From contig NZ_CP101156.1 in the NCBI RefSeq assembly GCF_024298845.1, positions 3,286,001 through 3,350,000 of the forward strand: 64,000 nt of DNA, written 5' to 3'. Shown piece by piece: positions 1 through 64,000 of this stretch (within the stretch, counting starts at the first letter, position 1; each line of letters opens with the position of its first letter). Origin of the DNA: Natronosalvus amylolyticus (lineage in GTDB: Archaea > Halobacteriota > Halobacteria > Halobacteriales > Natrialbaceae). Below the pieces are notes generated by a model. The model was not told the origin of the DNA. It did not search any database and worked only from the letters and a program-made list of their open reading frames with translations. The position numbers and the translations under genes were made by a program.

Positions 1-2006
1 AGCGTCGTCACGTCTCGTATTTCGATACGGGTGCCGCCGTGTTGGCCCCGTTTGACGAGAAGTTCCCAGTCGTGGGCTTCCGCGATGGCTCGAGCCAGCG
101 TGAGACCGAGCCCGCGCTCCGAGCGGTCGTCTGGACGCAGGGCTGGCGTCCCCTCGGTTTCGATTTCGGTGGCTTCGGCGGACTCGGCAGTTTCATCTTC
201 GACAGTGACCGCGGCGTCCGGCTCCTCGAGTGCCAGTTCGTTTGTCGGCGGGCTGATAAAGCCCACGGTGCTCGGTGATCGTTGCTCGCGGTCGGCCAGA
301 TTCTCGTTTTCGGTTGGTGGTACCTCGGCCGCATCGTCCATCAGGAAAAATCCGCGTGTCTCCGTCCGTGGCGTCGAAAAGCCAATGAGCCCGACCTGAA
401 TCGTGACGAGTCCGTCAGCACGGGCGGCCACGTCGTTGAAGACGGTCTCGAGCAAGTTGTGGAACCGTTCGTGGTCAGCACGTAAGGTCGCATCGGCGTC
501 GACGACGATGGACGGACGCTCGAGCCTGGAGTCGGCGAGCGCCGCATCGATAGCTTCCTCGAGATCGATTCGCGTCCGCGGACCGACGGCCGTCGCGTTG
601 CGGGCAAACTCCTGGACGTCGTCGACGAGTCGTTCGGTTCGGTCGAGCGTCGTGGTGACGGTGTCTTCGGCGAGCGGGAACTCCCACTCGGTGGCCTCGG
701 TTCGCTGTTCTTCTTCCAGCGCCGTCGCCACCGCCTCGAGCTGGTCTTTGAGATCGCTCGAGAGGACGTTCGCGACGGCTTCCAGGCGATTGGTCTGGCG
801 CTCGAGCGCGTCGCTTCGCTCTCGAAGAACCTGCTCGCGGATGGCGCGGTCGAGGGCTGCACGGGTGTTTTCGACGAGCATCGAGATGAGGTCGATGTCG
901 GTTTCGCTGAACTGGTCGGGGCGTTTGGCCCCGGTCATCATGATGCCGTGGGTCCCGATGGGAGCGATAATTTCGGAGTGAATGGGGGTGTCGGGATTGT
1001 AAACCCCTTCGACCGAGTGCAGGTCTTCGAAGTACTCGAGGTCGCCGCTCTCGAACACGTCCCAGACGAGGCCCTCGCCGGGGCGAAACCGGGGGAGGCC
1101 GCCGAACTCTTCGTGAGCACCAGCCGTGCCGGCGACGGGGTCGAGATAGCCGTATTCGTCGTCGAGCAGCCAGACACCGCTGATCGGTAAGTTGAGCAGG
1201 TCGCTGCCGGCGTGGACGGCTATCGCACAGATCTCCTCGGGTTCGTCGGATTGTAACAGCCAGCGGGTGACCTCGTGCAGCGAGGTAACGACGCGCTCGT
1301 ATTCGCGCTGATCGGTGATGTCGCGGGCGATACACGCCACGTTGGCCGACCCGTGATCGATAGGAACGACCCTGATATCGACGACGCCGCTGTCACCAGC
1401 TGCGTTGGTGTAGGGGACCTCGACCGATCGGAACGAACCAGTCCCCACACCGACGTCGCTAATGGCCCGGCCGACGCGGACGGCGTCCTCGGCGTCGATA
1501 GAGGCGATGTCGAGCAGGGTTTCGACGTGTTCGCCCCGCAGTTCGCCCGCGTCGACGTCGAACGTCTCCTCGAGCGTCGTATTGACCGACAGGATGCGGG
1601 TATTATCATCGAGGGTGACGATGCCGTCCTGGACCGCCTCGACCACCGCGGTGTTTCGTGCCAGTTTCGTCTCGCGCTCCTTTCGCTCGGTGACGTCACG
1701 CATGTAGACCGAGAGGCCACTCTCGTCGGGCCAGGCTCGCGTCTCGAACCAGGTCTCGAGTGGCGAGTGATACACTTCGAAACTGACGGGAACCTGTTCG
1801 TCCATCGCCTGATAAAAGCCGTCGGGGAACTGGGTTTCGACGGTTTCGGGGAACTCATCCCACATGACGCGGCCCAGCAGGTCCTCGCGCGAGCGACTGA
1901 GCAGGGACTCGGCGCGTTCGTTGACGTACGTGAACCGAAAGTCGGTATCGAGGGCGAAAAAGGCGTCTCGAACCCGGTCGACGATGGGGATGTGTCGCGG
2001 GCTCAC
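1..2006 (-). CDS. PAS-PAS-GAF sensor protein, histidine-kinase-like (partial, probable pseudokinase)
   Basis: Reading frame runs from a GTG at 2006 past the window edge, so the C-terminus is missing. An in-frame TGA three codons upstream fixes the GTG as the first possible start, and GAGGGGTGA sits just before it. About 668 residues are visible: a PAS domain (about 8-110), a second PAS (about 115-235), a GAF domain (about 240-390), a dimerisation-like helix (about 400-470) and an ATPase-like domain (about 480-665). The ATPase part keeps a G2-type GLGL stretch (632-635) but the G1 box reads DDAAEVP instead of DDGPGIP. The residue that should be the phospho-accepting histidine (SHDL) is Ser417 (SSDL). 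The fold says two-component sensor; the residues suggest loss of kinase activity. It may act as a sensing or scaffolding partner. Confidence 0.85.
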   Translation of the reverse strand, partial: MSPRHIPIVDRVRDAFFALDTDFRFTYVNERAESLLSRSREDLLGRVMWDEFPETVETQFPDGFYQAMDEQVPVSFEVYHSPLETWFETRAWPDESGLSVYMRDVTERKERETKLARNTAVVEAVQDGIVTLDDNTRILSVNTTLEETFDVDAGELRGEHVETLLDIASIDAEDAVRVGRAISDVGVGTGSFRSVEVPYTNAAGDSGVVDIRVVPIDHGSANVACIARDITDQREYERVVTSLHEVTRWLLQSDEPEEICAIAVHAGSDLLNLPISGVWLLDDEYGYLDPVAGTAGAHEEFGGLPRFRPGEGLVWDVFESGDLEYFEDLHSVEGVYNPDTPIHSEIIAPIGTHGIMMTGAKRPDQFSETDIDLISMLVENTRAALDRAIREQVLRERSDALERQTNRLEAVANVLSSDLKDQLEAVATALEEEQRTEATEWEFPLAEDTVTTTLDRTERLVDDVQEFARNATAVGPRTRIDLEEAIDAALADSRLERPSIVVDADATLRADHERFHNLLETVFNDVAARADGLVTIQVGLIGFSTPRTETRGFFLMDDAAEVPPTENENLADREQRSPSTVGFISPPTNELALEEPDAAVTVEDETAESAEATEIETEGTPALRPDDRSERGLGLTLARAIAEAHDWELLVKRGQHGGTRIEIRDVTT

Positions 2007-2181
2007 GGACGGTCACCCCTCGAGGTAGTTGCCACTCCCAGCGTCTGTGACAACCCACTAGCGATCTGAGGCACCCGTCTCATCGAGACTCGTTACTGTT
2101 CTATATGTTACCGAGGCCGGTATTTGAGTGTCGTGGCCGAATCGTCGAGTGTACAACGGGCCGAGATGATCTCGACGCCGG

Positions 2182-3183
2182 TCACAGGTCGACAACTGTG
2201 CCGACCCCTTCATCGCGTGCTCGTTCGTACAGTTGTGACGCCGTTACTGCGTCGAAGACGGCACTTCCGACACTCGAGAGGACGAGTATTTCATCCGGTG
2301 ACTGTCGTCCAGGTATCGGAGACGTGACCGTGCCCTCGTCGACGAACCGGCCGCCGAAATCGTCTACCTCGAGGTCGGGATGAACGCACAGGTCGCCCGT
2401 CTCGCGTGCTTCTTCGGGGACATCGGCGTAGACGCGCTCGGCACGCTCGAGCGTCCGGTCGTCGAGTTCACGCATGTCGGGAGTGTACGCGCCCACGGCG
2501 ATCACCAGGGCCCCTGCCTCGAGGTCGCCCCCGTCGAACACCGGCTCGGTGCTCGTGGTCGCGGTGACGACGACGCTGGCTCCCTCGAGCGCCCGGACCG
2601 GACTCGAAACGGCTTCGACGGGGACCGAGAGTTCGCCGTCGAGGTCGGCCGCACAGCGGACGCGGGAGTCGCTGGGTGAGTAGACGCGAACCGACTCGAG
2701 GTCGGTGGCGGCGTCGATGGCTCGCGTTTGCCAGCGGGCCTGCGCGCCAGCACCGATGACCGCAAGCGAGACCGGCTCCTTTCGAGCGAGTTCGCGGGCG
2801 GCGAGGCCGCCGATACAGCCAGTTCGTGCGTTCGTGATCGCCGTCCCGGCGAGGTACGCGAGCGGCTGGCCGGTTTCGGCGTCGTCGACCGCAATCCGTG
2901 CCGAGACGGTGGGCAACCCCCGGGCTTCGTTCCCCTCGAAGACGGTTGCCAGTTTGGTGACGACGTATGGCGAGCCGTGGACGTACGCGGGCATACAGAG
3001 GCCGGTTCCGAGTGGCTGTTCCGGGTTTACCGTCTCGAGGCCGCTTCCGATCGGATAGTGGGGTCGTTCCGGCCGTTCGACCGCTCCCGCGTACTGGGCG
3101 GCGAAACCGTCGGCGACGACTGGGAGGAGTGTCTCGAGGTCGATCAACGAGCGGATGTCGTCGTCAGGAATGACGCGAACCAT
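2182..3183 (-). CDS. Ornithine cyclodeaminase / mu-crystallin family protein
   Basis: 333 residues from ATG at 3183 (MVRVIPDDDI); a longer frame to 3261 exists but its extra 26 residues look like non-coding leader. The fold is the OCD/alanine dehydrogenase type: a Lys at about 77 in VVTKLAT, an Arg-Thr pair at 120-121, and a Rossmann glycine motif GAGAQA at 144-149 for NAD(P). Members convert ornithine to proline with ammonia release, deaminate alanine, or reduce cyclic imines; the sequence alone does not choose between them. It stands alone between the sensor gene and the nucleoside block, with no clear operon partner. Confidence 0.85.
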   Translation of the reverse strand: MVRVIPDDDIRSLIDLETLLPVVADGFAAQYAGAVERPERPHYPIGSGLETVNPEQPLGTGLCMPAYVHGSPYVVTKLATVFEGNEARGLPTVSARIAVDDAETGQPLAYLAGTAITNARTGCIGGLAARELARKEPVSLAVIGAGAQARWQTRAIDAATDLESVRVYSPSDSRVRCAADLDGELSVPVEAVSSPVRALEGASVVVTATTSTEPVFDGGDLEAGALVIAVGAYTPDMRELDDRTLERAERVYADVPEEARETGDLCVHPDLEVDDFGGRFVDEGTVTSPIPGRQSPDEILVLSSVGSAVFDAVTASQLYERARDEGVGTVVDL

Positions 3184-3424
3184 ACCCGATAATGGGTGTT
3201 TGGGCACTTGATAGGGGCTGTTGTCGTCAGGGACAGTTGCGGGTCGATGAGATGATTCCACGTTGCAGCCGTTTTACTACGAAAATAATAGTGTTTAGTA
3301 TATTTCTGGTGCGTATTGCTATGGATTCAATACTTATCAATTTCGAGGAGTGATGAAACACGTCGACGGTGAGGGGTTTCCGCTACCCGATGTCTCTTTA
3401 TCTCTCGAGAGCAACCGCCATCCA

Positions 3425-4405
3425 ATGAGTGATACAGACTCGAGACGGATTATCGTCGATACGGACACCGCTGGAGACGACACCCAGGCGCTCGTCCTGG
3501 CTGCACTGTCTGACCGGGTCGATCTGGAGGGGGTCACGATCTGTGCGGGCAACGTCCCCTTCGAATACCAGGTCGAGAACGCGAAGTACACGCTCGAGTT
3601 AGCCGGCGTGGCTGACGAAGTCCCCGTCTACGAGGGGGTTCGATCACCGCTGCAAAAAGAACACGATTTCGCCGAGTACGTCCACGGAGAGGGCGGGCTT
3701 GGTGGGAAGCTGTTCCCGGATACGGGGATCCAGTCGGCAGACGAACACGCCGTCGACTTCATCGTTCGGAGCGCTCGAGAGAACCCGGGCGAGATTTCGC
3801 TCGTCTGTATCGCACCGCTGACCAACGTTGCGGTTGCGCTCCAGCACGAACCCGACCTGCCGGAGTTGCTCGACGAGGTGCTGATCATGGGTGGGGCGGT
3901 GAACACGCTGGGCAACATCACGCCCGCCGCGGAGTACAACTTCTGGGTCGACCCCGACGCCGCCGCCATCGTGATGGACGCCTTCGAGACCACGCTGGTC
4001 GACTGGGGCGTGACCGTCCGCGATTCGACGTTCGATGCCGACGTGTTCGCCGAAATCGAATCGATCGACACGCCACTGGCCGAGTTTTACACGACGATCA
4101 CCGAGGCCGTCCGCGAGTTCAACAGCCAGTCCGAACACGACTCGCTTGGCGAAGACGTCACTACCCAGCCCGATTCGATGACGATTGCGACGCTGCTCGA
4201 GCCGGATATCGTCGAGGAGGCGAGTACGTACCACGTCGCTGTCGACGACCGAGAGGGCATGACACGCGGCTACAGTCTGGTGGACGAACTCGAGGTAACC
4301 GACGGCGAGGCGAAAACCCGGGTGATCGAATCGGTCGACGGCGACCGGTTTACCGAGATGCTTCTCGATGCGTTCCGGCACGGTGATCCCCACTACGCGA
4401 AGTGA
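3425..4405 (+). CDS. Inosine/uridine-preferring nucleoside hydrolase family protein
   Basis: 326 residues. It starts MSDTDSRRII and carries the calcium-binding signature VDTDTAGDD at 11-19 (Asp12, 14, 18, 19) that defines nucleoside hydrolases, which split the N-glycosidic bond of nucleosides into base and ribose. An alternative ATG at 3350 has a good GAGGAG ribosome site and would add 25 unconserved-looking residues; a TTTATC stretch before 3425 favours the shorter, leaderless form. Near the C-terminus, where many members have a His-Asp (HDP) motif, the residues are Pro-Asp, so substrate preference may differ. The next genes encode a nucleoside-type ABC importer, which fits uptake followed by cleavage. 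Confidence 0.88.
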   Translation: MSDTDSRRIIVDTDTAGDDTQALVLAALSDRVDLEGVTICAGNVPFEYQVENAKYTLELAGVADEVPVYEGVRSPLQKEHDFAEYVHGEGGLGGKLFPDTGIQSADEHAVDFIVRSARENPGEISLVCIAPLTNVAVALQHEPDLPELLDEVLIMGGAVNTLGNITPAAEYNFWVDPDAAAIVMDAFETTLVDWGVTVRDSTFDADVFAEIESIDTPLAEFYTTITEAVREFNSQSEHDSLGEDVTTQPDSMTIATLLEPDIVEEASTYHVAVDDREGMTRGYSLVDELEVTDGEAKTRVIESVDGDRFTEMLLDAFRHGDPHYAK

Positions 4406-4480
4406 CCGTTCAGCAACCCTTTGTTGATTTCCTCCTCGAATGGTCAAGAAAATTCACCCTGGGGCGTCCAAAACCGAATC

Positions 4481-4486
4481 TATAAA
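4481..4486 (+). promoter_or_regulatory. TATA box of the nucleoside ABC transporter operon
   Basis: TATAAA is centred about 29 nt before the ATG at 4513, so transcription should begin about 3 nt upstream of the start codon. This gives an almost leaderless mRNA, the common arrangement in haloarchaea. Confidence 0.6.
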
Positions 4487-4512
4487 CCGATTGCGCAGAG
4501 TCACATCTGTGT

Positions 4513-5568
4513 ATGCAACGACGCACGTTTCTGACATCGGTGGGAGTTGGTGCAACGGCTGGACTGGCTGGTTGTCTGGTTGGCGATGGGGACGATGATG
4601 GTGGCGACTCTGACATCACCGTGGGTATCATTTACTCGACCGGTGGACTCGGCGACGAGTCGTTCAACGACATGGCCTTTGCCGGCATCGAACAGGCCGA
4701 GGAGGACTTTGGCATCTCCTATCAGAACGCCGAACCGGACGAACCGGCCGACATGAACGACATGCAACGCCAGTTCGCGAGCGACGAGGACATCGACCTC
4801 GTCTGTTGTATCGGCTTCGACCACGAAACCGACCTCGCCGAGAACGCCGAGGAGTACGAGGACCAGCGGTTCGCCCTCGTCGACGCCGTCGTCGAGGCGG
4901 ACAACGTCGCGAACTACACGTTCAGAGAACACGAGGGCTCGTTCCAGGTCGGCCACCTGGCCGGCTTGCTCTCGACGATGGACTACGCGCACGGTGCCGG
5001 TGAAACGGACACCGACAACGCGCGGGTCGGCTTCGTTGGCGGCCAGGAAATCGCTCTCATCGAACGGTTCGAAGCGGGTTACATCGCGGGTGCCCAACAC
5101 GCTGACGACGGCATCGAAACACCCTCTGCCTACGCCGGCAGCTGGCACGACCCGGCGACCGGCCAGGAGATCGCGACCGGCATGTACGACGAGGGTGCCG
5201 ACGTCGTGTTCCACGCCGCCGGCGGAACCGGTGGCGGCGTCTTCCAGGCTGCACAGTCGGCCGGGCGATTCGCCATCGGCGTCGACGACGACCAGTCGAT
5301 CAGCGCCGAGGAGTTCAGCGACGTGATCGTCGCGAGCATGGTCAAACGCGTCGACACCGCAGTCTACGAATCGATCGAAGCGGTCGTCAACGACGAGTTC
5401 GAGAGCGGTATGAACGACCTCGGTCTCGAGGACGAGGGTGTCGGTGCAACGATCGGCCAGGACTTCGACGGTGACCTGCCCGACGACGTCGTGGACGCGC
5501 TCGAGGACTCGCGCCAGGCGATCATCGACGGTGACATCGACGTGCCGGACAACCTCGACGACCTCTGA
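4513..5568 (+). CDS. BMP/PnrA family nucleoside-binding lipoprotein
   Basis: 351 residues. The N-terminus has a twin-arginine pair (QRRTFL) and a lipobox LAGC with Cys21, so it should be exported folded and lipid-anchored on the outer face of the membrane. A short Asp/Gly linker follows. The body matches the basic membrane protein (BMP, PnrA-like) family, with the early GGLGDESFND segment typical of it. These proteins capture purine or pyrimidine nucleosides for an ABC importer. It is the first gene of a four-gene operon; the ATPase gene begins five bases after its stop. Confidence 0.92.
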   Translation: MQRRTFLTSVGVGATAGLAGCLVGDGDDDGGDSDITVGIIYSTGGLGDESFNDMAFAGIEQAEEDFGISYQNAEPDEPADMNDMQRQFASDEDIDLVCCIGFDHETDLAENAEEYEDQRFALVDAVVEADNVANYTFREHEGSFQVGHLAGLLSTMDYAHGAGETDTDNARVGFVGGQEIALIERFEAGYIAGAQHADDGIETPSAYAGSWHDPATGQEIATGMYDEGADVVFHAAGGTGGGVFQAAQSAGRFAIGVDDDQSISAEEFSDVIVASMVKRVDTAVYESIEAVVNDEFESGMNDLGLEDEGVGATIGQDFDGDLPDDVVDALEDSRQAIIDGDIDVPDNLDDL

Positions 5569-5573
5569 TCGAG

Positions 5574-7172
5574 ATGGAATCTGACGAGCAGGACGAACGG
5601 GCGGCGACAGGGACACCACCGGCGGTTCACCTGGACGGCATTACCAAACGGTTTCCCGGCGTCATCGCGAACGACGACGTCGACCTCGAAGTCGAACGGG
5701 GATCGATTCACGCCCTGATAGGCGAGAACGGTGCCGGCAAGACGACGTTGATGAACGTCCTCTATGGTCTGTACGAACCGACCGAGGGAACCGTCCGTAT
5801 CGACGGCGAGCCACAGACGTTCGACGACCCCGGCGACGCGATGGACGTCGGCATCGGGATGATCCACCAGCACTTCATGCTCGTGGACACGATGACCGTC
5901 GCCGAGAACGTCGTCCTCGGGAACGAGCCCACCAAATGGGGCGGCATCGTCACCGACCGGGCACGGGCAAACCGCGAAACGCAGGCACTCGCCGACCGCT
6001 ACGGCCTCGAGATCGAACCAACCGAGTTGATCGAGGAGATAAGCGTCGGCGAACAACAGCGCGTCGAAATCCTGAAAACGCTCTACCGTGGGGCCGATAT
6101 CCTGATTCTCGACGAGCCAACGGCCGTCCTCACGCCACAGGAGGTCGAATCGCTGTTCGACATCCTCAGGGAGTTGATAGCCGAAGGGAAGACGATCATT
6201 TTCATCACGCATAAACTCGGTGAGGCGCTCGAGGTGGCTGACGAGATCAGCGTGTTGCGAAAGGGGAAACTGGTCGGCACGGTCGACGCCGGGACGGCCA
6301 CTCGCGAGGAGCTTGCGCGGATGATGGTCGGACGTGACGTCCTGCTCGAGGTCGAGAAACCGGCCGCTTCACGGGGTGACCTCGTCCTCGACGTCGAGGA
6401 CGTCACCGTCGAAGACGACCGTGGCGTCGTCGCGGCCAACTCGGTGAGTTTTGGCGTCCATCAGGGCGAGGTGTTCGGTATCGCAGGTGTCGACGGCAAC
6501 GGCCAATCCGAACTGATCGAGGCGATCACCGGCCTTCGGAAACCGACGGGCGGGACGATCACGTTCGACGGTCGGGATATCACGACAGATTCCCGACGCA
6601 GTCGCGTTTCGGCTGGGATGGCCTACGTCGCCGAAGACCGCCAGAAGCGCAGCCTGGTGATGGAGTACGAACTCCGACGCAACGGCTTGCTGGGTCGCCA
6701 GCACTTGCGCCCGTTTTCCGACGGTCGACTGATCGACTGGGGGGCGACGGACGAGTACGTCGACGATGTCATCGAAGAGTACGACGTGCGCCCCGCCGAT
6801 CCGACAGCCAAGGCCCACTCGTTTTCCGGTGGTAATCAACAGAAGTTCATCGTCGGCCGGGAGTTCGAACGCGACCCGTCGCTGGTCATCGCCTCGCAGC
6901 CGACCCGTGGCGTCGACATCGGAAGCATCGAGTTCATTCACAACCGCCTGCTCGAACTCCGCCGCGACGGCAAAGCGGTATTGCTCGTCTCCTCGAAACT
7001 GGACGAGGTGACCCAACTCTCCGACCGACTGGGCGTCATGCACGATGGCGAGATTATTGCGGTCGTCGACCCCGACGAGGTAACCGAAGAAGAGCTCGGT
7101 CTGCTCATGGCGGGTGAACGTCCGGACAACCTCGACGTCGACGGCGCTCGAGTACGGAGGTCTTCAGTATGA
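5574..7172 (+). CDS. Nucleoside ABC transporter, tandem ATPase subunit
   Basis: 532 residues with two ABC cassettes in one chain, as in RbsA/MglA-like and nucleoside importers. The first half has a full Walker A (GENGAGKT, 50-57), signature SVGEQQ and Walker B ILILDEP. The second half has a weakened P-loop (GVDGNGQSEL, no catalytic Lys) but a good signature FSGGNQQ, which is normal for this family, where only one site turns over efficiently. The stop overlaps the permease start by four bases (ATGA), so the two are translationally coupled. Confidence 0.93.
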   Translation: MESDEQDERAATGTPPAVHLDGITKRFPGVIANDDVDLEVERGSIHALIGENGAGKTTLMNVLYGLYEPTEGTVRIDGEPQTFDDPGDAMDVGIGMIHQHFMLVDTMTVAENVVLGNEPTKWGGIVTDRARANRETQALADRYGLEIEPTELIEEISVGEQQRVEILKTLYRGADILILDEPTAVLTPQEVESLFDILRELIAEGKTIIFITHKLGEALEVADEISVLRKGKLVGTVDAGTATREELARMMVGRDVLLEVEKPAASRGDLVLDVEDVTVEDDRGVVAANSVSFGVHQGEVFGIAGVDGNGQSELIEAITGLRKPTGGTITFDGRDITTDSRRSRVSAGMAYVAEDRQKRSLVMEYELRRNGLLGRQHLRPFSDGRLIDWGATDEYVDDVIEEYDVRPADPTAKAHSFSGGNQQKFIVGREFERDPSLVIASQPTRGVDIGSIEFIHNRLLELRRDGKAVLLVSSKLDEVTQLSDRLGVMHDGEIIAVVDPDEVTEEELGLLMAGERPDNLDVDGARVRRSSV

Positions 7173-8374
7173 GCGACGATGACAGCGGTGAGGGGCTGCG
7201 GGCACAGGGGTCGGCCGCACTCGACCGTCTCGTCGATGCGACGGCCGCCGAGCGAATCGCGATCAGTCTGGCCTCGCTCGGGTTCGCAATCATCGTCGGC
7301 ACCGTCCTGGTGTTCGTCTCCGGGTTCGTCGCCGAGTGTCGCGATCCGTTCATCTACTTACCGGGACTGGGATATGGCTGTTATAACCCGCTCGAGGTGT
7401 ACTGGACGATGTTTATCGGCTCGTTCGGATCGATGACCGACATCGGGCAGACGCTCTTGCAGACGACGTTACTGTTGTTCACGGGGCTGTCGGTCGCGGT
7501 CGCGTTTCGAGCCGGGTTGTTCAACATCGGGACGCAAGGACAGATGGTGCTCGGTGCGCTGGCAACGGCACTGGTCGTCCTCGAACTCGCTGCGTACGTG
7601 CCGGATAACGCGGTCGGGATGCTTATCGTAATCCCTGTCGGGGTCGTCGTCGGCGGGATCGTTGGCGGCTTCTGGGGGATGGTACCAGGGCTGATGAAAG
7701 CATACGCGAACGCCCACGAGGTGATCACCACGATCATGCTCAATTTCGTCGCCATCGGCATCGCTTTCTGGCTCGTCCAGGTCCACGTGGGTGACCTGAC
7801 GACCGACTCGGTGCAGACCGAGTCGATTCCGTCGGTCGCTCGATTGCCCGCGACGATCAGTGGCTCGCGGTTTTCGGTGATCGCGCTCATCGGAGCATTG
7901 CTCGTTGCGGTTGGCATCTACCTGCTGTACAAGCGAACCGTGATCGGCTACGATCTGCGAACGAGCGGGATTCAGGAAAGTGCCGCCGAATACGGGGGCG
8001 TCAACGCCAAACGAAACATCGTCACCAGCATGACGCTCTCTGGCGTCCTCGGCGGTATTGCTGGCGCTATCTACGTTATGATGGTCCAGTATCGCTGGCA
8101 AGCGGGCATTCCACCACTCGGGTTCGACGGCATCGCCGTCTCGATTCTCGCCGGGAACAACCCGATCGGGGTGATTCCGGCGGCACTGCTGTTCGGCAGT
8201 CTGAAAACCGGCAGCGTTGCCGTCGACCTCTCACTGGGTGTTCCGGGCGAACTGGTCGAGGTGCTCAGAGGGCTGATCATCCTCTTTATCGCCATGCCGG
8301 AGTTCTTCCGCATGATCGGTAAACGGTTCGGCTACGGAAACGGTTCGGTCGCGACCGACGGGGGTGAGGCCTGA
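7169..8374 (+). CDS. Nucleoside ABC transporter permease 1
   Basis: 401 residues and very hydrophobic, with about ten predicted membrane spans after a charged N-terminal segment of roughly 30 residues. The EVITTIMLNF stretch and the later SGIQESAAEYGG region are typical of BMP-operon permeases (BPD_transp_2 family). With the next gene product it should form the membrane channel. It overlaps both neighbours by a few bases, showing a single co-translated operon. Confidence 0.92.
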   Translation: MSDDDSGEGLRAQGSAALDRLVDATAAERIAISLASLGFAIIVGTVLVFVSGFVAECRDPFIYLPGLGYGCYNPLEVYWTMFIGSFGSMTDIGQTLLQTTLLLFTGLSVAVAFRAGLFNIGTQGQMVLGALATALVVLELAAYVPDNAVGMLIVIPVGVVVGGIVGGFWGMVPGLMKAYANAHEVITTIMLNFVAIGIAFWLVQVHVGDLTTDSVQTESIPSVARLPATISGSRFSVIALIGALLVAVGIYLLYKRTVIGYDLRTSGIQESAAEYGGVNAKRNIVTSMTLSGVLGGIAGAIYVMMVQYRWQAGIPPLGFDGIAVSILAGNNPIGVIPAALLFGSLKTGSVAVDLSLGVPGELVEVLRGLIILFIAMPEFFRMIGKRFGYGNGSVATDGGEA

Positions 8375-9429
8375 TGAAAGCCCCGTCAGTCACTCGTCGG
8401 CAGGGGCTGCTCATCGGTGGGATCCTCTTTGGACTCATCGCACTCGGCCTCCTCATCGATGGTGGGGGCCAACTCCTCGGCGACGTTGCTGGCGTGTTCA
8501 GCGTCTCCTATCTCGCCTCCGCGATACGGCTCACGGTACCGATCGCGTTCGCAGCGATGGGTGGCATTTTCGCCGAAAAGACCGGCGTCATCAACATCGG
8601 CCTCGAGGGACTGCTCATCATCGGGGCGTTCGGTGCCGTTGCGAGTTTGTACGCGCTCTCGGCGACTCCAATCGGGGCCAACATCTGGCTCGCGTTCGTG
8701 CTCGCTATCGTCGCGAGTACGTTCGTCGCCTTGTTGTTTGCCATCGTCTGCATCGAGTTCAAAGCCGACCAGATCATCGCTGGTCTCGCCGTCTGGCTGA
8801 TCGCCCTCGGTTTCGCCCCCTTTGCCAGCATCATCATCTGGAGTCGCACGAGCAGCCCGAGCGTCGGGACGTTCCCGACGCTTTCGGTACCAGGACTCTC
8901 TGCACTCCCCGGTATCGGCCCGCTGTTCGAAGCGACGCCACCGGTGTTCTTGCTGGCGCTTGCCGTCCCGTTCTCGTGGTACCTGCTCAATCGAACCACC
9001 TTCGGGATGTGGATCGAGGCCAGCGGCGAAGACCCGAAATCGCTCGATACTGCTGGTGTCGACGTTCGGAAAGTTCGCTACGCTGGGGTCTTGCTCTCCG
9101 GTATCTACTGTGGTATCGGTGGTGCCGGTCTGGCACTCAACACCGGCCAGTTCGTCGGCAGCGGCGACACCATGATCGACGGCCGTGGCTGGATCGGCCT
9201 GACGGCGTACCTGATCGGGAACTACAACCCCGTCGGGGCGTTTCTGGCGTCGTTCCTGTTTGCCGGCCTCGAGGCGCTACAGCTACAACTCCAGCAGATT
9301 GCGGGCTACGACGTCTCTTCGACGCTCGTCGGAATTATTCCCTACGTCGCTGTGCTGGTCGTCCTGACCTTCGTCGGACGTACCCGGATGCCGTCTGCGG
9401 CCGGGGAACACTACGAATCTGACGAGTGA
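8374..9429 (+). CDS. Nucleoside ABC transporter permease 2
   Basis: 351 residues, about nine to ten membrane spans, BPD_transp_2 family. The early segment FAEKTGVINIGLEG is the hallmark of this permease type. Its ATG overlaps the TGA of the preceding gene (TGATG). It ends the operon: binding protein, double ATPase, permease, permease. No deaminase or phosphorylase follows; the hydrolase upstream is the only metabolic enzyme at the locus. Confidence 0.92.
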   Translation: MKAPSVTRRQGLLIGGILFGLIALGLLIDGGGQLLGDVAGVFSVSYLASAIRLTVPIAFAAMGGIFAEKTGVINIGLEGLLIIGAFGAVASLYALSATPIGANIWLAFVLAIVASTFVALLFAIVCIEFKADQIIAGLAVWLIALGFAPFASIIIWSRTSSPSVGTFPTLSVPGLSALPGIGPLFEATPPVFLLALAVPFSWYLLNRTTFGMWIEASGEDPKSLDTAGVDVRKVRYAGVLLSGIYCGIGGAGLALNTGQFVGSGDTMIDGRGWIGLTAYLIGNYNPVGAFLASFLFAGLEALQLQLQQIAGYDVSSTLVGIIPYVAVLVVLTFVGRTRMPSAAGEHYESDE

Positions 9430-9479
9430 GAGACGCGATTTCTTCTCACCCAGCGATCAGTGACGAATTCGCGGCTCGG

Positions 9480-10784
9480 TCAGAACCCTTCATCCAGAAA
9501 GATATTTCGCTCGGGGAACAGCCGTTCGAGGCCCTCGAGCCCCGCTGAATCACACTCGAGTCGTCTCGCTCGCTCCAGTGCGCCGCCCGAGCGGGCACCG
9601 ATAGCCAGTTGGGAGAGCGTCGCGATGTCCAGTATCGCGTCGACATCACCGCGTTCGTCTACTCGTGTGCCATCGGATGTCCCCGCCGTCCCGAGTCGGT
9701 GACACGACCCGTTGCCGTCGGCGACGGCCAGTTCGAAGGTGCCATCGTTCCAGTCGACGAGCGGATCGGTGACTGCAAGCGTGATCGTCTCCTCGGTTCC
9801 CCCCGGATACGAGAGCACACTTAGTGCCCGTTCGACGTCGACGATGCGAGCCATCGGACCCGTGTGATACTCGACCTCGAGTTCGTCGGGGTCGGTGGCG
9901 ATGTCGAACAGCGGCGTGTCGACGGGCAGGCGTAATTTGACCGCCGACACCTGTGAGTCGTGGTCGTGACAGAACGCGAGTGCGGCACGGAACGCCTCGA
10001 GGTCGACGGCGACGAGTTCCGAGACGGTCATTGTGCGGTCACCCCAGTCACCGTCGATGACGTACCGGAGGTATGCCGCCGGTTTTCCGTCCCGTTCCCA
10101 CACGTAGACGAACGGATCGGTCGTCCAGTTCTCGAAGATTCGATAGCGCCACCAGTCACCGTCCCGATCGATTCGGCAATCGTATCGGTCGGCGTAGCGC
10201 TCGTAGACCGACTCGAGGGCAGGGTAGTCGTCGGCCTCGAGTGCCCGGAACTCGTGTTCGCTTCCGTCTGGCTCGCGTCGAGCGCGGGCAAACGCGAGGT
10301 CCTCGGGTTCGCACTCGACTCGCAGATACCGGTTCGTCGTGTCCCAGCCGTACTGCCGATAAAACCGATAGCGAAACGGCCAGAGTAGCGAGAACGGAGC
10401 CTCTCGCTCGCGGTACTCCTCGAGGGAGTGTCGGAGCAGTTCCCGTACGTGGCCACCGCGGCGGTTTTCGGGCGGGGAGGCGACGGCAGAGAGACCCGGT
10501 GTCAACAGCCCTTCGCCCCGGATGTTGGTTTCGAACCAGTAGTGGCGACAGACACACAGCGGGTCCGGCGGGTCGTCCGTCTCGAGTCGCTCGAGGCCGT
10601 TCTCGTCAGGGCGTGTCGCTACATCGTCAGGATACAGTCCGCGGCGAGAGCCCAGTTGCTCTCCTTTGGTTTCGTCCTCCTCGGGGTCGTACTCCGGGGG
10701 ACCTTCCTGTGGTGAAAACGCATAGGAGACGTACTCGTGAAAGACCGCCCGCTGGGTATCGGGCAGGGCACAGTATTTCGACAT
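9480..10784 (-). CDS. Eis-like GNAT N-acetyltransferase
   Basis: 434 residues from ATG at 10784; a GTG two codons earlier is possible. The layout is that of Eis/enhanced intracellular survival proteins: an N-terminal GNAT domain with an acetyl-CoA loop near SPPENRRGGHVRELL, a second GNAT-like domain (about 170-290, including the WWRYRIF segment), and a C-terminal SCP2-like sterol-carrier fold. Eis enzymes acetylate amines, but the substrate here is unknown. It is convergent with the nucleoside operon, ending 50 bp from it. Confidence 0.82.
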   Translation of the reverse strand: MSKYCALPDTQRAVFHEYVSYAFSPQEGPPEYDPEEDETKGEQLGSRRGLYPDDVATRPDENGLERLETDDPPDPLCVCRHYWFETNIRGEGLLTPGLSAVASPPENRRGGHVRELLRHSLEEYREREAPFSLLWPFRYRFYRQYGWDTTNRYLRVECEPEDLAFARARREPDGSEHEFRALEADDYPALESVYERYADRYDCRIDRDGDWWRYRIFENWTTDPFVYVWERDGKPAAYLRYVIDGDWGDRTMTVSELVAVDLEAFRAALAFCHDHDSQVSAVKLRLPVDTPLFDIATDPDELEVEYHTGPMARIVDVERALSVLSYPGGTEETITLAVTDPLVDWNDGTFELAVADGNGSCHRLGTAGTSDGTRVDERGDVDAILDIATLSQLAIGARSGGALERARRLECDSAGLEGLERLFPERNIFLDEGF

Positions 10785-10917
10785 ACACACAGGACCTCCC
10801 TCGAAGGATAAGTAGGTTCACGTGTAGTGGTAGCATCTCACAGGGTGCGGTGGATGATCGCCTCGAGCGGTCGCTCTTCCAGACGCAGATACCGACCGGG
10901 GTCGAGAGAGTGGGCGA

Positions 10918-12111
10918 TTATAGCCCGTCGACGAACGTTTCGATGCGAGCCAGCGCTTCGCGCAGGTCCTCGAGTCCGGTCGCGTACGACACTCGAAGGT
11001 GCCCGTCCCCACCGGGGCCGAAGACGTCGCCGGGGACGACGGCGACGCCCTCCTCGTGCAAGAGTGCTTCGGCGAAGTCGTTGGCCGTGCCGTCCCAGCT
11101 ATCGGGCACCTCGGGGAAGACGTAGAACGCGCCGGCGGCCTCGAAACACGGCATCCCGATTTCACGGAACCGCGAGAGGACGAATCGGCGTCGTCGGTCG
11201 TACTGGGCGACCATGTCCGCGACGTCGTTCCCACAGGACTCGAGGGCCTCGAGAGCGGCGTACTGTGCGGTCGTCGGGGCCGAGAGCATCCCATACTGGT
11301 GAATGCGGTTCATGGCGGCGATGGCGTCACTGGGGCCCAGTGCGTAGCCGAGTCGGAGCCCGGTCATCGCGTGGGCTTTCGAGAACCCGTTGAAAACGAT
11401 CGTTCGTTCGCGCATGCCAGGCAGCGTCGCGATTGAGGTATGGATGGCGCTGCCGCCGTGAGCGGGTCCGTCGGTATCGTTTCCGTACGTCAACTCGGCG
11501 TATATCTCGTCGGAGAGCACCGACAGGTCGTGTTCGCGAACGAATGCGGCGATCGGCTCGAGGTCGGCTTTCGACATGACGGCCCCCGTCGGGTTGTTTG
11601 GGTAACAGAGGACGAGCAAGTCGGCGTCGGCCGCGCCAGCAGCCTCGAGCGCGTCGACGGTGAGCCGAAAGTCGTCCGCTTCTCGCGTCGGCACCGAACA
11701 GACCTCGCCACCGGCGAAGATGACGCCCGGTTCGTAGGAAATGTACGACGGCTGAGCGATGGCGACGGTGTCGCCGGGGTCGACGAACGCTCGGAACGCC
11801 AGGTCGACGGCTTCGCTCGCGCCCGCGGTGACGAGGATCTCGTCGTCCCCGTCGTACTCGAGGCCGAACCGTTCGTCGACGTATCCTGAAATCGCCTCCC
11901 GTAACTCGCGCATCCCTCGGTTTGCCGTATACGACGTCTTTCCTCGCTCGAGGGAGGCAATCGCGGCATCGCGGGCAGCCCACGGGGTCGAAAAGTCGGG
12001 TTCGCCCACGCCGAGTGAGATGACGTCGTCGCGTTCCTCGGCGATCTCGAAGAACCGACGGATACCCGAGGGGCCCACCGCTTGCACGCGCTGTGACGGC
12101 TCGAGACTCAT
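10918..12111 (-). CDS. Class I/II pyridoxal-phosphate aminotransferase
   Basis: 397 residues. PLP-binding Lys245 lies in NGFSKAHAMTGLRLGY; CYPNNPTG (169-176) and SDEIY (200-204) hold the cofactor; the N-terminus VISLGVGEPDF is the usual substrate-gate segment. It belongs to the aspartate/aromatic aminotransferase fold-type I group; substrate not assignable from sequence. It overlaps the Lrp-type regulator gene by four bases (ATGA), so regulator and enzyme are co-translated, which suggests the regulator senses an amino acid handled by this enzyme. Confidence 0.9.
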   Translation of the reverse strand: MSLEPSQRVQAVGPSGIRRFFEIAEERDDVISLGVGEPDFSTPWAARDAAIASLERGKTSYTANRGMRELREAISGYVDERFGLEYDGDDEILVTAGASEAVDLAFRAFVDPGDTVAIAQPSYISYEPGVIFAGGEVCSVPTREADDFRLTVDALEAAGAADADLLVLCYPNNPTGAVMSKADLEPIAAFVREHDLSVLSDEIYAELTYGNDTDGPAHGGSAIHTSIATLPGMRERTIVFNGFSKAHAMTGLRLGYALGPSDAIAAMNRIHQYGMLSAPTTAQYAALEALESCGNDVADMVAQYDRRRRFVLSRFREIGMPCFEAAGAFYVFPEVPDSWDGTANDFAEALLHEEGVAVVPGDVFGPGGDGHLRVSYATGLEDLREALARIETFVDGL

Positions 12112-12593
12112 GGCGAGACCGAGAGCCTATCGTCGTCTTCGCCGTCCCCGAGTTCGATCCCGTGTTCCTTGTAGGAGGTCATGATGTAGTGAGTGACCGT
12201 CTGGGTAATCTCGGGGACGGGGGCGACCTTTTCGCTGATGAACTGGGAGACTTCGCGGATGGAGTCGCCCTCGACTTCCATGTCGAAGTCGTAGTCGCCG
12301 CTGACCAGTCGCAGTGCCGTCACCTGGGGGAACCGGGCCAGGCGTTCGGCGATGTCGTCGTAGCCGGTCTCTCGGTCGAGGGTGACGTTGAGTTCGACTT
12401 CCGCTCGAACGCGCTCGTCCTCGAGGCGGTCCCAGTCGACGACGGGTTTGTAGCCGCGGACGACGCCTGCGGCCTCGAGTGCGTCGATCGCTGCGGCTAC
12501 CTCCTCCTCGTCGAGGTCGGTCATTCGCGCGATGTCGGCCACGTCGTATCGCGCGTTCTCACGCAGCAACTCGAGCACGTCGCGTTCGCTCAT
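12108..12593 (-). CDS. Lrp/AsnC family transcriptional regulator
   Basis: 161 residues from ATG at 12593, directly preceded by AGGAGGT, one of the few strong Shine-Dalgarno sites in this window. A winged helix-turn-helix occupies about 1-55 (MSERDVLELL, then DVADIARMTDLDEEEV) and a RAM ligand-binding domain about 70-145. Such proteins form dimers and octamers that bind DNA in response to amino acids. It lies upstream of, and overlaps, the aminotransferase gene. Confidence 0.92.
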   Translation of the reverse strand: MSERDVLELLRENARYDVADIARMTDLDEEEVAAAIDALEAAGVVRGYKPVVDWDRLEDERVRAEVELNVTLDRETGYDDIAERLARFPQVTALRLVSGDYDFDMEVEGDSIREVSQFISEKVAPVPEITQTVTHYIMTSYKEHGIELGDGEDDDRLSVSP

Positions 12594-12674
12594 ACCTCCT
12601 CGAAGCGCGAGGGTCATCAAAAGCGTTGTGTCACACGCAACAACTGGCGACTCGATACCGCTTTCCGAAAGCTA

Positions 12675-13376
12675 TCAGTAATTCTTGAACAACAGGGCGC
12701 GAACGTCGTCTTTGGTCTGGACGTCTTTCGTCCCGCCGTCCGGCAGGTCGACCCGATAGCGATAATCCGCCGACGGTGACTCCTCCCACTTGTCGTCGTG
12801 GGTGTCGAGCAAGCTCATCATCTTGTTGAGCATGTCGTCGTCGTCGGCTGCCCCACCATCGGAACCGTCGTCACTTTCGTCGGGTTCGTCAGCATCCTCG
12901 GCGTCTGACGCCTCGGTTTCCCCTTCGTCCTCGTCTGCGTCAGCATCTTCATCAGCCGCGTCGTCGTCTTCGTCGGTGTCCTCATCTGCGGCGTCGGCGC
13001 GGTCGTCTGCCGTTTCGTCCGCATCGTCGGCGTCCTCGTCCGCTGCACTCGAGTCGTCGCCACCGACTTCGTCGTCGCCCCCTTCGTCGTAACTCACCGT
13101 TTCGACGTCTTCCGGCGGGGATTCGCCCTCGATAGCGGCTTCGACGGCTGCCGCCACGTCGTCGGTCGCCGTCGAGCCCGAACTGTCGGCCTCGATATCG
13201 AACGCGAGATCGCCTAACTCGCCGTCTTCGGTGGCTGCCTGGAGCGTGTCGATCAGATACTGGACGGCGTCTTGCTCGCGAACGAAGCCGTACTTGCCGA
13301 CGACCTCTTCTGACATCGTCGCCCGGAGTCGCTGGATCACCGCGTACTGTTCGTCCGTAACCTCGAGTGTTTGCAT
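12675..13376 (-). CDS. Acidic protein with conserved ends and long Asp/Glu-rich linker
   Basis: 233 residues from ATG at 13376 (MQTLEVTDEQ) with AGGT just before it. The first 75 residues are predicted helical and include LRATMSEEVVGKYGFV; the last 45 (DDKWEESPSADYRYRVDLPDG to the end) look folded. Between them, roughly residues 80-180 are almost only Asp, Glu, Ala, Ser and Gly and must be disordered. I do not recognise a function. The conserved termini suggest two binding modules joined by a salt-adapted tether. It sits just upstream of the Lrp/aminotransferase pair on the same strand. Confidence 0.75.
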   Translation of the reverse strand: MQTLEVTDEQYAVIQRLRATMSEEVVGKYGFVREQDAVQYLIDTLQAATEDGELGDLAFDIEADSSGSTATDDVAAAVEAAIEGESPPEDVETVSYDEGGDDEVGGDDSSAADEDADDADETADDRADAADEDTDEDDDAADEDADADEDEGETEASDAEDADEPDESDDGSDGGAADDDDMLNKMMSLLDTHDDKWEESPSADYRYRVDLPDGGTKDVQTKDDVRALLFKNY

Positions 13377-13481
13377 ACCTGACCGATGTGGCGAGGGGTA
13401 CATATATTTGGGTCCCTGCCGACGACCCCGTTCGTCGGATGGGGTCGCTATCGAGGTTCCCAACGTCTCTGTGTACGACCG

Positions 13482-14507
13482 CTACACGTTACCCCATTCG
13501 ACCGCTTTCACGTCGTCGACGCCCGCCCGTCGGACCACGGCCCGAACGGGATCACGAACGCCCTCGAGGTTCGGCGACTCGCCATCGAGCACCAGGACGC
13601 GAGCCGACTTGCCTGCCTCGAGCGAGCCGTATTCGAGGTCGAGCAGGTCGGCCCCGTTGACGGTCGCCATCTTGAGAACCTCGCGGGCGGGGACGTCGCT
13701 CAGTTTCGCCAGGAACTCCATTTCACGGAACATCGACGGCGAGTTCAACATCACGTTGTCGGTACCCAGCGCGAGCGTCGTCCGCTCGAGAAGGTCCGAA
13801 ACGGGCGGGAATCCCACGCCAGTCACCAGGTTCGAACGAGGGCAGAGCACGACTGGGACACCTTGCTCCTCGATTCGCTCGAGGTGGTGGACTTCGGGGT
13901 GAACGACGTGAATCAGAAACGCCGGGTCGAGGTCCAGCGCCGGGTCGATGTCGCTCGGGTCACCCTCGCCGGCGTGGATGGCGAACGGTTTGCCAGCCTC
14001 CCGAGTCGCTTCCCGCTCGCGGTCGAAGGTGTCATCGTTAGCCCCGCTGGCCCCGAAGCCGTCGCCGGCTTCCATCGCCTCGAGTGACTCTCGAGCGAAC
14101 GCGTAGGCGTCGATCGACTGTCCAGCGGCCGCCTCACGGAGTGTTTCGACGCCCGCAACGCCACCCTCGCGGAAGTCGAAACAGGCCGCCGTGCCGGCGC
14201 GTTCCATGTGCTCGAGGGAGGTCGCCATCGCCGACACCAACTCCTCGTGACTGGCGGCACGAAGCAGGCGGTGTTTCAGGCCGTCGGGCGGGGCAACGAG
14301 CTCCTCGAGTGAGAGGCCGCCGCCGGCTTCTTTGGCAATCGAGTCGCCGATGTGCGTGTGGGCGTTGATGAACGCCGGAAGGATGATGTCGTCGCTCTCG
14401 ACTGTCGTCTCTTCGATAGCCTCGATACGGCCGTCATCGCCGATAACGAGCCGTCCTTCCCGTGGCTCGAGATTCGGCCCCTGCAGGATAGTTCCGGTGT
14501 ACTCCAT
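13482..14507 (-). CDS. Amidohydrolase family protein (deaminase-like)
   Basis: 341 residues. Metal-binding motifs of the amidohydrolase superfamily are present: HTH at 50-52 in INAHTHIGD, a later His in FAIHAGEG, a His-rich stretch after LIHVVHPEVHH, and the Asp of LALGTDN. A small beta-sandwich is split between the N- and C-terminal ends. The pattern is closest to the cytosine/adenosine-type deaminases (MtaD/SAH deaminase relatives), but substrate cannot be named. No obvious operon; 105 bp from the acidic-protein gene. Confidence 0.85.
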   Translation of the reverse strand: MEYTGTILQGPNLEPREGRLVIGDDGRIEAIEETTVESDDIILPAFINAHTHIGDSIAKEAGGGLSLEELVAPPDGLKHRLLRAASHEELVSAMATSLEHMERAGTAACFDFREGGVAGVETLREAAAGQSIDAYAFARESLEAMEAGDGFGASGANDDTFDREREATREAGKPFAIHAGEGDPSDIDPALDLDPAFLIHVVHPEVHHLERIEEQGVPVVLCPRSNLVTGVGFPPVSDLLERTTLALGTDNVMLNSPSMFREMEFLAKLSDVPAREVLKMATVNGADLLDLEYGSLEAGKSARVLVLDGESPNLEGVRDPVRAVVRRAGVDDVKAVEWGNV

Positions 14508-14617
14508 ACCCAGCGTTTGGGGCTCGAGGGCTTCAACGTTGGTCGTTTGGACTCGAGGCGGCCAGGACCGCGCTCGAAACGCTCCACATCGTGCTCGAGG
14601 CGGTCAGACCGTCCCTC

Positions 14618-15844
14618 TCAATCGCTGAACTGGTCGAGCGTTGCGTACAGCCCGTCCCGAACTTCGGTGACGAGAGGCCCGTCGATGTCGAGTCCTAGCA
14701 CGTCTACGGCAGCGGTTCCGACGGCCTCGGTGACGGGCGCTGGCGAGTACACCCCGAGTCGCCACTGGGAGTACTGGGCGGACCGAAGGGCGTCCACGAG
14801 CGGCGATTGTCGGCCGAGTTGGCGCACCTCGCCGTTGACCAGCACACGCGTCGTCGATTCCTTCATCGATGGGCGGGAGGGCACGTCGATGATGACGTCC
14901 GTTTCCTCGACCCCGGCGTCCGCGGCGATTTCACGCTCGAACTCGCGAATGTTCGCGTGGTCGGCCTCGATAATTCCACCGGGGACATCGTCGATTTCGG
15001 CCCAGACGGCACGCTTGTACAGATTTCGGTGGTCGAGTCGCTTGGAAAACGCTGCGGTTGCCCCACTCGAGCGTAGCGTCGCGATCAGGTCGTGGTCGTC
15101 CATCCGCTGGAGGGTCCCCGCATCGGTAACCTCGGCCTCGAGTAGCTGTTCGCCAGCCCGGCGCAACATGGCTTTGCTGATGCGAGCGACGCTGTGACTA
15201 TAGACGGTTGGGTTCATCAACGCACGTGCGACGAGCAGGCTCTCGGCCGTCTGGACGTTGCCCTCGGCGAGGACGAGTTCGCCGTCGACGAACCGGAGTT
15301 CGCGGACGAGTCGACCGTGATCGATGGTGCCGTAGGGAACGCCGGTGTGGTGGGCGTCGCGCACGAGATAATCCATCCGATCGACGTCGAGTTCGCCCGA
15401 GACGATCTGGCCGAAGCGACCCTCGCCGGCGACGATGTCGGCGACCGTCGCTGGCTCGAGGCCGTGATCGCGGAGCACGTCGCCGACATCACCCGTCGCG
15501 AGCAGGTCGTGGACGTCGTCGTGATAGCGACCGGTTTTTCGGTAGGTGAGTTCCTCGAGATTGTGGCTAAAGGGGCCGTGTCCGACGTCGTGGAGCAACG
15601 CGGCGGCCTGGATACGTTTGGCCTCGCGACCCTCGATACCGAGGTGCTCGAGTGCACGACAGGCCAGGTGGTAGACACCGAGGCTGTGTTCGAACCGGGT
15701 GTGGTTCGCGGAGGGGTAGACCAGCGAGACGGTGCCCAACTGAGCGATGTGGCGCAACCGCTGGACTGCGGGCGTATCGAGGAGGTCTCGAGCGACGCCG
15801 TCGACCTCGATGTGGTCGTGGACGCTGTCCTTGATGGTTTTCAT
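14618..15844 (-). CDS. HD-domain phosphohydrolase (SAMHD1/dNTPase-like)
   Basis: 408 residues. The HD signature is complete: His53 in RFEHSLGV, His85-Asp86 in AALLHDVGHGPFSH, and a later Asp in ELDVDRMDYLVRDA. This spacing and the opening KTIKDSVHDHIEVDG are characteristic of the YwfO/SAMHD1-like branch, whose members hydrolyse dNTPs or other nucleotides with a divalent metal. The C-terminal 150 residues are the less conserved regulatory part. The 86-bp palindrome lies 39 bp upstream of its start. Confidence 0.88.
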   Translation of the reverse strand: MKTIKDSVHDHIEVDGVARDLLDTPAVQRLRHIAQLGTVSLVYPSANHTRFEHSLGVYHLACRALEHLGIEGREAKRIQAAALLHDVGHGPFSHNLEELTYRKTGRYHDDVHDLLATGDVGDVLRDHGLEPATVADIVAGEGRFGQIVSGELDVDRMDYLVRDAHHTGVPYGTIDHGRLVRELRFVDGELVLAEGNVQTAESLLVARALMNPTVYSHSVARISKAMLRRAGEQLLEAEVTDAGTLQRMDDHDLIATLRSSGATAAFSKRLDHRNLYKRAVWAEIDDVPGGIIEADHANIREFEREIAADAGVEETDVIIDVPSRPSMKESTTRVLVNGEVRQLGRQSPLVDALRSAQYSQWRLGVYSPAPVTEAVGTAAVDVLGLDIDGPLVTEVRDGLYATLDQFSD

Positions 15845-15883
15845 ACCCGCGAATTTGTCGCTATCCTACAAAAAGCGTCGGAC

Positions 15884-15969
15884 CTATAGTAGCCAGTGAA
15901 ACGATTGACACACCTACCGCGACGCCAGCTTGCGAGAGGGTGTGCAATGACTTTCACTGGCTACTATAG
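15884..15969. repeat. 86-bp palindromic repeat, copy A
   Basis: Both ends match as an 18-bp perfect inverted repeat (CTATAGTAGCCAGTGAAA and its complement). An inner stem (about 15913-15920 with 15929-15936) has two mismatched pairs in this copy. It lies between the small membrane protein gene and the HD gene. Copies B, C and D are at 22707, 51289 and 63629, all exactly 86 bp. Confidence 0.92.
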
Positions 15970-15986
15970 TTGCCGTCTTCGGTCCC

Positions 15987-16196
15987 TCACGAACCGTCTT
16001 CTTCGACGGCCATCTTGAGGATTCTCGGTGTGAGAACCGCGTCGATGACAGCTAATCCGAGGACGAGATACATCAACGTACCCTCGAGGAAGAACACGGC
16101 GATAAAGACGAGAAGTGCGGCACCGCCGATGCCGACGCCGTGGCGCACCATCGGATTGTGGAACGGCGACTCCTGCGCTGATTGTGTCTGTGACAT
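15987..16196 (-). CDS. Small two-span membrane protein
   Basis: 69 residues from ATG at 16196 (MSQTQSAQES). Two hydrophobic helices (GVGIGGAALLVFIAVFFL and the stretch MYLVLGLAVIDAVL) follow a short polar head, and the tail is acidic (VEEDGS). No recognised domain. Short proteins of this shape are common in haloarchaea. Its stop is 17 bp from palindrome copy A. Confidence 0.7.
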   Translation of the reverse strand: MSQTQSAQESPFHNPMVRHGVGIGGAALLVFIAVFFLEGTLMYLVLGLAVIDAVLTPRILKMAVEEDGS

Positions 16197-16235
16197 TATA
16201 GAAACCTGATTAGGACGCGAACAAAATACTATCGA

Positions 16236-16291
16236 AAAGGTTGGAGGTGCGACACGGTTGTTGAAAGGTTGGAGGTGCGACACGGTTGTTG
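16236..16291. repeat. Perfect 28-bp tandem duplication
   Basis: A 28-bp unit beginning AAAGGTTGGAGGTGCGACAC is present twice head to tail (16236-16263 and 16264-16291) with no mismatch. It lies in the divergent promoter region between the small membrane protein gene and purL, so it may double a regulator site, or be a recent replication slip. Confidence 0.85.
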
Positions 16292-16447
16292 GAGCCTCTA
16301 TACACCAAACCGGACGAGAGCACCTGCTATTGTTGCCGGTGAAAGCGTTCCACGGTTCTCGACGATGACGCGCTCGATCACGTCCTCGGTGTTCACGAAC
16401 GTGCATATAGAAACCCCTTTTAGGCCCGGCTTTCACCACTTAGGTGA

Positions 16448-18658
16448 ATGAGTGAAGCCGATTCGGACCACGAACTGATCGTCGCGGAACTGGGGCGTGA
16501 GCCGACCCCGGCCGAGGCGGCGCTGTTCGAGAACCTCTGGAGCGAACACTGTGCGTATCGGTCCTCGAGACCCCTCCTGTCTGCCTTCGAGAGTGAGGGT
16601 CAGCAGGTCGTCGTGGGACCGGGTGACGACGCGGCGGTCGTCGCACTCCCGTCGTACGATGACTCGAGTGCGGGAGACGGCGAGACTCCCGAAGCCGGTG
16701 ACAACTCGGACGTCTACATCACGTTGGGTATCGAGAGTCACAACCACCCCTCCTACGTCGACCCGTTCGACGGCGCGGCGACGGGCGTCGGCGGCATCGT
16801 CAGGGACACCCTCTCGATGGGCGCGTATCCGATTGCACTCACCGATAGCCTCTATTTCGGCTCGTTCGACCGCGAGCACTCCCGATACCTGTTCGAAGGT
16901 GTCGTCGACGGTATCAGCCACTACGGCAACTGTATCGGCGTGCCGACGGTTGGCGGGAGCGTGGACTTCCACCCCGACTACGAGGGGAACCCGCTGGTGA
17001 ACGTCGCCTGTGTCGGCCTGTTGAACGAGGAGAGACTCGTCACCGCCGTCGCTCAGGAGCCGGGCAACAAACTCGTGCTCGTCGGCAACGCGACGGGCCG
17101 TGACGGCCTCGGTGGGGCGAGTTTTGCGAGCGAAGACCTGGCAGAAGACGCCGAAACCGAAGACCGACCAGCCGTGCAGGTTGGCGACCCGTACGCCGAA
17201 AAGCTGCTGATCGAGGCCAACGAGCAACTGATCGACGAGAACCTGATCGAGTCGGCTCGCGACCTCGGTGCTGCGGGGCTCGGTGGTGCCTCGAGCGAAC
17301 TCGTCGCGAAAGGCGGCCTCGGTGCGCACATCGAACTCGAGCGGGTACACCAGCGCGAGCCGAACATGACGCCCCTCGAAATCTTGTTGGCTGAATCCCA
17401 GGAACGGATGTGTTACGAGGTCGAACCCGACAACGTCGACCGCGTCCGGGAGATTGCTGACCGCTTCGATCTCGGGTGTTCGGTTATTGGCGACGTGACC
17501 GACGGAAACTACGTCTGTACGTTCAAAGGAGTCGAGCAAGACGAGCGAGAAACCGTCGTCGACGTCGATGCCGAGTTCCTCGGGGAGGGTGCACCGATGA
17601 ACGACCTACCATGGAACGAGCCCGCCGAAGCCGACACCGAGTTACCGGATGTCGACCTCGAGACGGCTTTCGACGCCGTCGTTGGCTCGCCGAACACGGC
17701 TTCCAAACGATGGGTCTACCGCCAGTACGACCACGAGGTGGGGGTCCGAACGAGCGTCCCGCCGGGCGACGACGCCGCACTGGTTGCGATCCGGGAGGCC
17801 GATTGCGGTCTTGCGATATCGGCGGGCGCGGCCCCCAACTGGACCGCGGCGAGCCCGAAGGCCGGTGCTCGAGCCGTCGCGCTCGAGAACGCGACGAACC
17901 TGGCTGTGAAGGGTGCGACGCCGCTGGCTGCCGTGGACTGTCTCAACGGCGGAAATCCCGAAAAGCCGGACGTGTACGGCGGATTCAAAGGGATCGTCGA
18001 CGGTCTCGCCGGGATGTGTGCGGAGCTGTCGGTTCCCATCGTCGGCGGGAACGTCTCCCTGTATAACGACTCGGTGAGCGGACCGATTCCACCCACGCCA
18101 ACGCTCGCGATGGTCGGGACGAAACTCGGCTACGAAGCACCACCGCTTGCCGCGACTGCAGACGAGGATGCGACGCTTTTGCTCGTTGGCGACGACGCCC
18201 TCGGGACCGATTCGTTCGCCCTCGGTGGCTCGGAGTATTTGGCCCAGCAGGGCGGAACCGACCGGTTCCCGACGCTTCCTGAGAACCCAACGGCCCGACT
18301 CGAGGCGCTCGCAACGGTCGCCAACGACGACTCGACGCTCGCGACGCACGACGTCAGCCACGGCGGGTTGGCGGTTTCGCTCGCCGAGATGATAACCGAG
18401 ACGGCCGGACTCGAAGTTTCCATCGAGACCGACAGCCCCGCTGGGGCACTGTTCCACGAGACGCCCGGACGTGCGCTCGTGTTGACGACCGACCCCGAAT
18501 CCGTTCGAGCGACGCTCGACGCTGTTGCCCCGGTCACCGCGATCGGTGCGACGACGACGGACGGCACGCTTTCGGTCACGGTCGGGGAAGACACACTCGA
18601 GCGAACCGCAGGGGCGATTGCGGATCGCCGATCGATCATCGAAGCGGAACTCGAGTAG
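16448..18658 (+). CDS. purL: Phosphoribosylformylglycinamidine synthase, PurL subunit
   Basis: 736 residues, the normal length for the small PurL of PurLQS complexes. It converts FGAR, ATP and glutamine-derived ammonia to FGAM in purine synthesis. The N-terminus has the hallmark [11 protein letters not shown], followed by [20 protein letters not shown] and [10 protein letters not shown], which line the nucleotide site. TAGGTGA lies just before the ATG. PurQ and PurS are not in the window. Transcribed divergently from the small membrane protein gene across the 28-bp duplication. Confidence 0.96.
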
Positions 18659-18784
18659 CGCGTTCGCTCGGGGCACGAGTTCACGCCTTGGCGGAATGAA
18701 CTTTTTACAACGGGAAAATCGCCCGATATCTTCATATGGCTCCGTGAGAAGAATCGGATACCAACGTCTACTGGGGAAGGCTCA

Positions 18785-19369
18785 ATGTCTACGGATCCAC
18801 ATGTGCTGATCGTCGAGGACGAACCCGATCTGGCGAACCTGTACGCCGCCTGGCTGGACGACCGCTGTTCGGTCGAGACGGCCTACGACGGGAACGAAGC
18901 GCTCGAGGCGATAGACGAAGCTATCGATATCGTCCTGCTCGACCGTCGAATGCCGGGCCTATCGGGTGATACGGTGCTCGGAACGATTCGCGAACGCAAC
19001 CTCGATTGCCGGGTTGCGATGGTGACCGCGGTCGAACCGGATTTCGATATTATCGGTATGGGATTCGACGACTATCTGGTCAAACCCGTCTCGAAAGACG
19101 AACTGACGACGATTATCGACCAGTTACTGTTGCGTTCGACCTACGACGAACAGCTTCAGGAGTTCTTCGCACTCGCGTCGAAAAAGGCGCTGCTCGACGC
19201 CCAGAAAACACAGGCAGAACGCAACTCGAGCCAGGAGTACGCCGTCCTCGAAGACCGTCTGGCTGTCCTGCGAAGCCAGGTCGACGAAACGATGACCGAA
19301 CTGCTCGATCAGGACGTGTATCATCGACTCTGTCAGGACATTACCCGCGAATCTATTCTTTCGAAATAG
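18785..19369 (+). CDS. Response regulator with HalX domain
   Basis: 194 residues. Receiver domain 1-118 with acidic pocket Glu11-Asp12, phosphorylation site Asp53 (VLLDRRMPG), Thr81 and Lys100 (DDYLVKPVS). The rest is the HalX domain, a helical, coiled-coil-like output found in haloarchaea, here including the FFALASKKALLDAQK helix. No DNA-binding domain is visible, so output is probably by protein contact. No histidine kinase gene is adjacent. Its last 17 bases overlap the convergent DUF3054 gene. Confidence 0.93.
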   Translation: MSTDPHVLIVEDEPDLANLYAAWLDDRCSVETAYDGNEALEAIDEAIDIVLLDRRMPGLSGDTVLGTIRERNLDCRVAMVTAVEPDFDIIGMGFDDYLVKPVSKDELTTIIDQLLLRSTYDEQLQEFFALASKKALLDAQKTQAERNSSQEYAVLEDRLAVLRSQVDETMTELLDQDVYHRLCQDITRESILSK

Positions 19370-19781
19370 CGGTGTACGCCAGTCGCCAGGCGACGAGGGC
19401 GACCAGTCCGGTCCCGTTCATCACCAGCGGGAACGGCCACGCGGTGCCGCCCGTAAAGAACGGAGCTGAGCGAACGAGCAGTCCGACGTTTGCAGCGGCG
19501 AGCCAGGCCACGAGCGTCACTCGAGCGGCCGCTCGGGGCGATGTGAGCGTGTTTCGAGCGTACGCGCCGGCCGGAATCGAGAGCAAGAGCCAGCCGAGGA
19601 GGAACGGAACCGCGGTCTCGATGGTCTCGAGTGGCTGGTCGAGGATCGGATAGCCGTGGTGGGCACGTCCGGCGATTGCCAGCGCTGCGATAACCAGTCC
19701 GTCGACGGCAGCGACCAGCAGGCGGTCGGTGTCTTCGGTGAGTCGACCAATATTCGTCGTGAGCCCGATGAGCGTGGCCAT
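19353..19781 (-). CDS. DUF3054-type membrane protein
   Basis: 142 residues from ATG at 19781 (MATLIGLTTN). Four hydrophobic spans: about 22-40, 58-76, 90-108 and 118-135. The sequence resembles the four-helix DUF3054 family of actinobacteria and haloarchaea; function unknown. The frame could extend upstream to 19967, but that part has no membrane character. Overlaps the 3' end of the HalX gene by 17 bp, tail to tail. Confidence 0.72.
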   Translation of the reverse strand: MATLIGLTTNIGRLTEDTDRLLVAAVDGLVIAALAIAGRAHHGYPILDQPLETIETAVPFLLGWLLLSIPAGAYARNTLTSPRAAARVTLVAWLAAANVGLLVRSAPFFTGGTAWPFPLVMNGTGLVALVAWRLAYTAISKE

Positions 19782-19911
19782 GTTCGTCCATTTGTGTCGG
19801 TTGTAAAAGCGTTGTATATTGGATGCGGGCCTGCTGGTGGTGGCTTTCGGCTGCCACTTTGATACTCCGTAGGGGAGGACTAATATAGGTCGAATACGAA
19901 CGCATTGACAG

Positions 19912-20595
19912 ATGGCTGTGGCTGACGAACGTCGCGAGCGATGTGACGGGTGTGGGAAAACCGTCATGCTCGAAAATTTGACGACCGTGACGATGCCGGA
20001 TGGGGAACGGCTCGCCTGTTGTCCGACCTGTGAGCAACACGCTCGAGACGTCGCCGAGAAACTCGGCTCTATCGACCAGTCCCGAGACAGCTGTGACGGC
20101 TGTAACTCGACGTTTCCGACCAGCAGCCTCGAGGATATCGTCCTGACCGATGGGACGGTGCTTACCTGTTGTTCGAGTTGCCTCGAGGATGCGCCCGGTT
20201 ACGGTGGTGGCGAGTCAAAAACCGAGGGCGGGGTCGATCCGGATACCGGGGCCACACAGGCAGCCGAAACCACTGAAATCGCCACTCGTCGGCAACTCTG
20301 TAGCCAGTGTCACGAGTGGGTCACGGAGGAACTCTACCACGTGACGACTATCGACGGCCGAACCGAAGAGATGTGTACGGACTGTAAGGAACTGGCGGAG
20401 GAGAAAGGCGTCGTCAACCGCGTGAAGATGCGTCGTGCGGAAGCCCGAGAGATCCTCCGCGTGGACGAAGATGCGACGACCGCCGAAATCCGGCAGGCGT
20501 TTCTCACGCAGATCAAACACGCACACCCGGACAAAAAAAGTGGCAGCGAATCTGCGTTCAAGTTAGTCAAAGAAGCCTACGACCGGCTTCGATAA
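19912..20595 (+). CDS. Triple zinc-finger J-domain protein
   Basis: 227 residues. Three related cysteine modules come first: CDGC (11-14) with CCPTC (36-40), CDGC (61-64) with CCSSC (86-90), and CSQC (130-133) with CTDC (155-158). Each has the same beta-hairpin-like spacing with a DG turn. A J domain fills 176-227, with HPD at 205-207, and lies at the C-terminus rather than the start. J domains stimulate DnaK ATPase, so this should recruit DnaK to whatever the zinc modules bind. It is not DnaJ itself: no Gly/Phe region or substrate-binding barrels. Confidence 0.87.
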   Translation: MAVADERRERCDGCGKTVMLENLTTVTMPDGERLACCPTCEQHARDVAEKLGSIDQSRDSCDGCNSTFPTSSLEDIVLTDGTVLTCCSSCLEDAPGYGGGESKTEGGVDPDTGATQAAETTEIATRRQLCSQCHEWVTEELYHVTTIDGRTEEMCTDCKELAEEKGVVNRVKMRRAEAREILRVDEDATTAEIRQAFLTQIKHAHPDKKSGSESAFKLVKEAYDRLR

Positions 20596-20695
20596 CACAC
20601 TCGCGCAGCGGTCGATTGGGTGCGATAATCTGGAGTAACGACTGTTTGGGGTGTGATTTTCTCGAGTAAGATGTTCGCATACGCGAGCGGACCTG

Positions 20696-20748
20696 AGTAC
20701 TCCGTCACGCGTCCACGTGTGAGCCGAACCCATCGGTTCGGTGCACCT
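20696..20748. repeat. 53-bp intergenic repeat, copy 1
   Basis: Matches 49151-49203 with about six differences over 53 bp. The core is an inverted repeat GTGAGCCGAACC / GGTTCGGTGCAC around a 4-base loop. It lies between the convergent J-protein and TIR genes, 25 bases past the TIR stop codon, so it could serve as a terminator. Confidence 0.75.
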
Positions 20749-20773
20749 TGTGGGTTGAGGAACTACCGCGTTC

Positions 20774-21394
20774 TCACTCAGAACGTTGAATGCCGTCTTC
20801 ACGGCCACGGAAACCGATCGTTGCCGGATCGAAGTAATATTTCGATTCACAGATGTCACAGGTCGCCGTCAACTGTTGGCCGTGCTGGTGGAGTTTCCAG
20901 AGTTTCGTTTGCCCCTGCGTAATGTCAAGCGTAACCGGATGGCCGCAGTCCGGAATCGTACAGGGGAATCGAATGTACCAGTTCGGTACCGACATCGCTC
21001 CCAACGGCGCCAACTCGCCACGGAGCCGACAGAGCAGATTAAAGATAGTAAACGATGGGTTCTCTCGGTCGATTTTGACGCCCTCAACGTCGCTAACGAA
21101 ACCGCCGCGCAGATCCTCGGTCTCGTACAGCGGCAACACCGGAATCCCCTTCGCGAGCGCGTAGCCGATCTCCTGGTTGATCCACCGGCTTCCGGCCGAA
21201 CGGTTCGTCAGGACGGCAACCACTATGTCGCTGTTAGCGAGCCGACCCTCGAGTCGTTTTCGCGACCGACCGGAGCCGACCTCCTCGAGCACGATATGCA
21301 CGCCGAATGGAAAATTCTTGACCGTGGAGAACAGTTCCTGTACGAGCTCCAGATCAGAAGGGGCGTGTGAGACGAATACCTGTTCTCCGGTCAT
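20774..21394 (-). CDS. TIR-domain protein with C-terminal zinc ribbon
   Basis: 206 residues. A TIR fold fills about 4-110: VFVSHAPSD opening strand, SDIVVAVLTNRS, then W71INQE75, where Glu75 is the position of the catalytic glutamate in NAD-cleaving TIR domains, followed by IPVLPLYE. The C-terminal third carries Cys145, Cys150, Cys179 and Cys182, a zinc-ribbon pattern. Known prokaryotic TIR proteins are often NADases in antiphage systems such as Thoeris, but no ThsA-like partner or other defence gene is nearby, so the role is open. ATG at 21394. Confidence 0.82.
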   Translation of the reverse strand: MTGEQVFVSHAPSDLELVQELFSTVKNFPFGVHIVLEEVGSGRSRKRLEGRLANSDIVVAVLTNRSAGSRWINQEIGYALAKGIPVLPLYETEDLRGGFVSDVEGVKIDRENPSFTIFNLLCRLRGELAPLGAMSVPNWYIRFPCTIPDCGHPVTLDITQGQTKLWKLHQHGQQLTATCDICESKYYFDPATIGFRGREDGIQRSE

Positions 21395-21438
21395 TAGTCA
21401 CTCTACAGGGATGATGAAGGTAAACATTATTACTCTTT

Positions 21439-21807
21439 CTAATTTCCACCGGAATCGTGACTAATTGTGTCCAGAACGAGCTGCGAAAAGCCGCTTTCGG
21501 ATATCGTTTCGTTCAGTCCCTGTATCCACTGTGGCTCGACACGCCAGGTGCCACGTCGGTCGCCATCGGTCGAACAGGAAACGACTTCGAGGCCACCTGC
21601 CTCCCAGTCGTCACGTTCGTCGGCCAGTTTGAGGACGGTGCGAACGACGGTCCCGACTTCGTGTGGCGTCACGGATGCAGTATCGTAAACGACCTCGTAC
21701 TCGAGGCGGTCGTACTCGTCGTCGCTCGTCTCGAACGTCGTCACGTAGACGCCCTGGCTCATCAACTGGTTCTCGAGGGCGACCTCGATTGGGTGTTGGT
21801 CGGTCAT
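21439..21807 (-). CDS. Haloarchaeal hypothetical protein, 122 aa
   Basis: 122 residues from ATG at 21807 (MTDQHPIEVA). Mixed alpha/beta prediction with one clear early strand pattern (VYVTTFETSDDEYDRLEYEVVYDT), no cysteines clustered, no membrane span. I recognise no domain. It reads on the same strand as the TIR gene, 44 bp upstream of it, and begins 24 bp downstream of tpiA, so the three may share a transcript. Confidence 0.7.
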   Translation of the reverse strand: MTDQHPIEVALENQLMSQGVYVTTFETSDDEYDRLEYEVVYDTASVTPHEVGTVVRTVLKLADERDDWEAGGLEVVSCSTDGDRRGTWRVEPQWIQGLNETISESGFSQLVLDTISHDSGGN

Positions 21808-21831
21808 GGCTGTGGTTGGCAGCGTGAACAG

Positions 21832-22476
21832 TCACAGGGGTGCGACGAGGTCGGCCAGTGCGGTGGCAGGGTCGTCGGCTTTCGCGACGCCGCTGGCGAG
21901 CAAGACTCCTTTCGAACCGAGTTCCCCGGCGGCTACCACGTCTTCGCCGGTGCTGATACCGGCCCCGCAGAGGACGGTAACGTCAGAATCGACGGCTCCG
22001 GCTGCATCGACGGCATCGCTCACGATATCCGGGTCGGCCTGGCTGACCGGCGTCCCACTGCCGATGAGTTCTGGTGGCTCGACTGCGACGGCGTCGGGCC
22101 CGAGTGCCGCAGCGGCACCGATCTGTGGTGGGTTGTTCGCACAGACGACCGTCTCGAGGCCGGCCCGTTCGGCGGCCTGTACGGAGCCGTCGATGTCGTC
22201 GAGCGTGAGGCGGTGTTCGGAGTGGTTGATCAACGTCCCGGCGGCACCGGCGTCGGCGACGGTTTCGGCGAGCGTGTGCCCGGTGTTCGAGCCGTACTCG
22301 ATTGGGTCGACGTGTTGGGCCCAGGTTTCGACGCCGGTCTCGGCGACGGCCTCGAGGTGGGCAGCCTGTGGTGCAACGGCGATACGGGCGTCTGTCGTGT
22401 CGTCGACCTCGGCGGCCGCCTCCGCGACGGCGACCGGATCACACGGGTACGTCTTCAGGTTGACCAGTACGAACAT
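21832..22476 (-). CDS. tpiA: Triosephosphate isomerase (archaeal short form)
   Basis: 214 residues, the compact archaeal length (bacterial enzymes have about 250). It interconverts DHAP and glyceraldehyde-3-phosphate. Catalytic residues are visible: Lys8 (VNLKTYP), His85 (INHSEHR) and Glu133 ([11 protein letters not shown]). Archaeal enzymes of this length are usually tetramers. Upstream is a long AT-rich leader and palindrome copy B. Confidence 0.95.
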
Positions 22477-22861
22477 ATCTGAACCGGGGTGTCGTGGCTA
22501 CTAAATGCTTTGTGCAACGGCGGTTTTGCACCGCCTCGAGCGACTCCTCAGAGCGGCGGCGTTTGATTCCCATAAACTCTCTAATATTATTTAAATAGCA
22601 AATTACTCTTATATCAATAGTAAAGGAACCACCCACTTCAGAGCCACCGTTTCCGAGGTCCAGAACGTGTGAGGGGTGTAAAAGCCACTCGAAGCCGTCG
22701 GAGTCGATACTGTAGCCAGTGAAACGATTGACACGCCTATCGCGACGCCGTCTTGCGATAGGGTGTGCGATGTCTTTCACTAGCTAGTATAGATTCTCGA
22801 ATGTACCGAGACACGTACAACCTGATCAAAACACGTCGTGGCACCGGGCCACGATGAGCGG
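22477..22861. other. Gene-free interval between tpiA and the MBF1 gene
   Basis: 385 bp without a credible gene. It holds an AT-rich stretch at about 22578-22630 (TATTATTTAAATAG), unusual for this genome and a possible tpiA promoter with a long leader, and palindrome copy B at 22707-22792. Confidence 0.6.
22707..22792. repeat. 86-bp palindromic repeat, copy B
   Basis: Same orientation as copy A. The outer arms are partly decayed at both ends, but the inner stem CCTATCGC / GCGATAGG is perfect. The loop reads GACGCCGTCTT. Confidence 0.88.
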
Positions 22862-23410
22862 TCAGTCTTTTCGCTTGACGACGTCGCCGAGGGTGTAACT
22901 GCCGCTCGATTTGCCGCCGTCCCAGTCGGTATCGTCGGCCGTCCCGCCGCCGCCAGTCAGCGAAATGTCGAGGAAGTTCTCGAGTTTGCGCTGGACGCGG
23001 TCACTCGGCAGGGTGTCACCGCGCTCGAGCTTGCGGATCAGGCTGGCCTTCTCGTTGAGTTCGTTTGCGAGGTCGGACTGGCTAAGGCTTTTGCCCTCGC
23101 GTGCGCGACGGATTCGGTCATCGTAGTCGGTGACGATCTCGTCCATGTCGTCGAACATATCGCGGCGGCGGGAACTGCTCGAGCCACTGGATCGGCTGCT
23201 GGTGCTACCCGATCCGCTCGAGGCACTTCCACCACTCGATCCGGAGCCCGAACTCGTCGAGTATTTCGTCGACGTGCTCGAACTCGAGCCGGGTTGTTTC
23301 ACCTCGGTTCCAAAGCTGGTACAGTTCGAACATACGTCCAGCTTCGCGCCCTCGACTTTGATGGTCTTCGGGGACGACGTCTCGGCGCCACACATCTCGC
23401 ACTGAACCAT
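22862..23410 (-). CDS. Archaeal multiprotein bridging factor MBF1
   Basis: 182 residues. Zinc ribbon at the start (Cys4, Cys7, Cys27, Cys30), a Ser/Gly-rich linker at about 40-80, and an XRE-type helix-turn-helix at about 90-150 (SLSQSDLANELNEKASLIRKLERG). Archaeal MBF1 couples to the translation and transcription machinery. The serine linker is long and acidic-poor, in contrast with the acidic linkers usual in halophiles. Confidence 0.92.
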   Translation of the reverse strand: MVQCEMCGAETSSPKTIKVEGAKLDVCSNCTSFGTEVKQPGSSSSTSTKYSTSSGSGSSGGSASSGSGSTSSRSSGSSSSRRRDMFDDMDEIVTDYDDRIRRAREGKSLSQSDLANELNEKASLIRKLERGDTLPSDRVQRKLENFLDISLTGGGGTADDTDWDGGKSSGSYTLGDVVKRKD

Positions 23411-23565
23411 GTCCGACCCTAACGCGTCACGCGGTATAAAGGATACGGCGCAGCCAACGGGATGCCACGAGGGGTTCCGAAGGGTAGTCGTGTGCTATCC
23501 GGTATGGGGGCGCCTCGAGTAACCGTTCCATCGCGACATGCATTGTTCGCGACGACAGCGCGTCG

Positions 23566-24186
23566 CTATTCGGCTGCCAGCGCCTTTCTGGCGTACGTAA
23601 ACCGCTGAAGTGCGGTCAGGTGACCGACGACGGCTAGGAAGAGTAACAGGAGCCCGATGGGTCCGTAGCCGCCGAGTTCGAACGACTCGAGTGGGTAGGC
23701 CAGAAAGCCGACGATGCCGATGATTGCCAGGCGGTCGGCCCGGCCGACGAGGCCGCCGTAGACCCGGTCGAGGCCGACGGCCTGAGCCTGGGTGCCGAGA
23801 TAGGAGGTCATCACGACTCCGGTGACGGCCAGAAAACCGAGCCAGTAATCGCCAATCCCGGCTGCCAGTCCGCCGATCATGACGATGTCGGCGTATCGGT
23901 CGAGGACGTGATCGAGCAAATCGCCTGCGGGCGAGGAAACACCCTGTTCGCGTGCCAGTGCGCCGTCGACGATGTCGAGCCAGCCGTTCAAAAACACGAG
24001 AAAGCCAGCGCCGACGTACCAGACCGGCGAGGCCACCCCGCCGAGATAGAACGCGACACCGGCAGCGATGGCCATGATCCCAGCGATGACGCTGACGCCG
24101 TCGGGACCCATCCCGAGGCGATCGAACGCACGCACGAACGGGTCGAGGAAGCCGGAGATATAGGGTCGGAGCGAATCAAGCGTCAT
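23566..24186 (-). CDS. CDP-alcohol phosphatidyltransferase (archaetidylinositol-phosphate-synthase-like)
   Basis: 206 residues, about six spans. The full family motif is present: Asp71, Asp74-Gly75, Ala78-Arg79, Gly88, Asp92, Asp96. These enzymes join CDP-archaeol to a polar alcohol in the membrane. The position after AK6 and hisC is typical of the archaeal enzyme using inositol phosphate, but headgroup choice is inference. Its start overlaps the end of the kinase gene (ATGA). Confidence 0.87.
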   Translation of the reverse strand: MTLDSLRPYISGFLDPFVRAFDRLGMGPDGVSVIAGIMAIAAGVAFYLGGVASPVWYVGAGFLVFLNGWLDIVDGALAREQGVSSPAGDLLDHVLDRYADIVMIGGLAAGIGDYWLGFLAVTGVVMTSYLGTQAQAVGLDRVYGGLVGRADRLAIIGIVGFLAYPLESFELGGYGPIGLLLLFLAVVGHLTALQRFTYARKALAAE

Positions 24187-24746
24187 GCCAGGTACCCCAC
24201 GAAGTCGACGGTGCCGGCGCTCGGTTCGCGCTCGCCGGAAAGTACCGACTCGAGCGCCGTCGCAACTGCGGCTGGTTCGAGATCCGTCGTATCGATTTCG
24301 TAGACGGACTCGAGCCCGTGTCTGTCGACGGCTTCGGCGAGGATGACGTCTAGCGCCTCGCTTTCGACGTTTTCGCGTGCCTTCGCTTCGGTTTCACCCC
24401 GTTCGAGCAGTCGTGACTCGAGGGATTCCGGCGCACACCGCAAGACGGCTACTCGATCGACCGGCAGATGGTGCGCCAGATGTGATTCGATGATCACGTC
24501 GTCTCGCCCCTCGAGGTGGGCTTCCAGTGCCTCGAGGTCGGCGACTTTGCTGTCCCGGTCGGCGTCGACGTCGGTGTACAGACCCTCGCTCTCGAGTACC
24601 TCGTTCAGATGAACGACTTCGAACCCGTCAAGGGCTCCGGACTCGTGGGGAACTCGTTCCTCCGCCCCATCCTGAATTCGGTCCTCGAGCAGCCTCGTCG
24701 CCGTTGTTTTCCCCGTTCCTGGCGTCCCGGTGACGGCGACCCTCAC
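24183..24746 (-). CDS. AK6/Fap7-type adenylate kinase
   Basis: 187 residues. P-loop GTPGTGKTT at 7-15, then a DR..K segment and a short lid. This matches the Fap7/AK6 family, which has adenylate kinase or ATPase activity and helps small ribosomal subunit maturation. It overlaps hisC upstream and the CDP-alcohol gene downstream, each by four bases, forming one translationally coupled unit. Confidence 0.87.
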   Translation of the reverse strand: MRVAVTGTPGTGKTTATRLLEDRIQDGAEERVPHESGALDGFEVVHLNEVLESEGLYTDVDADRDSKVADLEALEAHLEGRDDVIIESHLAHHLPVDRVAVLRCAPESLESRLLERGETEAKARENVESEALDVILAEAVDRHGLESVYEIDTTDLEPAAVATALESVLSGEREPSAGTVDFVGYLA

Positions 24747-25918
24747 GGCTTGGACACCCCCGAATCGTCGGGTACAGAGGTGTCGCTCGCTCGCTCCTCG
24801 AGAATTGTGTTGAGCGTTTCGACAGCCCGATGGGTTTCTTCTGCGGTGCCGCAGGTTATTCTGATACAGTCGGGCAGTCCGAAACTCGTACAGTCTCTGA
24901 CGATGACGCCGCGTGTTTGCATGGCTTCGGCCACGGCTGTGGCTTCGCCGTCGCTATTGGACTGACCTTCCGCCTCGTCGCGGCCCACATTGACCAACAC
25001 GAAGTTCCCCTGACTCGGCCAGACGTGAGCCGCGATGTCGGCTTCCATTGCGTGGCGAGCGGTTTCGACGATGTCGATGGTCCGGTCGACGTGAGCGGTA
25101 TCCTCGAGGGCGGCCAGCCCGGCCCGGCAGGCGAGTTCGCTCGCAGCAAACGGGGTGTTCACGCGAGCGTACGCGTCGGCCCAGGCTTCGGGAACGATGG
25201 CGTATCCAAGGCGCAACCCGGCGAGACCGTACGCTTTCGAGAACGTTCGAAGAACGGCGACGTCTTCACGTTGGTCGAAGCCGTTTTCACCCTCGAGCAG
25301 TGCGACGGCGCTGTCGACGTCGGCGAACTCGCCGTAGGCTTCGTCGACCACGACGAGGGTCTCGTCGTCGGTTTCGGTTGCAATCGTTTCGATTGCCTCG
25401 AGCGTGATGGTCGACCCTGAGGGGTTGTGCGGGCTCGTCAGGTAGACGATTCGCTCGTCGTCGTAGGCCTCGAGAACGGTTGCGGCGTCCTGTCTGAAAT
25501 CGTCGTCGCGAGCGAGTTCGTACTCGGCGACGTCGCCGTGGTGAAACCGGGCGCTCATTCCGTAATAGGCGAATCCGGGTACGGGTACGAGTATCTCGTC
25601 CCCGGGCTCGAGCATCGCCCGCGAGAGGTAATCGATTGCGCCGTCACCGCCGTTTGCTAGCCAGACCTGATCGTCCGTGACGCCCCAGCGGTCGGCGAGG
25701 GCTGCGGTGAGGTCGGCGTGGGTCGCTTTTGGGTATGAGCTAACCCCGGCTGCGGCAGACTGGATGGCTTCGACGGCCGCCGGTGCGGGCCCGAGGGCGT
25801 TTTCGTTCGAAGCGAGTTTGACGAACTCCGAGGGGTCGCGCCCGAGTTCTCGAGCGACTTCCTCGATGCCTCGACCCGCCTGGTAGGCGACGTGGTCGGA
25901 CAGGTCGCGTGGGTGCAT
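24743..25918 (-). CDS. hisC: Histidinol-phosphate aminotransferase
   Basis: 391 residues, fold-type I PLP enzyme. PLP Lys228 in RTFSKAYGLAGLRLGY, SPHNPSG (162-168), VDEAYGEF (191-198), and the N-terminal KLASNENALGP that marks HisC. It transfers an amino group to imidazole-acetol phosphate in histidine synthesis. First gene of a three-gene overlapping operon with AK6 and the lipid synthase. Confidence 0.93.
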   Translation of the reverse strand: MHPRDLSDHVAYQAGRGIEEVARELGRDPSEFVKLASNENALGPAPAAVEAIQSAAAGVSSYPKATHADLTAALADRWGVTDDQVWLANGGDGAIDYLSRAMLEPGDEILVPVPGFAYYGMSARFHHGDVAEYELARDDDFRQDAATVLEAYDDERIVYLTSPHNPSGSTITLEAIETIATETDDETLVVVDEAYGEFADVDSAVALLEGENGFDQREDVAVLRTFSKAYGLAGLRLGYAIVPEAWADAYARVNTPFAASELACRAGLAALEDTAHVDRTIDIVETARHAMEADIAAHVWPSQGNFVLVNVGRDEAEGQSNSDGEATAVAEAMQTRGVIVRDCTSFGLPDCIRITCGTAEETHRAVETLNTILEERASDTSVPDDSGVSKP

Positions 25919-26074
25919 ACTGGACCCTTTTTCTCCCGACGCTTAAGAATGCTTATCGGTGGCCTCGAGTGACTGTCGTCGGGTTTGGCTTCGAGTATCC
26001 GTAGCCGGGTTTGCCCTCGAGTGACCGTGCTCCGCCGTTTGTCTCTCTGTCGAATCTCGTTAGCCACCGTCCCG

Positions 26075-26542
26075 TCAGCTGTCGTCGGTTTCGGTGAACT
26101 CCCGTTTGAGCGAGAGAACGGTTCGGGTGAACGAACAGACAAGGTCGTCGTCCTGATTGAACACCTCGACGTCCATGGTGACGATGCCGCGTTCCCCGTC
26201 GCTGGTTTCGCGCTTGTCGGTGACCGTCGAGCGGACGCGAATCGTATCGCCGTGGAACACCGGCTGTGGGTGTTCGACGTCGTCGTAACTCAGATTGGCG
26301 ACGATCGTTCCGTCGGTCGTCTCGGGAATCGAGATGCCGACGGCGAGTGCCATCGTGTAGATGCCGTTGACCAGCCGCTCGCCGAACTGGGTGTCCGCGG
26401 CGAAGGTCTCGTCGAGGTGCAACGGCTGCTGGTTCATCGTCATATCGCAAAACCGCTGGTTGTCGCTTTCGGATATCGTGCGTCTCCGTTCGTGTTCGAT
26501 CGGTTCGCCGATCTCGAACTCCTCGTAGTACAGTCCGGACAT
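26075..26542 (-). CDS. MaoC-family dehydratase
   Basis: 155 residues from ATG at 26542 (MSGLYYEEFE). Hot-dog fold of the MaoC type, with PLHLDETFA corresponding to the active-site helix. The canonical Asp of the (R)-hydratase pattern (GDxNPxH) is replaced by Asn (MNQQPLH), as I align it; a His is kept. That pattern fits mesaconyl- or itaconyl-CoA type hydratases better than enoyl-CoA ones, but this is inference. Transcribed away from the glutamate dehydrogenase gene. Confidence 0.83.
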   Translation of the reverse strand: MSGLYYEEFEIGEPIEHERRRTISESDNQRFCDMTMNQQPLHLDETFAADTQFGERLVNGIYTMALAVGISIPETTDGTIVANLSYDDVEHPQPVFHGDTIRVRSTVTDKRETSDGERGIVTMDVEVFNQDDDLVCSFTRTVLSLKREFTETDDS

Positions 26543-26804
26543 TGGGTGGTTGGTGCGCAAGCCGGGCGTATAACGACGGTGATTTATGATGGAAAATCCA
26601 ACGGCACACGAATATCTTCCGCGGTTGCTGCGTGGCCTGTAAGAATTGCCCTATTCAATAGGTAATAGTAAGGGTTAAGAATTCGCCCGAAAAATCATCA
26701 TTGACTGCTCCGACGTTCCCCCCGAGAATCGAGGGCCGTGCTGTCGGACAGATTTTCCCGAATCGTGCCCACGCGTGACGCGATTTCGGGAGTGACCTAC
26801 CACT

Positions 26805-28085
26805 ATGGCAACCGCAGAATCTACCACTGAACCGGAGTCAGAAGCAGAGTCAGCCGTCGAAACCGCCCGGAGGCAACTCGAGCGTGCCGCTGCCCACCTC
26901 GACGTCGACGAGGGCACAATCGAGCGTCTGCGACATCCGGATTCCGTCTACGAGGTTTCGATTCCGCTCAAACGAGACGATGGAACGGTCGAAATCCTCA
27001 CTGGGTACCGCGCGCACCACGACGACGTTCGCGGTCCCTACAAGGGTGGGCTTCGATACCACCCTGCAGTCACCAGAGAGGAGTGTGTCGCGCTCTCAAT
27101 GTGGATGACCTGGAAGTGTGCCGTGATGGACATCCCCTTCGGTGGCGCAAAGGGTGGTGTCGTCATCAACCCGAAAGAGCTCAGCCGAGACGAAGAGGAA
27201 CGACTTACGCGACGGCTCGCACAGGAGCTGCGACCGGTTATCGGGCCGATGAAAGACATCCCGGCCCCCGACATGGGAACGAATCCAGCGATGATGGCGT
27301 GGTTTATGGACGCCTATTCGATGCAAGAAGGCGAAACCCAACCGGGCATCGTGACGGGGAAACCGCCTGCCGTTGGCGGGAGTTACGGGCGCGAGGAAGC
27401 GCCCGGTCGCAGCGTCGGCATTATTGCCGAGAAGGCGATCGACTACTACGGCTGGGACATCGAGGAAACAACCGTCGCCGTACAGGGATTCGGAAGTGTT
27501 GGTGCCAACGCCGCACGCTATCTGGATAAACACGGTGCCAGCGTTGTCGCCGTCAGCGACGTCGACGGCGCAATCTACGATGCTGACGGTCTCGACACGA
27601 ACGACGTACAGGACCACGACGACGTTCCGGGGATGGTTTCGGGGTACGACGCACCCGAGCACTTCTCGAACGCCGAACTCCTCGAACTCGACGTCGACGT
27701 GTTGATCCCGAGTGCGATCGGGAACGTGTTGACTGGCGAAAATGCCGGGAACGTCCAGGCTGACATGATCGTGGAAGGGGCAAACGGCCCAACGACTTCA
27801 CAGGCCGACACAATCTTCGAGCGCCGCGAGATACCGGTCATCCCCGACTTCCTCGCCAACGCCGGCGGTGTCACCGTCTCGTACTTCGAGTGGCTTCAGA
27901 ACACCAACCGTCGCGCCTGGTCGCTCGAGCGCGTCCACGAAGAACTCGAACACGAGATGTTGCAGGCCTGGGAGGGAGTCCGAAAAGAATACGAAGCGCG
28001 CGACGTCACCTGGCGAGATGCGGCGTACATCGTTGCCTTACAGCGGATTGCCGAGTCACACGACGCTCGCGGGCTCTGGCCTTAA
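26805..28085 (+). CDS. Glutamate dehydrogenase, first paralogue
   Basis: 426 residues. Conserved lysines of Glu/Leu/Phe/Val dehydrogenases: Lys80 (GPYKGG), Lys104 (TWKCAV) and Lys116 (FGGAKGG). The Rossmann part has [14 protein letters not shown]. It interconverts glutamate and 2-oxoglutarate with NAD(P). A second copy lies at 29167. Promoter region 26543-26804 has a small palindrome CTATTCAATAG near 26651. Confidence 0.95.
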
Positions 28086-28169
28086 TAATCGGGTTCTCGT
28101 TTTTTTGTACCCCGCGCCCGTGACCATGGATACCGACATTTCTTATTGACTCCACTCGAGCGAGTAGCC

Positions 28170-29051
28170 ATGGCACGTCGTTCCGTCCTGTTTACGCCCG
28201 GTGACCGTCCGGAGATGCTCCGAAAGGCCCCTACTGCGGGCGCTGACGTAATCGTGTTCGACCTCGAGGATGCGGTTTCTCCCGGCCAAAAGGAGACGGC
28301 TCGACAATCCGTCCGCGACGTCCTCACCGATCCCGAGTTCGATCCCGACTGCACGGTCTGTGTACGAGTGAACGCACCGTCGACGATCGCGTCTGCTGAT
28401 CTCGAAGCACTTTTCGAGGTGGATGACTCGAACGATGATGTGGCCACCGGCCTCCGTCTCGACGCCGTGATGGTTCCAAAAGTCGAGGCCGGGAGTGAGG
28501 TGGCCGAGGTGGTTGCCGACCTCACACCGAAAGTCCCACAGGTGCCGATTTTTGCGCTGATAGAAACGGCCGCTGGCGTCCTCGCTGCACCCGAGATTGC
28601 CGCTCACTCGGCCGTCGAGGCGCTGGTGTTCGGTGCCGAGGACCTATCCGCGGATATCGGGGCGACACGGACCGATGACGGCCTCGAGGTGCTGTACGCT
28701 CGCGAACGGGTCGTCATCGCGGCCGCGGCTGCCGGGTGTGACGCCATCGACACGGTCTACACTGACTTCGGTGACGAGGCAGGCCTCATCGAAGCGACCG
28801 AATTTGCGATACAGTTGGGTTACGACGGCAAGATGGCGATACACCCCGCACAGGTCGAGCCGATAAACGAGGCGTTCACGCCCAACGAGAGCGAACGCGA
28901 GTGGGCGAAAAATGTGATGGCGGCGAAGGAGGCCGCCGACGCGGAGGGACGAGGGGTCTTCGAAGTTGACGGCCAGATGATCGATGCCCCACTGATCGCC
29001 CAGGCCGAACGCATTCTCGAGCGAGCGGCGGCTGCCAACGACGGTTCGTGA
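28170..29051 (+). CDS. HpcH/HpaI aldolase, CitE-type CoA-ester lyase
   Basis: 293 residues from ATG at 28170; the frame opens 24 bases earlier. Motifs: FDLEDAV, IETAAGV, GAEDLSADIG and GKMAIHPAQV, with the Glu/Asp pair that binds Mg. Family members cleave malyl-CoA, beta-methylmalyl-CoA or citramalyl-CoA. Placed between two glutamate dehydrogenase genes, with a MaoC gene close by, a role in C5-dicarboxyl-CoA metabolism is plausible. Confidence 0.88.
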   Translation: MARRSVLFTPGDRPEMLRKAPTAGADVIVFDLEDAVSPGQKETARQSVRDVLTDPEFDPDCTVCVRVNAPSTIASADLEALFEVDDSNDDVATGLRLDAVMVPKVEAGSEVAEVVADLTPKVPQVPIFALIETAAGVLAAPEIAAHSAVEALVFGAEDLSADIGATRTDDGLEVLYARERVVIAAAAAGCDAIDTVYTDFGDEAGLIEATEFAIQLGYDGKMAIHPAQVEPINEAFTPNESEREWAKNVMAAKEAADAEGRGVFEVDGQMIDAPLIAQAERILERAAAANDGS

Positions 29052-29166
29052 TTTCCATCAGCAGGGGGTTGTCAGTGCTAACCGATGACTTTGCTAAACG
29101 AGTCAGATTCGTACAGTATTTCGGGTATCCGACGCCCTTTTAGTACACTCAAGAGAATAGCGCACT

Positions 29167-30423
29167 ATGTCCGGGAAGGCGAATCCGTTCGAGAGTCTCC
29201 AGTCACAAATCGACAGCGCTGCTTTCCATCTCGATATCGAACCGGACGTGCTCGACCGTCTCAAACACCCCGAGCGCGTCCTCGAAACCAACTTATCAGT
29301 CGAACTTGACGATGGGACACTCGAGCGATTCAAAGCGTTTCGCTCCCAGTTCAACGGTGACCGAGGCCCGTACAAGGGGGGAATTCGATACCATCCGGGG
29401 GTCACCCGCGACGAAGTGAAGGCGCTCTCGGGGTGGATGGTCTACAAATGTGCGGTCGTAAACATCCCCTACGGGGGCGGAAAAGGCGGCATCGTTATCG
29501 ATCCTGCGGCGTACTCTGAAAGCGAAATCGAGCGACTCACACGAGCGTTTGCAACGGAGTTACGGCCGTTTATCGGCGAAGACCGAGACATCCCCGCCCC
29601 GGACGTCAACACCGGCCAGCGCGAGATGAACTGGATCAAAGACACGTACGAACTGCTCGAAAACACGACCGAACCGGGGGTTATCACGGGGAAAGCCATC
29701 GAGTCCGGCGGAAGTGAAGGGCGCGTCGAGGCGACCGGCCGGTCGACGATGCTCGCCGCACGGGAAGCGTTCAAATACCTGGATAAACCGATCGAGAGTG
29801 CGACGGTGGCCGTGCAAGGGTACGGTAACGCTGGCTGGATCGCTGCCAACCTGCTCGAAGATATCGGGGCGACGGTCGTCGCCGTCTCGGACTCGAGTGG
29901 AGCCATCTACGCCGAGGACGGCTTCGACACGGCGGCCGTCAAGACCTTCAAAAACGAAACCGGCACTGTCTCTGATTACGAGGATGCCGACGAAGCGTTC
30001 ACAAACGAGGAGCTGCTGACTCTCGATGTCGACTTGCTCGTTCCCGCTGCGCTCGAGAACGCCATCGACGGGGCTCTGGCTGAGGATGTCCAGGCCGATG
30101 TTATCGCAGAGGCTGCAAACGGTCCGTTGACTCCGGAGGCTGACGATGTGCTGACCGAACGCGGCGTTCACGTCATCCCGGACATTCTGGCCAACGCTGG
30201 CGGCGTCACCGTCTCGTACTTCGAATGGGTGCAGAACCGTCAGCGCTTCTACTGGAGCGAAGAACGCGTCAACGAGGAACTCGAGACGATCATCTGTAAC
30301 GCCTTCGACGACCTTACAAGCACGTACGAAGCCCACGACATCGACAACTTCCGGACGGCAGCCTACGTCGTGGCGATCCAGCGGGTCGTCAATGCCTTCG
30401 AAGAGGGTGGTACGTTCCCCTGA
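29167..30423 (+). CDS. Glutamate dehydrogenase, second paralogue
   Basis: 418 residues, clearly related to the gene at 26805 (Lys70, Lys94 and Lys106 in GPYKGG, VYKCAV and YGGGKGG). The Rossmann segment is [14 protein letters not shown]. Divergent paralogues usually differ in cofactor or direction (biosynthesis versus breakdown); I cannot assign which. Last gene before the hairpin-rich element. Confidence 0.95.
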
Positions 30424-31056
30424 TCGGCAGTAGTTATAAAGGTCAAGGAGAATACCTGCGGCTTCAGCCGCAGGATGAATCCGACAACTCGGAGTCAATC
30501 TACGCTGCAATAGCCACGCTGAGATTGACTATCCGTAAGTTAAAGTGACAGGCAATCCTACCTATAGGTAGGAATCAGGCTGGGAACGGAGCGATTCCCA
30601 CTAGTCCTACGATGGCGGCCTGTCCGCCCCAAGCAATGAGACAGTAATCGGAACCAGTTGGGTGAACGGTCGGTTCCTATAATGAACCGATACAGTGCCT
30701 GACTGCTCGAAAGCACCACAGAAAGTAACTCCAAGTCTGTCGAAGTCTGATGGACTCCCCAAGGCAAAAACAACTTCGGGAGTCCGTACACGATGGAGGA
30801 TAGGAGTACCGGGGGCTTGGCACTCCCAGCAGTCCCACCCGCCACAGTCCGTGAACCCCACACGGATTCTCACCGTACTGGGGTTCGGCGGAACTGCAAA
30901 CCTGAAATCTCCAACGCTGAGCAAACCGGAGGTTTGCGACGTACGCGAATCTTCGATTCGCTTGACTCAGGATTCCTCCGCGTTCACGCGAGGAGGATGT
31001 CAACATGTGTCGACACCCTTTTGCTGTCTCGAGGCACAGATTCGGTCGACACTTAG
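30424..31056. other. Gene-free interval filled by a hairpin-rich element
   Basis: 633 bp between the second glutamate dehydrogenase and the DUF2062 gene. No credible protein is encoded; short open frames run through inverted repeats and lack codon character. The mobile-element entry at 30440-31004 covers most of it. Confidence 0.7.
30440..31004 (+). mobile_element. IS200/IS605-like non-autonomous element (PATE-like), hairpin-rich
   Basis: Eight inverted repeats lie in 565 bp: 30455-30474 (8-bp stem, TTCA loop), 30493-30530 (9-bp arms), 30556-30573 (perfect 18-bp palindrome), 30752-30785, 30853-30886, 30921-30937, 30945-30961 and 30975-30996 (TTCA loop). The last is followed by ATGTCAAC, which I recognise as the right-end pattern of haloarchaeal IS605/IS1341 elements. 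The first hairpin has a similar TTCA loop and lies just after TCAAGGAGAATA. No TnpA or TnpB is encoded. Such elements are known as palindrome-associated transposable elements; ends are approximate. Confidence 0.6.
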
Positions 31057-31563
31057 ATGATCCGCGACCGTCTCGCTCTCTACCGTGATCGCGTTCGACG
31101 GGCATTACTCGCGGCATTTCGAGAAGAACATACTCCACACGAGATTGCGCTGAGTTTTGCGATTGGCATTTTCATTACGGCGATGCCCAGCGGTGGGCTC
31201 GGAATCGGATTGTTTTTCGTGTTTATTTACTGGTGGTCCTGGGTTAGCAAACCAGCAATCTTCGCGTCCGTCGTCGTGTTGAACCCGATTATCAAACCGG
31301 TGGTGTATATAGCGAGCTATCAGGTTGGCGCGTTTCTCTTTGGGACGGAACCGAGAGTTCCCTCGACACACAGCTCACTCGAGACGATCATCACTATCGT
31401 CCAACTCGTGCTCATCGGCAACGTCATCATCGCACTGGTGCTTTCTGTCCTCAGTTACGTTACCGTCTTGCACCTGACTCGCGCGCATCGTCAACAGGTT
31501 CGCACGGATTCCGCAACGTCCGGTTGGAGCAGTGTTTTGCTTTTCTTTCGACGACGAAAGTAA
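31057..31563 (+). CDS. DUF2062 membrane protein
   Basis: 168 residues. Starts with a basic amphipathic segment (MIRDRLALYRDRVRRALLAAF), then EHTPHEIALSFAIGIFI and three to four hydrophobic spans, ending basic. This is the DUF2062 pattern found in bacteria and haloarchaea; the function is not established. Start ATG at 31057 directly follows the transposon-like element, 52 bp from its right end. Confidence 0.78.
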   Translation: MIRDRLALYRDRVRRALLAAFREEHTPHEIALSFAIGIFITAMPSGGLGIGLFFVFIYWWSWVSKPAIFASVVVLNPIIKPVVYIASYQVGAFLFGTEPRVPSTHSSLETIITIVQLVLIGNVIIALVLSVLSYVTVLHLTRAHRQQVRTDSATSGWSSVLLFFRRRK

Positions 31564-31567
31564 GTCG

Positions 31568-31783
31568 CTACAGGATAGCAAACAGGATCAGTCCGAAGCC
31601 GATGAGGGTAATCAGGACACTTGACCCACGCATCACTCGCTCACGATCGGCGTCAGTTACCGCGTCGTTCTCGAGTGGCATCTTCCCTCGCTCTTTTTGT
31701 GCTTCGACCATCTTTGGGGCCATTCGAACGCCGATGACACCACTTGCGACCAACAGGGCGCCGATGATAACGAGCCAACTCAT
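31568..31783 (-). CDS. Small two-span membrane protein
   Basis: 71 residues from ATG at 31783 (MSWLVIIGAL). Two hydrophobic helices, at about 3-20 and 52-70, are joined by a charged loop containing KMVEAQKERGKMP. No recognised domain. Convergent with the DUF2062 gene, four bases apart. Confidence 0.72.
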   Translation of the reverse strand: MSWLVIIGALLVASGVIGVRMAPKMVEAQKERGKMPLENDAVTDADRERVMRGSSVLITLIGFGLILFAIL

Positions 31784-31985
31784 GGGCCTGTCCCCCATCG
31801 GTCGGATCCTTTCGTTCGATACCAGTTTTCAGGCAACATACGCGAACTGTTCTCCGGAGCGGTGAAAGACCTGGCGCCATCGATCCCTCGTGGCCCCTGG
31901 GCCCGAGGCGTCTGGTGAATTCTCTGGGGCGTAGTGGCGGCCGAAAGCGGGAGCCCTAAGTACACGCAGCCGAACCCCTATCTAG

Positions 31986-33410
31986 ATGTCGCAGTCGCCG
32001 TTTTTGCCCCCCGTCCGGACACGCCCACGGTTCGCAGCCACGTTGACGGCGACCGCACTCGGCGTGTATTTGCTGATTATCATCGGCGCGACGACCTCGA
32101 TTACGGACGCCGCCGGGGCCTGTGGTACCTGGCCGGGCTGTGCAGCCCCGACTGCGCTGAGTCAGACCGAACTGGCCATCGCCTGGGGACACCGCCTCGC
32201 TGCCGTCCTCGTCGGACTGCTTCTCGTTGGGATCACGGTAATGGCTATCTTCGGTGACGTTACGCGTCGCGTGACACTGGCTCTTGTCGCCTCGGTTGCC
32301 CTGTACGCGGTGCAAGTTGGCGTCGGTGCCATGACCGCACTCGGCGGCCCACAGGCTATCGTCCCCGGTCTCCACCTCGCACTCGGCGTCAGTATCTTTA
32401 CGCTCGTCATTCTCGCGCTGGCGTGGGACCTCGAGATCGCTACCGGGAGCGATGACGACGCTATCGATAGTTCGCCCGAACCGATCGACCCGACCGCGTC
32501 AGGAACCCCGCGAGTCGTTCCGGAGGGTGGCCTCGAACGCGTGAAACTCACCGCGTTCGCCTATTTCAAGATGATGAAGCCACGACTGATGTGGTTGTTG
32601 TGCCTGGTCGCTGCTGCGGGTATGGCGCTGGCTGCGGGGCCGGATCTGAGCCAATCGACTATCCTCGCGACACTCGGTGGCGGGGTACTCGCAATCGGTG
32701 CTTCGGGCACGTTCAATCACGTTCTCGAACGGGACGTCGACCAGCAGATGTCACGAACGGCCGATAGACCGCTGGCGACCGACCTGATTCCTGTCCGAAA
32801 CGCGTTGCTGTTCGGCCTGTTCCTGACGGCTGCCTCGATGTCGGTGTTTCTGACGATCAACCTGCTCGCGGCCGCCCTCGGGTTCGTCGCCATCGTTTTT
32901 TACAGCGTTATCTACACGCTCGTCCTCAAACCCAACACGGTACAGAACACGGTACTCGGCGGCGCTGCTGGAGCGCTGCCGGCGCTCATCGGCTGGGCGG
33001 CCGTGACCAACGAGATCGGACTGCCCGGACTGGCTCTCGCCGCCTTGATCTTCCTCTGGACACCTGCGCATTTTTACAACCTGGCGCTTGCCTACCAGGA
33101 CGACTACGCTCGAGGTGGCTTCCCCATGTTACCCGTCGTTCGCGGCGAAACCGTCACGCGAAAGCACATCCTGTACTACATCGCGGCGACGCTCGTGGGG
33201 GCGACCGGGCTGGTCTGGCTCACCGACCTCGGCGCGCTGTACGCTGCCACGGTCGTCCTGTTTGGCGGCATCTTCCTCTGGTTCGCCGTCGACTTGCACT
33301 TCGAACAAACTGAACGGGCCGCGTTCCGTGCGTTCCACGCGTCGAACGCGTTCCTCGGGGCGGTACTGATCGCGATTCTGGTCGACGCACTCGTGCTCGC
33401 TGGCGTCTAA
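31986..33410 (+). CDS. ctaB: Fused heme A synthase-like / heme O synthase (CtaA-CtaB)
   Basis: 474 residues. The first 150 hold four spans with Cys46 and Cys52 (CGTWPGC) and His69 and His130 (GHRLAA, GLHLAL), as in compact archaeal CtaA. After an acidic linker (about 150-180) comes a UbiA-type prenyltransferase with NHVLERDVDQQM (244-255), the Asp-rich site for farnesyl diphosphate. CtaB adds farnesyl to protoheme (heme O); CtaA oxidises it to heme A for cytochrome oxidase. The fusion puts the two steps in one chain. Both domains look intact. Confidence 0.87.
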   Translation: MSQSPFLPPVRTRPRFAATLTATALGVYLLIIIGATTSITDAAGACGTWPGCAAPTALSQTELAIAWGHRLAAVLVGLLLVGITVMAIFGDVTRRVTLALVASVALYAVQVGVGAMTALGGPQAIVPGLHLALGVSIFTLVILALAWDLEIATGSDDDAIDSSPEPIDPTASGTPRVVPEGGLERVKLTAFAYFKMMKPRLMWLLCLVAAAGMALAAGPDLSQSTILATLGGGVLAIGASGTFNHVLERDVDQQMSRTADRPLATDLIPVRNALLFGLFLTAASMSVFLTINLLAAALGFVAIVFYSVIYTLVLKPNTVQNTVLGGAAGALPALIGWAAVTNEIGLPGLALAALIFLWTPAHFYNLALAYQDDYARGGFPMLPVVRGETVTRKHILYYIAATLVGATGLVWLTDLGALYAATVVLFGGIFLWFAVDLHFEQTERAAFRAFHASNAFLGAVLIAILVDALVLAGV

Positions 33411-33457
33411 CCATCACTCGAGTCGCTTATCCTGGGTAACCATCACTCGAGTCGCTT
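33408..33457. repeat. 21-bp direct repeat, two copies
   Basis: TAACCATCACTCGAGTCGCTT occurs at 33408-33428 and 33437-33457, period 29 bp. The first copy includes the ctaB stop codon. It may be a local duplication of the gene end. Confidence 0.8.
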
Positions 33458-33547
33458 GCCCCGGTTTCTCTTTTCCGTAGATATGGGCAAAAATCGTCTT
33501 CTAGAGGTCGAAATCTCAGCAAAACGCCTCCGCGTGTTGCTGCCTGC

Positions 33548-35314
33548 TCAACCGCCGTGTCGCCACACCGCAGCGCTGGTGGCCGGTACGGTCCACTCGC
33601 CTTCTTCGAACTCGCTCTCAGTTCCTGCGGCACACAGCAGTTCTGCACCCTCCTCGAGCACCGACAGGTGGACGGGGTCGCTTCCCCTGTTGAGCGCGAC
33701 GGTGTAGGTATCAGCGTCATCGTCGAGGAAGCGCTGGTAGACGAGCAAGGCTTCAGTACACGCCTCCTGGACGAACCGAACCCGGCCACGTCTGAGCGCA
33801 CGGTGGTCGTGGCGCAACTGAACGAGTTGCGAGACGAACGCTCGGAGGTCACGGTTTTGTTTCGTCTCGTCCCAGATCATCGTGCGTCGGCAGTCGGGGT
33901 CCTGGCCACCAGTCATGCCGATTTCGTCGCCGTAGTAGATACAGGGCGTCCCTGGCGAGGTGAGCTGCAAGAAAAACGCCAGCCGAAGCCGTTGTTCGTC
34001 GCCGTCACAGCGATGGAGCATTCGCGGAGTATCGTGGCTGCTCAACAGGTTGAACAGCACTTCGTTGACCTGTTCGGGATACCGAACCTGGAATCGGGTG
34101 TTCTTTTCGGCAAAGGTACTGGCGTCGATCTCGTCGGTTGCGAGGAAGTCGTAGGCGGTGTAACTGAACGGATAGTTCATCACCGAATCGAACTGGTCGC
34201 CCCGGAGCCAGGCACTCGAGTCGTGCCAGATCTCACCGAGGATGTACGCCTCCGGCTTGATCGCCGTGACCGCCTGGCGCATCTCTCGCCAGAACTGGTG
34301 GTCGACCTCGTTTGCCACGTCGAGTCGCCAGCCGTCGATGTCTGCGACCTCGATCCAGTGGGTGGCGACCTCGAGCAGATAGGATTTGACCTCCGGATTT
34401 TCGGTATTGAGCTTCGGCATGTACGGTTCGAACGCGAACGCGTCGTAGCTGGGTTTCGGCTCGAATTCGATGGGAAACTCCCGGATATGGAACCAGTCAG
34501 CGTACTCGGAGTCTTCGCCGTGTTCGAGCACGTCCTGAAACGGCTCGAACTGCCTGCCACAGTGGTTGAAAACGGCATCGAGCATCACACGGATGTCACG
34601 CTCGTGGGCTGCATCGACTAGCGTTTTGAGGGTTTCTTGGTCACCGAAGTGCGGGTCGATGGTGCGATAATCCGTCGTATTGTACTTGTGATTCGACGTC
34701 GACTCGAAGACGGGCGTGAGATACAGCGCCGTCACACCGAGGTCGTCGATGTACTCGAGATTGTCGATGATCCCCTGGAGGTCGCCGCCGAAGAAGTTGT
34801 CTCGTTTTGGCTGCTCGCCCCACTCTTCGACGCCTTCGGGGTCGAGGTCGGGATTGCCGTTGGCGAACCGCTCGGGAAAAATCTGATAGAAGACGGCGTC
34901 GTTCGCCCATTCGGGTGGGTCGTTGATATCGGCTGAATTGAGAAACGGATACTCGAAAAAGTGTAACGTGCCGTTTTCTTCCCGTTCGGGCACTGAACCC
35001 GTCACCGGTTCGAACCCCCACTCGGTGAACCACAGCGATTCGTCCGGCGCCTCGAGTTCGAACGCATAACACAGCCGTCGGTAGGGAGGGGTGGCCGTTG
35101 CCTGCCAGTAATCGAACGTCTCGTCGTGACCCAGGCGCTCCATCGAAACGCGTTTGGCGCTGTCTGGCCAGTCGTACTTGTCGCCGTAGAGTAACGTCAC
35201 GTCCTCGAGGTCGCCGCGTTCGGTGCGGAGTCTGATGTGGACGGTCGACTCGTCGTACGCGTAGGCGTAGTTACTCTTCGGGCGGTGGTGGACGGCTGCT
35301 CGAGAGATGGCCAT
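33548..35314 (-). CDS. GH13 alpha-amylase-family hydrolase (cyclomaltodextrinase/neopullulanase-like)
   Basis: 588 residues from ATG at 35314 (MAISRAAVHH). An N-terminal beta-sandwich (about 1-120) precedes the TIM barrel, as in GH13 subfamily 20. All conserved regions are seen: DAVFNH, GWRLDVANE (nucleophile Asp), GEIWHD (acid/base Glu) and LLSSHDTPR (transition-state Asp). No signal peptide, so it acts inside the cell on imported maltodextrins. Adjacent to the MalG gene on the same strand. Confidence 0.92.
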   Translation of the reverse strand: MAISRAAVHHRPKSNYAYAYDESTVHIRLRTERGDLEDVTLLYGDKYDWPDSAKRVSMERLGHDETFDYWQATATPPYRRLCYAFELEAPDESLWFTEWGFEPVTGSVPEREENGTLHFFEYPFLNSADINDPPEWANDAVFYQIFPERFANGNPDLDPEGVEEWGEQPKRDNFFGGDLQGIIDNLEYIDDLGVTALYLTPVFESTSNHKYNTTDYRTIDPHFGDQETLKTLVDAAHERDIRVMLDAVFNHCGRQFEPFQDVLEHGEDSEYADWFHIREFPIEFEPKPSYDAFAFEPYMPKLNTENPEVKSYLLEVATHWIEVADIDGWRLDVANEVDHQFWREMRQAVTAIKPEAYILGEIWHDSSAWLRGDQFDSVMNYPFSYTAYDFLATDEIDASTFAEKNTRFQVRYPEQVNEVLFNLLSSHDTPRMLHRCDGDEQRLRLAFFLQLTSPGTPCIYYGDEIGMTGGQDPDCRRTMIWDETKQNRDLRAFVSQLVQLRHDHRALRRGRVRFVQEACTEALLVYQRFLDDDADTYTVALNRGSDPVHLSVLEEGAELLCAAGTESEFEEGEWTVPATSAAVWRHGG

Positions 35315-35430
35315 ACCTACATTGCACACTACAGACGGTGTTATATCTGTTGGCTGCAGAAGGTCAGAAATTGCGGGACGGCAGGCTCAACGGGAGCGTT
35401 TCGAAAGAAGAACACTGGCTATCGAGGGGG

Positions 35431-36504
35431 TTACCCTTCGACGCCGCCGAAGGAGAGACCGGCCTCGATGTAGCGCTGGGCAAACAGATAGACGAAGACA
35501 ATGGGTGAGGCGTACACCAGTGCGAACGCCGAGAACTGCCCCCACGGCACCGAGTAGGTGTCGACCAGCATGAACAGGCCAACCGGGAGCGTGTAATTCT
35601 CGGGGCGCAACACCAGCTGTGCCACGATGAACTCCATCCAGCCGGTGAGGAAGATGAAGATCAGGATGGTCGCCAGACCGGGCTTTGCGAGTGGCAAGAC
35701 GACTTCCCAGGCGACACGGAAGGGGGATGCACCGTCCATAATCGCGGCCTCCTCGTAGGAGACCGGTATCGAGTCCATATACGTCTTCAACAGCCAGGTG
35801 TTAAACGGCACGGCCAGCGCTGCGTAGTAGACGGCAAGCACCAGCCGATTGTTCGCGACACCGAAGCTCACGAAGATCGTGTACAGAGCGATCAAGCCAG
35901 CGATGCCAAGCCCGCCGCCAACCTGCGTAAACAGGATGTAGCCGTACAGCAGCTTCATGCGGCCGGCGAACTGCCGTCGCGAGAGCGCATAGGACGCCGG
36001 AATCACGACCGACAGGGCGATCACGACGGTGAAGAAGCCGACAACCATGCTGTTGACGAAGTATCGTGGGAAGTTCGACGTCGAATCCACGTACGGACTC
36101 GAGTCGAAGAACACGATCCGCGGCCAGGAGAGGAAGAACTCGCCCAGGAACGGGATACTGATTCCGACGACCTTCGCGGGAATAGCGATATCGCCGATTA
36201 CCCAGATGAAGGCCTCGAGGTTGAACTCCGTCGGGACCAGACCGGCGCTGTCCGTCGAGTACAGGGTCGCTCCTTCGCCCTGCAGGGCGATCATGAGGAT
36301 CCAGTAGACGGGTAACAACAGTACGAAGACGAACGCGAAGACGGCGAGCGTCGAGAGCACCGTCTTGGCGACGTCTTTGGGATCGATAATTCCACGCTGT
36401 ATCCCTTCGATGGTGTACTCGAGTTCCGCACGCCACTCTCGAGGCTTGTTGACTGCCGTCGAGAGGTCCTTTTTGAGTTTCTTTCCGACAATATCTCCCA
36501 ACAT
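35431..36504 (-). CDS. malG: Maltodextrin ABC transporter permease MalG-like
   Basis: 357 residues, CUT1 family. The EAA loop that touches the ATPase is clear: EEAAIMDGASPFRVAWEVV. Six spans, preceded by an unusually long charged N-terminal extension of about 60 residues. Its start overlaps the stop of the malF gene. Confidence 0.9.
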   Translation of the reverse strand: MLGDIVGKKLKKDLSTAVNKPREWRAELEYTIEGIQRGIIDPKDVAKTVLSTLAVFAFVFVLLLPVYWILMIALQGEGATLYSTDSAGLVPTEFNLEAFIWVIGDIAIPAKVVGISIPFLGEFFLSWPRIVFFDSSPYVDSTSNFPRYFVNSMVVGFFTVVIALSVVIPASYALSRRQFAGRMKLLYGYILFTQVGGGLGIAGLIALYTIFVSFGVANNRLVLAVYYAALAVPFNTWLLKTYMDSIPVSYEEAAIMDGASPFRVAWEVVLPLAKPGLATILIFIFLTGWMEFIVAQLVLRPENYTLPVGLFMLVDTYSVPWGQFSAFALVYASPIVFVYLFAQRYIEAGLSFGGVEG

Positions 36505-37496
36505 CAGTTGCTCACCCCTTCTGCGAGGTCTCCCTTCCAGACGGCGACCAGCATGAACATCGCGATAAAGAGGACTGCCGTCAGCATAATTGCGGCCCCG
36601 GCCCCGTACTGGTTGAAGTTGAACGCTTCACGGTAGCCGTACAGGATGATGAGTTCGTTATCACGTCCTGGGCCCCCGCGGTTGAACACGTAGGGGATCA
36701 GGAACTGCTGGAACGACGCGGCAGCGGTCAGAATACCGGCGAACATCACCGGTCGTTTGATCGCCGGTGCGGTTACTGCACGGAACCGACTGAAGTAGCC
36801 GGCACCATCGACTTTCGCGGCGTCGATGAGTTCCTCGGGAACGGCCTGGAGTGCGCTCACGGTAATGATGACCATGAACGGGTACGCGAGCCACATCTCC
36901 GTGATGAGATAGGTGGTGAACGCGAGCCATCGGTCGGTAAAGAACGCCTGCGGGGCGAAGCCGAGCCAGATGAGGAACTGATTCGCCAGGCCGAATCGTG
37001 CAGAGCTGAAGACACCGCTCCAGATTGTGATGGTGAAAATCGGCGGGAGTGCCCACGGAATTATCACGATGGACCGGAGGTAACGCTTCCCTCGGATCCG
37101 ATCGCTCGTCAGTACCATCGCAAGCGCGATGCCGAACGCGACTTTTAGCCCGACGCTCGCGACGACGAATAGCCAGGTGACGCCGATCGAGTTCCAGAAG
37201 GCCGGGTCCGAAAGGACGTCGACGTAGTTGGCAATCGGCAACTGGAGTCCGAGCACTTCGGTGAAGACGAACTCTTCGTCGCCACGAAGGCCGTCACCAG
37301 CGAACACGTTCGTTGGCTCTGCGTTGGTCAGTGACAGGTAGAACGTGTATGCCAGCGGGAAGAACATGAAAATGGAGAACAAAAGCAGACCCGGCAATAC
37401 GAGCAAGCCGGCCCCGTTTCGTTCCATCCACTCGTTAACGCGCCCTGGCAGTAGCTCCTCGTAGCGCTTGCGCGATTCGGCTGAAGAAAGACTCAT
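36504..37496 (-). CDS. malF: Maltodextrin ABC transporter permease MalF-like
   Basis: 330 residues, CUT1 family, with EAA-type loop IDAAKVDGAGYFSRF. Six to seven spans and a periplasmic-facing insertion near residues 60-100. It overlaps malG by one base and follows the binding-protein gene after ten bases, so malE-malF-malG are one operon, with the GH13 gene probably last. Confidence 0.9.
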   Translation of the reverse strand: MSLSSAESRKRYEELLPGRVNEWMERNGAGLLVLPGLLLFSIFMFFPLAYTFYLSLTNAEPTNVFAGDGLRGDEEFVFTEVLGLQLPIANYVDVLSDPAFWNSIGVTWLFVVASVGLKVAFGIALAMVLTSDRIRGKRYLRSIVIIPWALPPIFTITIWSGVFSSARFGLANQFLIWLGFAPQAFFTDRWLAFTTYLITEMWLAYPFMVIITVSALQAVPEELIDAAKVDGAGYFSRFRAVTAPAIKRPVMFAGILTAAASFQQFLIPYVFNRGGPGRDNELIILYGYREAFNFNQYGAGAAIMLTAVLFIAMFMLVAVWKGDLAEGVSN

Positions 37497-37506
37497 TGGT
37501 TCGGTG

Positions 37507-38817
37507 TTAGTCCCAGGCGTCTCGGATGCGTGCTTCGGCGTCTTCCATCGCGTCTTCGATCGACTTGCTGTCGGTGAGGTACGCGATGAATTCGTCTTCG
37601 GTTGGTTCCCAGACCTGGTTCATCTCCGGGCTGGCCGGCATCGGGATACCCTGCTCGACGGCGCCGGCGAATCCTTGCACTGCATCCGGCAGTTCGTCGG
37701 CTTCGTCGTCGTCCTCGACGAACGCATTGTGGACCGGAATGAAACCGTGCTGGTCGGCCATCTGGGAAACGATTGCCGTGTTCGAGGTGTACCACTCGGC
37801 GAATGCGACTGCGGCGTCGGCGCGCTCTTCGTCTTCGTCCATTTCGGACGTGAAGTACATGAGCTGGAACCCGGAGTAGGGGCTCGGCGTGTGGCCATTG
37901 ACTTCCGGCCACGGTGCCGTGCCGACTTCGAAGTCGGTCACGTCCCCGACGAACCACGGGCCGTTGAACGCGAACGGGGCGTTCCCTTCGAGGAACACGG
38001 ATGCCTGTGCGTCGTACTCGTAGTCGGCGGCCATGTACGGCTCGAACAGTTCCTCTTTGATGAACTCGAAGCCGCGAATACTCTCTTCGTTCGTCAGGCC
38101 CAGTTCGCCACTGTCGTCGTCGTAGTAATAACCACCGAAGCCGTGCACCCACGCACTGTAGAAGTACGGGTCGAGCGGGTAGGAGAGCCCGTACGTTCCC
38201 TCTGCAGGGTCGTGGTGCTCGTCCATGATTTCTTGCATCTCCTCGAATGTTTCCGGTGGCTCGTCGACGTAGTCTTTGTTGTAGATCAGGCCGACGGTCT
38301 CGGCTGCGTGTGGGAGACCGATGGTCGCACCGTCGTACTGTGCGGCGTCGACCGCACCGGGGACGAAGTACTCCTCGAGGTCTATGCGGAGACGGTCGCT
38401 CTGGTCGCTGAGGAAGCCGGCCTCGTAGTCGCGGCCGGCCCAGTCGTGAGCCCACATGTGCATCTCGGGGCCTTCACCTGCTGGAATCGAGGCAGTGATC
38501 TGTTCTTCGAGTTCGGCGATTTCGTCAGCCGAGACGGTGACGTCGTAGTCGCCGTTGAACTGGTCGATGTTGCCTTCGAAGTCGGCCTGCTCGCCTTCCG
38601 ACAGCGAGTGCCAGATTTCGGCGTTTCCGGAGACGCCTTCGGGCTCAACGGTTGGCCAGTCTTCGTCCTCTTCGTATTCCTGGGAGTCGTCGTCACCACC
38701 GTTCCCACCATTGCCCCCGTTACCGTCGTCGTCGGGGTCTTCGGTACTAATACATCCTGCAAGGGCACCGGCTGCTGATGCACCTGCGAGGTACTTCACC
38801 AACGTTCTTCTATCCAT
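37507..38817 (-). CDS. malE: Maltodextrin-binding lipoprotein MalE-like
   Basis: 436 residues from the ATG at 38817 (MDRRTLVKYL); another ATG two codons earlier is possible. The chosen start lies about 26 nt after a TTATAA box, as a leaderless mRNA would. Twin-arginine signal with lipobox LAGC (Cys22), an Asp/Gly linker, then a CUT1 substrate-binding fold with IWHSLSEGE near the start. It hands maltose-type sugars to MalFG. Confidence 0.92.
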   Translation of the reverse strand: MDRRTLVKYLAGASAAGALAGCISTEDPDDDGNGGNGGNGGDDDSQEYEEDEDWPTVEPEGVSGNAEIWHSLSEGEQADFEGNIDQFNGDYDVTVSADEIAELEEQITASIPAGEGPEMHMWAHDWAGRDYEAGFLSDQSDRLRIDLEEYFVPGAVDAAQYDGATIGLPHAAETVGLIYNKDYVDEPPETFEEMQEIMDEHHDPAEGTYGLSYPLDPYFYSAWVHGFGGYYYDDDSGELGLTNEESIRGFEFIKEELFEPYMAADYEYDAQASVFLEGNAPFAFNGPWFVGDVTDFEVGTAPWPEVNGHTPSPYSGFQLMYFTSEMDEDEERADAAVAFAEWYTSNTAIVSQMADQHGFIPVHNAFVEDDDEADELPDAVQGFAGAVEQGIPMPASPEMNQVWEPTEDEFIAYLTDSKSIEDAMEDAEARIRDAWD

Positions 38818-38840
38818 TGCCATGGTGAATACGTGATGAA

Positions 38841-38846
38841 TTATAA
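38841..38846 (-). promoter_or_regulatory. TATA box of the malE operon
   Basis: TTATAA, centred about 26 nt upstream of the ATG at 38817, the expected distance for a leaderless transcript. This is what favours the second of the two possible malE starts. Confidence 0.45.
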
Positions 38847-39268
38847 CTTCACCTATTTAGTCCTTTGGATGTGGGTGGGAACCATTGACATATGTGGGCC
38901 GCTGTCGCCCTTCAACCGAGTATCGTCGTCGTCCGAAGGGTTCAGTGTCCACGCCCGACTCGAGCGGGATGATTCGAAGCCGACCCTCCCTTCCAGTACT
39001 TCGAGGCGTAACTGTCCGTTCTCGTTGACCCCAGTCTCGAGTCACACTTCGCTCGAGCCGGTCCGGATGGGGACGTACTCGTCGTCGGTTCGATCCTCGG
39101 GGACGCCGTTATCGAGCGGGAGCCTTGGAGGATTTGTGCCGGCATCGTATCCCGAACGCGTAGCGGTTCGGTGTCAGGTCGGCGGTGAGTGGAGTATCCA
39201 GTGTGGATCCCCTCTGCATAAAAGTACTACGAAATAGTGCATCACACGTTCGAAAATGAGGAAAAGAA

Positions 39269-39274
39269 TTATAT
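39269..39274 (+). promoter_or_regulatory. TATA box of malK
   Basis: TTATAT centred about 27 nt upstream of the ATG at 39299, consistent with a leaderless mRNA. Confidence 0.5.
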
Positions 39275-39298
39275 GTGCGATTGACCCACACCTAGTAA

Positions 39299-40429
39299 AT
39301 GGCGAGTCTGCAAGTTGAAAATCTCCGAAAGGAGTTCGACCGAGGAACCATCGTCGCCGTCGACGACGTCAACCTCGACGTGAAAGACGGTGAGTTCGTC
39401 ACTGTCGTCGGCCCCTCCGGCTGTGGGAAGACGACGACGCTTCGAATGATCGCTGGTCTCGAGAAACCGACCTCCGGTTCGATCTACCTCGACGGGGAGG
39501 ACGTGACGAAAAAGAGTGCGCGCCAGCGAGACATCGCGATGGTGTTCCAGAACTACGCGCTATACCCACACAAAACCGTGTTCCAGAACATGGAATTCGG
39601 CCTCCGGATGAGCACGGATCTCACGAAAGAAGAGCGCAAGGAGAAAGTTCAGTGGGCAGCCGAGATGATGGGCATCGGGGAACTGCTCGACCAGAAACCA
39701 GACGAGCTGTCTGGCGGCCAGAAACAACGCGTTGCGCTCGGTCGAGCGATCGTCCGAGAACCCAAACTCTTTCTGTTCGACGAACCGCTTTCGAACCTCG
39801 ACGCCAAGTTGCGAACGACGATGCGCGCCGAGATTCAGCGCCTTCAGGACGAACTCGGTATCACCGCCGTCTACGTCACCCACGACCAGGAGGAGGCGAT
39901 GACGATGGGGGACAAAATCGTCATCCTCGAGGACGGCGAACTCCAGCAGATCGGCGCGCCAACCCACGTCTACGAGAACCCGTCGAACGAGTTCGTCGGA
40001 GGCTTCGTGGGCTCGCCGTCGATGAACTTCATGGACGTCGTCGCCCGTGCCTCGGGTAACTCGCTCGTCTTGACCGACGGTGAAGCCTTCCGATACTCGC
40101 TCTCTCGAGAATACGCCGACAACATCGTGGTCGAAGACGGCCAGGAAGTCACACTCGGGATTCGCCCGGAGGACATCTATCCGGCTGAGCCGTCCGAAGA
40201 CGGTATCCAGACGCGCGTCGACGTCCTCGAGCCGGTCGGCAGCGATAACTACCTCTATCTCGAGATTCAGGAAGGATTTATCGCTCGCGTGAACGCGGAC
40301 GTGAAGCCGGGTATCGGTGACCCAATCGAGATCACGTTCGACGAATCGAAGATTCGACTGTTCGATGCGGACACGGGCGTTTCGTTGCTCGAGGCCGACG
40401 AGGCAGAAGCGCCAGCACCCGAGCCCTAA
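39299..40429 (+). CDS. Maltodextrin ABC transporter ATPase MalK/UgpC-like
   Basis: 376 residues. Walker A GPSGCGKTT (38-46), Q-loop Gln84, signature LSGGQ (137-141), Walker B LFLFDEPLSNL (157-167), then a TOBE/OB regulatory domain from about 240. It powers CUT1 sugar importers and is often shared among several. It is divergent from the malE operon; no permease gene follows it, so MalEFG is its natural partner. Confidence 0.92.
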   Translation: MASLQVENLRKEFDRGTIVAVDDVNLDVKDGEFVTVVGPSGCGKTTTLRMIAGLEKPTSGSIYLDGEDVTKKSARQRDIAMVFQNYALYPHKTVFQNMEFGLRMSTDLTKEERKEKVQWAAEMMGIGELLDQKPDELSGGQKQRVALGRAIVREPKLFLFDEPLSNLDAKLRTTMRAEIQRLQDELGITAVYVTHDQEEAMTMGDKIVILEDGELQQIGAPTHVYENPSNEFVGGFVGSPSMNFMDVVARASGNSLVLTDGEAFRYSLSREYADNIVVEDGQEVTLGIRPEDIYPAEPSEDGIQTRVDVLEPVGSDNYLYLEIQEGFIARVNADVKPGIGDPIEITFDESKIRLFDADTGVSLLEADEAEAPAPEP

Positions 40430-40638
40430 GGGGATTCGTTTTCGTCTCTTCTCGCTCAGTAATTCTTCACATATCGACAGACGTGAGGCGAGCCGTGGCC
40501 ACTCGAGTCTCCGTCCTCCGTCAAGCGTTGACTAACTGCTCAGTAGCTTCCCAACCCGTGGGGTAACGCAGGCGTTGCCGCTCGAAATCACCTACGAGTC
40601 GACGGTTGGGAGCGGACTCAGGAATCCCGGAATCGCTG

Positions 40639-42639
40639 TTACTCGAGCAGAACCTCGGCGTCGTCTGCAGAAATCGATGTTTGCAACTCACCGACGGACT
40701 CGAGATGCGCAACCGTCGCGAGCCGCAACGCGTGGGGCCACCCGAGTGGGGTTGCGCTGTCGGGCGTCCCATCGTCGAATACCTGTTCGGGCAGGTAGCC
40801 GTTCTCGAGACAGAGGCTCCCGTCGGGGAGCAACTCGCCGAGCAACTCCCGCGAGCGCTCGTAGTAGCTCTCGTCCTCGAGGAAGGTTGCGAAGGCGGCC
40901 GTCGCGTTCGCTCCCCAGGCCGTCGACACGGTCCATATCTTCTCGTCGACCTGCGTTCGGGTTCGCCAGTCGTCGCCTTCGAAGCGAATGAGGCCGGCAA
41001 CTGCGTCAGTTTCCCGGTAAAGCCCCTCGAGCGTTGTATCGACGTGCTGTCGGAGCCGTTCTCGCCGCTCGTCTTCGATGGGTCCGATTTCGGCGTAGGC
41101 GACGTGGGCGTCCACCAGCGCGAACGAACTCGAGTCCAGGCGCGTGTCGAGGTTCCCATCGTGTTCGCGCAGCGCGTAGATACCGCGGTCGGTATCCCAG
41201 AGCGTGTCCAATCCCTCGTAGACGCGACGGGCCTGTTCGGCACTGTGCTCGCGCAGGTCGGTGTCGAACGGGGCACGCGCAACCGAGGCGTAGGCGTGTA
41301 AGAAGGTTGCGGCGGTGTGAACGAATCGACCGGCCATGTTCTCCCAGGCGTTCTGGCAGGCGATGGGCAACCCATCGTCGGCCAGCGTCTCGTCGAGCCC
41401 TTCGATTGCGCGTTCGACGACGGGTTCGACTTCGTGGCGGCGCTTTTCGCTCGTTTCCGCGTAGGCGGCCAGATACGAGAGGACGCTCGCGGACTGGTCT
41501 GCCTGATAGTCGATGCCCTCACCGCCCAGCCGGTCGTTCGCCCAGCCGGGGGCGAGGGTGCCGTCGTCCGGCCAGACCCGATGTGGCCAGGTGCCGTCCT
41601 CGAGCTGGACGTCGGCGTAGAACGCGGCGCTGTGTTCGTGCTGGGGCTCGAGGCCGAGGTCGAACTCGGCGTCCGTCTCGAGCAGGAAGCGGGCGATTTC
41701 GGCGTCGTCGCGGAACCAGGTGTAGCCATAGCCACCGGAGTACTCGAAGTGCGGGTCGAAGTCGGGACCGGCCATGCGACTGCCGCGGGCGCTCGAGAGC
41801 ACCGAGAGGACGCGCAGGTCGTCGACGACCGTCTGGCAGTCGATGCCCGTCTCGATGCGGGGTGCGATTTCCCGAAGCGTCGCCTCGTTGTCGAGTCGAG
41901 CGGCCTGATCGGACAGTTCGGCGACAACTTTCGCCGACTCGGGTCGCTCGGTCACCTGTGAAACGACGGTCGCGCTGCCGTCATCGAACGGGACGAACCC
42001 GAGCACGTAGCCGCCGAGGCGTCCGTCTTCGTACTGGCCGGTTTCGCCGCCGTTCGGATACGTCGCTGGTGCCCCGTCGAGGACGTCGGCCAGCCGTTCT
42101 GGCAACTGCCCGGCGACCGATTCGAACGTCGGCGCACTCGCCAGGAAGTCGTGTTCGTCACGGTGGTAGACCTCGACGACACCCGGTTCGTCGTAGACGA
42201 GTTGGCCGATTCGCTCGTCGCGCCCGCCCGGAGCGAAGGAGACGAAGGCGGCGAGTGCATCCGGCTCGCCTTCGGTCACCGTGACGTGGGTGACGTGGGT
42301 GTCTTCGAGGGTCACGTCCAGTCGCTCGAGTGTGAACGCCTCGGTTTCGAAGGTCGTCTCGACGAGTGCGGTTGCACCCACGTAGCGCTGTGTGCTGGCC
42401 GTGACGGTATCGAGCCAGGTGACCTCGCCGTCGATGCGAACCCCAAATCGGGAGCGATCGATACCGTACCGTCCAGTGAGTGGATACGAGAAATCACGAA
42501 GCGAACCGTCACGGCCGACGTGAAGCGTACGGCCAGCGAGTCCTGAAAACCGGCCCGTCGTCGTCCGACGCTCACCGGGAAAGAGCGTCTCCGAACCCCG
42601 GTGTTGTTTGTAGTCGTCCAGCGCAGCGCGGAGTGTCAT
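40639..42639 (-). CDS. GH15 glucoamylase-like glycoside hydrolase
   Basis: 666 residues. N-terminal beta-sandwich (about 1-280), then an (alpha/alpha)6 barrel with the RDDAEIARFLLE segment, NDRLGGEGIDYQADQS and TRTQVDEKIWTVS typical of GH15. It removes glucose from the ends of alpha-glucans. No signal peptide, so it is cytoplasmic and complements the GH13 enzyme: endo-attack plus glucose release. Divergent from trmB. Confidence 0.88.
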   Translation of the reverse strand: MTLRAALDDYKQHRGSETLFPGERRTTTGRFSGLAGRTLHVGRDGSLRDFSYPLTGRYGIDRSRFGVRIDGEVTWLDTVTASTQRYVGATALVETTFETEAFTLERLDVTLEDTHVTHVTVTEGEPDALAAFVSFAPGGRDERIGQLVYDEPGVVEVYHRDEHDFLASAPTFESVAGQLPERLADVLDGAPATYPNGGETGQYEDGRLGGYVLGFVPFDDGSATVVSQVTERPESAKVVAELSDQAARLDNEATLREIAPRIETGIDCQTVVDDLRVLSVLSSARGSRMAGPDFDPHFEYSGGYGYTWFRDDAEIARFLLETDAEFDLGLEPQHEHSAAFYADVQLEDGTWPHRVWPDDGTLAPGWANDRLGGEGIDYQADQSASVLSYLAAYAETSEKRRHEVEPVVERAIEGLDETLADDGLPIACQNAWENMAGRFVHTAATFLHAYASVARAPFDTDLREHSAEQARRVYEGLDTLWDTDRGIYALREHDGNLDTRLDSSSFALVDAHVAYAEIGPIEDERRERLRQHVDTTLEGLYRETDAVAGLIRFEGDDWRTRTQVDEKIWTVSTAWGANATAAFATFLEDESYYERSRELLGELLPDGSLCLENGYLPEQVFDDGTPDSATPLGWPHALRLATVAHLESVGELQTSISADDAEVLLE

Positions 42640-42834
42640 TGTCTCTCACCAGGAACGGTGGGTACAAAAATTTGTTGTAAAATTAGTTCACGGTTTGGCA
42701 TGGTGTAGACTCGAGTGAGCTGTCTGTGTCCACTCGAGTACCAATCCGTGAGCGCGACGATTACCAGGGTGGTCTGCACGAATTGTCGGCAGCTGGTCCG
42801 AACACTCATTGCATCTGAATCATGTACTCATTGT

Positions 42835-43896
42835 ATGGATGATTCGACGCTCTCGGACCGCCTTCGGCAACTCGGGCTGTCCGAAAAAGAGGTGGATACC
42901 TATCTCACGATTCTCGAACACGGTGAGGCGAAAGCGAGCACGGTTGCGGATGACGCCGGTGTCTCCAAACGGTACGTCTACAGCGTGAGCGAAAAACTCG
43001 ACGAACGCGGCTTCGTCGACGTCATCGATCACGCCGTTCCGACCACGATCCGGGCCAACCCGCCCGATGAAGTTATCGCGGCACTGACGACGGATCTCGA
43101 GTCGCTCGAGCCAGAACTCAAGAACCGCTACGGCAACGTCTCCGAACAGGAGCGCGAGTTCGAGGTGATCAAGACACGGACGACGATCATGAAGCGGATC
43201 ACCCAACTGCTCGAGCGGGCCGAGGAGGAGGTAACGCTCTCGGTACCAGCCGCCTTACTCGAGGAAATCGAAGACGCACTCGAGGCGACGGTCGATCGCG
43301 GCGTCATGGTCATTTTACTGGTGACGGGTGACGACTCCCTTCCGGAATCACGTTTTTCGGGACTTGCGAGTATCGCCCGTAGCTGGGGCGAAAACGCTCC
43401 GCTGATAGTGACCGCTGACCAGCACCTCGGACTCTTCGCGCCGAATGAGATGCTGGTTCGGTCGAACTCCGGCAAACAGGGAATCGCCATCTCGCAGGCC
43501 CAGCTGGTCCCCATCATCGTCGGTTCGTTCTTCGGGAACTACTGGCCGATGGCCGAACAGGTGTACGTCACCGAACCGGACGTCCTCCCGCGGACCTACA
43601 CCGATTTCCGTCACGGCGTGCTCCAGTCGACGCTTCACCTCGAGGCGGGCCACGACATCCTCGTTCGGGCCGAAGCACGCCCGGTTCGAACGGACGAATA
43701 CGCTACCATCGAAGGGCAACTCGTCGGCGTTCGACAGAGCCTACTCGAGCCAACGCGTGACACCTTCGCCGTCGAAAACGCGCTCATCCTCGAACTCGAG
43801 AGCGAAGACGACGAGGACACAATCGTCACGGTCGGTGGGAAAGGCGCGTTCGTCGAGGATTACGAGGCGAATTCGGTGACGCTCGAGCGAGTGTAA
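42835..43896 (+). CDS. TrmB family sugar-responsive transcriptional regulator
   Basis: 353 residues from ATG at 42835 (MDDSTLSDRL); the frame opens earlier, but that part looks non-coding. N-terminal winged helix about 1-80 (LSEKEVDTYLTILEHG), a coiled-coil stretch about 90-130, and a C-terminal sugar-binding domain. TrmB proteins control maltose/trehalose or glucose genes in Thermococcales and haloarchaea. Its place beside the maltodextrin genes and divergent from the GH15 gene makes it the likely local regulator. Confidence 0.88.
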   Translation: MDDSTLSDRLRQLGLSEKEVDTYLTILEHGEAKASTVADDAGVSKRYVYSVSEKLDERGFVDVIDHAVPTTIRANPPDEVIAALTTDLESLEPELKNRYGNVSEQEREFEVIKTRTTIMKRITQLLERAEEEVTLSVPAALLEEIEDALEATVDRGVMVILLVTGDDSLPESRFSGLASIARSWGENAPLIVTADQHLGLFAPNEMLVRSNSGKQGIAISQAQLVPIIVGSFFGNYWPMAEQVYVTEPDVLPRTYTDFRHGVLQSTLHLEAGHDILVRAEARPVRTDEYATIEGQLVGVRQSLLEPTRDTFAVENALILELESEDDEDTIVTVGGKGAFVEDYEANSVTLERV

Positions 43897-44065
43897 TGGT
43901 GATTCGTGGACCTATCGGGACACTCGGGCGGCCCCGTCTCCACTCGAGTGTCTGGAGTGCTCCGTCACACGTTCAGGCTTGACGAACCACTCAGGTCTTC
44001 CACAAATCGATACAATCGCGTTCGTCGTCCACCACACTTAGGCTCACGGCCGCTATAATCCACTC

Positions 44066-44716
44066 GTGGTTCCGACACCCGCCGTCGAGTTCGAACTGCT
44101 TGGCTGGCCAGCCGATGGGCCGACGCTCCGACTCGATTATCGACGCTTCAGCTACGCTGGAAAGTTCGTCATGTCGAACACGGGCAAGGCCGTGCTCAAA
44201 CGGGAGGGGAAGTCGGTTCCCTCGAGTAACACCGGTTCGACGCCAGTTCGGGAGCTTCCGTACGCGACGGCCGTACTGGCCGCGGTGGCGTTCAACGAAG
44301 ACCGAACCGACGCGTCGACGCTGTGGCTCCGTTACGTCACCGTCGACAGCGAGTTTCGAGGCCAAGGGCTCGGACCAGAACTCATCTCTCGCGTGCGCGA
44401 CCTGGCACTCGAGCGTGGCTACGGCAGCTTACAAATCGCCGTCAACAACCCCTTTGCGTACGACGCTCTCTGGAAAGCCGGGTTTACGTTCACCGGTGAG
44501 ACCACAGGGCTGGCCGAACTGATTCTGGTCCATCCCGTCTCGCCTCCTGCGACGGGCACGGAGCTGTCTCCCTCAGCCGGGGTCGACGACCGCCTTCTCG
44601 CCCACTATCGCGACGGTCTCGAGCAGTTTCGATCACAGGACCGCGATCGGTCTCCGGACGAACGTCGCTTCCTCGAGCGTCGCCTCGAGAACGGCCCGCC
44701 GTCACGTTCGACGTAA
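44066..44716 (+). CDS. GNAT family N-acetyltransferase
   Basis: 216 residues from GTG at 44066 (MVPTPAVEFE). The acetyl-CoA loop reads VTVDSEFRGQGLGPELISRV, followed by AVNNPFAYDALWKAGF, a normal GNAT C-terminal half. The last 60 residues are polar and charged, probably disordered. Substrate unknown. It precedes fen1 by 78 bp on the same strand, a possible co-transcription. Confidence 0.85.
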   Translation: MVPTPAVEFELLGWPADGPTLRLDYRRFSYAGKFVMSNTGKAVLKREGKSVPSSNTGSTPVRELPYATAVLAAVAFNEDRTDASTLWLRYVTVDSEFRGQGLGPELISRVRDLALERGYGSLQIAVNNPFAYDALWKAGFTFTGETTGLAELILVHPVSPPATGTELSPSAGVDDRLLAHYRDGLEQFRSQDRDRSPDERRFLERRLENGPPSRST

Positions 44717-44794
44717 TCGGGGTGGACAGAAACGGCCCCACCACGCCAACGGCGAACACAACCTTTCAAACCCTCTCGCCCCAAGGAACTTCCA

Positions 44795-45772
44795 ATGGGA
44801 AACGCAGCACTTCGTGATATCGCCGTCATCCAGGACGTGCCGTTCGAAGATATCGAGGGTGTCGTCGCCGTCGACGCACACAACTGGCTCTATCGCTATC
44901 TGACGACGACGGTCAAGTGGACCTCGAGCGAGAAGTACACGACCGACGATGGCACTGAAGTCGCGAACCTGATCGGAATCATCCAGGGATTGCCGAAGTT
45001 CTTCGAACACGATATCGTCCCGGTGATGGTGTTCGACGGCGGCCCCTCGGAACTGAAAGCCGACGAAATCGCAGATCGGCGCGAACAACGCGAGGTGTAC
45101 GAGGAACAACTCGAACGGGCCCGAAAGGAGGGTGACACCGTCGCTATCGCCCAACTCGAATCTCGAACCCAGCGGCTGACGCCAACGATTCAGGAGACCA
45201 GCCGCGAACTGCTCGAACTGCTCGACGTGCCGGTGGTCGAAGCGCCCGCAGAGGGTGAAGCTCAGGCGGCACACATGGTCAAACGCGGCGACGCCGACTA
45301 CGTCGGGTCAGAAGATTACGACGCACTCCTCTTTGGCGCCCCGTACACGCTCAGGCAACTGACCAGTAAGGGCGACCCCGAACTGATGGACCTCGAGGCG
45401 ACGCTCACGGCTCACGACCTCACGCTCGAGCAACTGATCGACGCGGCCATCCTGATCGGGACGGACTTCAACGAGGGAATTCGCGGAATCGGACCCAAGA
45501 CGGCACTCTCTGAAATTGGCGAACACGGTGACCTCTGGAGCGTACTCGAGGCTCGCGGTGACCACATCGAACACGGCGACCGGGTCCGACAGCTGTTTCG
45601 CGACCCGAACGTGACCGACGAGTACGAGTTCGAGACGAGCCTCGAACCGGACCTCGAGTCGGCCAGACAGTACGTCGTCGACGAGTGGGGCGTCGATGCC
45701 GGGGAAGTCGAGCGCGGTTTCGAGCGGATCGAGGCGAGCGTCGTGCAGACGGGGCTCGATTCCTGGACGTGA
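44795..45772 (+). CDS. fen: Flap endonuclease FEN-1
   Basis: 325 residues, standard archaeal length. Metal ligands lie in [44 protein letters not shown] and [14 protein letters not shown], the last with the H3TH loop. It cuts 5' flaps during Okazaki fragment maturation and repair. The C-terminal QTGLDSWT resembles the PCNA-binding box (QxxLxxFF) but ends in Trp-Thr, not two aromatics, which may weaken PCNA contact. Confidence 0.95.
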
Positions 45773-45784
45773 GTGCGGTCTCGT

Positions 45785-46630
45785 TCACGCCGTGATCGGT
45801 GTCCGGTCGCTGCTCGCGAGATACAGAGCCGTCGTCAGCCAGAGTGCGATCATGAATCCGATGAGCCCTATCGGGCCCGGATCTTCGAATCCTCGAAAGC
45901 CGGTTACAATGTAGAGCAGTGCGCACACTCCGATCGGTACGCCGACGTACACCGACACGGTGGCCAGTGTATTCGGTCCCTTTGGTGGTGTCGTTATCTG
46001 GATAAACAGTCCCGCGAGCGTAACGATGGACAGCGGGACTAACACGAACATGCTCACTATCGAGAACCCGAATGAAATACCGTGTTGTGGAGCGATTAAC
46101 AACGCATAGATCAACGTTACGGGGGCGATGACCGCATAGATGAAGAGGACGTATCGCCATCTCTGTGCGGTCTCCGGCTTCCGTTCACCACTCTCTCGAA
46201 GAAGACGCGTCGTTATCCACTGGCCGAACAGTGCGCTGATAGACGTAATCACGACGGTGAAGCCAACACCGATTGCGACGACGATCGGTGTCGCAATCAC
46301 CCCGGCGAGGCCGATTCTCGAGGAGGCCGAAGGAAGACTGGTGAGTGTGTTGGCCAGAAAGACGATCATCGTCCCGATCGAACCGGCCATCCCGGCCCAG
46401 ATCCCCGCCCGACGCGTTTCTGTCGGCCGGTCGGTATAGAGGTAGCCAACGAGTAACCCTGCCAGCAGAACCGGCGCTCCCGACAGAGAGCCACCGATGA
46501 CCACGACGTCGTCGGCTACCGGTTCCCAGGAGAGGGCGACGGTAAACGGGACGGACGTGAGTCCGACCAAGATCGCTAGCCGTAACGAGGAATCGGTGAG
46601 GCCAGCACGAAGCGCGTGCAGTGAGGACAT
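45785..46630 (-). CDS. Multi-span membrane protein, DUF5518-like
   Basis: 281 residues from ATG at 46630 (MSSLHALRAG). Eight hydrophobic spans are visible, with a glycine-rich fold near the start (VIGGSLSGAPVLLAGLLVGYLY) that resembles the four-helix haloarchaeal DUF5518 family, here apparently doubled in length. Function unknown. Convergent with fen1, 12 bp apart. Confidence 0.68.
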   Translation of the reverse strand: MSSLHALRAGLTDSSLRLAILVGLTSVPFTVALSWEPVADDVVVIGGSLSGAPVLLAGLLVGYLYTDRPTETRRAGIWAGMAGSIGTMIVFLANTLTSLPSASSRIGLAGVIATPIVVAIGVGFTVVITSISALFGQWITTRLLRESGERKPETAQRWRYVLFIYAVIAPVTLIYALLIAPQHGISFGFSIVSMFVLVPLSIVTLAGLFIQITTPPKGPNTLATVSVYVGVPIGVCALLYIVTGFRGFEDPGPIGLIGFMIALWLTTALYLASSDRTPITA

Positions 46631-46700
46631 CGGTCGTCCGATGCATACTGCACCGATTCGTATTACTATTCCGAATTCTATCTCCTGGATAAAAAGTGGG

Positions 46701-47912
46701 TTACTGGGATTGCCTCGAGTGAGAGGACGCGCACAGTTCGTTCTGCACGAGGTCGACCGCCTCACGGACGGAGCCGATCGATGAGAGATAGCCGACGCCG
46801 ACGGTGGTTTTCAGCGCCTTCGCTGGCGCCCCGGTGAACACCGAAGGACCAACCTGGGCCACGGCGTCGTCACCGACGCTGACCAGCCAGCCGGGCGATT
46901 CGAACGTAAAGCTCTCGAGTCGCGGCTCGAACACGCCACCCTGGTGTTCGTACTCGATCAGCCGACGAATGCTCTCGGCAACGACGATCGCTTCGCGAAC
47001 CGCAGATTGGGCACTCGCCGGGACGGCTTCCCCCTCGGCGTCGATAACCCGCGCCGCGTCACCGACGACGAACGTTCGATCATCGAGGCGCAGGGTGCGA
47101 TTGACCTGTGGTCGCTCGCCCTCGAGTGCGTCCTGCCCGGAGATGCCGCCGGTCCAGACGAAGACGTCCGCCCGGAGCGTGCGCGGGCTGTTTTCGTCCG
47201 CAGACCGGACCGTAACTGTCGATTCACCAGCGTCGGTGACGGTGCTCTCGGTCCGAACGTCGACGCCGACTCGCTCGAGGACATCGCGTGTCGCCTCCTG
47301 AAACGATCGGTCGAATTCCGGTGCGACAGTGGCTGCTTGCTCGAGGAGGGTGACACTCGCCGTCCCATCGTCAACGCGCTCTGGGGCCGATTCTTCGAGG
47401 AGTGCTGCCAATTCGCCAGCAACCTGGATGCCAGAGAGGCCCGCTCCGCCGACCACGATGTCGGTCGTTTCGGATTCGCTTTCCAGCGCGCGCTGTACGC
47501 CCGAGCGAATCGCGGTTGCATCACCGACACGCTTCAACGGGAGTGCGTGTTCACGCACGGATTCGAGCCCGTAGAACGCGGTTTCGGCTCCGAGACAGAC
47601 TGCACAGAAGTCGTAGGTGAGCGTTCCATCCTCGAGGTGCGTTTCATCTTCGAGGTGAACGGTTCGCCTCTCGGTATCGATCGATTCGACCACGCCGACG
47701 TGGACCGTCGCTCGCTCGAGCAAGTCGGTGAGGGGAATCGAGATCTCGGCCGCAACTGATGGTCGACGAATCACGCGGTGGAGTTCGTGCTGGACGAGGT
47801 GCGTTGGTGAGTCGTTAACCAGCGTCAACTCGACGTCGACGGGCAGGTCGCGCTCGAGCGCTCGCATCAGTGTCACTCCGGCGTAGCCACCGCCGAGGAC
47901 GACGACGTGCAT
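46701..47912 (-). CDS. FAD-dependent pyridine nucleotide oxidoreductase, NDH-2-like
   Basis: 403 residues from ATG at 47912 (MHVVVLGGGYAGV). FAD-binding GGGYAGV at 7-13, NAD-binding GGAGLSGIQVAGEL in the middle, and the conserved VVGDAARV near residue 290. The pattern matches single-subunit type II NADH dehydrogenases, which pass electrons from NADH to quinone at the membrane surface; sulfide:quinone reductase relatives are possible but the catalytic Cys pairs are absent. Confidence 0.87.
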   Translation of the reverse strand: MHVVVLGGGYAGVTLMRALERDLPVDVELTLVNDSPTHLVQHELHRVIRRPSVAAEISIPLTDLLERATVHVGVVESIDTERRTVHLEDETHLEDGTLTYDFCAVCLGAETAFYGLESVREHALPLKRVGDATAIRSGVQRALESESETTDIVVGGAGLSGIQVAGELAALLEESAPERVDDGTASVTLLEQAATVAPEFDRSFQEATRDVLERVGVDVRTESTVTDAGESTVTVRSADENSPRTLRADVFVWTGGISGQDALEGERPQVNRTLRLDDRTFVVGDAARVIDAEGEAVPASAQSAVREAIVVAESIRRLIEYEHQGGVFEPRLESFTFESPGWLVSVGDDAVAQVGPSVFTGAPAKALKTTVGVGYLSSIGSVREAVDLVQNELCASSHSRQSQ

Positions 47913-48049
47913 ACCCTCATTTGGGGCTCGAGCAGTATAGGTCTGCTCGAGAACGGGACGGTTGCTGGTTCCTCGGGTGACGTCAGTGCGTGGAAGCAAT
48001 GCTTCCCCTCTGTACACAACAGGTGACGCAAAATCTGGCCTGGGAGGCG

Positions 48050-49036
48050 TTAGAACAGGTGTTCGTCGTCGCCCTCGAGCAGGCGTGCGGGGCCACCGAC
48101 GCCCCAGGTAGTCGTCGAGACGCCGGTTTCGGCGATGGCTTCCTCGACCTGTTCGGCGTGTTCGGCTGTCGTGTTGACGTAGACGCTTGCACCAGTGTCC
48201 GTCGAGAAGTACGCCGGAACGTCCTCTTCCTCGCGGAGTTCGCGGACTTTGTTGAAGATAGCCAGGGTGGCCGGCTGCCAGTAGACCCAGCCCTCGGGAC
48301 CGGTCATCGTCGTCGCCGCGAGGCTCAGCGAATCGTGTTCGGCCAGTTCGAACGCGTCATCGAACTCGTCGTTTCGCAGCGCGTCGCGCATCTTCGCAAT
48401 CTGACCGTGGATGTGGGCGTTTCGGGCCTGGAACATGTGACTGTCTGCGGCCTCGTCGTGGGCGTCTTCGGTTTCCTTGTGGTAGGGAACCAGCCCGACC
48501 ACGATCTTGAGCTCCTCGTGTAGGTTACTCGGGACGCGACGGGAGACGCAATCGTCGTCGTTCATCCCCGTATACAACTGCGAAAACGCACCGGTCACCG
48601 ATCGGGCGGCCGAGGCCGACCCGACACGGGCGATGGTCGAAATCTCTTGCATCGAGGCGTCGAGTTCGGCTGCTTCGGCGAGCGCTCGAGCGGCCGCGGC
48701 GAATCCCGAGGACGAGGAGCCGAGTCCGACGTTCGAGGGGAAGCTGTTCTCGCTTTCGATGCGGACCGGGTAGACGGTGTGGGCCGCGTCGGACATACCA
48801 CGGGCCTTCTCGACGACTGCCTCGAGACGGTCGAATCCTCGCCCCTCGAGTTCCTCGCCGTCGACGACGTAGGTGTCCTCGTCGTAGTCCATCGAGAACT
48901 CGACGGTGGTGCGGGTGTGACTCGGTGCCGTACAGACGCTGATACTGTCGTGGTAGGGCAGTCGTTCGATGTCGTCTCGCATGCCGTGGTATTTGATAAG
49001 CCCCTGAATCGGGTGGGCCATCGCCGTCGCTTTCAT
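48050..49036 (-). CDS. mvaD: Phosphomevalonate decarboxylase
   Basis: 328 residues from ATG at 49036 (MKATAMAHPI). GHMP-kinase fold with NVGLGSSSSGFAAAARAL as the phosphate loop. In Haloferax the homologue acts on phosphomevalonate to give isopentenyl phosphate for archaeal lipid synthesis (the alternative mevalonate route), so the product name follows that. It is not in a mevalonate operon here; its neighbours are an oxidoreductase and the coiled-coil gene. Confidence 0.93.
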   Translation of the reverse strand: MKATAMAHPIQGLIKYHGMRDDIERLPYHDSISVCTAPSHTRTTVEFSMDYDEDTYVVDGEELEGRGFDRLEAVVEKARGMSDAAHTVYPVRIESENSFPSNVGLGSSSSGFAAAARALAEAAELDASMQEISTIARVGSASAARSVTGAFSQLYTGMNDDDCVSRRVPSNLHEELKIVVGLVPYHKETEDAHDEAADSHMFQARNAHIHGQIAKMRDALRNDEFDDAFELAEHDSLSLAATTMTGPEGWVYWQPATLAIFNKVRELREEEDVPAYFSTDTGASVYVNTTAEHAEQVEEAIAETGVSTTTWGVGGPARLLEGDDEHLF

Positions 49037-49150
49037 ACACTCACGAGTGAGTGTTGGCCGCTTAAAGGTCACGGCATACCTGGCACTCGAGTCGGCGAAC
49101 CGATGGTTTCCCTTCCCAAACCGATTCGGGATCGCCCGAAAATGGGTGTC

Positions 49151-49203
49151 AGTACTTCGTTACGCGTCGACGTGTGAGCCGAACCGAACGGTTCGGCGCA
49201 CCT
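49151..49203. repeat. 53-bp intergenic repeat, copy 2
   Basis: Second copy of the repeat at 20696. Here the core hairpin GTGAGCCGAACC / GGTTCGGCGCAC is one mismatch from perfect. It starts 115 bp upstream of mvaD and lies 25 bases past the coiled-coil gene stop, the same distance as copy 1 from the TIR stop. Confidence 0.75.
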
Positions 49204-49228
49204 GTGCAGCCGTGACCAACCACTCGGG

Positions 49229-50452
49229 CTACCCAAGTGCCGCCTGTAACTCCTCGCGCCACTCGGCTGCCTCGTCGGTCACCTGCTCGAGCGTCTCGAT
49301 TCGCGCTTCGATATCGTCGACCTCGTCCTCGAACTCGGCCCACAACTCGGCTTCGAGGTCGTCGATGGCCGCCCTGATTTCGTCGGCTGTCTCTCCTAGA
49401 CGGTCGCCGACTCGTTCTTCTGTTGCCTCGAGTTCGGCCTCGAGCGCTTCGAGTTCGTCGGTCGCTTCCTCGAGTTGCTCGTCCGTCCTCGCAAGGTCGG
49501 CCTCGAGGGTTTCGGCAGTCTCCTCGAGCGTTCCGATATCGTCGTCGTGGGCTTCGAGCCTCATCGTGTGCGCTTCGATATCGCCGTCGTGGCCTTCGAT
49601 ACGCTCGGCCTGCCACTCGAGGTCGGCTTCGACATCGCCGATTTCTCCCTCGAGCCCGGCGATTTCGTCCATCAGACCGTTTTCGACGGTTTCGACACGG
49701 TCGAGAAGGCCCGTTTCGAGCGCCTCGATTCGGTCATCGACTCTCTCCTCGACATCGTCGATTTCGGCTTCTAGCGCCGCCGTCCGATCGTCGATTCGCT
49801 CTTCGAGCGTTTCGAGGCGTTCCTCGAACGCATCGCGATCTCGTGCTCGTTGTTCCTCGAGATCGTCCAGTCGGGCGGTAACCGTTTCGTGGTTGATTTC
49901 GGCCGTTTCGACGTGCGCTTCGAAATCGTCGCGAACCGTATCGACGGTGGCCCCGATTTCGGCCAGCGAATCCTCGAGTGAGTCGCGTGCGGCGTCGAAA
50001 TCGGTTCGAAGCTCGTCGGTTTCGGCTTCGACCGTCGAGAGTGATGACTCGAGTGCGTCGAGCCGCTCGTCGACACTGTCGAGTCGTTCCGCGAGCCGCT
50101 CGTCGGTCGCATCGAGATCGTCGACGCTATTCTCGAGCGAACGGATGTCTGCTGTCGCGGCTTCCAGTCCGTCCTGTACGTCGGCCAGTACGGTCTCTGC
50201 CGTGCCGTTCTCGTCCAGAAACTCGCCGAGTGAATCGGTGTAGGCCTCGAGCTGTGATACCGTCGATTCGACGTGCTCGAGTCGAACCTCGTTGCTGGTC
50301 GTCGTGTCGATGTTCAGTGCGCGACGGAGTGCCTCCCGTTTGGCTCCCCCTTCGTCCGACTTCAGTTCGATGAGTAACGCATCGAGCAACGCTTCGTCGA
50401 ACCGGTCGTGCGGTTCGTCAGGTAGTGTGAGTGGTTCGTTCTGTGCGTTCAT
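49229..50452 (-). CDS. Long acidic coiled-coil protein
   Basis: 407 residues. A short N-terminal region with LLDALLIELKSDEGGAKREALRRALNI is followed by roughly 330 residues of heptad-patterned coiled coil (LxxLExxLDxLE type, many Glu/Asp). No ATPase, membrane span or DNA-binding motif. The heptads break near 215-240 (VEERVDDRIEALETGLLDRV), which could be a hinge. Function unknown; the shape suggests a tether or scaffold. Confidence 0.75.
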   Translation of the reverse strand: MNAQNEPLTLPDEPHDRFDEALLDALLIELKSDEGGAKREALRRALNIDTTTSNEVRLEHVESTVSQLEAYTDSLGEFLDENGTAETVLADVQDGLEAATADIRSLENSVDDLDATDERLAERLDSVDERLDALESSLSTVEAETDELRTDFDAARDSLEDSLAEIGATVDTVRDDFEAHVETAEINHETVTARLDDLEEQRARDRDAFEERLETLEERIDDRTAALEAEIDDVEERVDDRIEALETGLLDRVETVENGLMDEIAGLEGEIGDVEADLEWQAERIEGHDGDIEAHTMRLEAHDDDIGTLEETAETLEADLARTDEQLEEATDELEALEAELEATEERVGDRLGETADEIRAAIDDLEAELWAEFEDEVDDIEARIETLEQVTDEAAEWREELQAALG

Positions 50453-50599
50453 AGCTGTCGTCAGTGCGGACTCCCCCCAGAGTCACTTCAATACACGAAC
50501 CCCGAGGGTAATAATAGTACTCTTCTTTCTACCATATTGAAGTCTTCAGACTCGACCAAATCGAATTCCTGAAATGGACCGCCTCGAAAGGGTCGGCCA

Positions 50600-51283
50600 A
50601 TGGGAACCCCGCTCGAGGACCGAACGGCGCAGGCGACCGAAGTTATCGAACGACTCGAACACGAGTATCCGGATTCGACGATTTCGCTTCGGTACTCGAA
50701 CCGCCTCGAGTTGCTGATCGCGGTGATGCTCTCGGCACAGTGTACGGACGAGCGCGTCAATGCCGAGACCGAACAGCTGTTCGAAACCTACCGGACGCCC
50801 GAGGACTACGCCAACGCGCCACAGGAAGAACTCGCCGAGGCGTTGAACTCGATCACGTACTACAACAACAAAGCGAAGTACATCCGCAGTGCGTGTCAGA
50901 CGATCGTCGACGAACACGACGGCGAGGTGCCGGACACGATGGACGAACTGACCGCGCTCTCGGGCGTGGGGCGAAAGACGGCGAACGTCGTGCTCCAACA
51001 CGGGCACGATATCGTCGAGGGAATCGTCGTCGATACGCACGTCCAGCGACTCACTCGACGACTCGGACTGACTGAAGAGAACTACCCGGAGCAGATCGAG
51101 CAGGATCTGCTCTCGGTGATTCCCGGATCGGCATGGCAGCAGTTTACCCACCTTTGTATCGACCACGGCCGTGCCGTCTGTTCGGCCCGCTCTGCAGACT
51201 GTGAATCCTGTGTTCTCGCCGACATCTGCCCCTCAGAAAAGGGCGATAGCGACATTGATCTGGCCTCCGGTGAACCCTGGTAA
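50600..51283 (+). CDS. nth: Endonuclease III, DNA glycosylase/AP lyase
   Basis: 227 residues. Helix-hairpin-helix LSGVGRKTANVV with catalytic Lys126, and Asp145 in VVDTHVQR. The 4Fe-4S cluster loop has Cys194, Cys201, Cys204 and Cys210 with C-X6-C-X2-C-X5-C spacing. It removes oxidised pyrimidines. Its TAA is only five bases before palindrome copy C, which may act as its terminator. Confidence 0.95.
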   Translation: MGTPLEDRTAQATEVIERLEHEYPDSTISLRYSNRLELLIAVMLSAQCTDERVNAETEQLFETYRTPEDYANAPQEELAEALNSITYYNNKAKYIRSACQTIVDEHDGEVPDTMDELTALSGVGRKTANVVLQHGHDIVEGIVVDTHVQRLTRRLGLTEENYPEQIEQDLLSVIPGSAWQQFTHLCIDHGRAVCSARSADCESCVLADICPSEKGDSDIDLASGEPW

Positions 51284-51288
51284 CGACA

Positions 51289-51374
51289 CTATAGTAGCCA
51301 GTGAAAGTCATTGCACACCCTATCGCTTGACTTCGTCGTGATAGGTGTGTACATCGTTCCACTGGCTACTATAT
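51289..51374. repeat. 86-bp palindromic repeat, copy C
   Basis: Opposite orientation to copies A and B. Five bases after the nth stop codon. Outer arms nearly perfect; one outer base differs at the right end. The inner stem has one non-standard pair. Confidence 0.92.
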
Positions 51375-51467
51375 TTCCTCGACATTTTCTTCCCCCTCAA
51401 GACGCCATTTCGTGTGCAAGCCAATGTCCCTTTTTTCACCACAGCCACCCACGAGGTGGTGGCACAC

Positions 51468-51722
51468 ATGAGCGACGAGACGACCCACGGACGAGACGTC
51501 GAACTGGCAACGGAAGCCGCCGATGAAGAACCGGAGCAAGCGGAATTGCCCGACGGTGTCGACGATGCGGAATTGAGCGAGGCGCAGCAGGCTGCTCGAG
51601 AACGAGCGGACGAAAAACGGCGCAAAGAAGACATCGAACACGGGTCCACCGAACGAGAAAGTGCGGCACTCGAGAACGCCAACCCGAACGATCACCGGGA
51701 CGAACCGCCCAACAATAGCTAA
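51468..51722 (+). CDS. Small acidic hypothetical protein
   Basis: 84 residues from ATG at 51468, preceded by GAGGTGGTGG. Almost entirely charged and helical (EAQQAARERADEKRRKEDIEHG). No fold recognised. Such short charged proteins are frequent in haloarchaea; expression is supported only by codon pattern and the plausible ribosome site. Confidence 0.6.
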   Translation: MSDETTHGRDVELATEAADEEPEQAELPDGVDDAELSEAQQAARERADEKRRKEDIEHGSTERESAALENANPNDHRDEPPNNS

Positions 51723-51846
51723 ACGCGGCGTACGGATTTCCACGTGACCGTGATTGGTGTCTCGACTGTCGAGGTGTCGAGCGACATCCTCGCAAAACCT
51801 CGTCCATAGCAGAACCTCTTTTACCTATCCAACCAACCCCTCGAGT

Positions 51847-52257
51847 ATGACCACGCTCGGTCTGGTGATCGCGCAGTTCAATCGGCCGATTACCAAACGG
51901 ATGGAAGACGCTGCCCTCGAGGCAGCCACGTCGGCCGGAGCCGAGGTCGCCGAGGTCGTCTCGGTGCCCGGCGTCTACGATGCACCGCTGGCTGCCGACC
52001 GACTCGCCCGACTCGAGGCCATCGACGCCGTCGTCGTAATCGGGACCGTGATAACCGGCGATACCGACCATGATCAGGTCATCACCGATGCCGCTGCCGG
52101 CCGACTCGCAGATGTGAGCCTCGAGCGTGACACCCCGGTTACACTCGGCGTCACTGGCCCGGGAATGTCGGCCGCGGAAGCCCGCGAACGCGTCGATAAC
52201 GCAGCCAAAGCCGTCGGCGGTGCGCTCGACCTCGTCGACGAACTGCCGTCCCCGTAA
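51847..52257 (+). CDS. ribH: Lumazine synthase (RibH)
   Basis: 136 residues. 6,7-dimethyl-8-ribityllumazine synthase for riboflavin. The VIAQFNRPIT opening, VPGVYDAPLA and VVVIGTVITGDTDHDQV segments correspond to the substrate pocket; the last holds the general-acid His. The same locus holds an archaeal FAD synthase gene (ribL) about 1.4 kb away, so two flavin genes are near each other but not in one operon. Confidence 0.92.
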   Translation: MTTLGLVIAQFNRPITKRMEDAALEAATSAGAEVAEVVSVPGVYDAPLAADRLARLEAIDAVVVIGTVITGDTDHDQVITDAAAGRLADVSLERDTPVTLGVTGPGMSAAEARERVDNAAKAVGGALDLVDELPSP

Positions 52258-52351
52258 GCGTCCCTCGAGAAACCGACGCGAATCACCACACGGACCGTCG
52301 AACACGACGGTCGACACCAACCCTCGCTGTCCACCGAAACATCACCTGACA

Positions 52352-53500
52352 ATGACCATGGAATTCACCGATCGCGTTTCCCGCGTTGAACCGTCCGCAA
52401 CCCTGACCATCTCGGCGCTCGCCACCGAACTCGAGGCCGACGGCGTCGACGTCGTCGACCTCAGCGTCGGCGAACCGGATTTCCCAACCCCACAGAACAT
52501 CATCGATGCCGGCCAGCAGGCCATGGACGATGGCTACACCGGCTACACGACCCCCGCGGGTCACCTCGAGCTTCGAGAGGCGATCAGCGAGAAACTCGCC
52601 GCTGACGGCCTCGAGCACGGCCCCGACGAAATTATCGTCACGCCAGGGGCGAAACAGTCCCTCTACGAAATCATTCAGGCGCTCATTCAGGATGGCGACG
52701 AAGTCGTCCTCCTCGACCCCGCCTGGGTCTCCTACGAAGCGATGGTCAAGATGGCTGGCGGTGACCTCACACGAGTCGACCTCTCCGCCACCGACTTCCA
52801 GCTCGAACCCGCGCTCGAGGACCTCGCTGGAGCCGTCTCCGACGACACCGAACTCCTGATCGTCAACTCGCCGTCGAACCCCACCGGCGCGGTGTACTCG
52901 GATGCCGCACTCGAGGGCGTTCGCGACCTGGCCGTCGAACACGACATCACCGTCATCTCTGATGAGATTTACAAGGAGATTACCTACGGCGTCGAACCGA
53001 CCAGTCTGGGCACTCTCGAGGGGATGGCCGACCGGACGGTGACGGTCAACGGCTTCTCGAAAGCCTACTCGATGACGGGCTGGCGCTTGGGCTACTTCGC
53101 CGGGCCGAAAGATCTGATCGATCAGGCGGGCAAACTCCACAGCCACTCGGTGTCCTCGGCGACGAACTTCGTCCAGATGGCCGGTATCGAAGCCCTCGAA
53201 AACACCGACGAGGCCGTCGCGGAGATGGTCGACGCGTTCGAAGCACGTCGCGATAGCATCGTCGACCTGTTGGCGGAACACGACGTCGACGTCGCCGTCC
53301 CCGAAGGGGCGTTCTACATGATGCTCCCAGTCGATGCCGACGACCAGGCCTGGTGTGAGGGAGCCATCGAGGACGCCCACGTCGCGACGGTACCGGGAAG
53401 CGCGTTCGGCACGCCCGGCTACGCTCGTATTTCGTATGCAGCTAGCGAAGAGCGGCTCCGAGAAGGCATCAACCGGCTCGTTGCCGAAGGCTACCTCTAG
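52352..53500 (+). CDS. Class I aminotransferase (aspartate/alanine-type)
   Basis: 382 residues from ATG at 52352; another at 52358 is equally possible. PLP Lys237 in NGFSKAYSMTGWRLGY, NSPSNPTGA (172-180) and SDEIYKE (203-209). DLSVGEPDFPTPQ near the start is typical of aspartate aminotransferase subgroup I. Convergent with ribL across a very strong hairpin. Confidence 0.92.
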   Translation: MTMEFTDRVSRVEPSATLTISALATELEADGVDVVDLSVGEPDFPTPQNIIDAGQQAMDDGYTGYTTPAGHLELREAISEKLAADGLEHGPDEIIVTPGAKQSLYEIIQALIQDGDEVVLLDPAWVSYEAMVKMAGGDLTRVDLSATDFQLEPALEDLAGAVSDDTELLIVNSPSNPTGAVYSDAALEGVRDLAVEHDITVISDEIYKEITYGVEPTSLGTLEGMADRTVTVNGFSKAYSMTGWRLGYFAGPKDLIDQAGKLHSHSVSSATNFVQMAGIEALENTDEAVAEMVDAFEARRDSIVDLLAEHDVDVAVPEGAFYMMLPVDADDQAWCEGAIEDAHVATVPGSAFGTPGYARISYAASEERLREGINRLVAEGYL

Positions 53501-53503
53501 TCC

Positions 53504-53576
53504 CTTCCCAAACGTCGACGAATGCGTGAAACCGGACAACAGCAATCGGTTTCACGCATTCGTTCAGGTTTGGGAA
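53504..53576. terminator. 73-bp inverted repeat between convergent genes
   Basis: Outer arms CTTCCCAAAC / GTTTGGGAAG (10 bp) and inner arms ACGAATGCGTGAAACCG / complement (17 bp) are perfect, separated only by an unpaired GTCG/TCAG bulge, with a 12-base loop. It begins three bases past the aminotransferase stop and ends 46 bp before the ribL stop. A bidirectional terminator is the simple reading; a mobile palindrome is possible. Confidence 0.7.
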
Positions 53577-53622
53577 GCCACTAGTACCCTTTTGTGCTGT
53601 GTGGTAAACCGGCCAGCCCCCA

Positions 53623-54084
53623 CTAGCCTCTGCGTCGCAGAATCCGTTCGATGATCAGCCGCGTCGAGAGCAGTTCGTCTTCGTACTGTGGTTCCCGACC
53701 CGAGGCACGCCTGACTGCACACTCGAGTCCTCGAGCCGCGAGTTCCGCGCGAATCGCCTCGGGATCGTGGTGCTGGTCGTGACCCAGGGCGATCACGTCC
53801 GGTTCGAGGCGCTCGATCGGGCGAAAGATGTCCTCTGTGTCGCCGAGTATCGCTTCGTCGACGACCTCGAGGGCGCCGACCAGTTCACGTCGCTGGTTGG
53901 CCGAACAGATGGGGGCGGCTTTGTGGTCGACGTTCGTCGGCCGAGCGACGATGACGACGAGTCGGTCCCCCATCGCAGCCGCTTGCTCGAGATAGTGGAC
54001 GTGCCCGGGATGCAGAATATCGAAGGTTCCCTGGGCGACGACGACTCGTTCGGTTTCCGGCTGGGTGTCTCGGTTGTCGGTCAT
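53623..54084 (-). CDS. ribL: Archaeal FAD synthase RibL
   Basis: 153 residues. Nucleotidyltransferase HxGH motif HPGH at 25-28, after QGTFDIL. RibL adds AMP to FMN, making FAD. The tail [21 protein letters not shown] is close to other archaeal RibL. Its start overlaps the JAMM gene stop by four bases (ATGA). Confidence 0.9.
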
Positions 54085-54578
54085 CCTCGTAACTCCTCGT
54101 CGATATCCGCCTGCGTAAAGTCGAAAAACTCCTCACTGTCTGGCAACGCCACGTCGATCACGTCGAGCCGCGTCTGGCGACCCTGTGAGTCGAACGCTTT
54201 CCAGTCGCTCCGTCGGTAGGGAGCACCGATGATGATGTGGACGCTGCCTCGGCCGAACGTCTCGAGGTCGGCCTGACTCGGCCGGATGACGCCGTTTGGA
54301 TGTGAGTGGACGCTCCCGAGCGCTTTGACGTCGTTCGGAATCGAACTCGTTTTGACGGTTGCGCTGACGCTGTTTGCCTCCGTTCCCGGCACGATCAGGA
54401 TGTCGGTGATGACCAGGCCGTCACGGTCGAGACCGAGTTGTGTCGCCTCGGTCCCGCGAAGGAACCCCATGTACTCGTTGGGGTGGGTGGCTTCAGAAGA
54501 CTCGAGCGCGAACTCGAGGGTTTCCTCGGCGATGCCGAGAATTTCGCTCGAGCGAAACAGCGCATCCAGCAATCCCAT
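54081..54578 (-). CDS. JAMM/MPN+ metalloprotease
   Basis: 165 residues from ATG at 54578 ([10 protein letters not shown]). All zinc ligands of JAMM are present: Glu35, His91 and His93 (HSHPNG) and Asp104, with Ser101, in the exact HxH-x7-S-x2-D spacing. In Haloferax related enzymes remove ubiquitin-like SAMP proteins from targets. The stop overlaps the ribL start by four bases, so co-translated. Divergent from the RecJ-like gene. Confidence 0.9.
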
Positions 54579-54684
54579 GTCACATCGTCGGGGCCTGACG
54601 TTGCTAAACGTTCCGGAAGCGTTCCAGCCCGTCGAAGATGGGTTAACAAGCGTTATACGCACCGGAACCAAACAACCGATACCG

Positions 54685-56601
54685 ATGACACGTGATTCCG
54701 CCGGATGTTCCGGCGAAGACGGAGATGTTTCCGTCGTCTACGATCTCGCTGCCGATTGTACCGCTTCCGACGTCGAACCGGACACACCGTATCTCGCCGA
54801 AATCAACGGCATCGTCGAATACGGCGTTTTCGTCGACCTCTCAGACACCGTTTCGGGACTCGTTCACGAGTCCGTCCTCGAGGGCACGTTCCGCGTCGGT
54901 CAGGAACTCGTCGTCGAACTCGAGGAGGTTCGTGACAACGGCGATATGGCATTTCAGCCCGTTGATATCGACCTCGAGGACGACGAGTACACGCTCGAAC
55001 CGGTCGACCACGAGTATCCGCTAACCGGCACTGATCGCCTCGAGGCTAACGTCGGCGAGCAGATACACCTCGAAGGCGAAATCGTCCAGGTCAAACAGAC
55101 CGGCGGCCCAACGATCTTTCACATCGCCGACGAGGACGGCGTCGTCCCCTGTGCCGCCTTCGAGGAGGCCGGGGTTCGCGCCTATCCGAGTCTCGCAGTC
55201 GGTGACGTCGTTCGCGTGACTGGCACGCCGGAAAACCGCGAGGGATCGGTCCAGATCGAAGTCGACGGCCTCTCCACGCTCGAGGGGGACGATGCTCGTG
55301 ACGCCCGTGACCGACTCGAGGCCGCCCTCGAAGAACGTGCACAGCCACACGACGTCGAACCGTTGATCGAGTGGCCCGCTTTCGAGAAGCTCCGCGACAA
55401 CCTTCGGGAGGTTGCAACCCTCCTTCGCCGAACCGTACTCGAGGGCCGACCGATTCGAGTTCGTCATCACGCTGATGGCGACGGCATGTGTGCGGCCGTT
55501 CCCGTCCAACTCGCCCTCGAGAACTTCATCGCCGAGGTTCACCAGGACGCCGATGCGTCAGAACACCTGATCAAGCGCCTGCCCGCGAAAGCGCCGTTCT
55601 ACGAGATGGAAGATGCGACGCGAGACCTCAATTTCGCGCTCGAGGACCGATCACGCCACGGCCAGCAACTGCCGCTTTTGTTGATGCTCGACAACGGGTC
55701 GACTGCCGAGGACGTTCCGGCCTACGAGACGCTCTCACACTACGACATCCCTATCGTCGCCATCGATCATCACCATCCCGACCCCGAGGCAGTCGGTGAC
55801 TTGCTGGACGCGCACGTCAATCCGTACCTCCACGACGAGGATTACCGAATTACGACGGGGATGCTCTGTGTCGAACTCGCCCGAATGATCGATCCGGGCC
55901 TCACAGACGACCTCCGACACATCCCGGCCGTCGCCGGCGTTTCGGATCGCTCGAAAGCCGACGCAATGGGCCAGTATCTCGAGTTGGCCGCCGAAAACGA
56001 CTACGACGAAACCCGTCTCCGAGACGTCAGCGAAGCGCTCGATTACGCCGCTTTCTGGCTGCGTTACAACTCGGGCGATCACCTGATACAGGACATTCTC
56101 GAACTCTCGGACGCCGACGAAACGCGCCACCGGAAACTCGTTTCGCTCCTCGCCGAGCGCTCCCGGCGCGATGTCGACAGGCAACTCGGCGACGCGATGG
56201 ACCACGTCGAACACGAACGGCTCGAGAGCGGGGCACACCTCTATCGGATCGACGTCGAACACTACGCCCACCGGTTCACCTATCCCGCACCCGGCAAGAC
56301 GACGGGCGAAATTCACGACCGCAAGATCACCGAGACGGGCGACCCCGTCATCACCATCGGCTACGGCCCGGACTTCGCCGTCCTCCGGAGTGACGGTGTC
56401 CGACTCGACATTCCGCGCATGGTGTCAGAACTCGAGGATGAGCTGCCCGGTGCCGGCGTCTCCGGTGGTGGCCACCTCGTCGTCGGCTCGATCAAGTTCC
56501 TCGCGGGCAAACGTGAGGCAGTCATCGACGCACTGGTCGAGAAGATGGCCGCAGCAGATCTGGATGAAGCGCTCTCGAGTGCGGCCCCACTCGAGAACTA
56601 A
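54685..56601 (+). CDS. DHH phosphoesterase, RecJ-like with S1 and OB domains
   Basis: 638 residues from ATG at 54685. An S1 RNA-binding-like domain (about 35-95), an OB fold (about 125-205), then the DHH domain with HHADGDGMCA and the name-giving IDHHHPD, and DHHA1 at the end (SGGGHLVVG). Haloarchaea carry several RecJ-like exonucleases that degrade single-stranded nucleic acid; which paralogue this is cannot be told. The tail is overlapped by the opposing phospholipase D gene for 80 bp. Confidence 0.9.
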   Translation: MTRDSAGCSGEDGDVSVVYDLAADCTASDVEPDTPYLAEINGIVEYGVFVDLSDTVSGLVHESVLEGTFRVGQELVVELEEVRDNGDMAFQPVDIDLEDDEYTLEPVDHEYPLTGTDRLEANVGEQIHLEGEIVQVKQTGGPTIFHIADEDGVVPCAAFEEAGVRAYPSLAVGDVVRVTGTPENREGSVQIEVDGLSTLEGDDARDARDRLEAALEERAQPHDVEPLIEWPAFEKLRDNLREVATLLRRTVLEGRPIRVRHHADGDGMCAAVPVQLALENFIAEVHQDADASEHLIKRLPAKAPFYEMEDATRDLNFALEDRSRHGQQLPLLLMLDNGSTAEDVPAYETLSHYDIPIVAIDHHHPDPEAVGDLLDAHVNPYLHDEDYRITTGMLCVELARMIDPGLTDDLRHIPAVAGVSDRSKADAMGQYLELAAENDYDETRLRDVSEALDYAAFWLRYNSGDHLIQDILELSDADETRHRKLVSLLAERSRRDVDRQLGDAMDHVEHERLESGAHLYRIDVEHYAHRFTYPAPGKTTGEIHDRKITETGDPVITIGYGPDFAVLRSDGVRLDIPRMVSELEDELPGAGVSGGGHLVVGSIKFLAGKREAVIDALVEKMAAADLDEALSSAAPLEN

Positions 56602-58480
56602 AATAGATTCGTTCGTCCGCAATTTCCTCCTCCCGCGTCGAGTCGAACCGCAGGTGATTCCACCCGAGAACCCCAGCGCCGACGACGCCGGCACCGACAG
56701 CGACGAGTAACTCTATCGGGAACGGAAACACGGCTTCGTCTTCTCCACCCGTCCAGTCGGCGTCGAACACGCCCTCGTAGTAGGCACCGACGTTCTCGCC
56801 GTGGAGTGCCAGCACGACCTCGCGGTTGTTCCGTAGCGAGTTATCGTTCCAGTTGAGACTGCCCACGATGGCCGTCTCGCCGTCGATGACGATTCCTTTG
56901 GCGTGGATTTTCTCGTATCGATCACTCGACCCGACCAGTTTCGCCTCGAGCGGGAGGTCGTCGTCCGCGGCAGCCGTCTCGAGGGTCGCGATGACGGCTT
57001 GGTTCCCGTCCTCGTGGTACCAGCTATCGTCGAGCAGAATCCGAACCTCGACACCGCGTTCGGCGGCTTCGATTGCGGCCTCGAGCAACGCGAAATCGTC
57101 GTCGCCGATACTGGCCTGTTTGATGGAGAGAGTGTCCGACGCTCCGTCGATGAGTTCGAGGAGTCGCGGTTCGGCGCTTTCGGGAGCGAGTAGCAACTCG
57201 ACCTGCTCGGGATGGAGGTGTTCGGGTTCGTGTTCCATCGAAAACGTGTCGGAGGCACCTTCTTCGTCGACGAAGGAGGCGGTTTTTCGATGGTCGTTCC
57301 AGGTCGACGTATCCCACCCCCTCGTATCGGCTCGAAAGACCGACTCGAGCGACGCGGCCAGTTCCGGGTCCTCGACGACGACGCCCCATCCACGACTCGA
57401 GGCGCCTCCCAACCCCGACGGTTTCCAGTTTTCGGAGGTCACGAGTACGCTATCGTCGAGGATGGCGTATTTCGGGTGGTGGAACCGGTATCGACTGCCG
57501 GGGCCGCCGATGACGGTGACGGTAGCTCCCTGCATTTCGAGACTCGAGAACAATGAATCGGTCGCCGCTGGCGTCCCACCCACTGGTCCTGCCTCCACGA
57601 GTAATTCGACAGTGACGCCGCGGTCGATGGCATCCTCGAGGGCTTCGGCAGTCGCTTTCGAGGTGAACGTGTAGCCACCGAGCAGGATACGTTCCTCTGC
57701 GGCCTCGACGCGATCGAGCGGGACCTCGGGACTATCCGGGAGCACGAACGCCGTCGCTGCGTTCGGCTCGGACGCAACCGGCGGGAAGCAACTGCGCTCG
57801 CGAGGCCACCAGCGACCGTGTGCGACCCTGTCACTCTCGTTCGAGACGTGTTCGTATCCCGGTGTCGGCTCACGGTACCAGACTCGAGCCGTCTTGGCGC
57901 GATCGTACCGAACGGTGTCGAGTGTCGTCCCGTTTCGCTGGAGCGTAAGTTGGTCGCCATCTGCCGCCAGCCGGAGGTGTCCCTCGAGTGCGACGCTCTC
58001 GAGGGCCGTCATCTCGTCGGTTACGTGCGGATCCATCGTCACCGCGACCGGACCCGAGATCGTTTCGTTCGGGAACCGAGCCGTAGTGTGACCATCGGTG
58101 ATTGTCAGATTCCCGAGGCGGGTGCCGACTGGCGCGTCGAGGACGAAATACTCGCCGACGTTCCCTTCCGTGGTTGGATTCGGATAGGCTGCGAGTATCG
58201 TCGGGTGAGCCGGTGTCTCGAGCGACCGGTCTGCATACGGTGGTCGTGCAGGGATGTGGCCGTCTGACCAGCTTTCTTCAACCTGGATCGGACACTGGTG
58301 TTCCGTAGATGCCGTTGGGCCAACGTTTCCGTACGCCATTTCGAGGCCCTGACTCGAGCGCGCATCGTCGCCGCCTGCGGGACCAGCGAGGGAACCGGTG
58401 ACGGCGACCGCCGTTCCGAGGGCGATAGCGAGGACTCCGAAGGCGACGACGAGGCTCGCGACGGTTAGCCCGGGACGCAT
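56522..58480 (-). CDS. Secreted/membrane phospholipase D-like protein, two HKD domains
   Basis: 652 residues. N-terminal membrane segment (8-28), a lamin-tail-like domain (about 85-200, with HPTILAAYPNP), then two PLD domains: HPK (His335, Lys337, Asp342) and HAK (His525, Lys527, Asp532), each HxK-x4-D. A second hydrophobic helix (about 588-606) and a basic tail end it. The layout resembles extracellular nuclease or phospholipase proteins of haloarchaea. The last 27 codons run into the opposing RecJ-like gene. Confidence 0.85.
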   Translation of the reverse strand: MRPGLTVASLVVAFGVLAIALGTAVAVTGSLAGPAGGDDARSSQGLEMAYGNVGPTASTEHQCPIQVEESWSDGHIPARPPYADRSLETPAHPTILAAYPNPTTEGNVGEYFVLDAPVGTRLGNLTITDGHTTARFPNETISGPVAVTMDPHVTDEMTALESVALEGHLRLAADGDQLTLQRNGTTLDTVRYDRAKTARVWYREPTPGYEHVSNESDRVAHGRWWPRERSCFPPVASEPNAATAFVLPDSPEVPLDRVEAAEERILLGGYTFTSKATAEALEDAIDRGVTVELLVEAGPVGGTPAATDSLFSSLEMQGATVTVIGGPGSRYRFHHPKYAILDDSVLVTSENWKPSGLGGASSRGWGVVVEDPELAASLESVFRADTRGWDTSTWNDHRKTASFVDEEGASDTFSMEHEPEHLHPEQVELLLAPESAEPRLLELIDGASDTLSIKQASIGDDDFALLEAAIEAAERGVEVRILLDDSWYHEDGNQAVIATLETAAADDDLPLEAKLVGSSDRYEKIHAKGIVIDGETAIVGSLNWNDNSLRNNREVVLALHGENVGAYYEGVFDADWTGGEDEAVFPFPIELLVAVGAGVVGAGVLGWNHLRFDSTREEEIADERIYFSSRVGPHSRALHPDLLRPSSRPVRR

Positions 58481-58592
58481 TGCTGTCGCTGGCCGCTCGT
58501 TCGTATATAAAGATCACCGCGCTAATGAGCGTGTTAGGGGGCGAATCGAAGTGTTGTAAACGGTTGGAAAGAACGGAATCCTGAGGTCGAGT

Positions 58593-59834
58593 TCAGGCGG
58601 CCGGCTCGAGCGCTGGCGCGGCCTTTTCAGCTTCGGCCTGAACGAGGTAGGCGCGGTCGTCCGTGTACTCGGCGACGGCCTCGAGGGCGGCTTCGGTGGC
58701 GATCTGGTTGAGTGCCCAGGCGGCCGATGCGCGGGCGGTATCGTCGTCGTCTTCCGCAAGGACGTCTGCCAGGGGGTCGATCGCACGCGTGTCGCCAATT
58801 AGTCCGAGTGCGCGGGCGGCACCGCTGCGAATTTCGGCGTTTTCGGCGACGAGCTGGTCGGCAATCGGTTGGACGGCGGCTTCGGCACCGATCTGACCGA
58901 GGGCTTTGAACGTCACCTTCTGGAGCAGTGGATTCGAGTCGTTGTCGACGTAGTCGACGAGCGTCTCGACGACTTCCTCGTCTTCGACGCCGGTCTTGCC
59001 GAGAATCCGGATCGCATCCTGGTCGCGACGGCCCGCTCGCTGGAGCATCGGTTCGATTGCATCCTCGTGGCCCATTCGCTCGAGTGTCTCGAGGGCGTGT
59101 TCTTCCATGAAATCGGAGTCGAACGTTTCGAGGGCGAGCAAGACCATGTCGATGTTTCCGCGCTTCTCGTGAACTTTTAGCGCGTGCCACTCCGGTGGAT
59201 AGTCCTTGACGTGGTCGAGGACATCGTAGTAGCCCTGGGCCTGTAGCTGCTGTCGGACCGAGAGGTCGTCCCAGGTCTGGGCATCTTCGACGCCGTTCTG
59301 GAGCGTTTCGGTCGCTTCGAGCAGCGATTCGATGGTGTCTCCGTCCTCGTCCGGGTCCAGATCGGCGTCGTGGATAGCCTCGCCGGTCGCTTCGAGTGTT
59401 GCGAGCAGTTTCTCGGTGAGCTCGTCGTCGTCGGCGAGCGTCAATGAGGTGCCCAGAATCTCGTTGATGTCTTCGAGGGCGGCTTCGACGACGCTTCGCA
59501 GGGACGATTCGCCCTGTTCGGTCCAGGTCTCCTCAGCGATTTCGTCGCTTACCTCCTCGATATCCTCGAGGACGTCGTCGGCGTAGGGGCCACGGGCCTC
59601 GTCGAGTTCGTCGGCGAGATCGCCGAGTTCGTCTTCGAGTTCCTCGGCCTCCTCGTCGTCTTCGTCGTCTTCGAGTGTTTCCTCGACGTCCGATTCGAGA
59701 TCCTCGAGGGCCGCCTCGACCTCGTCGAGGTCAGATTCGGTTTCGGCGTCCTCGAGGGCTGCTTCGACGGCCTCGAGCCGTTCACGGAGTGACTCGACGG
59801 TAAGTTCGTCGCCGCCGGTCTCGTCGTCGCTCAT
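58593..59834 (-). CDS. HEAT-repeat protein with acidic coiled-coil head
   Basis: 413 residues. First 90 residues are acidic coiled coil (EAVEAALEDAETESDLDEVE pattern), then a helical region, then four to five HEAT-like repeats from about 215 (DMVLLALETFDSDFMEEHAL, VTFKALGQIGAEAAVQPIAD, SGAARALGLIGDTRAIDPL). HEAT arrays are binding scaffolds; no enzyme motif seen. Function unknown. Confidence 0.82.
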   Translation of the reverse strand: MSDDETGGDELTVESLRERLEAVEAALEDAETESDLDEVEAALEDLESDVEETLEDDEDDEEAEELEDELGDLADELDEARGPYADDVLEDIEEVSDEIAEETWTEQGESSLRSVVEAALEDINEILGTSLTLADDDELTEKLLATLEATGEAIHDADLDPDEDGDTIESLLEATETLQNGVEDAQTWDDLSVRQQLQAQGYYDVLDHVKDYPPEWHALKVHEKRGNIDMVLLALETFDSDFMEEHALETLERMGHEDAIEPMLQRAGRRDQDAIRILGKTGVEDEEVVETLVDYVDNDSNPLLQKVTFKALGQIGAEAAVQPIADQLVAENAEIRSGAARALGLIGDTRAIDPLADVLAEDDDDTARASAAWALNQIATEAALEAVAEYTDDRAYLVQAEAEKAAPALEPAA

Positions 59835-59970
59835 CGGCTCACCCGGCGATCGATCGCCGCTTGGTGACGCAGTCCCGTCTTCATACGAATCTGTCGTGCC
59901 AGGATGCTCCTAAGCGTTTCCATTGTCGATGCTCCACGAGCGAGTCGGTCGAAAACCGGATCGGGGTCCG

Positions 59971-60717
59971 TCACTCGGTCGGGTCTTCGCCCCTTACCGC
60001 CCGATCATCAGGGGACGGCGTGGCGTCCGGCCGCCAGTAAAACCACGGGCTCAATGCCATGTAGGCGATGCCGAGCGTGAGAAGCGCGTACGGGAAGGTT
60101 CTTCCGGCAAAATTGGGAACGAGAATCGCTAGCGCGTGGATGATCCCCATAATCAGAGCGTCTCGAGTCAGTAAATCGGGATACTGGATTGGGGAGACCA
60201 TCAGATAACAGAACGCTCCGGTTATGGCGAGAATAAGCCAGGGGTCATCGACTGGCGCACCGGCGAGGATCGCCGCACCCATGATCGTCGCGGCGAGCGT
60301 CGTCTGAATTCCTTCGGTGTAGTGGTCTGCGGTGTCGTAGGCCGTATAGAGGCCGAGGCGAGCGACGGCCATCGCGACGAACAGGGCACAGATGGCGGTG
60401 ACGAGACCTAACTCGAGGGTGACGGTTTCCAAATCGACGCCAAGCCCGTCGCTGATGACGACGAAGGCGAGCACTGCCGGGGCGATAGCAAAGGAAGCGA
60501 CGTCGGCAAGCGAGTCGAGGTAGGGTCCGGCCTCGGTGCCACCGTAGTGGCGGGCGACGATGCCATCGAGGCCGTCAGCGATCGCTGCGAGTAAAATGAG
60601 TCGCGCGGCGAGTTCGATATCGACGAACGCGACGACGACGGCGACGAACCCGAGAGCAGCGTTGGCAATCGTCACTGCGTCGGCGAGACCGAGTCGGCCG
60701 ACGAAACGCGGCAGCAT
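59971..60717 (-). CDS. CDP-alcohol phosphatidyltransferase, archaetidylserine-synthase-like
   Basis: 248 residues from ATG at 60717 (MLPRFVGRLG). Family motif DGLDG (48-52), AR (55-56), G64, D68, D72; the Arg-to-Gly gap is one residue shorter than the canonical eight, as I count it. Seven to eight spans. Best match in layout is the PssA type that makes archaetidylserine. Divergent from the blue-copper gene. Confidence 0.85.
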   Translation of the reverse strand: MLPRFVGRLGLADAVTIANAALGFVAVVVAFVDIELAARLILLAAIADGLDGIVARHYGGTEAGPYLDSLADVASFAIAPAVLAFVVISDGLGVDLETVTLELGLVTAICALFVAMAVARLGLYTAYDTADHYTEGIQTTLAATIMGAAILAGAPVDDPWLILAITGAFCYLMVSPIQYPDLLTRDALIMGIIHALAILVPNFAGRTFPYALLTLGIAYMALSPWFYWRPDATPSPDDRAVRGEDPTE

Positions 60718-60895
60718 ACCTCCGGTTTCGATGCGGCGCGGTCTTACGTGTTTCCTTTGCCGTGAGTTCACTGTCGGGACACATTACAGTAGACGACGTT
60801 CTCCCGCTCTCGAGCGAACATATTCGCTCGGAAATCGGGGGTCGTATCGCTCGGGAAACCGGGGCCGTTATGGTGTCGCTATCCTAATCTCGAAT

Positions 60896-61330
60896 ATGAA
60901 CCGACGCGTCTATCTGGCCGCCGTCGGCAGCGCCACGCTGACCGGACTCGCCGGTTGTACGGCTCTTGGTGACATCGGCGAGCAGGTCTTCGAGCCCAGC
61001 GAGTACGACATCGGGATGAGCCGTAACGAGTTCCTTCCTGACGAATACGAGGCGACGGTCGGGGAGACGGTCGTCTGGAAAAACACCAGCGAGGCCGATC
61101 ACACTATCACTGCCGTCGAACGGAGCCTCCCGGAGGGTGCGTCGTACTTTTCGACTGGCGATTATCCGGATCAGGAAACGGCCACCGAGGCCTGGCACAA
61201 CCATCGCGGCGGGCGACTCGGAACCCGAGAAACGTTCGAACACACCTTCGAAGTGCCGGGGACGTACCGATACATCTGCGAACCACACGTCAGAGGCGGC
61301 ATGGTCGGGACGGTTATCGTCACCGAATAG
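60896..61330 (+). CDS. Halocyanin-like blue copper lipoprotein
   Basis: 144 residues. Arg-Arg signal with lipobox LAGC (Cys21). Plastocyanin-type ligands: His69, Cys128, His131 and Met136 (CEPHVRGGM). A membrane-anchored electron carrier on the cell surface. Start ATG at 60896. No oxidase genes adjoin it here. Confidence 0.9.
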   Translation: MNRRVYLAAVGSATLTGLAGCTALGDIGEQVFEPSEYDIGMSRNEFLPDEYEATVGETVVWKNTSEADHTITAVERSLPEGASYFSTGDYPDQETATEAWHNHRGGRLGTRETFEHTFEVPGTYRYICEPHVRGGMVGTVIVTE

Positions 61331-61355
61331 CTCTCGACCGGGTCCCGTTTTTGCG

Positions 61356-61817
61356 CTATTCTTCCTCGAGCACGTCACGCATTCGATCGCTGAAATCCCA
61401 GCCGTAGACCGTTTGTGGCTCGACTGTGATGACGACCTCCTCGCGAGATTCGTCGAGTAGCGTGTCGGCCAGTTGTGAATCCGTGCCGCCGAGATACCGC
61501 TCGAGGAGTGCGCGCAGGACGGATTTTTCGGGGTCCGGGCTGATGGAGGCGGTTCCGGCACCGCGGACGCCGATGTACGGCGGTTGGTTACTCGAGATTT
61601 CGAATGCGACGGTGGGGTCACCCTCGAGGTACTCGACGACGTTGGCGTCAGCAGCGGTCGCACACTCCAGAGCCCCGTCCCGATAACGATACCACAGTGA
61701 GAGCATCCAGAGCCCGCCACTCGGGGTGTGACAGGCGAGCCGAACGGGGACTGTCGTCGACGAAAGGTAGTCGTCGATTTCCTCTCGAGTCAGTGAGCCA
61801 CGGATGCGCATACGCAT
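61356..61817 (-). CDS. Pyridoxamine 5'-phosphate oxidase-like flavin protein
   Basis: 153 residues from ATG at 61817; another ATG at 61811. The split-barrel fold is suggested by VPVRLACHTPSGGLWMLSLWY and DPTVAFEISSN, typical of PPOX-class FMN or F420 binders. Function not assignable beyond cofactor binding. Convergent with the halocyanin gene, 25 bp apart. Confidence 0.78.
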   Translation of the reverse strand: MRMRIRGSLTREEIDDYLSSTTVPVRLACHTPSGGLWMLSLWYRYRDGALECATAADANVVEYLEGDPTVAFEISSNQPPYIGVRGAGTASISPDPEKSVLRALLERYLGGTDSQLADTLLDESREEVVITVEPQTVYGWDFSDRMRDVLEEE

Positions 61818-61881
61818 TCTGTCGCGAGTCGAGAATAAAAAGGCGCTGCCAAACAGCCAGTCGGGCAGTGTTCGGACGCAA

Positions 61882-61930
61882 CAGGACCTTTTGTGTGGTC
61901 CTGATAACCGGTCTTGCGAGGAAGCCGGTT
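61882..61930. terminator. Two adjacent hairpins before the ccdA stop
   Basis: CAGGACC/GGTCCTG (61882-61903) and TAACCGG/CCGGTTA (61905-61930), both perfect 7-bp arms. They lie between the ccdA stop (61953) and the flavin-protein gene, in position to end ccdA transcription. Confidence 0.5.
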
Positions 61931-61952
61931 ACAGCAATCGAATGGGAAACGA

Positions 61953-62642
61953 TCAGAACGTCGGTGTGGGAACCACGGCGAACACCCAGAACAAGTAGTA
62001 AAGCGAGACGGCGAGGACAATAGCTCCGGTTCCTCGATTGATGACCGTCGCGTGTCTGGTGAGAACGGTGACGATGCGACGCCCGGCCGTTTCGGACAGG
62101 AGCGCGAACGCGAGCAGCGGTGCTCCCATCCCGAGACCGAACGCCAGGAAGCCGAGCATGCCGTGCGCCCAGGTGTCAAAGAGGATGGGGACGCGGGTGA
62201 AAAAGAGGGCGATAAGCGCCGGATTACACGGAAGGACGATCGCCCCGAAGAAAAAGCCGTAACCGAAGGCGGTTAGCGAGGGGTAGCGCGTCTGTGGTGG
62301 CTCGAGGGTCGGAATTCGGTTGAATAGTTTCAGGTCGGCGAGCAGGACGATACCGATTACGCCGAGAATGGCGAAGGCGACAGGCGAGACCGTTTCGATC
62401 ACTCGAGTCAGGGACGTCTCGAGGACGGTGGTGAATACGAAGCCAACGAGTGCCATGCAGGCCAGTACGCCACCGACGACGAGCACGCCGAGGACTGCGG
62501 GCGAGAGCGGTCGACCGTCGCGCCCTTCTGCGGAGGCGAGATACGAGATAAACGCCGGATACAGCGGCAGGACGCAGACGGTCGTCAGCGGCGTTCCAAC
62601 GCCGATAACGAACAGTTCGAAGAGTCGTGCGGCGAGGGTCAT
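61953..62642 (-). CDS. ccdA: Cytochrome c biogenesis protein CcdA
   Basis: 229 residues, six spans. The two redox cysteines typical of CcdA are in VCVLPLYPAF and VLPCNPALIALF. It passes electrons across the membrane to outside thioredoxins. Twenty base pairs upstream lies the TlpA-like gene, so the pair forms an extracytoplasmic thiol reduction unit. Confidence 0.9.
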   Translation of the reverse strand: MTLAARLFELFVIGVGTPLTTVCVLPLYPAFISYLASAEGRDGRPLSPAVLGVLVVGGVLACMALVGFVFTTVLETSLTRVIETVSPVAFAILGVIGIVLLADLKLFNRIPTLEPPQTRYPSLTAFGYGFFFGAIVLPCNPALIALFFTRVPILFDTWAHGMLGFLAFGLGMGAPLLAFALLSETAGRRIVTVLTRHATVINRGTGAIVLAVSLYYLFWVFAVVPTPTF

Positions 62643-62661
62643 GGGTAGCTCCCAATTGCGG

Positions 62662-63363
62662 TCATAAGTAACAACCGTCCTCGAGTGCGGCCTCGAGGGT
62701 GTCGGCGGATTTCACCCCATCCTCGAGTCGCTGTACGGTTCCGTCCGAACATCGCAAGACGACGGGAGCACTGGGCGGGTTCGCCATCGACTCGCCAAAC
62801 TCGTCGACGAGGCTCCTGGTGACTTCGGGCGGCGCGACCGAAAAGTACCAGTCGAACCCGTGTTCGTTGGCGTGCTCGCGGACGGCGTCTGCGTCCTCGT
62901 TCGGGTCTACGTTGAGGCCGACCGTGATGACCTCGTCGCCGACGCGTTCGTGTAACGTCGCCGACTCGTGTTGTTGTTGTCGACAGGTGGAACACCAGAC
63001 GGCGAAGGTTTCGAGAAAGACCGGCCGATCGAAATCTGCGACGGCAAACCAGTCGCCGGTCAAAACGTCCTCGAGTTCGGTCGTCTCCCAGACTGAACCA
63101 GTTTGCGTGTCGGCATCGTTCGACTGGTCGTCGCCGTCGGGCTGATTTTCGTCGTCGTTACCGTTTCCTGCGTCGGTCGATTGGGTTCCAGCACCCTCCG
63201 AGCCGTCTCCTTCGGTGTCGGCCTCTCCTTCGTGGTGACCGTTCTGATCGGTCGCCCCTTCACTCGGTTCGTCGCCATCCGTGTCGCCCTCTAGACAGCC
63301 GGCACCGGCGATTGTACCGCCCGCGAGGACACTGAGGAGGGCGCGTCGTGATGGTGTCGCCAT
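62662..63363 (-). CDS. TlpA/ResA-like thioredoxin lipoprotein
   Basis: 233 residues from ATG at 63363 (MATPSRRALL). Lipobox GAGC (Cys23), a 65-residue acidic linker, then a thioredoxin fold with Cys124 and Cys127 (WCSTC) and a cis-Pro segment (NPPSAPVV). It should reduce disulfides or heme-binding thiols outside the membrane, recharged by CcdA. Confidence 0.88.
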   Translation of the reverse strand: MATPSRRALLSVLAGGTIAGAGCLEGDTDGDEPSEGATDQNGHHEGEADTEGDGSEGAGTQSTDAGNGNDDENQPDGDDQSNDADTQTGSVWETTELEDVLTGDWFAVADFDRPVFLETFAVWCSTCRQQQHESATLHERVGDEVITVGLNVDPNEDADAVREHANEHGFDWYFSVAPPEVTRSLVDEFGESMANPPSAPVVLRCSDGTVQRLEDGVKSADTLEAALEDGCYL

Positions 63364-63903
63364 AGGCGGCCGGAACAACGGACCCGTATATATACCGGCT
63401 GTGGTCGTGTGCTTCCCACACACCCGATTTCACCGTAGGCGGCCCGAAAAAGTCGGTATCGGGTCCCTACGGACTTACGGGCCAACGGGTGCTTCGATCC
63501 GGACCTCGGTGTGTCCGCCGATTTCGAACCCCCTGAACTCGAGTGCGTTGGCTTATTACCTTCGAGTTCACTCGACCAGTTGGCCTCGAGTACGTTGGCG
63601 CTTCACCCTCGACGGGGTTCGACCTCTTGTATAGTAGCCAGTGGAAGTCATTGTACACCCTCTCACAAGACGGCGTCGTGAGAGGTGTGTACATCGTTTC
63701 ACTGGCTACTATAGTATCGCTTGAAGGTCGCGATGGAACTGATCGCCGTCAGCGGGATTTGTCACTGTGTGCCGCTCAGCGACGAACCAATCCGTCGTTG
63801 CTCAGGAAGCGACGACAACGAACGTTCATACGGTTTCCGTCGTTTTACCGATGATTGCCCGTAGCGGGGCGACAATCACCGAAAAAGGGTACAGCATACC
63901 GTA
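63364..63903. other. Gene-free interval with palindrome copy D
   Basis: 540 bp between the TlpA-like gene and the partial gene at the window end. Apart from palindrome copy D (63629-63714) I find no gene, promoter or repeat that I can support. Confidence 0.6.
63629..63714. repeat. 86-bp palindromic repeat, copy D
   Basis: Same orientation as copy C. The inner stem CTCTCAC / GTGAGAG is perfect but differs from copy B at two paired positions, so both sides changed together. Outer arms nearly perfect. Confidence 0.92.
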
Positions 63904-64000
63904 TCACCCGACGACGAGCCAGGCGAACTCGTAGGCGTAAATGTGATCGAGCATGAGGTACGTGACGACGCCCAGAATCAGACTCAACAGCCAGGCGCCA
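63904..64000 (-). CDS. C-terminal end of an unidentified membrane protein (partial)
   Basis: Thirty-two residues before the stop at 63904-63906, including LLSLILGVVTYLML then DHIYAYEFAWLVVG. This is a membrane span plus a short tail. The gene continues past the window edge, so the protein cannot be named. Confidence 0.65.
   Translation of the reverse strand, partial: GAWLLSLILGVVTYLMLDHIYAYEFAWLVVG

Follow-up and report, generated by a model that had tools for sequence, protein, structure and literature searches.

The four 86-bp palindromes that recur in a 64,000-nucleotide stretch of the Natronosalvus amylolyticus genome (the window, in what follows) appear to be copies of a non-autonomous DNA transposon, a MITE, probably mobilised in trans by an IS630/Tc1-mariner transposase, a reading to which we assign a probability of roughly 70%. 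The mobility of the family and its TA target can be read directly from filled and empty sites, and the identity of the mobiliser as IS630, which rests on comparison of sequences, is likely rather than proven. The family is dispersed and multicopy, and its presence and absence differ between relatives, with ~119 copies here, none in two congeners and bursts elsewhere, as is expected of a MITE. A unit of ~80 bp that carries no gene inserts at TA, mostly within CTAG, with duplication of the TA, and since the unit encodes no transposase, the enzyme would have to act in trans. Its likely source would be a haloarchaeal IS630/Tc1-mariner insertion sequence (IS) of ~1.06 kb with similar ends, both of which present the same boundary and target as the MITE and, in part, the same subterminal sequence.

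The window copies lie at 15884-15969 and 22707-22792 on the forward strand and at 51289-51374 and 63629-63714 on the reverse strand, two in each orientation as the first-pass annotation had stated, and its description of them as gapless, palindromic and intergenic holds up well: the coordinates are right, the length is exactly 86 bp in each case and the mean column identity is 91%. In the copy at 15884 the 80-bp unit occupies 15887-15966 between TA dinucleotides at 15885-15886 and 15967-15968, and the outer C and G complete the CTAG target; the ends of the copy at 22707 are partly decayed (ATACTG...), and the copy at 51289 begins 6 bp downstream of a gene for endonuclease III (50600-51283, forward strand). 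Single-strand folding gave z scores of -9.0, -4.0, -6.6 and -8.2, respectively, which no dinucleotide shuffle reached. The 18-bp outer arms that had been described are complementary at 18/18 positions in the first copy and at ~13-16/18 in the other three, and the second stem comprises ~12 pairs around the 11-base loop. These arms constitute terminal inverted repeats, perfect in fresh copies, with GTAG/CTAC at the base of the stem.

Flanking genes identified with Pfam encode an HD-domain protein and PurL beside the first copy, TpiA and an HTH protein beside the second and endonuclease III beside the third, in agreement with a coding scan of the flanks. Around all 119 genome copies, coding-like 90-bp scan segments make up 11% of those adjoining the element versus ~57% of those farther off, and segments on the element itself never reached the coding score, as befits a short sequence with no coding capacity. 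Near the second copy, a reverse-strand frame at 20774-21394 encodes a small TIR-domain protein (TIR_2 and ThsB_TIR matches) that is possibly a Thoeris-like defence component.

The genome-wide search that the first-pass annotation had proposed, carried out with a covariance model built from 19 copies, recovered ~119 distinct copies: of those in this 4.2-Mb genome, the chromosome (3.5-Mb contig) has 104 and a 417-kb replicon the other 15. The density of about one copy per 16 kb noted earlier is correct within the window, whereas the genome-wide average is ~1 per 35 kb. Exactly 86 bp is the length of 88 copies, the others measuring 76-90 bp; copies diverge from the consensus by a mean of ~10.6 bases, and each of the 86-bp copies differs from every other. 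The same model matched 110 of the 292 genomes sampled from the class, and copy numbers in relatives range from 0, as in the two congeners G001 and G007, to >70. Many named haloarchaeal plasmids also have copies, among them plasmids of Natrinema, Natrialba magadii, Haloterrigena turkmenica, Haloarcula hispanica and Halomicrobium mukohataei, and most of the matches overlie no annotated gene in the plasmid records checked; a search of phage records for the element found none. Longer versions with enlarged loops occur in relatives, at ~125 bp in one genome (G013) and at 127, 171 and 289 bp in Natronococcus, Natronorubrum bangense and Natrialba magadii. The enlarged loops of three such loci (L330, on Natrialba magadii pNMAG01, L331 and L332) hold GGTTCGGAGCGAGC...GAACCGC palindromes, with tandem repeats in L330. 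Apparent tandem copies in another genome (G026; L095, L096, L097) proved to be artefacts of scaffold joining, in which one N separates two identical repeats.

Equal length with diverged sequence had been ascribed either to constraint or to copying as a unit, and the evidence favours the latter. A manual count over four occupied orthologous copies in the closest relative gave ~11 differences in 340 element bases versus 8 in 248 flank bases, and at other orthologous sites in that closest species the element has been lost or replaced. Since the element changes at orthologous sites at much the same pace as the sequence around it, and since versions of ~125-289 bp exist in relatives, we attribute the equal length to copying of a mobile unit, one that leaves clean empty sites, and not to constraint.

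No direct target duplication is found beyond the 86-bp block, because the terminal bases of the block are themselves the target, as the empty sites reveal. The empty site of the copy at C1:3474359 reads CTCGAG-TTAG-CTTC in a relative (G004); a site that is empty in Natrinema zhouii (ATATCTAGCGGGG) is filled in Haloarcula hispanica pHH400 (ATATC-TA[80 bp]TA-GCGGGG); and one that is empty in the TuA4 plasmid (GGGCTGGGTCCCC) is filled in N. pallidum (GGGC-TA[80 bp]TA-GGTCCCC). All three pairs fit a net gain of 82 bp, that is, 80 bp plus TA, and from them it follows that a unit of ~80 bp (TAGTAGCCASTGAAA...TTTCASTGGCTACTA) inserts at TA, with a strong preference for CTAG, and duplicates the TA. 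In one of the three pairs the empty site reads CTGG, which we ascribe to later substitution. Several other orthologous sites in G004 were considered as empty sites and set aside, being replaced or deleted and hence uninformative on target duplication.

Several genome copies occupy the CTAG that borders another palindromic repeat, and this CTAG is intact in the unoccupied copies of that repeat. The second repeat, CTAGTCCCTTCCCAAACGTCGAC...GGTTTGGGAAGCCACTAG, is ~88 bp long with CTAG on its flanks and is present in the window at 53497-53584; other copies lie near C1:481334, C1:3127744, C1:1286 and C1:897322, and the 86-bp element sits inside its CTAG edge at C5:89309, C1:1286697 and C1:3174388. 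A third palindromic repeat (ACCGTCGGACAG...CTGTCCGACGGT, ~76 bp) adjoins four copies of the 86-bp element, at C1:1634487, C1:1820458, C1:3495343 and C1:518473, and at C1:1820458 it interrupts the right end of the element.

The full-length transposon sharing the ends of the palindromes that the first-pass annotation had suggested looking for was found in part: what IS630-family elements have in common with the palindromes is the CTATAGTA boundary, CTAG as the target and some of the next ~22 bp, but the likeness does not extend to the whole sequence. In relatives these elements measure ~1.06 kb, end in CTATAGTAGnCnTTAGAAnTAATTGCTCAC and CTATAGTAACCGTTAGAACTTT... and are sited at CTAG targets, and the same ends and target recur in 80 loci from many haloarchaeal genera. 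The protein is split over two overlapping frames, both halves of which match the IS630 transposase model (NF033545, DDE_3). The terminal seven bases, TATAGTA, are identical between MITE and IS ends, and over the 22 columns that follow, MITE arms match IS ends at a mean of 11.1 positions on the left and 13.4 on the right, against 5.4-5.8 +/- 2.0 for shuffled arms. A C precedes the TA in 122 of 147 IS ends and in 107 of 176 MITE ends. The left MITE arm shows no preference for the transposase-side end of the IS over the other end (11.1 versus 12.1), so that a simple origin of the MITE from a left end plus a right end is only half supported. These ISs (L185-L189, L193, L196, L206-L285) resemble the MITE in boundary, target, TA duplication and part of the subterminal 22 bp, and differ from it in their size, in their two-frame transposase, in the lack of an 18-bp perfect palindrome and in an unrelated interior. 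In one genome (G032; L185, L196) two IS630 copies have inserted at a CTAG inside the 86-bp element. Among other candidate partners, a locus taken for a solo end of a longer element (L175) carries only a degenerate right end, and the ends of the DDE_Tnp_1 (IS4/IS5-type) loci of the N. amylolyticus genome do not match. Searches of the genomes, of 167 kb of the TuA4 plasmid and of a 99-kb part of pNMAG02 turned up no IS whose ends match closely, the two plasmids showed no longer partner of the element, and no IS630 was confirmed in viral contigs.

The only copy of this IS630 found in N. amylolyticus (L164) is truncated and carries an in-frame stop; as the MITE copies are also diverged, the family is probably dormant here. 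Recent transposition is shown elsewhere by sets of identical copies in three relatives (G228, G218 and G142), nearly all of them at C-TA[..]TA-G. In G218, which like G228 is a complete or near-complete genome, PF13358 (DDE_3) has no match, nor has it any in the copy-rich G062, G076, G172 and G026; in G228 the match is a fragment only. The arms in fresh bursts differ between lineages and yet are perfectly complementary (CAACTG/CAGTTG, CTCTTG/CAAGAG, CCACTG/CAGTGG). Across 25 sequences, arm and inner-stem changes on both sides occupy 34 cells versus 12.3 in shuffled sets, a count above all shuffles. Kinship alone can beat shuffles without structure, but the counts in slid controls are likewise well below the observed one. 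The covariation exceeds what recognition of the ends alone would need.

Fresh identical copies in genomes that lack an IS630 gene, together with the compensated changes in arms and inner stem across lineages, are what would be expected of a MITE or of a repeat like the small mobile repeats (SMRs) of Haloquadratum, which have no known mobiliser (PMC3119063), if it were moved by some other CTAG-targeting transposase, perhaps one that recognises a hairpin, its likeness to IS630 being either convergent or a matter of a few terminal bases. We regard this as possible but unlikely, given that these IS630 elements have exactly the same target, with TA duplication in CTAG, that subterminal similarity to IS630 lies well above shuffles in both arms, and that IS630 may once have been present and since lost, or may be brought in by transient plasmids. 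The complementary burst arms, the covariation and the burst genomes without IS630 leave room, more specifically, for a haloarchaea-wide mobile repeat whose spread does not depend on a standard IS630 transposase in its own cell and relies instead on a transposase or pathway able to recognise the folded double hairpin. Such a mobiliser, if real, would account for both the compensated burst arms and the missing IS630 genes, but we consider it distinctly doubtful.

The hairpin shape, the many copies and the GTAG/CTAC at the stem base also recall REP/RAYT-like or IS200/IS605-derived elements (PATEs), which are moved by Y1 transposases acting through single-stranded hairpins and are known from haloarchaea (PMC3119063). 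This derivation is very improbable here: Y1 transposition would not be expected to yield the TA duplication that is seen, and PATEs by definition lack the true terminal inverted repeats present in this family. The genome holds just two Y1 genes, both ordinary IS200/IS605 TnpA genes beside TnpB, and neither has the 86-bp element on both sides, so that membership of the REP/RAYT class, whose mark is a Y1 RAYT transposase gene lying between copies of the repeat, was rejected. Equally improbable is a conserved functional element under selection, such as a structured RNA, a terminator or a protein-binding site, which would fit the strong folding, the covariation and the intergenic placement (a bias also predicted by selection against gene disruption) but for the absence of any match to a curated RNA family in Rfam, the four orthologous copies that change like their flanks while at other sites the sister species has lost the element or carries other sequence in its place, the patchiness within the genus and the bursts of identical copies.

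With the IS630-mobilised MITE as the preferred reading, a repeat family that carries no annotation in the plasmid records checked, and yet is present in studied strains such as those of Haloarcula hispanica and Natrialba magadii, gains a likely mobiliser and, in the TA of CTAG, a rule for its target. Its fresh identical bursts and empty sites provide ready evolutionary markers, and a possible test is offered for the Haloquadratum small mobile repeats reported without a mobiliser.

An open-access literature search, incomplete in its coverage, found no description of the 86-bp family, which is a new family of MITEs and thus a genomic parasite of an already familiar kind; in the literature it stands closest to RUP, Nezha and the SMRs of Haloquadratum. 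RUP of Streptococcus pneumoniae is a 107-bp repeat linked to IS630-Spn1 (PMC3049150). Compared by description, both are short non-coding repeats in many copies, with terminal repeats that resemble an IS630-family element, a supposed movement in trans and a location near other mobile elements. RUP has a different host domain and, going by description, a different sequence; the 86-bp family also differs in that the matching IS630 is often missing where copies are fresh and in that its arms carry compensated changes between lineages. The Nezha MITE of cyanobacteria, for which an ISNpu3-like assignment has been proposed via shared terminal repeats (cited in PMC3049150), is likewise a MITE tied to an IS by its terminal repeats, a comparison made through that proposed assignment. 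Closest in host are SMR-A and SMR-B of Haloquadratum walsbyi, which are 80-110 bp long, have prominent inverted repeats, occur in up to tens of copies and often lie within other mobile elements, with no known mobiliser; for the MITEs as well as the SMRs of Haloquadratum, a working transposase has similarly been noted as absent (PMC3119063). The 86-bp family resembles the SMRs in its haloarchaeal host, its size and its prominent inverted repeats. SMRs, however, reportedly insert without duplicating their target and end in sequences that bear no relation to any transposon (PMC3119063), and by that description the duplicated TA and the IS630-like ends place the 86-bp family outside the published definition of SMRs.
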